IMG/VR virus record: IMGVR_UViG_3300031857_000579
Span: 1 to 37,332 of that record
DNA: 37,332 nt
Source: a virus
Strand: one strand, 5' to 3'
The notes under the pieces were generated by a model. It was given only the letters and a program-made list of their open reading frames with translations, had not been told where the DNA came from and did not search any database. How positions within the stretch are numbered: the first letter of the stretch is position 1; the number at the start of each line of letters is the position of its first letter. This document shows positions 1-37,332 of this stretch, piece after piece. The translations under genes and the position numbers were made by a program.

Positions 1-1
1 T

Positions 2-127
2 CAAGTGCGTGGACATTGGCGCACTTACAAATCAGGAAAGCGCGGTTGGGTGAGTGAATGTTGGAAAGGTGATGCAAGCAAAGGAACTGTTTTTAAAGAC
101 TATCAACTCAAGGAGAAGAACACATGA
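2..127 (+). CDS. C-terminal end of a small hypothetical protein (5' partial)
   Basis: An open frame enters from the left edge and ends at the TGA at 125-127, giving about 41 residues rich in Trp, Lys and Gly. Its stop overlaps the next start as ATGA, so the two genes are translationally coupled. The last codons (LKEKNT, stop) and the embedded Shine-Dalgarno AAGGAGAAG lie in a 23-base segment repeated exactly at 37093-37115. The pattern of short basic and aromatic residues recalls the basic tails of small phage and plasmid proteins, but no function can be assigned. The N-terminus is outside the window. Confidence 0.6.
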   Translation, partial: QVRGHWRTYKSGKRGWVSECWKGDASKGTVFKDYQLKEKNT

Positions 128-357
128 CTGATTGGACACAAGAAGAGGACGAAGCCTTCAACATGGTTGAAAAGCAAAGTAACCTTGGCAAGCAAATCCT
201 GAGAGACATAGAGGGACAGCCGTATCACTTTGATGTGTTCGTGTCTGTATCGCAGCGCAATCAGGTGCTCGAAGAAGTAGCCAAGCAGTTTGATGTCATG
301 CCCTTTGGGGACACTGCTGCCAGCTTTGCTTGCTTTGTCAGGAATATGAAGCAATGA
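124..357 (+). CDS. Small acidic hypothetical protein
   Basis: A 77-residue protein with a strong ribosome site (AAGGAGAAG) seven bases before the ATG and a 4-base ATGA overlap with the preceding gene. It is acidic at the N-terminus (TQEEDEAFN) and otherwise soluble-looking, with no membrane segment and no motif I recognise. It converges on the primase gene, and the hairpin at 357-377 separates the two. It belongs to the small-gene type seen at the right end of the window (36501-37332). Function unknown. Confidence 0.7.
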   Translation: MTDWTQEEDEAFNMVEKQSNLGKQILRDIEGQPYHFDVFVSVSQRNQVLEEVAKQFDVMPFGDTAASFACFVRNMKQ

Positions 358-377
358 AAAAGCCCCTCGCGGGGCTT
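357..377 (-). terminator. Rho-independent terminator of the primase gene
   Basis: AAGCCCC (360-366), loop TCGC, GGGGCTT (371-377). Read on the minus strand the stem is followed by five T residues (plus-strand A at 357-361), which is the arrangement expected after the leftward primase gene ending at 380. On the plus strand no T-run follows, so it is mainly a minus-strand terminator. Confidence 0.8.
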
Positions 378-379
378 GA

Positions 380-2854
380 TCAATCCAGCAACTCAGCCCC
401 GTAAACACGGGGTTTTTCTTTTTTGGACAGCCTGTAGATCTCGTCAAGCTGGCGCTGCTTAGCATCGATGACAGCCTTGCGGTGATCCTTAAACTGCACA
501 GCCAGTGCAGGGTTGATGGCCCACTGGGCATGGTGCTGGTTCTCCCGTGTGCCGTCATCCATTCGCATGACCCACCTTCCCTGCTCCAGCGGATACATCG
601 CGCCGTAGATCATTTGGTCTTGTTGCCACACGTTGACCTTCTCGATCTGACGGCGTGCTGACCGCTTGATCTCAGCCATGGTGATCGTGCTCTCATCGGC
701 GTGTTGGATGATGTAGTCACGCAGCCAGGTATCAAAGTTGGACGAGCCGCTTAGCTCGGCCAGTGCATAGCGATACGCCGGCACAACATAAGACTGAACC
801 AACTGAATCACCCGCTGGGTCAGCTCTGCACTGACTACCATGCTAAAGGGCGATTCAATCAAATGGAACATGAGAATCAAACGGCCTGTTAAGCCTTCCA
901 ACTTACCGAAGGCCGTCATAAACGTATCGTCAGACTGCAAGAGACGCTCATCATTTCGCTTGCTGTCGTACCAGTCTTGGAATTCTTGGTACACAACCTT
1001 GGCCTCAGGACTAAGCTGGTAAGTTGTGGCAGGCAGGGCAAACACGATGCGCAAGGTCTGCTCCCACTGATCTTTGTTCAACAGATAGTCGGGGATCTCG
1101 ATGGGCTTCTTGGTCAAGTCACCGTTCAGGATGCAAGGCACAAAGCGTTGAACCAGGCCGTCTGCTGAAAGGTTGTGCAGGTTCTCACGGAACACACGGG
1201 GTTGGATGTTGCCGTAGATCGATACGGCCAGGTTTTCAGCATAGATCGATCCACTGCCTACGCGATCCATCTCATAGCTTGATGACTCGTAAGCCTTGAC
1301 CCATGCCGAGCGATCCTCACCACTGGCCTTGTCTGTTAGCTTACGCACCCAGCTGTTCATCTCGTCTAAAGCACAGAGCAACCCACGGGGTCTGTCTGCT
1401 GCCAAACGCACTAGCTTCTGACTGGTCACGTCATCCACGGTGATGCGAAGGGGCACGGGCTGGGGCGGCAGCTCATGCACCGATGGCGCTTGGCTGGTAT
1501 CGAGCAGGGCATCGGGTGAAGCTGAGAAGTCAAGGAACGCCTTTTTGCTTGACGCATACATGGCCTCTTGACCTTCCCAGTCGAGAAGCTCTTTCTTGAA
1601 CCGTGGCCGGTCTTCCATCTCAAGGTGTTTGAGTGGGGCCAGCATGGGGGCCGAGCCTGGTGTCTTCTTGTCTGCCGGTGCGCCGATCGTCATCAGCCAC
1701 AGCACTGGGGGAACCTTGAAGTCTTTGATCAGCTCAAGCCGTGTGCGTGCATCGACTACGCCACACACTGCGGCTAAGCCTGCGAACAAGGGAACAAGAG
1801 GATCACAGCCAACAGTCTGGCCGATCTCGTTTGCGCGTCTAGCAATGACGGCTGGCCACAAAGAAACATCCATCATCGGTGGCCTTGGCCGTAGGTCAAC
1901 GATGACTGACTTTGGGTCAGCGGGTGACTCCACTTGTGCGAACATTGTGGAAATGTCAGGCATAGGGCGCACCCATCCGTGTTGTTTGGCTATGTGAAAC
2001 AGCGATCCTAACTTGACCGCAGTCGCTTTGTCGTTGCGAAAGCTCATCCACTGGTGAGCGATTTGTGATTCGCCAGGATATTTGGCAGACGGCATCGACC
2101 AGTCGTTCCAAAGCGTAAGCGCAGTCTGAAGCTGATCTGTCTGTTCGCCGGCCCACTTGAGCGCCATGCCCACTGTGACCCACTCTTCACGAGAGCAGTC
2201 AGGGTTTATGGCTTCCAGCGCTGTGCGGATGTCTTCCCATGAAGCATCAATCGATTCACCCGTGCCAATCGTGCGCTCCTTGTCCTGCGCCAGCAGACCT
2301 TGCCACAGATCGAGCAGGGGCTGCGGTAACACTGGCAAGCGTGTCCAGTGACCTTTTCCTGCCCAGCGGTAGGGTTGCTGTGTTTCGGGGTGAATGGATG
2401 GTGGCAGAACATCCTGCACCGTAAGATTGTTGGCCGTAGCGCAGCGCAACTCGTATGCTGTGATGCCGTTAATCAGGATCTTTTTGGACGGCAACGTCAG
2501 GCCAAAGGGCATCGTGAACAAAAGTTTGCCGTGGCCAGCCCTGCCCGAGTCCACAATGACAGCATCGTTAGCATCATACAACGCCTGGAGATCGATGCCG
2601 TGTTGCTTAAGCGCCACGGTGGTGCTGTCCCATTCATCAATGTCAAGCGCCATCGTGCCAGAGTAAGCGTGGGCCAAGCCAATACCAAAGCCTTGGGGCA
2701 GATCACCCTGTGCCTTCAAAGCATTTGGTTTAAGGTTCCAACCGGGTGTGCGTGGCCCCTTTGTGCCAGCAGGGATGGGCACAAGTGACCAGCCGTGACG
2801 GATGTACGCATCAACAGATGCAGGATGTTGTTGTACTTGTGGTGCTGTGCTCAT
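380..2854 (-). CDS. Prim-pol primase-polymerase with DUF3987 helicase-like domain
   Basis: An 824-residue replication protein. The N-terminus fits the bifunctional primase/polymerase (archaeo-eukaryotic primase) fold: an early GW(S)LVPI segment near residue 21, the catalytic-type DID at 71-73, and SGRAGHG with H108. A PriCT-2-like segment with conserved Trp residues follows at about 205-290. The long C-terminal part (about 325-800) resembles DUF3987, a helicase-like domain of phage and plasmid replication proteins. Its expected Walker A loop is unusual here (GAPADKKT). It probably synthesises primers and may unwind DNA at the fork for the PolB at 5707. The ATG at 2854 has no visible Shine-Dalgarno, but overlaps the stop of a 13-codon leader ORF that has a good one. 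Confidence 0.85.
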   Translation of the reverse strand: MSTAPQVQQHPASVDAYIRHGWSLVPIPAGTKGPRTPGWNLKPNALKAQGDLPQGFGIGLAHAYSGTMALDIDEWDSTTVALKQHGIDLQALYDANDAVIVDSGRAGHGKLLFTMPFGLTLPSKKILINGITAYELRCATANNLTVQDVLPPSIHPETQQPYRWAGKGHWTRLPVLPQPLLDLWQGLLAQDKERTIGTGESIDASWEDIRTALEAINPDCSREEWVTVGMALKWAGEQTDQLQTALTLWNDWSMPSAKYPGESQIAHQWMSFRNDKATAVKLGSLFHIAKQHGWVRPMPDISTMFAQVESPADPKSVIVDLRPRPPMMDVSLWPAVIARRANEIGQTVGCDPLVPLFAGLAAVCGVVDARTRLELIKDFKVPPVLWLMTIGAPADKKTPGSAPMLAPLKHLEMEDRPRFKKELLDWEGQEAMYASSKKAFLDFSASPDALLDTSQAPSVHELPPQPVPLRITVDDVTSQKLVRLAADRPRGLLCALDEMNSWVRKLTDKASGEDRSAWVKAYESSSYEMDRVGSGSIYAENLAVSIYGNIQPRVFRENLHNLSADGLVQRFVPCILNGDLTKKPIEIPDYLLNKDQWEQTLRIVFALPATTYQLSPEAKVVYQEFQDWYDSKRNDERLLQSDDTFMTAFGKLEGLTGRLILMFHLIESPFSMVVSAELTQRVIQLVQSYVVPAYRYALAELSGSSNFDTWLRDYIIQHADESTITMAEIKRSARRQIEKVNVWQQDQMIYGAMYPLEQGRWVMRMDDGTRENQHHAQWAINPALAVQFKDHRKAVIDAKQRQLDEIYRLSKKEKPRVYGAELLD

Positions 2855-2892
2855 ATAATCGTTTCTGACAATGCAGTTGTCACTTGTTTCAT
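2851..2892 (-). CDS. Leader mini-ORF coupled to the primase (13 aa)
   Basis: On the minus strand a GGAGA ribosome site lies about nine bases before an ATG at 2892. The frame encodes MKQVTTALSETII and stops with TGA at 2853-2851, overlapping the primase ATG (2854-2852) as ATGA. The primase start itself has only an A/T-rich sequence before it and no Shine-Dalgarno. The simplest reading is termination-reinitiation: ribosomes load at the mini-ORF and pass to the primase. Whether the peptide itself does anything is unknown. Confidence 0.5.
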   Translation of the reverse strand: MKQVTTALSETII

Positions 2893-2911
2893 GAATTTGT
2901 CTCTCCTTTTT

Positions 2912-2941
2912 AGCCCCGGTCTAACCACCGGGGCTTTTCTT
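2912..2941 (+). terminator. Rightward terminator-like hairpin in the primase leader
   Basis: AGCCCCGGT (2912-2920), loop CTAACC, ACCGGGGCT (2927-2935), followed on the plus strand by TTTCTTT. It would stop rightward transcription, antisense to the primase, from entering the replication operon. In the leftward primase transcript the same hairpin sits immediately before the mini-ORF ribosome site (AAAAAGGAGAG) and could affect its accessibility. Confidence 0.65.
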
Positions 2942-2965
2942 TGCTAAAAATATTTTTACAAACTG

Positions 2966-2995
2966 TTGTACAATCGTACCACACTGTGATACACT
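2966..2995 (+). promoter_or_regulatory. Candidate promoter of the replication operon
   Basis: TTGTAC (2966-2971), 18-base spacer, and an extended -10 TG-A-TACACT (TACACT at 2990-2995), 27 bases before the first gene of the rightward operon. The block ACTGTGATACACT (2983-2995) recurs exactly at 9396-9408, and a relative (CTGTGATAACCT) is at 32866-32877, each ahead of a plus-strand gene. A small palindrome CACA-C-TGTG overlaps at 2980-2988. Assigned by pattern only. Confidence 0.45.
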
Positions 2996-3021
2996 TTGTG
3001 CAACTGATCAGGAAATAATTT

Positions 3022-3219
3022 ATGGCAACCAAACCCCTCACCAAGTTTTTGACCGTTAGGCTCACGCCTAATGATCACAAAGCATTTCACCGAAAGGCAG
3101 ACAGGTACGGTAAACCGTCCGATGTCCTCCGTGAGATAGTGCAAGCGTTCAATTCTGATCGCCTTGTAATTCAACCCCCCGTAATCGAAAAGGAATCGTT
3201 ATATGTCATTGGAAAATAA
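3022..3219 (+). CDS. Small ribbon-helix-helix-like DNA-binding protein
   Basis: A 65-residue first gene of the replication operon, preceded by AGGAAA. The start TKFLTVRLTPNDHKAFHRKA reads as a short beta strand followed by helices, the pattern of Arc/CopG-type ribbon-helix-helix regulators, which bind DNA as dimers through the strand. As leader gene of the operon, next to the small CACA-C-TGTG palindrome in the promoter, it could autoregulate; that is inference. It overlaps the next gene by 17 bases, indicating co-translation. Confidence 0.5.
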   Translation: MATKPLTKFLTVRLTPNDHKAFHRKADRYGKPSDVLREIVQAFNSDRLVIQPPVIEKESLYVIGK

Positions 3220-3601
3220 AATTGAAGCGCTGACTGCCGCTGTTCTCGCGTTGACTGCCAAACTTGAGTCGAGCAATGTAGCACCAGCCGCACCCGTTGC
3301 GCCAGCTCCTGCACCTGTGGTAGAAGTTGCACCAGTGGTAACCGCTCCCGTGGCTCCCGTCATGCCTGCTCCCCCAGCTTTTGTAACCCCTGCGCCAGCT
3401 CCTGCACCTGTGGCCGGTGGTGCACCGTTCTCTGACGGCAAAGGTCTAATCGACTATGTCATGAGTGCATATAAGGCACTGGGCGCAGCTAAGGGATCAC
3501 AGATCCAAAACGTACTGGTGAGCTTGGGTTACCAGAACATCAACGATGTCAAACCTGAGCACTATGGTGCGTTGTTTGCTGGTGTTGAGGCACTGAAATG
3601 A
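3203..3601 (+). CDS. Hypothetical protein with Pro/Ala linker
   Basis: A 132-residue protein in three parts: an N-terminal helix of about 25 residues (KIEALTAAVLALTAKLES) that could be a coiled coil, a low-complexity Pro/Ala/Val linker at about 27-75, and a compact C-terminal domain (about 76-132) ending INDVKPEHYGALFAGVEAL. The design suggests an oligomerising helix tethering a globular domain. Its position between a regulator and the Cas4-like nuclease suggests a role in replication or recombination. I know no assigned function. The stop overlaps the next gene's ATG. Confidence 0.65.
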   Translation: MSLENKIEALTAAVLALTAKLESSNVAPAAPVAPAPAPVVEVAPVVTAPVAPVMPAPPAFVTPAPAPAPVAGGAPFSDGKGLIDYVMSAYKALGAAKGSQIQNVLVSLGYQNINDVKPEHYGALFAGVEALK

Positions 3602-4896
3602 GCGATCACGCCAAGCTGTCCCCCTCGAAGCGCAACCGCTGGGCCTTGTGCCCTGGTAGCATTCGAGAGGAGGCCAAGTACCCTGAGCAAGAAAGCGGTG
3701 AAGCCGCTGTTGACGGGACACACAGCCACACGTTGCTTGAGACTTGCATCAAAAGTGGCATGGACGCTGCCTTATACGTTGGTCAAAGTCTTTTTGACCA
3801 CGAAGGGCAGTTTAAGGTTGACGCCGACCGCGCCAAGCGCGTGCAGATTGCACTTGACTACATTGCCAAACGAGTAAAAGAAGAAGGCACGCCTTTCTTT
3901 ATCGCTAAGGTAATTAGCGAAACCCGTGTTGACCCTGCGCACTTGCTTGGCCGTGACGATTTGTCCGGCACAGTGGACGTTCAGATTCAGTGTTATGACA
4001 TCTTGGAACTGATCGACTATAAAGATGGTATGGGTGTCGTTAGCGCTGAAGGTAACTTGCAGCTTGAGCAGTACGCTTACGGTGTGCTGGCAGGCTACAA
4101 GCTGCCCGTTAACGGCCCCTATCCTTTCAAAACAGTTCGCATGACAATCATCCAGCCTAAGCTGGCACTGCGCGGCATGAATCCAATCACATCTCATGAT
4201 GTGGCTGTAAGCGATCTGTTGGCTAACATGGGTACAATCATCACGCAAGCTGCCGCAACTGACAAACCAGATGCACCGCTTGTACCGGGTGAAAGTCAAT
4301 GTAAATTTTGCCGCGCTAAGGGATCATGCTCCGCGCTGGCAAGTAACGTAATGAAGGAGGTAGGAATCATGTTCCAGCCAGTAGTAAGTCAAACACTCGA
4401 TGTCGCGCAGCAAAGCGCTGACAAAGATCCATCCACGATGGACGATGCCCAGATCCGTCAGATCATGGAAGCCGCTCCCCTGATGCGCCAACTCCTCGAA
4501 GGTGTGGAGAAGGAAGCCCTGCGCCGCTTGGAAGCTGGTCAAACCATTGCCGGCCTCAAACTGGTTAATGGCCGTGGCTCCCGTGCTTGGGCATTACCCG
4601 AAGAAGAGATGGCCGAGAAGCTCGTGAAGATGGGCATCCCTAAAAGCGCGATCTATGAAACCAAACTCGTCACCCCTGCTAAGGCTGAGAAGCTGACGTG
4701 GGACAAGAAAGACGGCACAAAGGTTCAGCTTACCGACAGACAGCTTGCCCGTATGGAGCAGGAATATGTCGTCAAGATTGCTGGCAAACTGACTGTCGTT
4801 CCCGAATCTGATAGCCGCCAGGCTGTCATAACAAATGCTGCGCCGCTGTTTAGCGCAGTTGAAACCCCCGCCGAGCTTCCAGCTTGGCTTTCGTAA
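3598..4896 (+). CDS. DUF2800 Cas4/RecB-like PD-(D/E)XK nuclease
   Basis: A 432-residue protein with the features of phage DUF2800, a Cas4/AddB-related nuclease family. An N-terminal Cys (C18 in WALCPGS) and a C-terminal trio (C235, C238, C244 in CKFCRAKGSC) match the four-Cys 4Fe-4S set. The nuclease core shows DGTHSH (39-44), D127 in GTVDVQ, and D140-Y-K142 in LIDYKDG as the D...(D/E)XK residues, with QLEQYAYG (155-162) as the following helix. About 180 residues follow the cluster, rich in Lys and Glu and of unknown role. It probably trims DNA ends during recombination or replication. It overlaps the upstream gene by 4 bases. Confidence 0.8.
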   Translation: MSDHAKLSPSKRNRWALCPGSIREEAKYPEQESGEAAVDGTHSHTLLETCIKSGMDAALYVGQSLFDHEGQFKVDADRAKRVQIALDYIAKRVKEEGTPFFIAKVISETRVDPAHLLGRDDLSGTVDVQIQCYDILELIDYKDGMGVVSAEGNLQLEQYAYGVLAGYKLPVNGPYPFKTVRMTIIQPKLALRGMNPITSHDVAVSDLLANMGTIITQAAATDKPDAPLVPGESQCKFCRAKGSCSALASNVMKEVGIMFQPVVSQTLDVAQQSADKDPSTMDDAQIRQIMEAAPLMRQLLEGVEKEALRRLEAGQTIAGLKLVNGRGSRAWALPEEEMAEKLVKMGIPKSAIYETKLVTPAKAEKLTWDKKDGTKVQLTDRQLARMEQEYVVKIAGKLTVVPESDSRQAVITNAAPLFSAVETPAELPAWLS

Positions 4897-4914
4897 ATCA
4901 ATGGAGTAAATGTA

Positions 4915-5595
4915 ATGTCCGAAGTTATCTTTTTATCAAATGTTCGTTTGTCTTTTCCTCATCTTGCTGAACCCCAGCGACAGGTCAATGAGGCTACTGG
5001 TAAGGAGCGCATCTCCTACAACTGTGAGTTCCTGATGCCTCAGGATCACGCAGGCTTCCAGCAGTTCATGGCTCGCTACGGTGCGATGGCATTGGAGAAG
5101 TGGAAAGAGCACGCCCAGACTGTCATGGGCATGATCCAGCAAGATCGCAAGCTGCGTTGCTTTGGCATGGGTAGCGAGAAGGTCAACAAAAAGACTTTCC
5201 AGCCCTATGACGGCTACGCTGGCAACGTGTTTATCACTGCTGGCCGTGACTCTGCACCGCAGATGATCCAAGCCGATGGCTCACCTGTTGATCCTGCCAA
5301 CACAATGGCATTTCAGCAGTTGGCACGCAAACTGTACGGTGGCTGCCGAGTCAACGCCGCCGTCAAACCCTGGTTGCAAGAGAACAAGCATGGCCGTGGC
5401 ATCCGCTGCGACTTAATCGCTGTTCAATTTGCTGGTGACGATACTGCATTCGGTGAAGGAGCCGTTGATGCGTCTAATTTATTCGGCGCGGTTACGACTG
5501 CTCCGGCTGGAATGTTTGGCTCTGCGCCTCAAGGTGCGCCTGCGATGCCTGGTGCGCCGTTTCAAGGCTTACCTTCGTTCCTAGGCGGTCAATAA
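4915..5595 (+). CDS. DUF2815 protein, likely single-stranded DNA-binding
   Basis: A 226-residue protein whose N-terminus (FLSNVRLSFPHLAEP followed by a short polar stretch and CEFLMP) is characteristic of DUF2815, a family encoded in phage replication modules next to DUF2800 and thought to be OB-fold, SSB-like. The C-terminus is low-complexity, rich in Gly, Ala and Pro with repeated GAP, like the flexible tail of an SSB, though it lacks the usual acidic tip. The ATG at 4915 follows GGAGTAAATGTA, a leader closely like those at 9439 and 5707. Position between the Cas4-like nuclease and PolB supports a DNA-binding role at the fork. Confidence 0.75.
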   Translation: MSEVIFLSNVRLSFPHLAEPQRQVNEATGKERISYNCEFLMPQDHAGFQQFMARYGAMALEKWKEHAQTVMGMIQQDRKLRCFGMGSEKVNKKTFQPYDGYAGNVFITAGRDSAPQMIQADGSPVDPANTMAFQQLARKLYGGCRVNAAVKPWLQENKHGRGIRCDLIAVQFAGDDTAFGEGAVDASNLFGAVTTAPAGMFGSAPQGAPAMPGAPFQGLPSFLGGQ

Positions 5596-5600
5596 AAATC

Positions 5601-5688
5601 GGGGGCTGTTAAGCCAGCATTCGAGGATGTTTCTGTAGGGATTTTCTGGCTTTCTCCCCTACCTAGACGAAACCAAATCGAAGCCCCC
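5601..5688 (+). ncRNA. Candidate structured RNA leader of the DNA polymerase gene
   Basis: An 88-base element fills most of the gap between the DUF2815 and polymerase genes. An outer stem pairs GGGGGCT (5601-5607) with AGCCCCC (5682-5688). Inside it AAGCCAG (5611-5617) pairs with CTGGCTT (5646-5652), and GTAGGG (5635-5640) pairs with CCCTAC (5657-5662). The two inner stems interleave, so they form a pseudoknot or are mutually exclusive alternatives. No T-run follows, so it is not a standard terminator. I do not recognise it as a known riboswitch class. The role, possibly translational control of PolB, is inference. Confidence 0.45.
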
Positions 5689-5706
5689 ACCAACTTGGTA
5701 ATTGTA

Positions 5707-7563
5707 ATGAGTAATGATTATGTGTATGACATCGAAACCTACCCCAACGTCTTCACGCTGGCGGTGGAGCATACAGATGCGCCGCTATGCTGGTCTTTTG
5801 AGATCAGCGACCAACGTAACGATTCCAAAGAGATCATCGAGTTTCTCCAGTATCTCAAGGATACGAACGCACGCATGGTCGGGTACAACAACCTGGGGTT
5901 CGACTATCCCGTCCTGCATACGCTGATCCGCATGGGCAAGTCAGATGCCCGAACCCTATACGACAAGGCCATGGCCATCATTAACTCGCAAGATGACGAT
6001 GAAGGTGGCAAGTGGATGCACCAGGTCAACCCGACTGACCGTTTTGTCGAGCAGATCGATCTGTTCAAGATCCACCATTTTGACAACAAGGCACGGGCTA
6101 CCAGCCTCAAGATGCTTGAGTTCAATATGCGCTCGGATACCATCGAGGATCTGCCGTTCCCCGTGGGCACGGCGCTGGGTAAAGAACAGATCGTGACCCT
6201 CAAGAAGTACAACGCCAAGGACGTGCGGGAAACCAAAGCGTTCTATCACAAATCGCTGGACATGATCCGGTTCCGCGAGGAGCTGACGGCCAAGTACAAC
6301 CGTGACTTCATGAATCACAACGACACCAAGATTGGCAAAGATTACTTTGTCATGAAGCTGGAAGAGGCCGGTGTCGCCTGCTATGACTTTAGCTCCAAGG
6401 GACGCACACCCCGCCAGACCCCACGCCCATCGATTGCGCTCAAAGACGCCATCCTGCCGTGGATCCAGTTTGAATCGCCCGAGTTCAACCGTGTGCTTAA
6501 CTGGCTAAAAGAGCAGACAATCACGGAAACGAAGGGGGTGTTCAATGATCTCATCGCTCGCGTTCATGGCTTCGATTTTGTGTTTGGCCTTGGCGGCATT
6601 CATGGATCCATTGAGTCGGAAGTGGTCGAATCGGATGCTGATCACGTCATTGTTGATCTGGACGTTACCTCCTATTATCCAAATCTTGCTATCACTAACG
6701 GATTTCATCCTGCCCATCTTGGCAAGGAATTCGTAAGCATTTACAAGCACCTGTTTGAGCAGCGCAAAACGTACCCCAAGAAGTCAGCCGAGTCAGCGAT
6801 GCTGAAGTTGGCGCTGAACGGTGTGTATGGCGACAGCAACAGCCGCTTCAGCGTCTTTTATGACCCACTGTTCACTATGTCCATTACGCTCAACGGCCAG
6901 CTTCTGCTGTGCCTGCTGGCTGAAGGACTGATGCACATCGAAGGACTTCGCTTGATCCAGGTAAACACGGACGGTCTGACAGTGCGTGTGCCCAGGCAGA
7001 ACAAGTGGCTGGTGGATCTGGCCCGTGCAGCTTGGCAGCTCCGCACCGGCTTGAACCTTGAAGAAGCCATCTACAAGACCATGATGATCCGTGACGTAAA
7101 CAACTACATCGCTCAGTACGAGGATGGGAACGTCAAGCGCAAGGGTGCGTATGAGTGGAGTGCTTTATGGCATCAAAACGCCGGCGGCCTGGTGATCCCC
7201 AAGGTGGCTGAAAAGGTTTTGATCGAGGGTGCACCGATCCGCGAGACGCTGCAAAACTGGCCAGACATCATGGACTTCATGCTTCGCACCAAAGTGCCAC
7301 GGTCTAGCCATCTAGCCATTGAGCGTGACGGCGTGACCTCACAACTGCAAAACATCACACGCTATTACATCGCTGAGGGCGGTGGACGACTGTTCAAGTG
7401 GATGCCTCCGCTTGCCAAGAATCCTGGCCAGTGGCGAAAGATTGGCGTTGAAGCTGGCTGGGGTGTCCAGCCTTGCAATGACATCAAGGATGCTGGCAAG
7501 TTGCCAGTGGATTTTGACTATTACATTCAAGAGGTGGAAAAACTCTGCCTCGGATTAGCATGA
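5707..7563 (+). CDS. Family B DNA polymerase with 3'-5' exonuclease
   Basis: The replicative polymerase, 618 residues from the chosen ATG at 5707. An in-frame ATG at 5695 exists, but 5707 follows the GGTAATTGTA leader shared with neighbouring genes. The exonuclease domain shows Exo I DIET near residue 6, Exo II NNLGFDYPVL and Exo III YNAKDVRE. The polymerase domain shows motif A DVTSYYPNLAI from 319, motif B KLALNGVYGDSNS from 367, and motif C as NTDG (420-423). In motif C the usual first Asp of DTD is Asn; the second, catalytic-type Asp is D422. The protein is short for PolB. No terminal protein is seen, so protein priming cannot be assumed; the prim-pol primase is the likely partner. Confidence 0.88.
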   Translation: MSNDYVYDIETYPNVFTLAVEHTDAPLCWSFEISDQRNDSKEIIEFLQYLKDTNARMVGYNNLGFDYPVLHTLIRMGKSDARTLYDKAMAIINSQDDDEGGKWMHQVNPTDRFVEQIDLFKIHHFDNKARATSLKMLEFNMRSDTIEDLPFPVGTALGKEQIVTLKKYNAKDVRETKAFYHKSLDMIRFREELTAKYNRDFMNHNDTKIGKDYFVMKLEEAGVACYDFSSKGRTPRQTPRPSIALKDAILPWIQFESPEFNRVLNWLKEQTITETKGVFNDLIARVHGFDFVFGLGGIHGSIESEVVESDADHVIVDLDVTSYYPNLAITNGFHPAHLGKEFVSIYKHLFEQRKTYPKKSAESAMLKLALNGVYGDSNSRFSVFYDPLFTMSITLNGQLLLCLLAEGLMHIEGLRLIQVNTDGLTVRVPRQNKWLVDLARAAWQLRTGLNLEEAIYKTMMIRDVNNYIAQYEDGNVKRKGAYEWSALWHQNAGGLVIPKVAEKVLIEGAPIRETLQNWPDIMDFMLRTKVPRSSHLAIERDGVTSQLQNITRYYIAEGGGRLFKWMPPLAKNPGQWRKIGVEAGWGVQPCNDIKDAGKLPVDFDYYIQEVEKLCLGLA

Positions 7564-7730
7564 CAAGTTTTCAATTGTGGGAATACAACAACCTGGCACG
7601 TTTTGCAGAAGAAGCAAACGAGAAGTTGCACGAGCAACAAAAAGAGATTGAAACCCTAAAAGAAGATCTGCGCGTTGCACTTGACGCATATCGAACATTG
7701 GTGATTGAAAATGCTAGAGAAAGACATTGA
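7560..7730 (+). CDS. Small coiled-coil protein (56 aa)
   Basis: A short gene starting in an ATGA overlap with the polymerase stop and ending inside the next gene, so it is tightly coupled on both sides. The product is nearly all helix: after a MTSFQLWEYNNLARF start it runs as Glu/Lys/Leu heptad-like sequence (NEKLHEQQKEIETLKEDLR), which predicts a coiled coil. It may be a small partner of the polymerase or nuclease, but only the location suggests this. No known family recognised. Confidence 0.6.
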   Translation: MTSFQLWEYNNLARFAEEANEKLHEQQKEIETLKEDLRVALDAYRTLVIENARERH

Positions 7731-7995
7731 AGCCCGAGTCTGTGAATACGCCCGTGCCAAAAGTGTGCTTGCGTACAAATTCACCAGCCCCGCACGGGCT
7801 GCTGTGCCTGACCGTATGTTCATCGCACCAGATGGCCGTGTGTGGTTTTGTGAATTCAAACGAGGAGGTCAGAAGCCAACTCCTGCTCAGGAGCGGGAAC
7901 ACGCCAAACTCCGAACCCAAAAAGTAAATGTATTTGTAATTGATAACGTAATCGAGGGTAAGACAATGATTGATGTAATGGTGATGGGATGCTGA
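7711..7995 (+). CDS. VRR-NUC domain nuclease
   Basis: A 94-residue stand-alone VRR-NUC protein of the PD-(D/E)XK superfamily. Landmarks are the basic N-terminal helix with an Arg/Lys-rich face, VPDRMFI with D34 as the first acid, E48-F-K50 in WFCEFKRGG as the ExK motif, and Q60 in TPAQEREH. Such small phage VRR nucleases usually lie beside SNF2 helicases and may process branched or junction DNA. The ATG at 7711 is chosen over an upstream TTG. The gene overlaps its neighbours on both sides (20 bases with the coiled-coil gene, 7 with the helicase). Confidence 0.85.
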   Translation: MLEKDIEARVCEYARAKSVLAYKFTSPARAAVPDRMFIAPDGRVWFCEFKRGGQKPTPAQEREHAKLRTQKVNVFVIDNVIEGKTMIDVMVMGC

Positions 7996-9395
7996 CGCCA
8001 GAATTACTGCACGGCTACCAGCAAAAGGCTGTCAACTTCCAGTGCACCCGCCCCAACTCGATGTTGTGGCTGGACATGGGATTGGGCAAGACCGTGATCA
8101 CGCTGACCAGCATGGCCCACCTGATCCGCACCCAGTTCCTGCGGGGCGTGATCATCGTGGCCCCGATCCGGGTTATCCGGCTGGTTTGGCGGCAAGAGGC
8201 TGTGAAATGGGAGCACACCAAGCACCTGCGGTTCAGCATGGTCACGGGCACAAAGGATCAGCGCACCCGCGCTCTGCTGCGCCCAGCTGACGTGTACCTG
8301 ATTAACTACGAGAACCTGGGATGGCTGTCGGAAACGATCCAGACTTACTTTGTCAAGAAGGACAAGCCGCTGCCGTTCAACGGGATTATCTGGGACGAGA
8401 TCAGCAAGATGAAGAACAGCTCGACCAACCGGGTCAAAGCGTTTCGCAAGATTGCTGACAAATTCGACTGGTCAACGGGCCTTACCGGCACACCGGCCTC
8501 CAACGGCTACAAAGACCTGCATGGTCAGTTTCTTGTGGTGGACAAGGGTGAGCGCCTTGGCACGTCCAAGACGGCCTTCCGCACCAGGTTCTACCGCAAG
8601 GTTGGGCCGTACAAAGAAGTCGCCTACGAAGACACCGAAGACACAATCAAAAAGCTCATTGGCGACATTACGCTTGAGATGAGCGCTGAAGACTACAACC
8701 CGCTGCCCGACCTGATGGTCAACGACATCGAGATCGAAATGCCCGATGACCTGCGGGCCAAGTACGACAAGATGGAAAAAGAATTCTTCTTGGTGCTGGA
8801 CAGCGGCAAAGAGATCGAGGCGTTTAACCAAGCATCGCTAACCAACAAGTGCCTCCAGTTCTCCAACGGGGCCATGTATCCGATTGCCGGGATGCCCCTG
8901 TGGGAGCCGGTGCATGACCTCAAACTCGACGCGCTTGAGGAGATCATTGACGAAGCCCAAGGCTCACCGATCCTGTGCTCCTACGCTTACCGCTCGGACG
9001 CTGCACGGATCATGGAGAAGTTCAAGCACCTTGACCCGATCAACCTGACCGAGTGTAAGTCTGAGGCATCGCTTAACAATGCCATGCACCGCTGGAAGAC
9101 GGGTGACTGTGCCCTGATGATTGGCCACCCAGCATCGATGGGTCACGGTATTGACGGCCTCCAGAAGAACGGCCACATCCTTGTGTGGTACGGGCTTAAC
9201 TGGTCACTGGATCTGTACGAACAGTTCAACGCCCGTGTTCGCCGTCAAGGCCAAGGTGCACCTGTTATCTGCCACCGCATCATGTGCCAAGACACACTAG
9301 ATCAGGCGCAAGCCTTGGCACTAGACGACAAGGCTACCACGCAGGCAGGGCTTAGAAATGCAATTAAAGAGTACCGTCAGTCCAAAGGCCATTAA
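7989..9395 (+). CDS. SNF2-type DEAD-box helicase/ATPase
   Basis: A 468-residue superfamily 2 ATPase of the phage SNF2 type. Walker A is DMGLGKT (29-35), motif Ia IIVAPIRVIRL, Walker B DEIS (136-139), and motif III LTGTPAS (165-171). The C-terminal RecA lobe has the GHPASMGHGIDGLQ motif V and QFNARVRRQGQ motif VI with arginine fingers. It lacks long SNF2 insertions, giving a compact translocase. It overlaps the VRR-NUC gene, a pairing common in phage replication modules, and together they may process recombination or stalled-fork intermediates. Confidence 0.9.
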   Translation: MLTPELLHGYQQKAVNFQCTRPNSMLWLDMGLGKTVITLTSMAHLIRTQFLRGVIIVAPIRVIRLVWRQEAVKWEHTKHLRFSMVTGTKDQRTRALLRPADVYLINYENLGWLSETIQTYFVKKDKPLPFNGIIWDEISKMKNSSTNRVKAFRKIADKFDWSTGLTGTPASNGYKDLHGQFLVVDKGERLGTSKTAFRTRFYRKVGPYKEVAYEDTEDTIKKLIGDITLEMSAEDYNPLPDLMVNDIEIEMPDDLRAKYDKMEKEFFLVLDSGKEIEAFNQASLTNKCLQFSNGAMYPIAGMPLWEPVHDLKLDALEEIIDEAQGSPILCSYAYRSDAARIMEKFKHLDPINLTECKSEASLNNAMHRWKTGDCALMIGHPASMGHGIDGLQKNGHILVWYGLNWSLDLYEQFNARVRRQGQGAPVICHRIMCQDTLDQAQALALDDKATTQAGLRNAIKEYRQSKGH

Positions 9396-9408
9396 ACTGT
9401 GATACACT
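9396..9408 (+). promoter_or_regulatory. Repeated ACTGTGATACACT element
   Basis: The 13-base block is identical to 2983-2995 in the operon promoter and lies 31 bases before the next gene. It contains an extended -10 (TG-A-TACACT, hexamer at 9403-9408), but no good -35 is present 16-18 bases upstream. It may be an extended -10 promoter or an operator. Confidence 0.35.
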
Positions 9409-9438
9409 GTGTAACACCATAACCAAGGAGTAATTGTA

Positions 9439-9645
9439 ATGTTCCATCAAACCGTAAGCTATTTCAAATCTGTATTCGATGTGCCAACGGCTGAGATGCT
9501 GGCGCTTAAAGAGCTTGAGGAGTGCAGACGTAAGCTGCTAGAAGCCCAGACAGCCAAAGAATACGCAGAGTCAATGTGCAAGTACCGTGAGGCGCAGATT
9601 AAACGCCTGACAGCATACTTACACAGTTCAACAGAGGAGAAGTGA
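9439..9645 (+). CDS. Small coiled-coil hypothetical protein
   Basis: A 68-residue protein with a clear ribosome site (AAGGAGTAATTGTA then ATG). After an aromatic N-terminus (FHQTVSYFKSVFDVP) it is a long charged helix (LKELEECRRKLLEAQ and KYREAQIKRLTAYL) predicted to form a coiled coil. Its stop overlaps the start of the next gene as TGATG. It is the first gene after the helicase and follows its own possible promoter element. Function unknown. Confidence 0.65.
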   Translation: MFHQTVSYFKSVFDVPTAEMLALKELEECRRKLLEAQTAKEYAESMCKYREAQIKRLTAYLHSSTEEK

Positions 9646-9830
9646 TGCCTCGTCCTAAGCCACCAGAGCCACTTAAAGGCCGTCAAATTCGATTGACTGA
9701 CAAGCAGTGGATGATTTTGCAACAACTTGGCGGTGCAGAGTGGCTAAGGGCACTTCTTGAAAAGAAAGCCCCGATGCCTGCCAAGTACTACGAAGTTAAG
9801 CAAACACCCGTGTCCCCGCCTTGTCAATGA
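9645..9830 (+). CDS. Small basic hypothetical protein, possible DNA binder
   Basis: A 61-residue protein with start ATG at 9645; a GTG at 9642 is in frame but the GAGGAGAAG site favours the ATG. The Pro/Lys-rich start (MPRPKPPEPLKGRQIRLT) leads to a strand and helix resembling a ribbon-helix-helix core, then LGGAEWLRALLEKK. It resembles small proteins common in phage replication modules. It is the last gene of the operon, and its final 35 bases overlap tail-to-tail with the endolysin gene, leaving no room for an intergenic terminator. Confidence 0.6.
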   Translation: MPRPKPPEPLKGRQIRLTDKQWMILQQLGGAEWLRALLEKKAPMPAKYYEVKQTPVSPPCQ

Positions 9831-10224
9831 TCAAGGCTTGTTTACGGGGGGTTTCATTTGTTTGATTGGGGATGCTAATGTGTGTCCACCGATCAAACTC
9901 TCTGATAATTTGTTGATAGCCAATGCCTGAAGCAATGATTGCACGAACCACCTCATCGGGGGTCATGCCCGGCACTCGAAAGTCAGCAGCGCAACCAACA
10001 CGATGTTGGCTTGAGTCTTTTGAACCCACCGCATCATTCAAAGCCTTACACCTAAACCCTGACGAAATCATCACAGGCTTGCCACCTAGTACTGTTTTGA
10101 CTTCCTCAAGAAAATTTGCCAATCGTTGTAAATTCTCAATTTCGGCTTGATTTGGTGTGTTGTCGATTTCGCGATGATCAGTATGAGTCAGCTCGTCAAG
10201 TGTGAAGTGTTCTGTAAGGTTCAT
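9796..10224 (-). CDS. M15-family peptidase endolysin
   Basis: A 142-residue zinc peptidase of the M15 (D-Ala-D-Ala carboxypeptidase or L-Ala-D-Glu endopeptidase) type. The zinc ligands are visible as H74 and D81 in SQHRVGCAAD and H115 in WTHISI. ISSGFRCKALNDAVG (53-67) is the typical preceding strand and helix. No signal peptide is seen, so export to the peptidoglycan would need the upstream holin. It is the last gene of the leftward late region and overlaps the holin gene by 4 bases, completing the lysis cassette. Confidence 0.88.
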   Translation of the reverse strand: MNLTEHFTLDELTHTDHREIDNTPNQAEIENLQRLANFLEEVKTVLGGKPVMISSGFRCKALNDAVGSKDSSQHRVGCAADFRVPGMTPDEVVRAIIASGIGYQQIIREFDRWTHISIPNQTNETPRKQALIIDKAGTRVFA

Positions 10225-10628
10225 TTTTTAATCCTGTCAGCAATTTTTTCCATAGTACGGCCACCGAAGTAAAACGACATGACTAACATGCCCCACTGCC
10301 CAAGCAGCTCGACATAAGCGCCACGGGTCTCGTATTCAAAAATCGATGCGATGGCAAAACCAGAATATGCCGCCAAAAGGAATATGAGCGTCATGGGGCG
10401 AATATTCTTGGACAACCAAGAGTCAGACCCCATGTCGGCTTGCATACGCTGTGTAAGGTTGTTTTGCTCAGTTTCGTACAGTTTGGTTTCGTTGGCCATC
10501 TTAACCAACTCACCGTCCTGCGCCATCTTCTGTAACTCGAGTTGTGCTTTGGCTTTGGCCTCTGGGTCAGGAATTAACTTGTCAATAAGCTTGCCGCCCA
10601 CGTTTAGAAGTGCGTCTAGTCCGATCAT
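10221..10628 (-). CDS. Holin, GTA_holin_3TM-like
   Basis: A 135-residue membrane protein. A hydrophobic or amphipathic N-terminus (1-19) is followed by a Lys/Glu/Gln helix (about 22-65), then two hydrophobic segments at about 78-97 and 106-124, ending in a basic tail. The SWLSKNIRPMTLIFLLA stretch entering the second helix is typical of the gene-transfer-agent 3TM holin family. It would permeabilise the inner membrane to release the endolysin. It is sandwiched between a 2-TM protein and the endolysin with 4-base overlaps on both sides. Confidence 0.8.
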   Translation of the reverse strand: MIGLDALLNVGGKLIDKLIPDPEAKAKAQLELQKMAQDGELVKMANETKLYETEQNNLTQRMQADMGSDSWLSKNIRPMTLIFLLAAYSGFAIASIFEYETRGAYVELLGQWGMLVMSFYFGGRTMEKIADRIKK

Positions 10629-10855
10629 TTCTTGTCCTCAGATTGATTGAGTTTGATACCTGACAGAAAACCAATCATGCCACCGATCAAAGTTGAAAAG
10701 GCGGGGCTGATCATCTTGAAGATTTCGGCGTTGTCAACTTCTTTGGCCCACAGGCCAAGCATGAACGAAACAACCATAGCCAATACCGAAACGCAAAGCG
10801 TGATACTGACCATAAAGGTTACATAAAACGTCAATTTGTCTTTGGTGTTTTCCAT
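10625..10855 (-). CDS. Two-transmembrane lysis-cassette protein
   Basis: A 76-residue membrane protein. The ATG at 10855 is chosen because GAGGGCAAC precedes it and the protein from there has clean topology; a longer in-frame extension would overlap the upstream gene entirely. Hydrophobic segments lie at about 11-37 and 49-66, with a short polar connector (AKEVDNAEIF) and a charged C-terminus (NQSEDKK). Location next to the 3TM holin suggests a second holin, antiholin or holin regulator. The exact role cannot be decided. Confidence 0.7.
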   Translation of the reverse strand: MENTKDKLTFYVTFMVSITLCVSVLAMVVSFMLGLWAKEVDNAEIFKMISPAFSTLIGGMIGFLSGIKLNQSEDKK

Positions 10856-10862
10856 GTTGCCC

Positions 10863-11099
10863 TCATACAAAGATTTGGAATCGTCTGCGGTCTTCAAAAG
10901 ATCCAAGTTCGATGGTGTTTTGTCTGCCGCGCTTGTTGTAGAGTTCCACTTCCAAATCTTCAGTTTTTCTAACTTGTTTAAGACATTCCATTGCATATCT
11001 GTATTCTTCCTGAACTTTCTCCACTGCCTTGTCAAAAGCCAATTCTCTAGCAGTGTGAGTAGGTTGAACTAACGGATACCATTTATTTAGAGTGATCAT
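10863..11099 (-). CDS. Hypothetical protein in the lysis cassette
   Basis: A 78-residue soluble, charged protein with a helical middle (FDKAVEKVQEEYRYAMECLKQ) and a basic C-terminal third. No membrane segment or signal peptide is seen. It overlaps the upstream secreted-protein gene by 4 bases (ATGA) and its end supplies the ribosome site for the 2-TM gene, so it is part of the same translational unit. No family recognised. Confidence 0.6.
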   Translation of the reverse strand: MITLNKWYPLVQPTHTARELAFDKAVEKVQEEYRYAMECLKQVRKTEDLEVELYNKRGRQNTIELGSFEDRRRFQIFV

Positions 11100-11380
11100 T
11101 TCTTTTCCCTCTCCACAGCCCTCGCATAGTAATACAGCACTTTTGAGCGTAGTTCCGCGCTATCCGCAGCGCCAGCCCACAGCGCTAAATTATTCCAAAT
11201 ACCTACCAGTTGTTCCGAACTACAAGCGTTGCCGTTTGTGGTCAGCCACTCAGACAGCCGCTGGTGGCGCTCACTCGGGTTTCCGAGCCAGCTTAGACCA
11301 TAGAAGTCGGAGACGAGACATGACTCTTTGGCCGTAGCCCTTGATAGCAGCAACAGCAGTAGAAAAACCAATATTCGCAT
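11096..11380 (-). CDS. Secreted small protein, lysis cassette
   Basis: A 94-residue protein with a signal peptide: MR, then a Leu/Val-rich core (ILVFLLLLLL), then SRATAKES with a plausible cleavage site after ATA. The mature part has two Cys (in KESC and NACS) that could form a disulfide in the periplasm. There is no proper lipobox, so it is not an obvious outer-membrane spanin. It starts directly after the stop of the upstream gene. A periplasmic role in lysis or exclusion is inferred from location. Confidence 0.6.
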   Translation of the reverse strand: MRILVFLLLLLLSRATAKESCLVSDFYGLSWLGNPSERHQRLSEWLTTNGNACSSEQLVGIWNNLALWAGAADSAELRSKVLYYYARAVEREKK

Positions 11381-11602
11381 TCATTTGTCAACCTTGCTAT
11401 CTAGTTTGTCAAAGATTTTGCCGAGCATGTCTTTTACATCACGCATGTCAGCGCGGTAGTCATCGCGGGTGACGTAGTTAAGGGGCATGGCTCGCACGTC
11501 TGTGTCAAGACGCTCCAGTGATCGGTAGATGTTGTTCAACACCCAGCCACCTAAGAACCCCGCCAAACTTACCGCGATGTTGAATAAAACTTGGGTGTCC
11601 AT
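11381..11602 (-). CDS. Membrane-anchored coiled-coil protein, lysis cassette
   Basis: A 73-residue protein with one N-terminal membrane segment (about 6-25, LFNIAVSLAGFLGGWVLNNI) and a charged helical C-terminus (YRADMRDVKDMLGKIFDKLD), giving a membrane-tethered coiled coil. This resembles XhlA-type hemolysin-associated or inner-membrane spanin-like proteins. Its ATG overlaps the final base of the upstream ejection-protein stop, linking the virion and lysis genes in one transcript. Confidence 0.65.
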   Translation of the reverse strand: MDTQVLFNIAVSLAGFLGGWVLNNIYRSLERLDTDVRAMPLNYVTRDDYRADMRDVKDMLGKIFDKLDSKVDK

Positions 11603-13536
11603 TACTGTGCCAATGCGTTTTGGTTTTCAGATTGTGGGGCCAACATGTTGACTACCGCAGGAGTACGAAGAACCTGAGATGCAGCTTTACCAGTCTTCTT
11701 GAAAGGATCTGCCATTTTCTCACCCTTGGCTTGACGCGCCAGCGCTTTCTCAAGCGCCGCAGCGGCAGCCGCAGGATCAAGCATCTCGGCAGCCAACTCG
11801 ATGGCCAGCTTCTGATCCAGCTTACCCTGCAACCGGCGCAGGATGTCGTTGGCTACGGTGGTCACATTGTTGATGAAGTTAGGAGCACGCACGTTACCCA
11901 GTGTCTCAGTGCCCATCAAATTCACATTAGGGCCAGCGCCACGGGCGGCAGATGCTTGGGACTCGGCCAGCTTGGCACGAGCCAAATCATCGCGCACAGA
12001 CTCAAGCACTTTGATCTGATCTGGAGTCATAACTTGACTCAACTCGTCAAATCGAGATTGACCGGTGGCACGCTTGATTGTGTTGGGAGCCTGGTCAAGA
12101 GCGCCAGCGTAACCAGCAGCACGCAAACGAGCTGTCTCTTCACCCAAGGCAGGAGTCAACTTGCCCTCAAGGAATTGACCCACTTGCATTTGGTTAATTG
12201 GCTTGCTTTGAGCGGCAAAGGTTTCCCGTGCTGTTTTGTAATCAGGGGCTTTGTCTTCAACCCAGTTTAAAAACTTACCACGGGTTGAATTGATTGCGCC
12301 CACTTCGTTTGCACCGATGCCAAACCGCTCGGGGTTTTTGATCAAGTCATCAAACGCCATCTTCATCATGTGAAGACTGCTACCAGGGTACTTAGCCACT
12401 TCTCCGGGGATAGTGGTTACGCCCATAGGTTTACCTTCGGCGTCCAGAATAGCCGATGCAATTGTTTGAGGAGGACGGTTCTGACCAATCTGGAAAGGAA
12501 TGCCTTTTTCAGCGGCCAACTCGCTTGCACGCGCAATTACTTTGTCCATCGATGGGCGATCTAGCAAACCGGTAAACGTCTTGTCAGCAGGAACCATGGC
12601 TTTATCGGAAATGCCATACAGCTCTCTGGCTGTAGCACTACGAATAGATTCAGCGGCTTTAAGCTCAGCAGGCGTTTTACCCACTTGCTGTACTGCGGTC
12701 AACTGTGCCGCTTTTTGAGCTTGCTCGCGCTCAAAGAATGGGGTTGGTGTAGTACGGGCTGCCGATTCACCCATTGCAGAGAACCGAGTGGCTCCCACGG
12801 GGGCAGCGGCTTGCGCAGCAGTAGGCATACTACCTGGCACGATTTCAGTCTGACCGCGAAGTGCATTAACGATCTGTGGGCCACGACCTTCCGCAGCAGT
12901 CAGGTACGCTGTGGACTTGGGATCAAGAGCGTTGTAAACAGCGCTAACACCTCTACCTGCAAGTTTTACAGGCACTTCAATCACCGGCGCAAGGGGACGC
13001 ATTGGATTGATCATGGCTCCAGCTTTTGACACTGCCGCGCCGGTTTGAGTAGCGCCCAGCTTACTGGCTGCCGCGCCACCACCTGTCAACAATGTAGACA
13101 AGTCAGCAGCAGTACCCACGGGGTCTTCGGCAAATGTGCGCTTGATCGCATCGTAACTGCCGTATCGATCTTTGTACATGCCCCCGACAGCAGACGCCAC
13201 CTCGCTTGCACGCTGGGCAGCGGTAGGATCTGCGTCAAACTTGTCGATAAAACCTGACACGCTTTTAGGCAATGAGTTCCGAAGAGCACCTGCGCCTAAG
13301 TCAAGTAGGCCTGTCAAAGTTTGCACGGGGCTTGTGACAGCCTGCACCACGCCGCTGACAAACTGACCAGCGCTGGCCGGTAAGTTTTTACCAGCTTCGA
13401 GGGGTACTTGACCTAATGAATAACTACGGCGAGCAGCGGGGATTTCGCTACTTGCTGGAGTGGCTGCAAATTGAGCAAACGGATTATCCGATTGTGCGGG
13501 CTGTGCTGCAAATTTGGCAAAAGGATTTTCAGCCAT
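11602..13536 (-). CDS. Large internal virion / DNA ejection protein
   Basis: A 644-residue Ala-rich protein, third in a row of ejection-type genes. The N-terminus carries two copies of an NPFA(K/Q)FAA motif (residues 4-11 and 18-25) seen at the start of many large internal phage proteins. The middle has Gly/Ala-rich hydrophobic stretches (ADLSTLLTGGGAAAS, then several APV segments) that could insert in membranes, and the C-terminal part is helical. In P22 the equivalent position holds gp20 and gp16, which are expelled into the cell envelope to build a DNA conduit. No lysozyme motif was found. Assignment is by position and composition. Confidence 0.6.
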   Translation of the reverse strand: MAENPFAKFAAQPAQSDNPFAQFAATPASSEIPAARRSYSLGQVPLEAGKNLPASAGQFVSGVVQAVTSPVQTLTGLLDLGAGALRNSLPKSVSGFIDKFDADPTAAQRASEVASAVGGMYKDRYGSYDAIKRTFAEDPVGTAADLSTLLTGGGAAASKLGATQTGAAVSKAGAMINPMRPLAPVIEVPVKLAGRGVSAVYNALDPKSTAYLTAAEGRGPQIVNALRGQTEIVPGSMPTAAQAAAPVGATRFSAMGESAARTTPTPFFEREQAQKAAQLTAVQQVGKTPAELKAAESIRSATARELYGISDKAMVPADKTFTGLLDRPSMDKVIARASELAAEKGIPFQIGQNRPPQTIASAILDAEGKPMGVTTIPGEVAKYPGSSLHMMKMAFDDLIKNPERFGIGANEVGAINSTRGKFLNWVEDKAPDYKTARETFAAQSKPINQMQVGQFLEGKLTPALGEETARLRAAGYAGALDQAPNTIKRATGQSRFDELSQVMTPDQIKVLESVRDDLARAKLAESQASAARGAGPNVNLMGTETLGNVRAPNFINNVTTVANDILRRLQGKLDQKLAIELAAEMLDPAAAAAALEKALARQAKGEKMADPFKKTGKAASQVLRTPAVVNMLAPQSENQNALAQ

Positions 13537-14970
13537 TTATTTTCCTTTGGGTAAAACCCGATCTGCTGATCCTGGGCCAAATTGTGCATCAAACTGTTCA
13601 CGGGTTCCCGCACCGCTTTTAAGCATTTCAATTGCACCAGCGGGAATTTTCATTACAGATGACACTTTACGAGGTGGCACAATTACTGGTTCTGTAGAGA
13701 TACCAGTACCTTCAAGCGCAGAAGCAGGTATTTTCTTAACCCGTGTATTCCAGCTTTCAGCACTCTTTTCAGCAGCAAGACGCGACAGTCGGGCCAGCTC
13801 AGTTAATGATTTTGCGTCATAGGTAAGTTGACCGGCTTTGGCTTTTTCCAAGAAATCTCGATCGGCGTTGGTAAAGCCTTGACCCGCGCCAAGGTTTGAC
13901 GACTTGATTGCACCCAGTGTTGTTTCGGCCAATGACGAAATAAGCACTTCGGTATTGCGAATCTTTTCCGAATCATTTCCACCAGCAAGGTTAAGCGCTT
14001 TGGCCATTTGCAAACGTACATTTGCGCCTGTGCCTGTAATAATTTGACCAGTTGAAATCAAATCAATAATACGATCAGCGTTTGCCGCTGCCGCTGGTGC
14101 GCTTTCAGCAGCGCTCAATTTAGCCGCATCAGCATCAGCAATCAAACCACCAAATCGCTCACCATACTTTTTCTCAGTACTAACATTAACAGGCACGTTA
14201 ACTGTAGTGCGAGGTGCTTGAAGTGTTTTAAATTGTTCAAAAGTTCCCGCAAAACCATTTTTCTTAGCGTACTCAAACTCTTGTACGGCAGTAGGTGGTA
14301 ACTTATCCTTGACACGTTGTTCAAGTGATTTAGCAAGCTCATGCTCGCCAATTGCGTGAAGTTGGTCAATCTTGCGATAAGTGTTTTCAATGTCGCTCAT
14401 TACTGGCGCACCTGCACCGGCGGGGGCCAACGCATTGCGAGGCATAACTGGTGTGTATGCGCCAGCTGGTCTAGCGGCTAAAGCATTAACTGGCGCGGCA
14501 GGCTCCATACCATACATACCAGTACCCAGAGCGTTCTGAGCAGGCATAGGCGCAGGCTGGCGCATCATAGATTGGACAGGCGCGGCGGCTGGCACTTCAG
14601 CGGGTGCTGGCGCTCCAGTAGGCATACCACCAAGAATCCTAGATACATTAGCCTGGCGTTCAAGGGCTTGCATACCTTTGAGGCCAATGTCCATAAACTG
14701 AGGAATGCCAGATTGCATCATCTCTTGAAAATTGGCACGCATGTCGGGCGACTTGCCGTTGGCAACAAAAGTGGCTTGCAATTTAGCCAAAGAATCACGC
14801 TCGCGTTTGGCTTGCTCAAGTTGCATCTGTGCAGATTCTTGCTGCAACGCGCCAGTCTTCAACTGTTGTTGCGCCATTTGATTACGCAGCGCCTCGTCTT
14901 GACCACGTTGCACGCTGCCAGCAATTTCGCCAGGCAGATTAGTATTTAAAAGACCAAAATTTAACGCCAT
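13537..14970 (-). CDS. Internal virion / DNA ejection protein
   Basis: A 477-residue helical protein. The N-terminal third is Gln-rich coiled coil (RNQMAQQQLKTGALQQESAQ), followed by a low-complexity Pro/Ala/Met linker (about 125-190) and a helical C-terminal region. It lies between the gp7-like gene and the large 644-residue gene, with one base between it and the next stop, like the P22 ejection cluster 7-20-16. It is probably packaged in the head and ejected with the DNA. No enzymatic motif seen. Confidence 0.6.
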   Translation of the reverse strand: MALNFGLLNTNLPGEIAGSVQRGQDEALRNQMAQQQLKTGALQQESAQMQLEQAKRERDSLAKLQATFVANGKSPDMRANFQEMMQSGIPQFMDIGLKGMQALERQANVSRILGGMPTGAPAPAEVPAAAPVQSMMRQPAPMPAQNALGTGMYGMEPAAPVNALAARPAGAYTPVMPRNALAPAGAGAPVMSDIENTYRKIDQLHAIGEHELAKSLEQRVKDKLPPTAVQEFEYAKKNGFAGTFEQFKTLQAPRTTVNVPVNVSTEKKYGERFGGLIADADAAKLSAAESAPAAAANADRIIDLISTGQIITGTGANVRLQMAKALNLAGGNDSEKIRNTEVLISSLAETTLGAIKSSNLGAGQGFTNADRDFLEKAKAGQLTYDAKSLTELARLSRLAAEKSAESWNTRVKKIPASALEGTGISTEPVIVPPRKVSSVMKIPAGAIEMLKSGAGTREQFDAQFGPGSADRVLPKGK

Positions 14971-14979
14971 GATCGTCCT

Positions 14980-15735
14980 TTAGAATTCAGTCGAACCCAT
15001 GTATTCGCCAGATATGGGATTGACTTGACCCACGCCTGAATATCCGCCACGACCGCCATACAAGCTACTAAAACTGACTGGGTTTCTACCGTAAGCGGAG
15101 CCAATAGCGGATAAAGCAGACCCGTAAGCGTTAGCGCCTGCCATACGAGCGTTGCCCACATTAGCGCCTTGGTTAATCAAAGCATTACCAACAGACGTCC
15201 CGTAATTTTGACCGGCTTGACCAACTAAATTAGTAGCAGTTTGACCAATACCAGACAATGCCGCTTGACGGTTGTACAACTGGTTTTCGCTGGCCACGCC
15301 AGTGTTGTATGAAGTTAGCGCCCGATTGAAAGCGTTACCAAATTCTTGCGATCCCATCTCTTGACCATAGCGTTGTGCGGCTTTTAAAGCACCACCAGAG
15401 ATCAAGCCACCACGGGCTGCTGCTTGACGATCAAGCGCTTTTTGGCCTTCGGACAAACGGAAAGCGTAGCCTGGGTCTGCTTGATAATCGCCTGCACCAA
15501 ACTTAAACGCGCCAGGTACATTGCCAGCCGTGCGTTGCATCTCGGCTAATGCGTTGTAGCCAGCCTGACGATAGGGCGCTTGGTCTTCACGAGTTTGTTG
15601 GTACATCTCACGCTGAAGTTGCGTGGCCTCATCGGTAGCGGCGGCGGTAGCGGCAGCCGCGCTTTGAGCAGCTTTTGATTGTTTATTAGCGCTAAAAAGG
15701 CTAACTGCAGCGGGGACAATAAACGACCATGGCAT
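14980..15735 (-). CDS. P22 gp7-like DNA transfer/ejection protein
   Basis: A 251-residue protein. A hydrophobic N-terminus (WSFIVPAAVSLFSA) and Ala-rich helix lead to a block typical of phage DNA transfer proteins: APYRQAGYNAL, DPGYAFRLSEGQKALDR, AAARGGLISGG, and SQEFGNAFNRALT with NQLYNRQAALSGIGQTA. The C-terminus is Gly/Tyr/Ser-rich. In P22, gp7 is ejected first and forms part of the channel across the outer membrane. It is the first of three consecutive ejection-type genes. Confidence 0.75.
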   Translation of the reverse strand: MPWSFIVPAAVSLFSANKQSKAAQSAAAATAAATDEATQLQREMYQQTREDQAPYRQAGYNALAEMQRTAGNVPGAFKFGAGDYQADPGYAFRLSEGQKALDRQAAARGGLISGGALKAAQRYGQEMGSQEFGNAFNRALTSYNTGVASENQLYNRQAALSGIGQTATNLVGQAGQNYGTSVGNALINQGANVGNARMAGANAYGSALSAIGSAYGRNPVSFSSLYGGRGGYSGVGQVNPISGEYMGSTEF

Positions 15736-15738
15736 AAT

Positions 15739-16077
15739 TTACTCCTGAAGGCACTGGGCCAATTCACGGGCTTGCGCGTTATCGCCAGCCACTATTAACA
15801 CTTCATCTATTTCGTCTGTATCGGTGCAATCGGTGGCATGAATGCAATACCACACAACATCTGTAAGCGATTTTACGCCATGATGTTTATTTGCTTCAAT
15901 GGTTATACACGCTGGCGCATGAATAATTTTGCGCTCATCGTCCACCATCAATTCAATTGAACCACTGGCAAGGATCGACAAATGATCAAACTTGTGCTTG
16001 TGCTGCACAAGAATATGCCCCGCAGAAATACGCGTTTCCTTGGCATATACCCCCGCACTAAAGTGGTGGTCAATCAT
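15739..16077 (-). CDS. Cupin-fold phage protein
   Basis: A 112-residue protein with a cupin-like metal site: QHKHKFDHLS (H26, H28, H32, with D31 near the usual Glu position) and a second motif around ANKHHGVKS. The rest alternates as beta strands (GSIELMVDD, PACITIEA). Small cupins appear in podovirus late operons, but their role is unclear; sugar or metal binding on the virion, or modification of a structural protein, are possible. The start overlaps the upstream stop by one base. Confidence 0.7.
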   Translation of the reverse strand: MIDHHFSAGVYAKETRISAGHILVQHKHKFDHLSILASGSIELMVDDERKIIHAPACITIEANKHHGVKSLTDVVWYCIHATDCTDTDEIDEVLIVAGDNAQARELAQCLQE

Positions 16078-16412
16078 CAGGTCACCTCACGTCCAGAAAC
16101 GCGAATGTTAATAGCGCTGGCTGTGCCTGCAATTGTACTGATAAAGTCGCCCACGCCAAGGACTTGGCCAACCAGTTCAGGGAACGTGTAGACCTCAGAC
16201 GCTTGCAAGGTTTTGGTCTTGGTGATCAAGTTGGTGTTGCCAGCAGAGCCAGCAGTCGTCACCAAGTTCACGCTGACCGTGGCGGCAGACGCGCTGATAT
16301 TGGTCGCTGTGAACTTGTCAATGATGGCCGTAACGCCAGTCGCTGTGTACTGGGTTGTTTGGGCGTTTTCGGCAAATTTAGCCGGTACGAGGACTTTGAC
16401 GGTGACTGTCAT
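16077..16412 (-). CDS. Small beta-rich virion protein
   Basis: A 111-residue protein made largely of beta-prone Thr/Val/Ala/Ser sequence (TVTVKVLVPAKF, ASAATVSVNLVTTAGSAG) with few charges and no Cys. It lies between a fibre/adaptor gene and the cupin gene in the late region. The composition is like small phage decoration or fibre-tip proteins and resembles the 26838 and 20776 products in style. No specific function can be assigned. Confidence 0.5.
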   Translation of the reverse strand: MTVTVKVLVPAKFAENAQTTQYTATGVTAIIDKFTATNISASAATVSVNLVTTAGSAGNTNLITKTKTLQASEVYTFPELVGQVLGVGDFISTIAGTASAINIRVSGREVT

Positions 16413-16415
16413 GGT

Positions 16416-17855
16416 TTACTCCAAGAGAAGGATATTATTCGGGATGTATTGTGTCATCAACCAATTTGTGCCATCAGACACAAGTGTCGCAGAATCTCCC
16501 GAACTTGCCAAGAGAATTGATGTGGTAGCCGCGCCCCCAGCCAAGGGCACTACGTTGCTAGACGCCGACACTAATGCCCGTACTTGGTAGTTTTGGAAGT
16601 ACAAAACGCGCCCAGAATTGGTGGATGGCGTTGGCAGGGTTACCGTGCAAGTCGAACCTGACTTATTGTTGATCAGCCAAACGTCAGTAGCCGCAACTGT
16701 AAAGTCAGCTGTTTTGGTGACTGGCGCAGACGGTGCGGCAACTGTTGAAGCCAAAGTACCGGCAGTAAAAGACAGACCAGTGCCAACGGTGACGTTGCTA
16801 AAGCCGCCAGCACCGTTGCCGTACAAAATAGATGTACCGCTAGTAGCAGGCGCGTAGTCTGTGCCCGATGTGGCGGCAGAAATTGCTGTTCCGTTGCCTT
16901 TGAGCAAGCCAGTAATTGTGGTTGATAGCGTCAGCGCAGGCGTTGCCCCACCACTTGATGTACCGGCAAGGCCATTGGCTGATACGACAGAGACAGCGGT
17001 GACGTAAGTGCCTGCGGGCTGCTTGTTGTTAAACGTGTTCCAGTCAGTACTGGATAAATAACCATCAGTAGAACCACTAGATTGCGTGATGCTTAGTGTG
17101 CCAGCCGAGTAAGCCAAAGGTGCGCTGATGGTGGCTGCGGCAATTGCAGTGCCATTGCCATACAAAACGCCAGAAATGCTCGTGGTCAGCGTTATTGCTG
17201 GCGTGGTGGTAGGGTTTGCCACCGTGCCTGCAAAGCCATTGGAAGACACAACAGACACACTGGTGACTGTACCTGTACCATAGGGCAGTGCAGGAATATC
17301 AGCGGCCACCAAAGCCCTGAATGTAGGCACGCCCGATGAGCCATTGGGCGAAGCCAACACATAGTTAGCAGTCTTGGCGGCATACGGGTTTTGCGTATCG
17401 CCATAACCAGCCGCAAGGCTAATGTCAGGTGCAATGCCGCCAGACGACACCACAGGCGATGTGGCCGTCACAGCGGTCACTGTACCTTGCGCGGGCGGCG
17501 GCAGTAGACTAAGCGCCTCTAATTGCTTTTGCATCTCAGCGACCTGAGATATTAAAGCAGAACAGCAATCTACCAAATTAGCCGCTTCAATCTGTTTAAT
17601 TAACTCAGCGCTAAGATCAACTGGCGGGGGCTGGGTATCAACATTTTGCGCCAACGCTTGCAAAGCCGCGTCGTAAGATGCAACTAAGGATTCTGAACTT
17701 GGGCCAAGACCTGCATCGTTATAAACAGCGGTCGCTGCATTCATTAAAGACACAAAAAACAAATACCAAGCTCGGTCAATTAAGCCCGTGCGAGGGTCAA
17801 TCAGCGGCACTCGCGGTGGCGTGACTGGCGTTGGTGTAGCGTTAGGGCTAGGCAT
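16416..17855 (-). CDS. Tail fibre-like repeat protein with virion-adaptor N-terminus
   Basis: A 479-residue protein. The N-terminus (PLIDPRTGLIDRAWYLFFVSL, split here as PLIDPRTGLIDRAWY plus LFFVSL) is the widespread DP-x-TG-xID-xxWYxFF segment of phage virion proteins that dock on a tail or head. A helical stretch follows (about 60-115). From about 122 there are three related beta repeats beginning GTVTAV, GTVTSVSVVSSNGFAG and VTAVSVVSANGLAG, each ending near LYGNG or LKGNGTAI. The C-terminal third is another beta domain. It sits just downstream of gp10, a plausible place for a tail-attached fibre or adaptor. Confidence 0.65.
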   Translation of the reverse strand: MPSPNATPTPVTPPRVPLIDPRTGLIDRAWYLFFVSLMNAATAVYNDAGLGPSSESLVASYDAALQALAQNVDTQPPPVDLSAELIKQIEAANLVDCCSALISQVAEMQKQLEALSLLPPPAQGTVTAVTATSPVVSSGGIAPDISLAAGYGDTQNPYAAKTANYVLASPNGSSGVPTFRALVAADIPALPYGTGTVTSVSVVSSNGFAGTVANPTTTPAITLTTSISGVLYGNGTAIAAATISAPLAYSAGTLSITQSSGSTDGYLSSTDWNTFNNKQPAGTYVTAVSVVSANGLAGTSSGGATPALTLSTTITGLLKGNGTAISAATSGTDYAPATSGTSILYGNGAGGFSNVTVGTGLSFTAGTLASTVAAPSAPVTKTADFTVAATDVWLINNKSGSTCTVTLPTPSTNSGRVLYFQNYQVRALVSASSNVVPLAGGAATTSILLASSGDSATLVSDGTNWLMTQYIPNNILLLE

Positions 17856-19386
17856 TTGTTGGACTCAGAATAAGTTCTGCGCCCATGATTGCAATCTTCA
17901 CAGGATCAGTGGCAGACACCTCATACACTCGGTCGCGCAACTTGGTGGTCATGCCCAAGCGGCGCCAGATTACGCGTCTGTAATACTGGCCAATTTTTCC
18001 CATGGACGCCCAATGCTCGTTTGACCAAGTGTGGCCGCCATCGTCTGAAAAGCGAAGCATGACTTGAGGATCCGCACCTTGGGTTGCAACGGTCGCTTGC
18101 TCTGCAATTAAATAATTATTGGACTCTGTAATTAAATCGTTGTCGTCTTCTGTTTGAAGATAAATTACTTCAGAAACAACATAACCATTCAAACCAACAC
18201 CAGACTCGCAGTCTAATTGCATCATGTGTTGGGTTGTGCGTTTTAGGTTGTTCTGGCCAGTTGGCAATGCACGCCATGAGCGCAACCACTTCTGGATGCT
18301 ACCGTTGTCCGAATAGTCGTCTAGGTCAAACGCATAAATGTTGCCGTTTTCAAAGTCACCAACGACAATCTTGTTGTTAAACGCCATCTGGCAATTACTA
18401 CGGTGACGGGTAAATTCACCATTGTCAAAGCCCGCACGCTCATGCCATGCTTGTGTCGCTGCGTCATAAACCCAAGTTGTATTGGCACTAGGGAAAACCA
18501 GTACATAAAAGCTGTGACCGTCTTGCTGGTAAGTGTACGCAATAGCGTCTGACATGTCAGCGTACTGCTGAATCTGCCATTCAACAGCGTGGGTTGAAAT
18601 GCGCTGGCCGGTGTATCCGTTGGCGCGGTAGACGATACCCTGACCACGGCGGTCGCGGCCAAGCCAGAATAGGCCGTTGTCCATCTTGGCAACCGAGTAA
18701 GGGGCAGCACAGCCCAACTCATTAAACGCGCCTTGGATGCGCTGGAGGGGGAAGTCTGTTGCGCCGGAGTCGTACCAGACCTCAATTGAGTTTGTGCCAA
18801 ACGCCCACACCTCGCGGAAGTTGGACACAACGGCAATTAGGCCGTCAGGCGAGCCTTCGGTGCTTACAAATTCTAGCGGGTCAATGGATGTACCGTCTAG
18901 CAATTGTGTTACCCACATCAACTGGCTGTTAGGCTGGTTAAACACAAAGTAGCCGTCCAAATAGCAAACAGTTACTGCGCCTGGAAAGTCTGGGTCAGTA
19001 ATTGGGCCAAAAGCGTTTGTCGTGTTGTTGTAGATGTAACTAGGGCCATTGGCTGCGATGAACAGTTGCGTGCCGTTGTCAGCCATGCTGACGGGGCCAG
19101 TACCAGCTACTGTGCCAATTAGCGTGGCCACATAGGCAGTGTTGATTTTGTAAAGCTGTGTGCCCGACACCACAAAAGACGTGTTGTCGCTGGACGAGAA
19201 GGCCCATAGGCCACGGATCGGGCCGTTGCCAATGGTGTTGAGCAGTTTGAGGCCAGGGGCGCGGTTTAGAAACGCAGGCTCTTTACCGGCCTCGGGGACA
19301 ATCTCGGGAAAAAGATTGACCATCCGAGCGTCTGCCGCGTTGACAGATCGCGCTACATAAGTAGAGCCAAGAATCGGCGTCTTCAT
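17848..19386 (-). CDS. P22 gp10-like packaged DNA stabilization protein
   Basis: A 512-residue tail accessory factor. The N-terminus KTPILGSTYVARSVNAAD with ARMVNLFPE is highly characteristic of the P22 gp10 family, and the beta-strand-rich body contains RQGQGIVYR-like and VWYDSGATDFPLQRI segments shared by it. Length is close to P22 gp10 (about 470). It forms the tail hub below gp4 and closes the channel after packaging. It starts one base into the gp4 stop and overlaps the fibre gene, so the tail genes are co-translated. Confidence 0.85.
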   Translation of the reverse strand: MKTPILGSTYVARSVNAADARMVNLFPEIVPEAGKEPAFLNRAPGLKLLNTIGNGPIRGLWAFSSSDNTSFVVSGTQLYKINTAYVATLIGTVAGTGPVSMADNGTQLFIAANGPSYIYNNTTNAFGPITDPDFPGAVTVCYLDGYFVFNQPNSQLMWVTQLLDGTSIDPLEFVSTEGSPDGLIAVVSNFREVWAFGTNSIEVWYDSGATDFPLQRIQGAFNELGCAAPYSVAKMDNGLFWLGRDRRGQGIVYRANGYTGQRISTHAVEWQIQQYADMSDAIAYTYQQDGHSFYVLVFPSANTTWVYDAATQAWHERAGFDNGEFTRHRSNCQMAFNNKIVVGDFENGNIYAFDLDDYSDNGSIQKWLRSWRALPTGQNNLKRTTQHMMQLDCESGVGLNGYVVSEVIYLQTEDDNDLITESNNYLIAEQATVATQGADPQVMLRFSDDGGHTWSNEHWASMGKIGQYYRRVIWRRLGMTTKLRDRVYEVSATDPVKIAIMGAELILSPTNA

Positions 19387-20099
19387 TAGTAGTTACCGGC
19401 ATAGATGTTGAAACGCTGGCGGTTGGCCACCAATGCGTAAGGCAGCGCCATCACATCATCAGGGTTGTTAATGCGCTTCAAGTCACGCTTAGAAGTCATC
19501 GCAATCCGTTGCACTTGTGGGCTTGGCTCAACGCCAAACTCAGGGGCAAACTCCATAGCCAAGTTGTATGTAAATGCACGCAGATAGCCTGGTGGGTAAT
19601 ACAGAATCGTAGACAAGTTGGCGGGGTTGTTCAGTTCTTCAACCGACACAAAGTGAAACTCCAAGTCCTGCGTAGGACGTGGGTAAACGTACATCTCAAT
19701 ATCAGGAAACGTCATGTTAACCCACATCACTTGTGGATAAGTGGACGTTACGGTCTTAACAGCAATACCGTTGTACTGCTGTTGATTAATAAACTTAATG
19801 CCATACGAGACATTGGTGGGCGCTCTAAAATATGTAGAGTCGTCAAGCAAAATAGGACGAAGACCTATAAAGTCACCAGATGGGCCAAGGGTGCGGCTAA
19901 TGAAGCCTGCTGGCCATGTGAAGATTTGGTCTTGCGTAGAGAACACCGACAGACGCTCGGTCTGCCAACTGTCAATCATTTGGTTAAGCGCCATCAAGGC
20001 GTCTTGTGACGTAGCCGCAGAGGGCGTTTCACCTTCAGCAAGCACACCGAGAAGTCTAAGCGCTCGTTCGATTTGTTGGCCAGCGGTGTACGTTGTCAT
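19386..20099 (-). CDS. P22 gp4-like packaged DNA stabilization protein
   Basis: A 237-residue tail accessory factor. The start (TAGQQIERALRLLGVLAEGE followed by TPSA and ALMALNQMIDSW) is the typical helical region of P22 gp4, which binds under the portal and begins the tail. Strand-forming sequence follows (VMWVNMTFPDIEMYVYPRP). It is larger than P22 gp4 (166 residues). No lysozyme motif is visible. Directly upstream of the gp10-like gene, the order found in P22-type phages. Confidence 0.8.
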   Translation of the reverse strand: MTTYTAGQQIERALRLLGVLAEGETPSAATSQDALMALNQMIDSWQTERLSVFSTQDQIFTWPAGFISRTLGPSGDFIGLRPILLDDSTYFRAPTNVSYGIKFINQQQYNGIAVKTVTSTYPQVMWVNMTFPDIEMYVYPRPTQDLEFHFVSVEELNNPANLSTILYYPPGYLRAFTYNLAMEFAPEFGVEPSPQVQRIAMTSKRDLKRINNPDDVMALPYALVANRQRFNIYAGNY

Positions 20100-20101
20100 T
20101 T

Positions 20102-20287
20102 TTAAACCTCAGCAGTGGTTTTTCTACGGCGTTTAACTTCCAGCACGTTCACAGGAGCCGCTTCTTCAGTTTCAGAAGGCGTGTCTGGATTATAACGAGT
20201 CCAGCCATTTCTTTCATCCATTTCAACCTCAGACTCCATTGTTGCAATCTTTGCGCCGTGGATGGGGTGTGTCAATGTAATGTTCAT
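20102..20287 (-). CDS. Small conserved-type phage protein
   Basis: A 61-residue protein beginning NITLTHPIHGAKIATMESE and continuing with GWTRYNPDTPSE, then a basic tail (VKRRRKTT). Similar short proteins with a THP-x-HG start and a WxRYNP motif are encoded between coat and gp4 genes in related podoviruses. Possibly a small head-tail connector or assembly factor. Placed directly after the strong hairpin at 20295-20319. Confidence 0.6.
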   Translation of the reverse strand: MNITLTHPIHGAKIATMESEVEMDERNGWTRYNPDTPSETEEAAPVNVLEVKRRRKTTAEV

Positions 20288-20294
20288 AATTTAA

Positions 20295-20319
20295 AAATGG
20301 GGGTAATTAACCCCCATTT
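20295..20319 (-). terminator. Intra-operon terminator-like hairpin
   Basis: A perfect 10-base-pair inverted repeat, AAATGGGGGT (20295-20304) and ACCCCCATTT (20310-20319), with five-base loop AATTA. On the minus strand it ends in a T-run (CATTTTTAAATT), just downstream of the 20323 stop and just before the next gene. Probably a leaky terminator that lowers tail-gene expression relative to capsid genes. Confidence 0.65.
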
Positions 20320-20322
20320 GGT

Positions 20323-20736
20323 TTACAGAACGTGGATAACTGCAAAGTTGAGTACAAAAGCCTCAGCCAGCGAACCGCCAGAAAGGTTGCGAATTGTGAT
20401 TACGCAACTTCCTGTGGTTTTGCTAGAAATCCAGCAGTTGTAAGCACCAGCGGTAGCGCCAGAAGACACGCTTAAAATAATAACGTCTTTTGCGCTGATT
20501 GTGCTGTTGTTCAAAGTGAACGAAACATTTGTAATGTTTGCCAAAGAGGCGCCGTTCAGTGTGATCTGACCAGCAGACTTGTTCAGCGTGACCGCTGTGG
20601 ACTTGTCTGTCAATTGAGTCACTGTGCCGCTTGCTTCTGCGGTGTAGCCCAACTCGCCACCAGCCAGTACAAAGTTAGATCCAATGATGTCTTGGTCTTC
20701 AAAAGCAACACCAATTGGTTTGGTATTAGAGGTCAT
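20323..20736 (-). CDS. Putative head decoration or beta-rich virion protein
   Basis: A 137-residue protein; the ATG at 20736 is chosen because AAAGGAAA precedes it, rather than an upstream in-frame start within the preceding hairpin. After a short polar N-terminus the sequence is beta-prone (VTLNKSAGQITLNGASL, NVSFTLNNSTISAKDVIIL). It is one of two small virion-like proteins just downstream of the coat protein, the position of capsid decoration proteins, and hairpins lie on both sides of the gene. Confidence 0.55.
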   Translation of the reverse strand: MTSNTKPIGVAFEDQDIIGSNFVLAGGELGYTAEASGTVTQLTDKSTAVTLNKSAGQITLNGASLANITNVSFTLNNSTISAKDVIILSVSSGATAGAYNCWISSKTTGSCVITIRNLSGGSLAEAFVLNFAVIHVL

Positions 20737-20751
20737 GATGTTTCCTTTAAA

Positions 20752-20773
20752 AATGAGGGCCGAAGCCCCCATT
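20752..20773 (-). terminator. Intra-operon UUCG hairpin
   Basis: On the minus strand AATGGGGGC, loop TTCG, GCCCTCATT, with one G-T wobble, followed by a short T-run and the ribosome site of the 20323 gene. It separates two decoration-like genes. The cUUCGg loop is typical of stable terminators and mRNA-end hairpins. Confidence 0.6.
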
Positions 20774-20775
20774 GT

Positions 20776-21183
20776 TTACTTCAAGAAGGCCGAGTAGGCA
20801 GCGTCGCCGGTACGCACAAAACGGTATGTATGTGCGCCGAAACGTGGAACGGTAACAGAACCGAAGATCGTGATACCAGTGCCTGTGGTGACAGGAACAG
20901 TAGACGATGCGCCAGTGTTGTTGTTGTTGCAGATTGTTAACTCAAAAGCAGAGCCAACTTTTGCGCTAGGAACGGCTGCATCGAGCAACGCTGCTGTGGG
21001 CAGAGTCACGGTCAATGTAGCATCGCTGCCTTTGTTGCAAACAACCAAACCAACAACCACTTGATCAGCGGTCAACGTGGTGTCGCCAGTCAAGGTTGTG
21101 GGGATAGTTTGAACCGTCAGTTGTGCTTCTGTCAGGTTGCCGTCACCAATTTGATAACCGCCTGCGCCATTAGGTAATGCCAT
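20776..21183 (-). CDS. Putative head decoration protein
   Basis: A 135-residue beta-rich protein with a Gly-rich start (MALPNGAGGYQIGDGN) and repeated Thr/Val strands (TLTVTLPTAALLD, SSTVPVTTGTGITIFG), ending FVRTGDAAYSAFLK. It is the first gene after the coat protein, with a GGAAATTATC ribosome region and flanking UUCG hairpins. Location and composition fit a capsid decoration or head-fibre protein, but the family cannot be named from sequence alone. Confidence 0.55.
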   Translation of the reverse strand: MALPNGAGGYQIGDGNLTEAQLTVQTIPTTLTGDTTLTADQVVVGLVVCNKGSDATLTVTLPTAALLDAAVPSAKVGSAFELTICNNNNTGASSTVPVTTGTGITIFGSVTVPRFGAHTYRFVRTGDAAYSAFLK

Positions 21184-21215
21184 GATAATTTCCTTTCAAT
21201 GTTAATAACAGAGAT

Positions 21216-21231
21216 AGGGGCCGAAGCCCCA
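21216..21231 (-). terminator. UUCG hairpin after the coat gene
   Basis: On the minus strand TGGGGC, loop TTCG, GCCCCT-A-type closing pair (plus-strand GGGGC at 21217-21221 and GCCCC at 21226-21230), beginning five bases beyond the coat stop. The T-run after it is weak (TATCTCTGTTATT), so it may act more as a 3'-end stabiliser than as a full terminator. Confidence 0.45.
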
Positions 21232-21236
21232 ATCAA

Positions 21237-22439
21237 TTAGCCCCAGATACGGCAGCCCATTTGTGGGCGGATCGTGTTGAAGCCGTACAAAACGTCAATA
21301 CGGCAAGGCATACGGTCATTGTTGATGTCGTACTGACGCACAACACGCAAGCTGATACCGTTGTGGACTGCGCGAGCAGCCATGTCAACACCTTGTGGCA
21401 ACAGCAAGTCAGCAGTTGCAAAAGTGATGGCGTCCTTGTGGTAGACCAAGTTCTGTGCGTACTGGCTAGAAGCAGCGCCTACGAACACAACGGCCTTACC
21501 AGAGACAGGGAAACTGTCAACGGTAGCCAAAGCATTGGCGGCGGTGTAGATAGGAGCAACAGACACGACAATTGCAGTGCCGCTGGCAGTGGCGTCAGCC
21601 AAAGCAACGAACTGGAACAACGAACCAGTGGATTCACGGGTCTGTGGGTTCACAGCAAAGCAATCAGCAACAGTGAACACGTCACCGGCTTTAACTGTCA
21701 GGCCAGAGCCGATAGTCAAAGCAATGCTAGAAGCACCTTGAGAAGTCACAGTGGTGGTCACAGAGTTGCCAGTAGCAACGCGAGAGCCAGTTGTGTGTTG
21801 CTTGATAGACTGAGACATGTTGATCTCGTCAAAGCCCAACACGCCAGTGCCCATCATGCCGTTCTTGAATTGCTTGCTGATAGTGTCTGTAGGATTGAAC
21901 AGACCTTTCATGCCTTCAACCAAGCCAGCGTTAGCAGCAGGGTTTACGGTAGCGTAACGTGGGGACATCACGGCTGCGTTCTCGTTCAGCTTCTGCTGGG
22001 CTTGCAACAAGACCAAAGAAGTAGAAGGAGTTGTGCCAGGTGTGCCAACGGTGTTACCGATGGTTTTGTACGCATTGGCCACGTCTGCATCAATAGAAGA
22101 TGCCAACTGGCTGATACGAGGCTTCAACACACGCTCTGCGAAGTCATCCAACTGCATGGTCAATTCAGCAGATGTGAAGTTGACACCGATGTGCTTTTGG
22201 CTGGCAACGGTCAAAGTGGTGAACTGCTCGTTGTCGTCTTGCACTTGCAAGGCGGCGCCATCAGTTACCAAAGCGCGATCGGGTAAGCGAATACGCAGTG
22301 TAGAACCAATCTTAGCACCTTCAACAGCGAAGCTGTCGTCATACTGGCGGTTCACGTTACGGGTAAGCACAAGGTTGTTCTCGAGGATTTCGAGAGCTTT
22401 TCTTGTGATCATATCAATCGTCAGAATACTGTTTGACAT
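21237..22439 (-). CDS. Major capsid protein, P22 gp5-like
   Basis: A 400-residue coat protein. The N-terminal region (KALEILENNLVLTRNVNRQY with GSTLRIRLP, HIGVNFTSAELTMQLDDFAER) is characteristic of the P22 coat family, an HK97-fold protein with an inserted domain. Length is close to P22 gp5 (430). Its place directly after the scaffold gene and before decoration-like genes fits. A UUCG hairpin follows the stop and a candidate internal promoter lies upstream of the scaffold, both consistent with high expression. Confidence 0.88.
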   Translation of the reverse strand: MSNSILTIDMITRKALEILENNLVLTRNVNRQYDDSFAVEGAKIGSTLRIRLPDRALVTDGAALQVQDDNEQFTTLTVASQKHIGVNFTSAELTMQLDDFAERVLKPRISQLASSIDADVANAYKTIGNTVGTPGTTPSTSLVLLQAQQKLNENAAVMSPRYATVNPAANAGLVEGMKGLFNPTDTISKQFKNGMMGTGVLGFDEINMSQSIKQHTTGSRVATGNSVTTTVTSQGASSIALTIGSGLTVKAGDVFTVADCFAVNPQTRESTGSLFQFVALADATASGTAIVVSVAPIYTAANALATVDSFPVSGKAVVFVGAASSQYAQNLVYHKDAITFATADLLLPQGVDMAARAVHNGISLRVVRQYDINNDRMPCRIDVLYGFNTIRPQMGCRIWG

Positions 22440-22460
22440 TTCAAAAGTCCTTTAAAAAAA

Positions 22461-23249
22461 TTAGCGGTTCTGTGCTTGCAGCTTTTTAATCTGTCTTGCA
22501 CGTTCAGCTTCAATCCACTGCGAGGCCGTCATGCTCTTGATAGAGCGAGGGTCTGTAGTGTCCAAAGTTGCTGCTCCAGCGGAGCGTGCAGTGACAGGAG
22601 AAATCGGCGCGGGCGCAGATGTTGTTTTCTTGATCGGGGGCGCTGATGCCAATTTGGCTTCAATTTTCCCAATCTCTTTCGCCTGACCGAGCGGCGTCAT
22701 GCGTGAGATACGATCTGCTTCTTTTGGATTTGAGCCAAGGTAGTACGCTAACTCAGGCCCAATGTCCGAAGACTGGATCGTTTCGGCCATCACGTTTGTA
22801 ATCGGTAGTTTGGGGTTGTAGGCGACTTGTTCAAAGTCGTCGTACTTATTCCTAGCTTCTTCTTCCAAGTCGTGATAACTCTCAAGAACTTGCGATTGCT
22901 GCTTGGCCGCTTCACGTTTAGCGATCAGTTCTTCAGCTTTCTGGTAGGCCAATGCTTCCGCATAGGCTTCAGGGCTTTCAAACTGGTCAACGGACGCAGT
23001 TGATGCAGCTTTCACGATTTGCGTTTCCGCAGACCGATTTGCTTGCTCTCTTTCCCACTTACGTTGCTCTCTTGCGAGGCGTTTGCCGATCATCGCATCA
23101 ATTTCAGCCTGGGAGTATTTTTTCTCCTCGACTTGATCAACTTGGTTCTCAGCGACTTCCGGCGTACTTTCAGCAACTTCAGGTGTGGCCGTCACATCCG
23201 TGGTTGGCGCGGAGTCTACTTCCGCTAGGGCTTGGACTTCTTCAGTCAT
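22461..23249 (-). CDS. Capsid scaffolding protein
   Basis: A 262-residue, highly charged helical protein just upstream of the coat gene. The acidic N-terminus (TPEVAESTPEVAENQVDQ) leads into the hallmark KYSQAEIDAMIGKRLAREQR segment of phage scaffold proteins, and the C-terminus is basic (ARQIKKLQAQNR), where P22 scaffold binds coat. It guides coat assembly and then leaves or is degraded. No protease motif is seen. The candidate promoter at 23305-23333 precedes it. Confidence 0.85.
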   Translation of the reverse strand: MTEEVQALAEVDSAPTTDVTATPEVAESTPEVAENQVDQVEEKKYSQAEIDAMIGKRLAREQRKWEREQANRSAETQIVKAASTASVDQFESPEAYAEALAYQKAEELIAKREAAKQQSQVLESYHDLEEEARNKYDDFEQVAYNPKLPITNVMAETIQSSDIGPELAYYLGSNPKEADRISRMTPLGQAKEIGKIEAKLASAPPIKKTTSAPAPISPVTARSAGAATLDTTDPRSIKSMTASQWIEAERARQIKKLQAQNR

Positions 23250-23304
23250 GTTTTCTGAATCCTAAGATTCCTCGGTCAACTGGGCCGATACAGTTTGTCA
23301 GCAC

Positions 23305-23333
23305 ATTATGCTGGAATTTATTTCAGTTAGCAA
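23305..23333 (-). promoter_or_regulatory. Candidate internal late promoter for scaffold and coat
   Basis: On the minus strand TTGCTA (plus 23328-23333), 17-base spacer, CATAAT (plus 23305-23310; five of six consensus bases), about 56 bases before the scaffold start and overlapping the end of the 23327 gene. Its place before the most highly needed virion genes makes it credible; it is sequence-pattern evidence only. Confidence 0.4.
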
Positions 23334-23584
23334 TCTGTTGCGTTAGCAAATGCAGGCAATGTTTTCAAATACCTATAACCTTGAGCAAAAGGGTTTGCGC
23401 CAGTCACATCATACGCGCATGACCAAGTTTGGTAGTCAAAAGACGATTCAGTTTCCGCAGTCTTGAAAAAGCCAACGGAAAATTCCATTTTTGTTTTTCC
23501 AACAATGCTGATATTTTTAATCCGAATGTAAGCGTTAGGTGCGGTAAAGCCCTGCTTCGATGTGGTGTCCATGCAAAGTGCCAT
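23327..23584 (-). CDS. Small virion-region hypothetical protein
   Basis: An 85-residue protein starting MALCMDTTSKQGFTAPNAY, with strand-like middle (IRIKNISIVGKTKMEFSVGF) and a Cys near each end (C4, C85). Proteins of this pattern occur next to tailspike or fibre genes in related phages, but their role is not known. It lies between the tailspike and scaffold genes, and its last codons overlap the candidate scaffold promoter. Confidence 0.55.
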   Translation of the reverse strand: MALCMDTTSKQGFTAPNAYIRIKNISIVGKTKMEFSVGFFKTAETESSFDYQTWSCAYDVTGANPFAQGYRYLKTLPAFANATDC

Positions 23585-23597
23585 GATTTTTCCTTTG

Positions 23598-24917
23598 TTA
23601 GATAGGTGCGCGGAAAGTTACTAAAACCGAAATTGTGTGTGCATCCGTTGATGTAAACGCAACATAAAACGAATTTGTGGCGGTTGAATCTAAACCCCAT
23701 GCTTTTGGATCGCCATTTGAATCACGGGTTGCACCCACAGTGTAGCCTTTGGTTAAGTATGGTGCGCTAGTTATGCTGACTGGAGTGGTGAATGTAAATT
23801 TATATGTTTGTGCCACTGCGGGTGTGTACGCATAAACTAATTTATACGTCACTTGCCCTGTTGCATCCATTGGAACAGCGGCCACAGCAGAAACAAGAGT
23901 TGGTGTTCCACTGCTGGCGGACAGTGTTGGTGCGGCTGGTGTTCCACCATCAGGAGCATTTAATTTCAAAACGCCTTGACCTGTAACAGTTTGACCGCCA
24001 CCATTGTTGCCAATCCAAAGTGGTTTGACATTGATTGTGTCAATAAAACTTGTACCCGCACCACTGAAATAGTTGTTCAAAATCACCGAACCAGAACCAT
24101 CGGTTGATGCTGTTGACAAAGTGTTTATGTTTGATCCCATCAACTCAAACCAACAATTTTCAACCATTGTGTTTTGACCCATGCCAATAGAGTCTGCGCC
24201 TGGGCAATCTTCAAATATGCAATTTCTTACAGTTGTGACAGTGTTGTCATAAGCGTGAATAATTGTGTCGCATTGACCCAAAGCATAAAACCAAGAATCA
24301 CGAATTTCAACAATGTTTGGATTTTGAAAAACTGTTCCACCATTGTTATCTAATGAAATGCAACGTGAAGGCCCGTAACTTACTTGAACATTGATGCCTT
24401 CTAAGACGTTTTGATAACTCAAATAAGGATTTGATGAAATCTTTATAAAAATACCAACCGAACCCGCACCAGTTGCGCTTGTAAATGAACGATAAGCAAG
24501 GTTTTTAAAAAACGAATTGCTATAGCCTGACAAGGACATTGCAATGTGATTCAGATTTGTTTTATCACTTGCAGTGTTAGCCCTAATCGTGAAGTTCTCC
24601 AAAGTTGCGCCAGTAATGCGCCCTGCTGTTTGCACTTTACGAATAACGGGGCCAGCGGCAGTTGCCATTTTGAGTTCGACACCCAACATGGATTCGCCAA
24701 GCAAATTAACAATTTTAGGGTCATTTGGCATATTCAAAGTGCTGATCAAATATGATCCACTTGGCATATACACAGTTCCGCCATTTGTTGGAAGCGAATC
24801 AATTGCAGCTTGAAAAGCCGCTGTGCTATCAGCAACACCCGTTTTATCAGCGCCAAAATCTAGGACGTTTGCTTGCGCCCCAGTGATCATTGAATACGAT
24901 GCTTTTGTTAAAGACAT
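23598..24917 (-). CDS. Tailspike with pectate-lyase-type beta-helix
   Basis: A 439-residue protein. After a short N-terminus, VLDFGADKTGVADSTAAFQ (split: VLDFGADKTGV plus ADSTAAFQAAID) and GGTVYMPSGSYLIS form the signature of the Pectate_lyase_3 right-handed beta-helix used in phage tailspikes. Repeating short strands with Asn turns run to about 300, followed by a beta-sandwich-like C-terminal domain. It probably binds or cleaves a host surface polysaccharide. It lacks a large N-terminal head-binding domain, so it may attach through the neighbouring fibre or adaptor proteins. Confidence 0.75.
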   Translation of the reverse strand: MSLTKASYSMITGAQANVLDFGADKTGVADSTAAFQAAIDSLPTNGGTVYMPSGSYLISTLNMPNDPKIVNLLGESMLGVELKMATAAGPVIRKVQTAGRITGATLENFTIRANTASDKTNLNHIAMSLSGYSNSFFKNLAYRSFTSATGAGSVGIFIKISSNPYLSYQNVLEGINVQVSYGPSRCISLDNNGGTVFQNPNIVEIRDSWFYALGQCDTIIHAYDNTVTTVRNCIFEDCPGADSIGMGQNTMVENCWFELMGSNINTLSTASTDGSGSVILNNYFSGAGTSFIDTINVKPLWIGNNGGGQTVTGQGVLKLNAPDGGTPAAPTLSASSGTPTLVSAVAAVPMDATGQVTYKLVYAYTPAVAQTYKFTFTTPVSITSAPYLTKGYTVGATRDSNGDPKAWGLDSTATNSFYVAFTSTDAHTISVLVTFRAPI

Positions 24918-24927
24918 TATCTTTCCT

Positions 24928-26106
24928 TTACATTGATGCGATTATGAATGCCAGCAATTCTTCATACCGGACACCCAAGCGGGTAACTTCTGTTGCGCCT
25001 TCGGGGCAAACATTACTGGTTGTTGATTCAGACGACACTTTTTGTCCATCTTTTTCAAACCAAGTATCAGAACAGAACATTGCGTATTGTTCAGCGTTTA
25101 AGCCTTCAGCTTCAAATGCGGCCTTAACATCTTGAGCAATAACGCCCCAATGAATTCGTGCAGCGTTGCCTTTTTCGGCAATTGAATCATTAAATTTAAA
25201 CTTTTTGATGCCAGCTTTAATGCGTTGAGCCACACGTTTTTCAGCATCATCAATTGAACCAATAATTGTTTTGGTTGTGCCGTCAGATGTGTTAATTAAA
25301 GCTGTTGCAGAATAAATAACAGACCATCTGAAGGATGCTGTACCGCATGAATAAGCATTATCTGCGCCGGGTCTAAAGTGTCCAGCGCCTTCAACGTATG
25401 CCGCTGTATAACTTGCACCACCACCCGCTGCATTTACGCCTAAAGCAAGACCAGCGGTTGAGTTGCCAGTAGCTTCTGAAACGACTCTAACGTATGCTTC
25501 ACTTGTTCCGCTAAAAGTGTTTGCAGTTTGAAACACCCATCCAGCATATTGTCCAGCGCCCGCCCCGTTATTTCTAATACGAGCATTTACGTTGCCTGAA
25601 AATTGCAGATCGTTAATGTTTGACGGTGAGCTAGTGCCAATACCTAGTCGATTATTAGTGTTGTCCCAAAAGAAATTTGATGATTGGGACAATGATCCAA
25701 ACAAAACTTGCCCTGCGGTAAAACTGGTAACACCAGTACCGCCGTTTGCGACAGGCAAAGTGCCGCTAACGTGAGTCGTCAAACCAATCTTGCCCCATAA
25801 GGGAGCTGTGTTAATACCACCAGAGATCAAAGCATTTCCGGTTGCAACGTCGGCCAACTTTGACAGCGCAGTGGTTGTGCTGGCATACAGCAGATCGCCG
25901 ACAGCGTAAGAAGACTGGCCTGTGCCGCCGCTGGTTGCAGGCAAAGCAGTGGTTAACGCTAGCGATGCTGCACTAACTGCACGGCCTGCGGTCAAATCAG
26001 ATACTGCAACTTTGACAGTCGAGCCAGATTGAACAATTGGCAGAACTTCTGACCCCGCTAAAGGGGTTGTTGCGCTGGTTAGTGCGGAAATTTTTGTGTT
26101 TGCCAT
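24928..26106 (-). CDS. Tail fibre with C-terminal S74-type chaperone domain
   Basis: A 392-residue fibre protein. The N-terminus (ANTKISALTSATTPLAGSEV) is a common phage fibre adaptor start, followed by Gly/Thr/Ser repeats (ATSGGTGQSSYAVGDLLYAS; GTLPVANGGTGVTSFTAGQV). The C-terminus from about residue 270 resembles the intramolecular chaperone of endosialidase: S274-D275 in INTSDGTTK at the self-cleavage position, GVIAQDVKAAFEAEG, and YEELLAFIIAS at the end. The domain folds the trimer and may cleave itself off. It lies beside the tailspike gene in the host-recognition block. Confidence 0.75.
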   Translation of the reverse strand: MANTKISALTSATTPLAGSEVLPIVQSGSTVKVAVSDLTAGRAVSAASLALTTALPATSGGTGQSSYAVGDLLYASTTTALSKLADVATGNALISGGINTAPLWGKIGLTTHVSGTLPVANGGTGVTSFTAGQVLFGSLSQSSNFFWDNTNNRLGIGTSSPSNINDLQFSGNVNARIRNNGAGAGQYAGWVFQTANTFSGTSEAYVRVVSEATGNSTAGLALGVNAAGGGASYTAAYVEGAGHFRPGADNAYSCGTASFRWSVIYSATALINTSDGTTKTIIGSIDDAEKRVAQRIKAGIKKFKFNDSIAEKGNAARIHWGVIAQDVKAAFEAEGLNAEQYAMFCSDTWFEKDGQKVSSESTTSNVCPEGATEVTRLGVRYEELLAFIIASM

Positions 26107-26117
26107 GATTGTTTCAC

Positions 26118-26828
26118 TTAGTTAAACAGAACTTCAATGCTTGAAGTAGTAGGCGGTGCTGTCGAGAAAGTTAGCGTTGTGCCACTTATTGTATAAGTGT
26201 TTTTCTGCTGGTACGAACCGTTAATAAACACGAATGTTGAGTTCTCATTAAACGGTGCAGACGTTAGTGTAAACACAGTAGTTGTGCCGTCGCCTGTGAA
26301 ATCATTTAGGTTAACGTCCTGCACCGTTGGAAGATACATCACTTCAATTGTTGAAGTTGTAGGCGGTGCTTGGGAGAACAACAAAGTTGACCCGCTGAGA
26401 GAATAAGTGTCTTTGTTTTGATAAACGCCATTGACGTATACAAACGTGACATTTTCACTGTAAGGCGCGGTAGTCAACGCAAACGATTGGGTAACGCCGT
26501 TTCCAGTAAAGTTATCAATCGTAAAGACCAACGGCCCAGAATTGTTGATGTTGTCCCATGTGGCGATCAAAACATCATTTGAGTCTTTTAATACAAACTT
26601 ATAGGCGTTTGCGGTAATCCAAATTTCACCGCCTTCTGATACACGGCCTGCCGCATCCAAAATAATTGGATTAGTGCGTGCAACATTTCCTCTGTATGTG
26701 GTGTAAGTAGTTTGGGGGGTTGTTGTGCCAGCCGCATAGGTGTACAACTTGCCGCCAGTCAGAACTGAGCCGGTGTTGGTAAAGAACTGGGCCGCAGCGC
26801 CGCCCACAGGGGAGAGAAAGACGGCCAT
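26118..26828 (-). CDS. Fibre/tailspike head-binding-type protein with tandem beta repeat
   Basis: A 236-residue protein. Residues 1-100 (TGGKLYTYAAGTTTPQ, NPIILDAAGRVSEGGEIW, YKFVLKDSNDV) match the N-terminal anchor domain of many phage tailspikes. Two copies of a roughly 65-residue unit follow, each running from an FTG(N/D)G start through TFV(Y/F)(V/I)NG to APPTTS(T/S)IEV. The units are also similar at DNA level, indicating a recent duplication. There is no enzymatic domain, so it could be an adaptor carrying other receptor-binding proteins. Confidence 0.7.
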   Translation of the reverse strand: MAVFLSPVGGAAAQFFTNTGSVLTGGKLYTYAAGTTTPQTTYTTYRGNVARTNPIILDAAGRVSEGGEIWITANAYKFVLKDSNDVLIATWDNINNSGPLVFTIDNFTGNGVTQSFALTTAPYSENVTFVYVNGVYQNKDTYSLSGSTLLFSQAPPTTSTIEVMYLPTVQDVNLNDFTGDGTTTVFTLTSAPFNENSTFVFINGSYQQKNTYTISGTTLTFSTAPPTTSSIEVLFN

Positions 26829-26837
26829 AGTTAACCT

Positions 26838-27107
26838 TTATTCGTATGCAACTGTGAACGATGCAGAAGAACCCGCCAAAACGATGTACAAACCTTTATT
26901 GAAGTACAAACCGGCGGGGATGTTCACATAAGTCGTGCCTGCGGTCACGGAAAATGTATCTGCAATTTTAGGATCGCTAGTGCTGTTAGCACCTGAGTCA
27001 TAAATTGTCAAAGTACCGCTTGAAGATGCTGTCACAAAAATGCCGAACAACTTGCCAGCACCAACTTTAATTTGTGTGGTTGCTGCGGTTTGGGTGTAAT
27101 TAGCCAT
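26838..27107 (-). CDS. Small beta-rich virion protein
   Basis: An 89-residue protein of alternating short strands (TQIKVGAGKLFGIFVTA, GTLTIYDSG, GTTYVNIPAGLYFNKGLYIV) without Cys or membrane segments. It resembles small proteins encoded in fibre clusters, and could be a fibre accessory or capsid-surface protein. It is the first gene after the DUF5856-like gene. No function can be assigned. Confidence 0.55.
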   Translation of the reverse strand: MANYTQTAATTQIKVGAGKLFGIFVTASSSGTLTIYDSGANSTSDPKIADTFSVTAGTTYVNIPAGLYFNKGLYIVLAGSSASFTVAYE

Positions 27108-27116
27108 GATGCTTCC

Positions 27117-27479
27117 TTATGCCAAGAATTTGAGCTTGTAGAGCGTGCGAAGATAGATCTCAACGATATTATCTATCAATTGCTGGAGCGATGAGTCAGA
27201 TTTATCACACACATCGTAACGAGCAGCTTCGATTTCGGCAAGCGAATCTTGCAAAAATTCAATTACATTGGCCGTCTTTTTGGCCGAATGTAGAGTAATG
27301 GGGCCAATTAAACCGTACCGGCCTTGGTAGGCTTCGGCAAAATCGTCAGCCGCGCCGATGATGCGGTCATAAAAGATGTTGAGCGCCACATGCTTGCTGT
27401 AACTGCGGGTGTTCAAATGAACACTGTGCGTGACATCACGGGCTAGGAATAAGATTCCGATAAAGTCTGCGGCTTTCAT
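27117..27479 (-). CDS. DUF5856-like helical protein
   Basis: A 120-residue mostly helical protein. The segments HSVHLNTRSYSKHVALNIFYD (split: HSVHLNTRSYSK plus HVALNIFYD), DDFAEAYQGRYG and a long C-terminal helix recall DUF5856, a family of phage proteins with a Dps/ferritin-like helical pattern (His and Glu/Asp on paired helices). Possible metal ligands are in the first helix and in ADDFAEAYQG. The role in the virion or host is unknown. Its ATG overlaps the portal stop by 4 bases, so it is probably translated at similar levels. Confidence 0.6.
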   Translation of the reverse strand: MKAADFIGILFLARDVTHSVHLNTRSYSKHVALNIFYDRIIGAADDFAEAYQGRYGLIGPITLHSAKKTANVIEFLQDSLAEIEAARYDVCDKSDSSLQQLIDNIVEIYLRTLYKLKFLA

Positions 27480-29671
27480 TGTGGCATTCCTTGTGGAGGC
27501 ATCATTTGTTCGGGAGGCATCATTTCTTGTTCCATGGGCATGGGTTCCTCACGCATCTCAGGCATTTGGTTGATCATGCTCTGCGACTCCATAGCCGCAG
27601 CAACAACACCCATGGCGATGTCTTGGATTTGTTCTTCAGTCATACCGGCTTGCACCGCAGCAATCCGCTTGGTTTCGGCATCATACAGTTTGATCTGAGC
27701 CTCAAAATCCTTGCGCTCCAAGTCTTGCATCTCAATTGATTTGCCGACATTCTGGATCATTTGGTGCATTTGCTCCATTTCAGCGCCCATGGCCTGAATC
27801 TGTTGCTGCGCCGCCTGCAATGCTGGATCTTCGTCACCGTCTGACAAGAACTTAGGATCAATGGTCTTGGCAAAGCGCTTGGACATTTCCTGTGCGCCAG
27901 GCCAGTCCATGTTCTTCACAAACAAGTCACCAGCAACAGTCCAAAGCTGGGGATTACCCTGTAACAGTTGAGCCATGGCTTCTAACGCCTCTTGGCGCTT
28001 GGTTGCGTAGCCTGGGCCAGTTGTAGCCACCACATCGTACTTACCAACACCGGGGTTGTAGATCTTTTCGATCACAATACCCTGCTCATTGACAATCTTG
28101 TTGACGGGTTGCGGCTGGTCAGGATTGATCTTGACCATCTTAGTCTCGCCGTCTTCACCAATGATGCGAGCAATGCGCTGGGTGTCGTAAATCTTGGGGA
28201 TCAAGTCCACCAACTGACGAGCCACATGGCGCACGGCACGGGTTAGGTTGTCGCCATAATGGAAAGTACCTACATCACCCTCACGCTGGCGAGCCAGAAT
28301 GGCTTTACCAGAGCGCTCGTTGCTTCCCATGCCAAGAGAAGCGTTATATTGACCAGTTGTGGACTTAATGTCCTCAGATGCGCCTGCCTTGGCCTGCAAT
28401 AGGCCGCTAGAGGCCATTGGCGGCTGTGCCCGCTGGGGTAGTGGCAGAACTGCGCCTTGGCCGTCTGTAACGTCAGGATTTACTTCAAGGTATGGCCAGT
28501 TGTTTGTGTTGGCTGTCTTCCACTTGTCCTCGTAGCCCTCGAACTGGCCACCGTAGCCAATGAACGGAGCTTTGGGGGCCAGCGCCAGCATCTCAGCTTC
28601 TTGGCTGACCCAGTAGTTGTACATGCGCTGGGCATCTTTGGCGTTTCTAACAAGGCCAGAGATGTAAATACGGCCATCAACCTCGAACTCGTTACCAACA
28701 ACACGGATCACAGGAATCCATTTGCCAGCCCATTCTTTTTGTTCAAGGATTTCGTAGCCGTTGATCTTGCAGTACATCACCCGTGGGCGCTCAGACATGC
28801 GTGATTTGACAGGCTTGCCAAACATGTCCTTGAGCATCTTGTCCTCTGGCGTGCCTTCAAAGGCCGACTGGTTGCCGGGGTACAAATTCAGCTTAGTCTT
28901 GTCGTAGTCAATGTAGTAATAACTAGCAATACGCACAGTGTCTTCATTGAGCCAGTTGCTGATCGACTGATCACCTACGCCAAGGGATTGGAGCGTAGAG
29001 ATAGGCGCAGCATCTGGGTACTGGCGCTCATATTCTGCTTTTGTGAGGTCTTCGGTAATAAAGCAATACTTGGCATCCGCGCCTGTTGGGTCTTGGATCA
29101 AGGGATCCATGTAGACCGAGAAGGAATTGCGGATGCGGCCAATCTTGATGTCCTGATCGAATGTGTTCTCGTCACAGTACTCGGTCATCAGGGTGATGTA
29201 ACCTTCGCCGTAGGACACCTGATTCTCGCAGGCCGTGTCGTATGCCACGTCAGCGTCAGAGATGTACTCAATGTGGCGAATCATGCCGTTGAAAATCTCA
29301 GCCACTTCCACGTCAGCGTTGTCATCAACTGGGATGACCTTAGCGCCTGGGCGGTTCTGACGCATGTCATTCGTTACTTGACGAACGTGTTGCGGCAGTT
29401 TGTTGATTGTCAGTGTCGGGCGTGCGTTGATCGTCTGACCCTGCACCGCACCGCGAGTGGCCAAAACGTCAGCAGGCCACTGCCAGTGGTTGTCAGGTGA
29501 TCCGGCATAAAAGCGCAGATCGTCAATTTCGTCTTCACGGCTTTCGGCCAGTGCGGAGACGGCCATGTCCAACCGAGCGCGGGCGGTTGTCAGAATGTCT
29601 GAATCAGACTTTGGTGGTTTGCCGCCAGCAGCTACGTTAGCCGCTGCGACTATTCCGGTTGGATCATTCAT
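27476..29671 (-). CDS. Portal protein, P22 gp1-like
   Basis: A 731-residue portal, nearly the same length as P22 gp1 (725). Typical features are the N-terminal helical region (DDLRFYAGSPDNHWQWP), the block RPTLTINKLPQHVRQVTND with RQNRP, YGEGYITLMTEYCDE, and the tunnel-loop region around ERSGKAILARQREG. The C-terminus is Gln/Met-rich and helical (barrel-like), with a Pro/Met/Glu tail. It forms the dodecameric DNA gate at one capsid vertex. It overlaps by 4 bases with both neighbours. Confidence 0.88.
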   Translation of the reverse strand: MNDPTGIVAAANVAAGGKPPKSDSDILTTARARLDMAVSALAESREDEIDDLRFYAGSPDNHWQWPADVLATRGAVQGQTINARPTLTINKLPQHVRQVTNDMRQNRPGAKVIPVDDNADVEVAEIFNGMIRHIEYISDADVAYDTACENQVSYGEGYITLMTEYCDENTFDQDIKIGRIRNSFSVYMDPLIQDPTGADAKYCFITEDLTKAEYERQYPDAAPISTLQSLGVGDQSISNWLNEDTVRIASYYYIDYDKTKLNLYPGNQSAFEGTPEDKMLKDMFGKPVKSRMSERPRVMYCKINGYEILEQKEWAGKWIPVIRVVGNEFEVDGRIYISGLVRNAKDAQRMYNYWVSQEAEMLALAPKAPFIGYGGQFEGYEDKWKTANTNNWPYLEVNPDVTDGQGAVLPLPQRAQPPMASSGLLQAKAGASEDIKSTTGQYNASLGMGSNERSGKAILARQREGDVGTFHYGDNLTRAVRHVARQLVDLIPKIYDTQRIARIIGEDGETKMVKINPDQPQPVNKIVNEQGIVIEKIYNPGVGKYDVVATTGPGYATKRQEALEAMAQLLQGNPQLWTVAGDLFVKNMDWPGAQEMSKRFAKTIDPKFLSDGDEDPALQAAQQQIQAMGAEMEQMHQMIQNVGKSIEMQDLERKDFEAQIKLYDAETKRIAAVQAGMTEEQIQDIAMGVVAAAMESQSMINQMPEMREEPMPMEQEMMPPEQMMPPQGMPQ

Positions 29672-29901
29672 TCCAAAACCCCTAAAATATGAGGCTCACG
29701 CATGACGACATACTCTTTGCCATCTTGCTTAAATTCTTGCCCTACATCGAAGTATACATGGTCACCAACTTTGATGTCTAGGCATTTTGGCCCAATTGCA
29801 ACAGCAATGCCAGTACCTAGCTTCTCAGTCTGAGGCAATACGAACAAGGGGTGCTTCTCAACATCGCGCTCAATGATGATGCAGTCTTGCAGTGCTTTCA
29901 T
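29668..29901 (-). CDS. GroES-like co-chaperonin
   Basis: A 77-residue Cpn10-fold protein. It aligns by eye with GroES: MKALQDCIIIERD for the first strand, then the mobile loop in which FVL takes the place of the GroEL-binding IVL tripeptide, GTGIAVAIGPKC, IKVGDHVYFDVG and the final strand ILGVLE. It is shorter than GroES (97), lacking much of the roof hairpin. By analogy with T4 gp31 it could redirect host GroEL to fold the coat protein. It sits between the packaging genes and the portal, with 4-base overlaps on both sides. Confidence 0.75.
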   Translation of the reverse strand: MKALQDCIIIERDVEKHPLFVLPQTEKLGTGIAVAIGPKCLDIKVGDHVYFDVGQEFKQDGKEYVVMREPHILGVLE

Positions 29902-30035
29902 TTCTTTTTCTTTTCTGCCGCACGTTTAACAGAATACGCAATTGCCACGGCTTGCTTGACTGGTTTGCCAGCTTGCACTTCAGCTTTGACGTTCTTGCGG
30001 AAGGCTTCGGGTGATTTTGATTTGACAAGTGGCAT
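29898..30035 (-). CDS. Tiny basic protein (45 aa)
   Basis: A 45-residue, Lys-rich protein: MPLVKSKSPEAFRKNV, then EVQAGKPVKQAVAIAYSVKR and a KKKK tail. Short proteins with this K-x-KQAVAIAYSVKR pattern are common in phage late operons between terminase and portal. They look like nucleic-acid-binding or assembly factors, but have no established function. The start overlaps the preceding stop as TAATG and the end overlaps the GroES-like gene by 4 bases, strong evidence that it is translated. Confidence 0.75.
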   Translation of the reverse strand: MPLVKSKSPEAFRKNVKAEVQAGKPVKQAVAIAYSVKRAAEKKKK

Positions 30036-30187
30036 TATTTCTTCTTTGCAGTTTTGGCAGATTCTTTGAACGCTTTGGCCGTTGGTGCGCCTTTGTCGCC
30101 TGGCTGGCGCATTTTCTCTTTGCTGCCAGCGGCGATGCGTGCCTGTTTTGCGTGAATGTTGGCGTAAAGCCCAGGTTTGGTAGCCAT
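30035..30187 (-). CDS. Tiny basic protein (50 aa)
   Basis: A 50-residue basic protein beginning MATKPGLYANIHAKQARIAA, with KMRQPGDKGAPTAKAF and a KTAKKK tail. The GLYANIHAK-x-RIAAGS-x-KMR pattern is widespread in tailed phages downstream of terminase. The start overlaps the terminase stop and the stop overlaps the next start, both as TAATG. It may be a DNA-binding or head-assembly factor; the function is unknown. Confidence 0.75.
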   Translation of the reverse strand: MATKPGLYANIHAKQARIAAGSKEKMRQPGDKGAPTAKAFKESAKTAKKK

Positions 30188-31713
30188 TATGATCCCATCC
30201 ATGATGTTGCAACTACACTACGATCTGAATATGTGCGGCGTGGTGCAGTGTCACGCGACTCACGATGTGCTACTGGAAAGGCAAAAGTCACGGCAAGAGC
30301 GTCAGCTGCATCGGGTGAAGCAAGACCTCGTGCTTTCATTTCCTTTTTACCTTCCAAAAAGATAGTACCTGCGGAATTGGGCTTTTTAGTCGGCCCGATG
30401 AGGTCAGCTTTGAGCTGTCTGTCGGTAGGAATCGCGGCTGACCTGAGCCATTCGCGCATCATACCCCACATCTCAGCCCGCTTGTTACCCCACATTATGG
30501 GGTTTTTCGCCTTCCAGCCAAAGTTAACCCCGCGCACTTTGTACCGCTGCTCGGTTAATCTGTCAAGTATCCCGTAGCCAAGGCCACCCTCGTCAATCAC
30601 GGTCAAAACAGGCTTGTACTCCTCGATCGCCTCGATGACGTGGCCGACAACGCTCATGGTGTCCTCACCTTTGTAGCGTTTGATGGCCACCAAGTCACGC
30701 CCTTGGCGCACCACGATGACCGTGCTGTCCATGCCTCCACGAGCTGGGTCAACACCGATGACGATCGGGGCTGTCAGGTCTTTGTACTTAGGCCGTTTGA
30801 ACGCATCCTCGACCACAACGGGCGAGATGAACTGGTCTTCGCCGGCGGCGGGGAACTCGCCGTAGACCTCGATGCGAGCTTGTATGGAGTCTTCGCCGTA
30901 CTCGGCGATGATCTGGTCATAGACGGCTTTGTCTGTACCCTCGACTGTCCTGGCATCGATGATCTCGGTGTCCCAGAAGTCCCGTTTGGCGTTGAAACAC
31001 TCGAAGAAGTACCCGGTGTTACGCCGTGGGTTACTGAACGCGAACCAGTACCTGTCCAAGATCTTTTCGGTAAAGAAGCCAGAAGCAACTGACCAGATCG
31101 TGTCTGGAATACCCGATGCTTCGTCAAAAATCACCATCATCCCATCGTGGTTGTGGACACCGGCATACGAGTCTGGGTTTTCTTCAGACCACAGCTTGCC
31201 CTCAGCAGCCCAGTAACGAGTACCCTTTTTAAGATCACGCTCGACCAGCTCGGTCAACCACTGCGCAGGAACCAGCTTGGTGGCACTCGGCTCCCACCAG
31301 TGCGAGTTGATCGCCATGGTCGCCCACTTGGTCAGCTCACCCCAGGTCACCGTGCGCAGCTGGTTCTCACTGTTAGCCGACACAATGACAGAACTACCTA
31401 TCCGAGTGGTTAGCATCCACAAGATCAGCCAGCTCACCAGTGCTGATTTCCCAATTCCCCGCCCAGACGACACAGCACGTCTAAGTGCATCCATGTCCAT
31501 CTGTCCACGGTTAGCCTTGATGTGATCGGCAATTTTTCTAAGTGTCCTACGCTGCCATGCTCGTGGGCCTTTGAAGTGTTCGAGTGGGGTGTTCTTCTGC
31601 CCCCATGGAAACGCAAAAAGTACAAACGTCTCTGGGTTGTCTGCAATCTGGGAACTCCAGAGCTGGGTCATCAAGACCTGCTCGTCTTGGGGTGAGTAAA
31701 TGGGTTTTTGCAT
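30187..31713 (-). CDS. terL: Terminase large subunit
   Basis: A 508-residue packaging motor. ATPase: Walker A SSGRGIGKSA (82-91), Walker B MVIFDEAS with D197 and E198, and a coupling motif near FAFSNPRRN (224-232). Nuclease: D322 in IGVDPARGG, D374 in TVIDEGGLG, and the C-terminal ASPDAADALA with D468 and D471, together the RNase H-like metal site. It resembles the large terminases of P22/Sf6-type headful packagers. It overlaps TerS by one base. Confidence 0.92.
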   Translation of the reverse strand: MQKPIYSPQDEQVLMTQLWSSQIADNPETFVLFAFPWGQKNTPLEHFKGPRAWQRRTLRKIADHIKANRGQMDMDALRRAVSSGRGIGKSALVSWLILWMLTTRIGSSVIVSANSENQLRTVTWGELTKWATMAINSHWWEPSATKLVPAQWLTELVERDLKKGTRYWAAEGKLWSEENPDSYAGVHNHDGMMVIFDEASGIPDTIWSVASGFFTEKILDRYWFAFSNPRRNTGYFFECFNAKRDFWDTEIIDARTVEGTDKAVYDQIIAEYGEDSIQARIEVYGEFPAAGEDQFISPVVVEDAFKRPKYKDLTAPIVIGVDPARGGMDSTVIVVRQGRDLVAIKRYKGEDTMSVVGHVIEAIEEYKPVLTVIDEGGLGYGILDRLTEQRYKVRGVNFGWKAKNPIMWGNKRAEMWGMMREWLRSAAIPTDRQLKADLIGPTKKPNSAGTIFLEGKKEMKARGLASPDAADALAVTFAFPVAHRESRDTAPRRTYSDRSVVATSWMGS

Positions 31714-32267
31714 CAGTCGCCCTTCACGTCTACATCAATTACCTCAGCCTCGATCACCCTGGCACGAGCCTGCGCCAGCGCATCGGTAATCGAGATCGAT
31801 CCACCCAGCTCGACTGTTTTAGTCTCACCGTATTTTTTGCGATTGTGCGCACCCATGAGCCACTTCCGAGTGTCAATCTTGAGCCTGCTTCTGTTCACAT
31901 CTTCAAGTGTGTCATCCGCATCGGCAATCTCAATGATCTCGCCGGCCATGAACTCGGTGCGCATCTCCTGCGCCTCAGTGAACAACTGGTTCCTCTGCGG
32001 ATCTTTTTTGATCCACCGATAAAAGTCGTTGTAGTCGATGTCCCGCTGATCATCCCGAAGGATCTGGGACAGTGACTGGCCGTGGGCAATTGAGTCGATG
32101 ACTCGCATAAAAATGTGCTCGTACTGAGCCAATGCGAGAGCTTTCACCTCAGGGGGTGATTTGGCAAGCGTGCGAGGGGCAGGGTCTAGCCAGTCTGGTA
32201 TTTCGATTTTGTTATCGCTGGTCAGTGTGACATCTGCGCCTACAGGATCGGGTGTTAATGATTCCAT
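31713..32267 (-). CDS. terS: Terminase small subunit
   Basis: A 184-residue protein that recognises the packaging site and loads TerL. An N-terminal linker is followed by a helical region with an HTH-like stretch (LSQILRDDQRDIDYNDFYRW), oligomerisation helices, and the typical RLKIDTRKWLMG with KYGETK near 130-150. The ATG at 32267 is forced: an in-frame TAG lies five codons upstream and the next Met is over 50 codons in. No Shine-Dalgarno is visible, and the candidate promoter at 32277-32305 would give only a three- to four-base leader, so it may be translated nearly leaderless. First gene of the late region. Confidence 0.82.
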   Translation of the reverse strand: MESLTPDPVGADVTLTSDNKIEIPDWLDPAPRTLAKSPPEVKALALAQYEHIFMRVIDSIAHGQSLSQILRDDQRDIDYNDFYRWIKKDPQRNQLFTEAQEMRTEFMAGEIIEIADADDTLEDVNRSRLKIDTRKWLMGAHNRKKYGETKTVELGGSISITDALAQARARVIEAEVIDVDVKGD

Positions 32268-32276
32268 AGTGCTGTG

Positions 32277-32305
32277 ATGCTATCACGGGATTGGGAAATG
32301 TGCAA
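32277..32305 (-). promoter_or_regulatory. Candidate late promoter with overlapping operator
   Basis: On the minus strand TTGCAC (plus 32300-32305), exactly 17 bases, then an extended -10 TGA-TAGCAT (hexamer plus 32277-32282), followed within ten bases by the TerS ATG. A perfect inverted repeat GTGAT-GCT-ATCAC (32274-32286) covers the -10, a plausible repressor site. ACCCATTGGGT (32321-32331) lies just upstream of the -35. Not tested beyond pattern. Confidence 0.45.
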
Positions 32306-32320
32306 CTGTGGGATAACAGA

Positions 32321-32850
32321 ACCCATTGGGTAACGGGTTAATTTGAAAAAATAAAAAATTGTTCGTGATACCTCCCCGTCTGGGCCACATCGGTCGCCGG
32401 CCCTACCCGGCCCCATCGCGCAACTGGCACGGATCCTGCTTCGCGCAGCCGGCCATCGCGGGCCGCTGGCCATCGCGCCGCCGTGAATCGCTGGCCGCCG
32501 TGGATCCCAGGCGCAGGCCGCCGCCGGTGAATCGATGCGGCCATGTTACCCGCTGGGTGAATCAGTGGCCACAAAACCCAGCGGGTTCGCTGATTCGCTG
32601 GCCATGGGCACGGGAACCCAGCGGGTGAGGGAATCACCCAGCGGGTGCACGGGATCGCGGAAAGCTGGCCAGTGCGTCAATTGTGACATCGCGCAGGCGA
32701 GGGGGCTGATTCATACTTTTTGAAACAGCACAAGAAATCCGGAAATCCTAAAATCCATATCCCTCTGTAAGTCACAACTGACGCACCAGGGAAGCACGGA
32801 AACCCAGAGGGTAGGGAAAGCACCTAGATAAATATTTTCACCCAGTGGGT
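32321..32850. repeat. Seven-copy palindromic motif ACCC-N3-GGGT
   Basis: Copies at 32321-32331 (centre ATT), 32548-32558 (GCT), 32576-32586, 32616-32626 and 32636-32646 (all AGC), 32802-32812 (AGA) and 32840-32850 (AGT). The last three central copies are spaced 40 and 20 bases start to start, close to whole helical turns, and the copy before them is 28 away. The outermost copies sit beside the two divergent promoters. Best explained as operator or iteron sites for a dimeric DNA-binding protein. Confidence 0.6.
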
Positions 32851-32877
32851 TGACAATCGATAATTCTGTGATAACCT
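32850..32877 (+). promoter_or_regulatory. Candidate rightward promoter of the small-gene operon
   Basis: A consensus TTGACA (32850-32855), a 16-base spacer and TG-A-TAACCT (hexamer 32872-32877), about 59 bases before the first gene. The -35 shares its first base with the last copy of the ACCC-N3-GGGT palindrome (32840-32850), so a bound protein would contact or block polymerase. A GATAAT at 32858-32863 is an alternative -10 with a poorer -35. Confidence 0.5.
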
Positions 32878-32935
32878 AGCGGCTAGCCCGCGAGGGTGAA
32901 CACAGTAAACCGTAACAGTAATTGGAGATCACATC

Positions 32936-33124
32936 ATGAACAAATCTGAAATTCGCGAATTGAACAAGATCGAGCAATATCACGCTGCAGGCCTGGGCCT
33001 TGATTTTGTGGCCCGTGCATTGTCTGCGCTGATTCGCTCAGCTCGCACAAATAAGAGCGCCGCAGCACTGCGTGAAGCTGCTACCCGCCTGGGTGTAGTT
33101 GGTCACCCTGAATTCATCGCCTAA
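32936..33124 (+). CDS. Hypothetical small protein
   Basis: A 62-residue helical, slightly basic protein with ribosome site TTGGAGATC. The sequence shows two Ala-rich helices (GLDFVARALSALIRSARTNK and AALREAATRLG) without Cys or membrane segments. It is the first gene after the palindrome array and its promoter, so it should be among the earliest expressed. The compact helical form would suit a regulator or host-takeover protein, but no family is recognised. Confidence 0.7.
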   Translation: MNKSEIRELNKIEQYHAAGLGLDFVARALSALIRSARTNKSAAALREAATRLGVVGHPEFIA

Positions 33125-33131
33125 TGTAATC

Positions 33132-33152
33132 GGCCAGGCGCGAAGCCTGGCC
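33132..33152 (+). other. Stable intergenic hairpin
   Basis: GGCCAGGC (33132-33139), loop GCGAA, GCCTGGCC (33145-33152): eight G/C-rich pairs between the first and second genes of the operon. No T-run follows, so it is more likely an mRNA processing or stability element than a terminator. A tandem CCGTAAC CCGTAAC repeat (33154-33167) follows it. Confidence 0.55.
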
Positions 33153-33178
33153 ACCGTAACCCGTAACCTGGAAAGATC

Positions 33179-33424
33179 ATGCTAATCGAATTCACAACAG
33201 ACCGCACATATGACGGCCCCCAGCGAATCACCGTGAAAGTGGAAAGAATCGTTTTTGACGTTGACTTTCCCGGGTTTGCTGATGTAACGGCCACATTCAA
33301 AGATCATTCGCGCCACATCATGGGCCGGGTGTTCCTGCCCGTTATGCCTGAGAAATTCACGCCCCAGCAGCTGCAGCGCGAACTAATGGCCGCCTACGAT
33401 GCAACCCAGTATGAATCAATTTAA
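33179..33424 (+). CDS. Hypothetical small protein
   Basis: An 81-residue protein with ribosome site CTGGAAAGATC. The first two-thirds are alternating short strands (MLIEFTTDRTYDGPQRITVKV, split here as LIEFTTDRTY and PQRITVKVERIVFDVD) and the C-terminus a helix (TPQQLQRELMAAYDATQ). Acidic overall. No motif or family recognised. Second gene of the small-gene operon. Confidence 0.68.
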   Translation: MLIEFTTDRTYDGPQRITVKVERIVFDVDFPGFADVTATFKDHSRHIMGRVFLPVMPEKFTPQQLQRELMAAYDATQYESI

Positions 33425-33434
33425 AGAGCACATC

Positions 33435-33575
33435 ATGAAACACGCACAACACTACATCGAATTAAACCCCGAGCGCGTACCCGTTGACGAACCCTCAGAC
33501 CTGGCCATTGTGGCCGGAGCTGCTGCCCTGCTGGCCGGCCTGGGTTTTGTCCTTATCGTTTTGTTTTCACTGTAA
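33435..33575 (+). CDS. Single-span small membrane protein (46 aa)
   Basis: A 46-residue protein with a polar N-terminal half (KHAQHYIELNPERVPVDEP) and one C-terminal hydrophobic segment (about 23-46, LAIVAGAAALLAGLGFVLIV). The charge pattern suggests an inner-membrane anchor with the N-terminus probably cytoplasmic or periplasmic, undetermined. It follows the previous gene after ten bases. Such peptides in early operons sometimes act on membrane or host targets; no specific role can be given. Confidence 0.6.
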   Translation: MKHAQHYIELNPERVPVDEPSDLAIVAGAAALLAGLGFVLIVLFSL

Positions 33576-33605
33576 CCCGTAACCGTAACCCTGGAGAATC
33601 TAATC

Positions 33606-33893
33606 ATGAAACTGAAACACACCCCCGGCCCCTGGTTCGCTCGGCCTGCTATCCGAAGCGGAGAATTCAACGTCACTGCACAATCTGGGGGTTTCGCGCC
33701 CCTGGCCAAAGTCAAGGGAGACAAGCGCAGCACAAGTGCCGACGCCCTGCACAATGCCCGCCTGATGGCCGCCGCCCCTGACCTACTCGCCGCTTTGCTG
33801 GCCATGCTCGAGCACTGCCCAGATCTTGAGAAAACCGGCGAGATCGTTGACGCCGTGAAGCTCGCCCGTGCTGCTATCGAGAGGGCCGCATAA
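33606..33893 (+). CDS. HTPGPW-type phage early protein
   Basis: A 95-residue protein with strong site CTGGAGAATC. It begins MKLKHTPGPW and has NARLMAAAPDLLAALLAMLE near 50-70, the two signature blocks of a large family of small phage proteins found in early regions of many siphoviruses and podoviruses. Function unknown in the family. The GTAACC-rich spacer precedes it; the stop overlaps the next start as TAATG. Confidence 0.75.
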   Translation: MKLKHTPGPWFARPAIRSGEFNVTAQSGGFAPLAKVKGDKRSTSADALHNARLMAAAPDLLAALLAMLEHCPDLEKTGEIVDAVKLARAAIERAA

Positions 33894-34192
33894 TGAAAAA
33901 CGAAAACCCCGTTCTGCTGGCCGCCGCCGTTGATCGCCTGGCACTAATCAAGGCCCAGATCGCAAACCTGAAGGCCGAAGAGGATCAAATCAAGGCCGTT
34001 CTAATCGAAGCTGGCCAGGCGGCCATTGAAGGCCAATTGCACCGGGCCGCGGTGAGTTTCTGCCCTGGCCGCGATGTAACAGACTGGAGATCCATCGCTG
34101 AGCACTTTGCACCGTCCCGCCAGTTGATCACGGCGCACACGGCCACCGGGGCCGCGTTCTACACTGTGCGCGTAAGCGCTCGCAAAGCATAA
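33893..34192 (+). CDS. Hypothetical protein with N-terminal coiled coil
   Basis: A 99-residue protein. An N-terminal helix (AAVDRLALIKAQIANLKAEE, then QIKAVLIEAGQ) likely forms a coiled coil, followed by a small globular part with RAAVSFCPGRDVTDWRSIAE and a strand-rich end. This two-part pattern occurs in other phage early proteins, but I know no assigned activity. Translationally coupled to the upstream gene. Confidence 0.7.
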   Translation: MKNENPVLLAAAVDRLALIKAQIANLKAEEDQIKAVLIEAGQAAIEGQLHRAAVSFCPGRDVTDWRSIAEHFAPSRQLITAHTATGAAFYTVRVSARKA

Positions 34193-34202
34193 GGGGCAGG
34201 CC

Positions 34203-34481
34203 ATGGATCACTTACCTAAGTTAATCGAATTCAAGGGCCGTAAGCCCAGCAAAGCCCAGATTTTTAAGCGCTGCGCCGACCTGGCCGATGCTGGCCACAC
34301 TTTTATTGAAGTGCAATGGGGTGAAAACTGGTTTACCCTGGACAAGCAGGGCAACGCCGGCAACTGGTACGGCCACGGCTGGATCAAGGATATCGCCGCC
34401 GATAGTATCGCCGCCGAGCTCAACGCCACGGATCCCGCCCGGTTCCTGCGCAACCATTTTCAAATTATCAACGTGAGGTAA
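34203..34481 (+). CDS. Hypothetical protein
   Basis: A 92-residue protein with site GGGGCAGGCC. It is rich in Trp and aromatic residues (EVQWGENWFTLDKQG, NWYGHGWIKDIA), suggesting a compact alpha/beta fold with an exposed aromatic surface. No Cys pair, membrane span or family. It lies between the coiled-coil gene and a 49-residue gene. Confidence 0.65.
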   Translation: MDHLPKLIEFKGRKPSKAQIFKRCADLADAGHTFIEVQWGENWFTLDKQGNAGNWYGHGWIKDIAADSIAAELNATDPARFLRNHFQIINVR

Positions 34482-34484
34482 ACC

Positions 34485-34634
34485 ATGCAATACGAAAACA
34501 CCGACCTAAATTATGCTGAATTCACCGCCGACGATAAGAGAGCGCTCGCCGACATGGAGCGCGAGATCCGCACCGCGGCCAGGCGTGCCCAGCTGCAACA
34601 GCTGCGCGAACAGCTCGAAGGGGGCCAGGCATGA
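34485..34634 (+). CDS. Small helical protein (49 aa)
   Basis: A 49-residue protein starting three bases after the preceding stop, with GTGAGGTA as ribosome site. After a polar start (MQYENTDLNYAEFTADD) it is one charged helix (MEREIRTAARRAQLQQLREQ) that predicts a coiled coil. It overlaps the next gene as ATGA, so it may be translated mainly as a coupled partner of the Cys-rich protein. Confidence 0.6.
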   Translation: MQYENTDLNYAEFTADDKRALADMEREIRTAARRAQLQQLREQLEGGQA

Positions 34635-35311
34635 AATACCATTTTGTTTTGAAATCTGCGAACAGCAAAACCGGCCCCCTGCCCGTGACCTATTCCCAGC
34701 GGGAAACCTGCCCCGAGAGCTGCCCACACTATCGGGCCGACTGCTACGCCGAAGACTACTACACCCGCATGAGCTGGGATCGCGTAGCGCAGCGAGGGGG
34801 CACGCTCGCCCAGCTCTGCGAATCAGTGGCCGCCCTGCCTGCTGGCCAGTTATGGCGGTTCAACGTCGCCGGGGATCTACCCGGCGCAGGCGAGCACGTT
34901 GACGCCGCCGCCCTGGGTGAGATCGTACGGGCCAACACTGGCCGCCGCGGGTTCACGTACACGCACAAGAAAACCCCCGAAGCGCTCTACTGGGCACAAT
35001 GCGCCACCGACTGGGGGTTCACGGTTAACCTAAGCGCTGATGATGCAGGCGAGGCCGACGCGCTGGCCGCCGTATCGCGTGCGCCCTTAACGTGCATCGT
35101 GCCCATGGACACACCAGAGAAAACCGAAACGCCAGAAGGCCGGACAATCATTGTCTGCCCAGCTCAAACCCGCGACGATATAACGTGCGCCACCTGCGGG
35201 CTTTGTGCCCGTGCTGATCGCCGGGTAATTATCGGTTTTCGCGCCCATGGATCGCGTGCCCGGGTAACTGATGCGCTGGCCAGGCGCGTTATTCCAATTA
35301 TGAAAGCATGA
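34631..35311 (+). CDS. Cys-rich, possible metal- or Fe-S-binding protein (DUF7227-like)
   Basis: The largest gene of the GC-rich module, 226 residues. The N-terminal Cys set C27-x3-C31-x6-C38 ends in CYAEDYY, like the CYAE of the phage Gp37/Gp68 radical-SAM-like family, although the usual CxxxCxxC spacing is absent. Further strands (WRFNVAGDLPG, GFTYTHKK, FTVNLSADD, CIVPMD) alternate with helices in a TIM-barrel-like order. A C-terminal cluster C176, C186-x2-C189-x2-C192 could bind another metal. I think it is a metalloprotein of unknown activity, perhaps DUF7227; the name is from memory and needs checking. Confidence 0.6.
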   Translation: MKYHFVLKSANSKTGPLPVTYSQRETCPESCPHYRADCYAEDYYTRMSWDRVAQRGGTLAQLCESVAALPAGQLWRFNVAGDLPGAGEHVDAAALGEIVRANTGRRGFTYTHKKTPEALYWAQCATDWGFTVNLSADDAGEADALAAVSRAPLTCIVPMDTPEKTETPEGRTIIVCPAQTRDDITCATCGLCARADRRVIIGFRAHGSRARVTDALARRVIPIMKA

Positions 35312-35315
35312 ACCT

Positions 35316-35555
35316 ATGATAAACCTTGAAAATCTAACGGCCACCGAAGCCGAAGCCCTGGCCTATTCTGAGGGGTTCCCAGGCACGGCTAGGCAATTTG
35401 CCAGGATCGCCGACCTGCAGCGGGCACTAGGGCAGGCCGTGGCCGCCCTTGAAGAGATCGCCTACCATATGCCCGAAAAACACCGGCCAGGGGCCGCACG
35501 TGAAACCCTGGCCATTATTGAAGACATAGTAAACCCGAAGGATCTACCGAAATGA
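35316..35555 (+). CDS. Hypothetical helical protein
   Basis: A 79-residue acidic protein made mostly of helices (TATEAEALAYSEGFPG, IADLQRALGQAVAALEEIAY). It begins four bases after the Cys-rich protein's stop and overlaps the following start by 4 bases. No motif recognised. The close spacing suggests it is made with the Cys-rich protein. Confidence 0.65.
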   Translation: MINLENLTATEAEALAYSEGFPGTARQFARIADLQRALGQAVAALEEIAYHMPEKHRPGAARETLAIIEDIVNPKDLPK

Positions 35556-35728
35556 AATACACCGAAGCCGATTACATAAACGCCGGTTTTCAATTTGAGC
35601 GCGACAAGATCCCCGCCCAGTCGCTGCGCATGATGCTGGAATCGGAAAGCCTTGATTTTCGCGCCGAAGCTCGCCGCCTGATCGAGCAGGGCCGAGCTGA
35701 GGCCAGGCTGTCGGCGGCCCAGGCATGA
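35552..35728 (+). CDS. Small helical protein (58 aa)
   Basis: A 58-residue protein with ATGA overlaps at both ends. It begins MKYTEADYINAGFQFERDK and ends in an Ala/Arg/Glu-rich amphipathic helix (LDFRAEARRLIEQGRAEARL). The amphipathic helix could bind nucleic acid or a partner. Function unknown. Confidence 0.62.
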   Translation: MKYTEADYINAGFQFERDKIPAQSLRMMLESESLDFRAEARRLIEQGRAEARLSAAQA

Positions 35729-35784
35729 GCGCTTTAATCGCCGCCGCTATCGTCGCATTACTGGCCGCCGCCTGGGATCTGTAA
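35725..35784 (+). CDS. Hydrophobic micro-peptide (19 aa)
   Basis: Starts in the ATGA that ends the preceding gene and encodes 19 residues, SALIAAAIVALLAAAWDL after Met: nearly all Ala, Leu, Ile and Val, then a Trp-Asp end. It would form a single membrane helix. It is the last frame before the terminator. The coupled start and the uniform hydrophobicity argue for expression, but a length of 19 makes it uncertain. Confidence 0.45.
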   Translation: MSALIAAAIVALLAAAWDL

Positions 35785-35812
35785 CCCGCTGGCCAGGCTA
35801 ACCCCTAAGCTA

Positions 35813-35841
35813 CCCCCAGCTCACCCGCTGGGGGCTTTTTT
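35813..35841 (+). terminator. Terminator of the small-gene operon
   Basis: CCCCCAGC (35813-35820), loop TCACCC, GCTGGGGG (35827-35834), then C and six T residues (35836-35841). A strong intrinsic terminator closing the 32936-35784 operon. Its loop and 3' arm contain ACCCGCTGGGG, one base off the ACCC-N3-GGGT palindrome. Confidence 0.85.
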
Positions 35842-35862
35842 AACCCTAATTCTGAGGATCTT

Positions 35863-36171
35863 ATGACACCAACTAACCCGCCACAATTTACCGCCGACCT
35901 GCTGGCCATGATCGAGCGCCAGGCACTGAGCGACACCAGGGCCGCCGGCCTGCTGGGTGTCCCAGTGTTCACCCTGCGCAAGTGGACAGCTGGCCAACGT
36001 GCCCCCAGCGCCGCCGCCGTGCGCCTGCTGTCCGTGCTGGGCACGCTCGAAGCGCTGGCCCCCGATGTGCTGGCCGCACTCACGCCGCCGGACGCCGCCG
36101 CCCCTACAAGGAGCGCCGGACGGCCTAAGAAACAAAGCCTTAAGGCTCCCAACCAGCCGATAACCGGTTAA
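35863..36171 (+). CDS. Helix-turn-helix DNA-binding protein
   Basis: A 102-residue protein with site TGAGGATC. Residues about 20-58 (LSDTRAAGLLGVPVFTLRKW then TAGQRAPSAAAVRLLSVL) form a clear XRE/YdaS-type HTH, with a recognition helix around VPVFTLRKW. The C-terminus is basic (GRPKKQ, AT-hook-like) and ends KAPNQPITG, a tail repeated at the start of the next gene. It is the best candidate in the window for a regulator that binds the palindrome array, though this is inference. Confidence 0.75.
   Translation: MTPTNPPQFTADLLAMIERQALSDTRAAGLLGVPVFTLRKWTAGQRAPSAAAVRLLSVLGTLEALAPDVLAALTPPDAAAPTRSAGRPKKQSLKAPNQPITG
36129..36161 (+). repeat. 33-base direct repeat, copy 1
   Basis: Matches 36205-36237 at 30 of 33 bases, including a perfect 21-base core (36141-36161). 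It encodes the KQS-x-KAPNQPI tail of the HTH protein. Confidence 0.85.
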
Positions 36172-36202
36172 GGCATCGAACTACTGACTAAGGAATCCAA
36201 CC

Positions 36203-36412
36203 ATGAAACAAAGTTCTAAGGCTCCCAACCAGCCGATCCGTAGCATCACGCTCAAAGTCACCGAGGACTTCCAAACTGTGCGTGACTTGCTGACCAAAAA
36301 CTCGGGCAGTAACATGACCTACAACCAAACCGTGGCCCACCTGTGCCACTTTTACCTGATCCAAACCCAACAAACCAACAAACCCTGCACAGTCTGGAGG
36401 CACCCACAATGA
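36203..36412 (+). CDS. Hypothetical small protein, possible RHH-like
   Basis: A 69-residue protein with site TAAGGAATCC. It opens with KQSSKAPNQPIRSITLKVTE: the first 11 residues repeat the tail of the upstream HTH protein, and IRSITLKVTEDFQTVRDLL could be the strand and helix of a ribbon-helix-helix domain. A second helix (YNQTVAHLCHFYLIQTQQ) follows. Function unknown; a DNA-binding role is possible. Confidence 0.6.
   Translation: MKQSSKAPNQPIRSITLKVTEDFQTVRDLLTKNSGSNMTYNQTVAHLCHFYLIQTQQTNKPCTVWRHPQ
36205..36237 (+). repeat. 33-base direct repeat, copy 2
   Basis: Second copy of 36129-36161, 76 bases downstream, lying at the start of the next gene in the same coding phase (K-Q-S-x-K-A-P-N-Q-P-I). 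Three adjacent bases differ (CCT versus TTC). Confidence 0.85.
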
Positions 36413-36504
36413 CATGGCCGTTTCCCCCATTCCCAAACCCACTGGATCGCGGTACAAAGGTTCCCAAGTTCAACCCTGACAACTACGAGGACGCACCACT
36501 ATGA
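36409..36504 (+). CDS. Tiny Pro/Phe-rich protein (31 aa)
   Basis: A 31-residue frame beginning MTWPFPPFPNPLDRG and ending YEDAPL, with ATGA overlaps to the genes on both sides and CTGGAGGCACCC as ribosome site. Very Pro-rich at the N-terminus. It may be a real micro-protein or a coupling element that carries ribosomes into the next gene. No homology can be suggested. Confidence 0.5.
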   Translation: MTWPFPPFPNPLDRGTKVPKFNPDNYEDAPL

Positions 36505-37115
36505 CTAAAGACGAAGCATTACGCCTTGCATTGGAGGCGTTGGAATCAACTGGTGAAAACGATGGATACCACGGATTAACTCAATACTTTGACGAAAAAA
36601 TGGTTGACAAAGCCATCACCGCCATTAAAGCCGCACTAGAAGCGAAGGATGAGCCTGTCAATGATGAATTGCGCAGACTGCATGACCTACTCGGCAAAGC
36701 CAATGCACTGGCCCGTATCCGTGCCGCTGAAATCGAATCCATGAAAGCCAGTTTGTACGGACTTTATGAGTTGAAAAAACAGCGTGACGAATTGGAGCAA
36801 TGGCTGACCAAAACCGAGGCGCAACTTGGGGAAGCGGTATGGAACTATGGCGAACTTAAAAGGGAGCAATTGGCGAACCAACAAAATACTTCTGGTTCGC
36901 CAATCTTTTCAGAACTTCACTGCATCTGCGGGGCCGAATGGGAATGGCGAAATCGTGACTGGGAACTTGTCGCCACCCCACCACAGCGCACATGGGTAGG
37001 GCTGACGGATGAGGAGATTGTTTTGATTGTGGCTGAGTGTGCGGCTTCTCATCAGCACACGGACATTCACTTTGCCAGAGCCATTGAAGCCAAACTCAAG
37101 GAGAAGAACACATGA
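36501..37115 (+). CDS. Hypothetical phage protein with central coiled coil
   Basis: A 204-residue protein. Three parts are visible: an N-terminal helical block (EALRLALEALESTG, then KAITAIKAALEAKDEPVN) common to many phage early proteins, a central coiled coil (ELKKQRDELEQWLTKTEAQL), and a C-terminal part with a Cys pair (LHCICGAEWEWRNRDWE) and WVGLTDEEIVLIVAECA. The His-rich IEAKL end leads into LKEKNT, identical to the end of the partial gene at the left edge. Such proteins are probably assembled from exchangeable modules; function unknown. Confidence 0.65.
   Translation: MTKDEALRLALEALESTGENDGYHGLTQYFDEKMVDKAITAIKAALEAKDEPVNDELRRLHDLLGKANALARIRAAEIESMKASLYGLYELKKQRDELEQWLTKTEAQLGEAVWNYGELKREQLANQQNTSGSPIFSELHCICGAEWEWRNRDWELVATPPQRTWVGLTDEEIVLIVAECAASHQHTDIHFARAIEAKLKEKNT
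37093..37115 (+). repeat. 23-base repeat shared with 105-127
   Basis: Exactly identical to 105-127. In both places it holds the last codons LKEKNT, the ribosome site AAGGAGAAG and the ATGA junction to the next gene. The flanking sequences differ on both sides. Confidence 0.85.
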
Positions 37116-37240
37116 GTGATGGCTATTACTGCGTAGTGTGCGGCAGGTTTTTGTTGGCAAACGAACACGGGGTCATTGTGCATGACGATATATTGCATCC
37201 GCAAAAAATGGATTTTGCAGACGAGGAGAAACCACAATGA
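37112..37240 (+). CDS. Small zinc-ribbon-like protein (42 aa)
   Basis: A 42-residue protein with start in the ATGA of the preceding stop and a strong AAGGAGAAG site. It begins YYCVVCGRFLLANEHGVIVH, a Cys-x2-Cys plus His arrangement (C7, C10, then His residues) resembling small phage zinc-ribbon proteins, and ends acidic (FADEEKPQ). It may bind metal; function unknown. Confidence 0.65.
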   Translation: MSDGYYCVVCGRFLLANEHGVIVHDDILHPQKMDFADEEKPQ

Positions 37241-37332
37241 CTCCATTAGTTTGTAAAGCCGTTAAGTTCGCGCCAGAGCCAGAAACAGCACTGTGGTTTG
37301 ATGTTGGTCAGATGAATACAACTCCCGCAATG
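37237..37332 (+). CDS. N-terminal part of a hypothetical protein (3' partial)
   Basis: Begins in the ATGA ending the preceding gene and runs 32 codons off the window without a stop. Visible sequence: MTPLVCKAVKFAPEPETALW then FDVGQ. The next codons are missing. Nothing more can be said. Confidence 0.55.
   Translation, partial: MTPLVCKAVKFAPEPETALWFDVGQMNTTPAM

Follow-up and report, generated by a model that had tools for sequence, protein, structure and literature searches.

The window, i.e., the whole 37,332-nt stretch of viral DNA analyzed here, carries between its genes for a single-stranded DNA-binding protein (ssb) and a family-B DNA polymerase (PolB) one copy of a folded RNA element, here termed type A, whose helices covary in its relatives; the observation is genuine and far beyond chance. 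Many freshwater phages carry this covarying RNA family, its pseudoknot included, where ssb meets the polymerase gene, and Rfam lacks it except for a possible distant cousin, Atu_At1. Type A forms a large, apparently undescribed family of ~95-nt folded RNAs in water-borne phages, many of them from freshwater, and the alignments show a stack of helices P1-P2-P3-P4 in which the P4 loop pairs back to the strand joining P1 and P2 to give a compact pseudoknot (Table 1).

Table 1. Parts of the type A element in the window and the genes flanking it.
Feature	Position	Strand	Remarks
Upstream gene: Gp2.5-like / Enc34-type ssDNA-binding protein (ssb)	4915–5595	+	phrog_112, PF10991
P1 outer stem, 5' arm GGGGGCU	5601–5607	+	7 bp with 5682–5688
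Pseudoknot 5' arm AAGCCAG	5611–5617	+	7 bp with CTGGCTT 5646–5652
P2 5' arm UCGA	5621–5624	+	Pairs with 5678–5681; double changes at 3 of 4 pairs in relatives
GGAU of the GGAUG motif	5625–5628	+	Near-invariant; internal loop
P3 5' arm	5629–5634	+	P3a 5629–5631/5671–5673; P3b probably 5632–5634/5665–5667
P4 5' arm GUAGGG	5635–5640	+	6 bp with 5657–5662
P4 loop AUUUU-CUGGCUU-UCUC	5641–5656	+	Pseudoknot 3' arm, 5646–5652
P4 3' arm CCCUAC	5657–5662	+	
P3 3' arm	5665–5673	+	Some relatives have an extra hairpin between P4 and P3
P2 3' arm UCGA	5678–5681	+	
P1 outer stem, 3' arm AGCCCCC	5682–5688	+	U-run next in many relatives, not in the window
Downstream gene: family-B DNA polymerase (PolB)	5708–7563	+	phrog_1252; likely start ATG 5708

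The element begins 5 nt past the ssb stop codon (5593–5595) and stops 19 nt before the PolB ATG, which we took as the likely start, the ORF tool having placed it at TTG 5695. The interleaving of the pseudoknot stem with P4 can be read directly from the window. The folding energy of the window element is unremarkable (MFE -26.7, z -0.83; 38 of 200 shuffles equally good), and for this reason the window alone would not prove the structure; the comparison with relatives does.

A first search pattern, built from the loop and with the pseudoknot letters fixed, was run on IMG/VR and gave at least 120 stretches; at least 113 of the first 120 were type A members (110 by regular expression and three more by the covariance model R1), and seven were excluded as chance or unclear. 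Alignment A1 comprised 77 rows picked by eye from 104 distinct sequences to thin near-duplicates. Its 34 pairs (P1, P2, P3, P4, and pseudoknot) were formed in 89.8% of 2599 cells, compared to 31–48% in slid controls, and both sides had changed in 468 cells against a shuffled mean of 145. Double changes were present at all 10 positions of P1 and all seven modelled pairs of P4; P3a was strong and P3b weaker, with 72% of cells paired. Since the first pattern had fixed the pseudoknot letters, a second pattern with these letters free was used (at least 120 stretches). R1, a covariance model without the pseudoknot, was run on 27 new loci among them, 21 of which were members, and it aligned 29 relatives from this pattern (A2). 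All seven pseudoknot pairs were formed in every A2 row (196 cells), with compensatory changes in six of the seven pairs and 34 double-change cells, compared to 7.7 in shuffled and 0–3 in slid controls; variant arms include AATCCAA:TTGGATT (L226), AAGCCGC:GCGGCTT (L211), and AGGCAGA:TCTGCCT (L203). In the same rows in which the pseudoknot is thus paired in 100% of cells, P4 is paired in 92.4%, so that the two interleaved, covarying helices coexist as a true pseudoknot rather than as alternatives, and mutually exclusive inner stems, one of the two options in the preliminary description, are not supported.

The outer 7-bp stem and the inner 7- and 6-bp stems of that description are borne out at the positions given for them, all three covarying in relatives, and compensatory changes, whose lack it had named as grounds for rejecting the structure, are present in every helix. 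It was also right in seeing no coding explanation, as no conserved ORF crosses the element: of the six frames, the best is open in 45 of the 77 relatives and none in all of them.

Around the covarying helices, the type A letters GUUAA, GGAUG, UUUU..UUUC, and CCAAAU are near-invariant. GGATG is present in 111 of 112 distinct elements, most of which were fetched with this motif in the pattern, and all 19 loci newly fetched without it (L380–L398) still have it. Among 24 phage records chosen by hand as 17 known carriers and seven others, type A has exactly one copy in each of the 17 and none in the seven. A search of 84,980 cellular species genomes gave three matches, all on MAG contigs, and the arrangement in one of them (L272) is phage-like. 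In the named phages of INPHARED (50,697 records, blastn), no type A was found, the type A query giving short chance matches only, and the window leader matched solely the PolB gene of phage DSL-LC05. Nearly all relatives are environmental contigs known from sequence alone, and our literature search found no description of a type A element.

In their genomes, 85 of 128 elements sit between co-directional genes, with median distances of 5 nt from the stop of the gene before and 15 nt to the start of the gene after (approximate values, from simple mechanical ORF calling). Downstream neighbors are diverse, including PolB, PolA, 5'-3' exonuclease, terminase small and large subunits, and ParB-methyltransferase. 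Upstream, three families hold 53 of the 69 distinct proteins of at least 100 amino acids whose stop lies within 60 nt of the element. The first is the Gp2.5-like SSB (11 distinct proteins); the second has an N-terminal OB fold (23 proteins; AlphaFold pLDDT 66.7; VIA Z 8–9 to RPA/SsbB/PriB); and the third (19 proteins; pLDDT 76.0) gives weak matches mostly to SSBs (Foldseek E 0.03–0.3) and VIA Z scores of 7.4 to the phiC31 RDF and 5.0 to the gp32 core. The three families are mutually unrelated in sequence, and the Foldseek matches of the second and third are weak (best E 0.03). The common upstream neighbor is therefore probably an ssDNA-binding or OB-fold protein, which for these two families we infer from weak or partial fold matches. 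The "PolB leader" of the preliminary description is only partly right; the element goes chiefly with the 3' end of the gene before it, and what follows it varies.

Across all contexts, at least five U directly follow P1 in only 27 of 117 elements. A sigma70-like promoter (score at least 8) abuts the element in 11.6% of cases, compared to a 3.1% background, which in this minority suggests a free RNA. In L088 and L183, a TTTACT-18-TATAAT-like promoter ends 5 nt ahead of P1, and L148 has a weaker one; in these phages the RNA may start at P1. Some members lie elsewhere, before or between terminase genes behind another hairpin, and one faces a convergent gene (L157). This other hairpin, X, stands immediately 5' of type A in 22 of the 125 distinct upstream stretches (CCAACACGCAT-8bp-loop-8bp-AGCCGTGTTGG; among others in L083, L093, L100, L112, L114, L134, L154, L165, L177, and L198), whose 3' arm overlaps the 5' arm of P1, so that the two outer stems compete. 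In L154, a Betaproteobacteria-1 RNA (RF02932, 91.3 bits; 4146–4263, minus strand) lies downstream of type A, which suggests an array of noncoding RNAs in that phage.

In the lineage of the window, the ssb-polB slot was compared in 80 IMG/VR loci with PolB homologs (L001–L080), using motif classes defined here (modules B–E, and X). The slot holds type A in eight, B in 23, C/D in 23, a plain hairpin in five (GGGGGC-UUCG/UACG-GCCCCC), E in one, and other contents in 18 (including two more E and many with an inserted gene), two slots being too short. Nearly all of these modules are closed by a shared GGGG...CCCC base. Two phages that are 94.8% identical over 3.4 kb carry different modules, namely B (L011) and type A (L012). 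The SSB was found in 75 of the 80 loci. Where a gene separates ssb from polB (16 loci), the module stands directly behind the ssb stop in 12 (type A in L076; B, C, or E in most others) and before polB in four (L021, L055, L058, and L080), indicating that it goes mainly with the ssb end. Homing endonuclease is one putative identity for the inserted genes. The slot also holds a tRNA in L028; in L072 (~4493–4590) a B-like hairpin is nested in the loop of a type C module, and in L036 (~4401–4500) a tRNA T-arm-like stretch lies inside type C. Module E (GATGTGCTTGCAT..GCAAGTTAAATGAGGAGCTG..; ~95 nt, with a G-rich/C-rich closing stem) was seen in L033, L051, L053, L074, and L075, with no Rfam match in L033 or L075. 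In the window, no U-run follows P1 and no terminator-like site, and hence no intrinsic terminator, was found; the U-run is likewise absent from the plain-hairpin sisters, which makes full intrinsic termination unlikely in this lineage.

The second upstream family, that with the OB fold, offers the key comparison. Among 80 relatives fetched, with membership decided by R1, type A is present in 56 (one cut by the contig end). Of the 24 others, 22 carry a plain intrinsic terminator directly after the same stop codon; in one of the remaining two (L471) a terminator is visible but the contig ends, and the other (L469) has neither. The terminator parse had left 12 "neither" rows, among which L450–452, L466, L470, and L475 are R1 members, and had wrongly assigned L463 to the terminators. 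At least five U lie within 5 nt of P1 in 32 of the 39 parsed type A copies of this lineage. The plain terminator of L444 reads GTGAGAGC...GCTCTCAC-U9 (in full GTGAGAGCC-GTAAAA-AGCTCTCAC-U9), and L418 reads GTGAGAGCT-(type A)-GGCTCTTAC-U6. The two stems are nearly the same, so that P1 stands where the sister phages have their terminator stem, with the pseudoknot domain as its loop. The exceptions are four loci (L419, L420, L422, and L423) in which a plain terminator precedes type A rather than being replaced by it, and five (L421, L433, L435, L476, and L477) in which an ORF intervenes.

We propose, with confidence evenly divided for and against, that type A acts in cis, punctuating the 3' end of ssb in a replication operon, with the pseudoknot filling the P1 loop. 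In this model, the hairpin immediately past the ssb stop, whether a terminator or a 3'-end structure, would have P1 as its stem. Once closed, the knot would cap the ssb mRNA, protect it, and end a fraction of the transcripts there, and the ssDNA-binding protein would thereby be produced in surplus relative to the polymerase or exonuclease of the following gene. In favor of this model are the covariation of every helix, the position close behind the upstream stop, the three ssb-like upstream families, the plain terminators at the same place in sister phages, the exchange of modules on a common base, and the inserted genes that mostly leave the module next to ssb. In the window, where P1 is not followed by a U-run, full termination is less likely than protection, pausing, or a leaky stop. 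The near-invariant core argues for a role of the domain beyond closing a stem; its letters probably serve as a binding site or build a tertiary core, which we conjecture could set how often P1 closes, and the likeliest extra role of the domain is the binding of a protein or a small molecule. Against cis punctuation, a mere terminator would not need so conserved a core, and the U-run is missing from the window and from most elements overall. The four loci with a terminator before type A, the members at terminase genes or facing a convergent gene, and the minority that abut promoters also speak against it, as does the dependence of two of the three ssDNA-binding assignments on weak or partial fold matches. 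A more specific version, which we put forward tentatively and hold to be possible if rather doubtful, is a sensor pseudoknot in the loop of an ssb terminator, which would sense the SSB or a replication-linked signal and meter read-through into the polymerase or exonuclease, being one of several unrelated RNA cassettes exchanged at that stem. If true, a sensor pseudoknot in a terminator loop would be a new class of phage regulatory RNA. Because sister phages carry a plain terminator, another module, or the knot at the same place, the SSB:polymerase balance is directly testable.

The element may instead be a trans-acting small RNA, derived from the 3'-UTR of the operon mRNA or transcribed from its own promoter and directed at a host or phage target, which we consider somewhat improbable. 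The nearest known family, Atu_At1, is reported as a discrete transcript (PMC3738593), and this real Agrobacterium RNA keeps the trans-acting reading alive; the single copy in each of the 17 carrier records and in the window, as well as the promoters abutting P1 in a few loci (L088 and L183), agree with it. However, the kinship with Atu_At1 is no more than suggestive, the majority of copies are operon-internal with no promoter at P1, and a consistent linkage to ssb would be unexpected for a free RNA. No more probable in our estimate is a ligand- or protein-sensing switch (a riboswitch or gp32-like SSB autoregulation) controlling downstream read-through or translation. Near-invariant loop letters around covarying helices, the flanking by ssb and polymerase, and a domain nested in a terminator stem, which is a natural switch layout, all fit such a switch, and in T4, gp32 binds an mRNA pseudoknot and gp43 an mRNA hairpin (PMC3014915). 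On the other hand, the neighbors vary, with no ligand-linked gene set or common metabolite pathway, the near-invariant core is unchanged across three sequence-unrelated upstream protein families, and no alternative pairing was found inside the window element. The knot also lies behind ssb and not in the ssb leader, where a gp32-like autoregulatory operator would be placed.

The exchange of modules raises the further reading, which we regard as unlikely, of a mobile or exchangeable RNA cassette that confers no advantage itself, tolerating hairpin loops and swapped by recombination at the GC-rich stem. That one and the same slot accommodates different modules, a tRNA (L028), a nested module (L072), and inserted genes, and that near-identical phages differ in their module, would be expected of such a cassette, but the single copy in each of the 17 records, the strong purifying selection on the core, and its repeated placement behind ssb-like genes are not. 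A signal for stop-codon read-through or frameshifting that fuses SSB and polymerase has next to no probability. The window does have an open frame running from the ssb stop, which shares the PolB frame, through to PolB (5593–5707), but 44 of 58 elements contain an in-frame stop, and the fusion frame is present in two of 45; with the open joining frame not conserved in relatives, this signal is refuted for the family. A self-cleaving ribozyme is improbable as well, with no Rfam ribozyme match and with the RACE ends reported for Atu_At1 spanning the whole element (PMC3738593).

Type A invites comparison with three known systems. Type A resembles an intrinsic terminator in that P1 is followed by a U-run in many members and plain terminators stand at the same place in sister phages; it differs in that its loop is a covarying pseudoknot domain of ~75 nt and that the U-run is absent from the window and most members in other contexts. 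The T4 gene 32 pseudoknot and gene 43 operator are likewise RNA structures that a phage carries at its ssb and polymerase genes (PMC3014915). Each of these operators precedes the gene it controls, in the leader, whereas type A lies behind ssb, is larger, and has no known protein binding; the T4 regulation of ssb and polymerase by mRNA structure (PMC3014915) serves as an analogy and does not imply kinship.

The third system is Atu_At1 (RF02496). No family in Rfam 15 matches the window at its gathering score, and the matches at E ≤10 are confined to Atu_At1 and, by chance, tsr25. The Atu_At1 match is full-length and was obtained with lax filters (17.9 bits, E 1.1; gathering score 60), none being seen in the window at default filters. 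In the reciprocal search, R1 weakly found two of six Atu_At1 loci (16.1 bits, E 0.049; 13.8 bits, E 0.2), so that the alignments are full-length in both directions but low-scoring. At default filters, RF02496 matches the type A place in two of the 17 type A records; seven of 14 control genomes match too (E ≤10). An Atu_At1-type loop pattern gave 98 stretches in IMG/VR, with no members by R1 (E ≤1) among the 80 loci tested, and four weak Atu_At1-like places on rhizobial plasmids had no pseudoknot recognizable by eye. Atu_At1 differs from type A in residing on rhizobial replicons and not in phage operons; Rfam draws a local hairpin where we read a pseudoknot arm, and this arm is invariant in the six copies read. 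The two appear to share the outer stem, GGAUG, UUUU and UUC around the loop arm, and the extra hairpin between P4 and P3, and in the Atu_At1 consensus and six plasmid copies the upstream strand can pair with the P4 loop (AACCGG:CCGGUU). Table 4 of Lee et al. (2013, PMC3738593) lists Atu_At1 as the Agrobacterium/Rhizobiales small RNA pAT_55271R, a discrete transcript of 118 nt (~140 by Northern blotting) mapped by 5'/3' RACE, with RPKM values of 45 in log phase, 866 in stationary phase, and 3597 in AB medium; it is the same place as the RF02496 match in L274. These resemblances are suggestive, and we regard common descent as likely, by which the orphan Atu_At1 RNA would gain possible relatives.

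Follow-up and report, generated by a model that had tools for sequence, protein, structure and literature searches.

Probable operators of a phage-encoded antitoxin-like HTH protein between the divergent early and late operons of an uncultivated freshwater phage

What is the role of seven copies of one 11-bp palindrome placed between two divergent phage operons? The question is raised by the uncultivated virus record IMGVR_UViG_3300031857_000579, a freshwater phage whose 37,332 bp (positions 1-37,332, i.e. the whole stretch analysed, referred to below as the window) encode an Sf6-like terminase and P22-like late genes in the leftward direction (the portal assignment derives from names under the match) and an early module, from position 32936 on, in the rightward direction. 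The gene set includes PrimPol, an exonuclease, an annealing protein, a DNA polymerase, a VRR-type nuclease and a helicase. The array occupies 530 bp between the late operon, which starts with terS, and the early operon (Table 1). An earlier, sequence-only reading of this DNA had proposed that the palindromes are either a shared operator set for an early/late switch or the iterons of an origin, and had named the products of the genes at 35863, 3022 and 36203 as candidate binders.

Table 1. Position of the operator sites and neighbouring features in the window (promoters predicted from sequence)
Feature	Coordinates	Strand	Remarks
Operator site 1, late site, ACCCATTGGGT	32321..32331		Centre at approximately -56 of the predicted leftward late start; exact match
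Operator site 2, central cluster, ACCCGCTGGGT	32548..32558		Exact match
Operator site 3, central cluster, ACCCAGCGGGT	32576..32586		Exact match
Operator site 4, central cluster, ACCCAGCGGGT	32616..32626		Exact match
Operator site 5, central cluster, ACCCAGCGGGT	32636..32646		Exact match
Operator site 6, early distal, ACCCAGAGGGT	32802..32812		Exact match
Operator site 7, early proximal, ACCCAGTGGGT	32840..32850		Abuts early -35, 1 base in common
Conserved 115-nt element with TCGCgcagGCGA and TTTTTGAAACAGCAC	32672..32786		Inverted-repeat arms 32672-32687/32771-32786; between central and early sites
terS	31713..32267	-	Sf6-like small terminase; first gene of leftward late operon; anchor for relatives
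Predicted leftward late promoter	32277..32305	-	-35 TTGCAC (32300-32305), 17-bp spacer, TG-extended -10 TAGCAT (32277-32282)
Predicted rightward early promoter	32850..32877	+	-35 TTGACA (32850-32855), 16-bp spacer, TG-extended -10 TAACCT (32872-32877)
First small gene of rightward early operon	32936..33124	+	62 aa, no family
Intrinsic terminator CCCCCAGCTCACCCGCTGGGGG-CTTTTTT	35813..35841	+	Approximately 21 bp before HTH start codon
HTH protein, proposed binder	35863..36171	+	102 aa; recognition helix V33-W41 VPVFTLRKW, key residue K40

The palindrome array and its conservation

All seven ACCC-N3-GGGT palindromes were confirmed as exact matches, with the central spacings of 28, 40 and 20 bp that had been described. 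The two promoter-associated copies are also placed as claimed: site 1 is located upstream of the leftward -35, at a distance of 15 bp, and the last site touches the rightward one. A comparison with shuffled sequence, which had been suggested as a control, was made for the 668-bp intergenic stretch, and 2000 dinucleotide shuffles of it contained a mean of 0.02 copies and a maximum of 1. In 200 shuffles of the whole window the mean was 0.29 copies, with never more than 1 within any 530 bp. Other palindromes of the 4+N3+4 type occur at most once each in the intergenic stretch.

Related loci were collected from IMG/VR by a search anchored on terS (80 loci) and, as a second set, by a search anchored on the HTH gene. 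Locus counts in these collections are not independent; the main claims draw on nonredundant sets and on a count made along a tree. The array, looked for in these genomes, proved to be conserved: the 80 terS loci contain 354 copies of the exact motif in the 70 kb upstream of terS versus 46 in the other 600 kb. The possibility, raised beforehand, that the motif is just as frequent in coding regions was not borne out, as no enrichment was detected outside the array. The layout that recurs in relatives comprises (i) one site approximately 53-85 bp from terS, (ii) a central cluster and (iii) usually a pair of sites at the early promoter; it was the same in the HTH-anchored loci, and the metagenome-assembled phage DSL-LC05 also carries the array. 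The fuller consensus is ACCCA-n-TGGGT, i.e. a half-site ACCCA with a single-base centre, in which one or both of the inner A/T bases are usually retained. A literature search for the letters of the motif yielded no description of it.

The window contains three additional exact copies (at 810, 1381 and 13114), all within coding sequence. Those at 810 and 1381 are located in the PrimPol gene, and several relatives have copies at similar distances, which probably reflects coding conservation. The near-match ACCCGCTGGGG at 35823 was rejected as an operator, since it forms part of the terminator stem. The more distant relative MW202483.1 (TerL 65% identical) was likewise rejected as a carrier of the same array: its counterpart of the intergenic region (6590-7140) carries a different palindrome, GTTTA-N2-TAAAC, in six exact copies. 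The HTH protein was unmatched in MW202483.1 in the search made, and a protein encoded there at 3510-3806 is annotated as a DnaA-type helix-turn-helix.

Identity of the HTH protein and covariation with the operators

Homologues of the 35863 protein were found in 18 of 20 related contigs. The family has the XRE HTH sequence signature, and in a Pfam analysis of 18 members, 15 matched HTH_31 and HTH_3 (best E-values 5e-7 and 4e-6) and 13 matched MqsA_antitoxin; matches to the NCBIfam models VC1465, MqsA-type and NadS were weak, the window protein scoring far under the curated cut-offs. Its AF2 model (pLDDT above 90 across the helical domain) has the fold of the HigA2/MqsA C-terminal domain, with HigA2 closest in structure comparison (5jaa and 5j9i, Z 8.7 and 8.0) and MqsA at Z 7.4-7.6. 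As the best Foldseek E-value was only 0.035, this match represents the agreement of a common fold. The best profile match to a solved structure was the E. coli antitoxin MqsA (3fmy, E 7e-4), with F36 and K40 aligned to Asn97 and Arg101, respectively, which are the DNA-binding residues of MqsA (PMC4901048).

The operator of MqsA, ACCT-N3-AGGT (PMC4901048), also given as AACCT-N3-AGGTT (PMC4894380), is a palindrome of the form ACC-n-N3-n-GGT, and so is ACCC-N3-GGGT; the geometry is the same and three of the four half-site bases are equal. In contrast to MqsA, whose half-site ends in T, the phage half-site ends in C, and the phage array consists of many sites. Moreover, 35863 is an HTH domain only, without the N-terminal zinc-binding domain; it has no recognised toxin partner and is encoded in a phage early module. 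HigA2/NadS-type antitoxins have the closest folds by structure, whereas no toxin gene was recognised beside 35863, the proposed role of which is that of a phage early/late regulator. By the tests made, the protein is an XRE HTH regulator of the MqsA/HigA2 fold, no more, and we file it neither as an antitoxin nor as a p4 homologue. A bacterial NadS-like protein with the helix VSVFTLRKW is encoded in L203 (7790-8150), with ACCC-TTT-GGGC 38 bp before its start codon. The chance of an equally good site in 220 bp is estimated at approximately 0.1, so this case is only suggestive; a scan of 398 bacterial genomes for further proteins with the same helix returned the starting case only.

Recognition helices ending in RKW accompany ACCC/GGGT arrays. 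A clade without ACCC/GGGT carries AGCCA-n-TGGCT palindromes at the corresponding positions, and this operator goes with VSxSTLRHW helices (six loci, e.g. VSVSTLRHW). In four further loci V[PS]VFTLRHW helices are paired with ACCCAGC-GGATC (sites ACCCAGCGGATC). Thus K40H (RKW to RHW) is found in two groups, and the same operator base is altered in both (AGCC/GGCT and ACCC/GGAT). When the second half-site base was counted on cores chosen without that base, it was C in 247 of 280 cases at RKW loci versus G in 33 of 50 at VSxS-RHW loci. The triplets following ACCCAnnn were GAT (11), GGT (4) and GCA (3) at VxVF-RHW sites, and GGT (128) and GAT (4) at RKW loci. A locus with the helix VSVFTFRKW retains a CCCA/TGGG array, which means that P34S by itself does not account for the change. 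Four loci (L155-L158) have RKW helices yet degenerate arrays. In a tree of the HTH proteins computed minus the helix columns the two RHW groups are separate (2 changes); formal rejection of a single RHW origin was not reached in an AU test (p=0.064).

This covariation favours the 35863 protein among the proposed binders, and the array very probably represents the binding sites of this antitoxin-like HTH protein of the phage itself. The array, with these matched changes in protein and DNA, occurs throughout a large group of uncultivated phages. The 36203 protein is unsupported as a binder, since most array-bearing relatives have no detectable homologue of it.

Predicted promoters, helical phasing and the terminator

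In phage phi29, the early protein p4 acts together with p6 at adjacent early and late promoters, where simultaneous repression and activation constitute the switch (PMC3100819). Two positional features of such p4-type control, a site on or in the early core promoter and an upstream late site dependent on the helix face, are both found at the predicted promoters of this phage group.

Among relatives, early promoters with the site in the spacer take the form TTGACA-n5-ACCCACTGGGT-TATAAT (in one example the spacer starts with agctc). In 35 nonredundant relatives the proximal early site lies in the -35/-10 spacer (15), on the -35 (8) or abutting it (4), and the automatic best promoter call was away from the site in 7 of the 35 early regions. 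The overlap with, or contact to, the early core promoter is the geometry of repression. The spacing between the counterparts of sites 6 and 7 clusters at approximately 38-40, 50 and 59 bp, and the two sites are phased relative to one another. Predicted early promoters matched the consensus at a mean of 9.5 of 12 positions (many are near consensus) and late promoters at 7.6 of 12, the higher early score being partly due to selection, because early promoters were sought around the site.

The late-promoter layout is also the same in relatives, most of which retain one late site, the counterpart of site 1, upstream of a weak promoter with a mostly TG-extended -10. The distance from this site to the terS ATG clusters at 53, 64, 75 and 84 bp (R=0.84 at 10.5 bp, n=41), with approximately 20 parsimony changes between distance classes on the terS tree. 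This phasing points to a face-of-helix constraint, and a phased site ahead of a weak promoter is the arrangement expected of activation through contact with RNA polymerase; the same constraint could also serve repression via polymerase contact. No phasing was seen in the gap that separates the late site from the central cluster (R=0.07), and looping between the two is therefore unsupported.

Two further observations concern the late region. The terS start codon lies approximately 10 nt past the predicted -10 (window 32267-32282), and likewise in relatives; at such proximity the late mRNA would probably have no leader or almost none. A conserved A/T tract (cgaacaattttttattttttcaaa, minus strand, 32338-32372), which separates the late site from a conserved GC-rich block, is possibly bent DNA or an UP element.

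The terminator placed just before the HTH gene suggests that synthesis of the protein probably needs read-through, which would delay the switch. A hairpin followed by a T-run was detected in 63 of 85 distinct regions upstream of the HTH gene, and the stem sequences are very different. In the two RHW groups the same scan found no terminator in most members, so the putative timer is not universal.

A proposed early-to-late switch and its alternatives

We consider it likely that the seven palindromes are 35863 operators and that this one protein would drive an early-to-late switch in which early transcription is repressed and late transcription activated. The protein would be made only by read-through past the terminator, hence late in the early phase, and would bind each ACCCA-n-TGGGT palindrome as a dimer. 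Bound at the proximal early site, it would shut off early transcription, including that of its own gene; at site 1, held on a fixed face of the helix, it would contact RNA polymerase and activate the late operon. The central cluster may raise the local concentration of the protein, serve as the nucleus of a larger complex or have a function at an origin. The sequences themselves show the array, its conservation, the helix/operator covariation, the placement of sites at the predicted promoters, the phasing and the terminator; binding, the dimeric state, repression, activation and the timer are what we infer from them. The shared operator set proposed earlier, with 35863 as its binder, gains support from conservation, covariation, promoter geometry and helical phasing.

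A different role, that of pure repressor operators, is unlikely, although more probable than the other alternatives. The HTH protein would then repress both promoters, in a lysogeny or maintenance type of control, and another factor would activate the late genes. XRE proteins of such kind are mostly repressors, the DSL-LC05 homologue is annotated as 'repressor protein C', and the site of the protein can clearly fall on the predicted early core promoter. However, the late site lies upstream of its promoter and not on it, the distances are phased and the extended -10 is weak. No such prophage was found with the HTH alignment in a scan of 84,980 bacterial and archaeal species (one genome per species), and DSL-LC05 was predicted to be virulent in its source paper (PMC10611076).

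We attach a low probability to the view that the central cluster and the 115-nt element constitute a replication origin with iteron-like palindromes, the promoter sites being secondary. The central sites do adjoin this conserved element with its inverted repeats and AT-rich core, and the phage encodes its own PrimPol, DNA polymerase and helicase. Iteron-type origins consist of regularly spaced direct repeats bound by a replication protein, and the sites here are palindromic and irregularly spaced. Moreover, a conserved site belongs to each of the promoters, the protein that covaries with the operators is an HTH regulator, and the region shows no sharp switch in GC skew. The iteron reading proposed earlier found no positive evidence and is a minor possibility for the central cluster. 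The element itself, which is possibly an origin element, had no match in Rfam. An RNA structure was rejected, as its arms pair inconsistently (L019, L032) and single-sequence scores vary, and 32672-32786 is therefore reported as an element only.

It is highly improbable that a host regulator or DNA-modification system recognises ACCC-N3-GGGT and that the phage has merely accumulated sites: the motif is short and palindromic and some phages carry host-factor sites, but a host factor would not explain why the motif changes clade by clade with the phage-encoded recognition helix. Equally improbable as the binder is the RHH-like 3022 protein, which is conserved in nearly all relatives and belongs to a class that binds short palindromes, since its homologue in the AGCC/GGCT clade (80% identical) retains the putative DNA-contact strand TKFLTVRLTP unchanged despite the altered operators.

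The proposed switch by 35863 would work similarly to that of phi29 p4 (promoters A2c, A2b and A3), the likeness being one of function only. The operator and array differ, phi29 uses p6 too, and the regulator proposed here, an HTH protein of the XRE/HigA2-like type, is encoded downstream of a terminator, with no claim of homology to p4. As in lambda (CI/Cro and tR1-cII), one protein would act at divergent promoters and a terminator lies just upstream of the regulator gene; unlike in lambda, no evidence of lysogeny was found (prophage scan with the HTH alignment), the operators are 11 bp long and the promoters are approximately 560 bp apart. Mycobacteriophage L5-type stoperators likewise provide one phage HTH protein with numerous short operators, but these are asymmetric and genome-wide, whereas the present array is palindromic and confined to one region. 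A literature search yielded no early/late switch of the XRE type in a phage.

Tentatively, a toxin-less antitoxin-type HTH protein may have been recruited by a large group of uncultivated phages as a terminator-gated master switch from early to late transcription, with the array also tied to a replication origin, coupling replication to the transcription switch, and with an operator code changed at least twice via one recognition residue. The analysis provides a regulatory circuit that can be tested, in a phage group represented in the searched collections by metagenomic sequences only, DSL-LC05 being the nearest named record. The natural series of matched helix and operator changes predicts a recognition rule, namely that K40 reads the third G of GGGT. 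The case also shows that uncultivated genomes by themselves can reveal a regulator and how it probably acts, through operator covariation and helical phasing.
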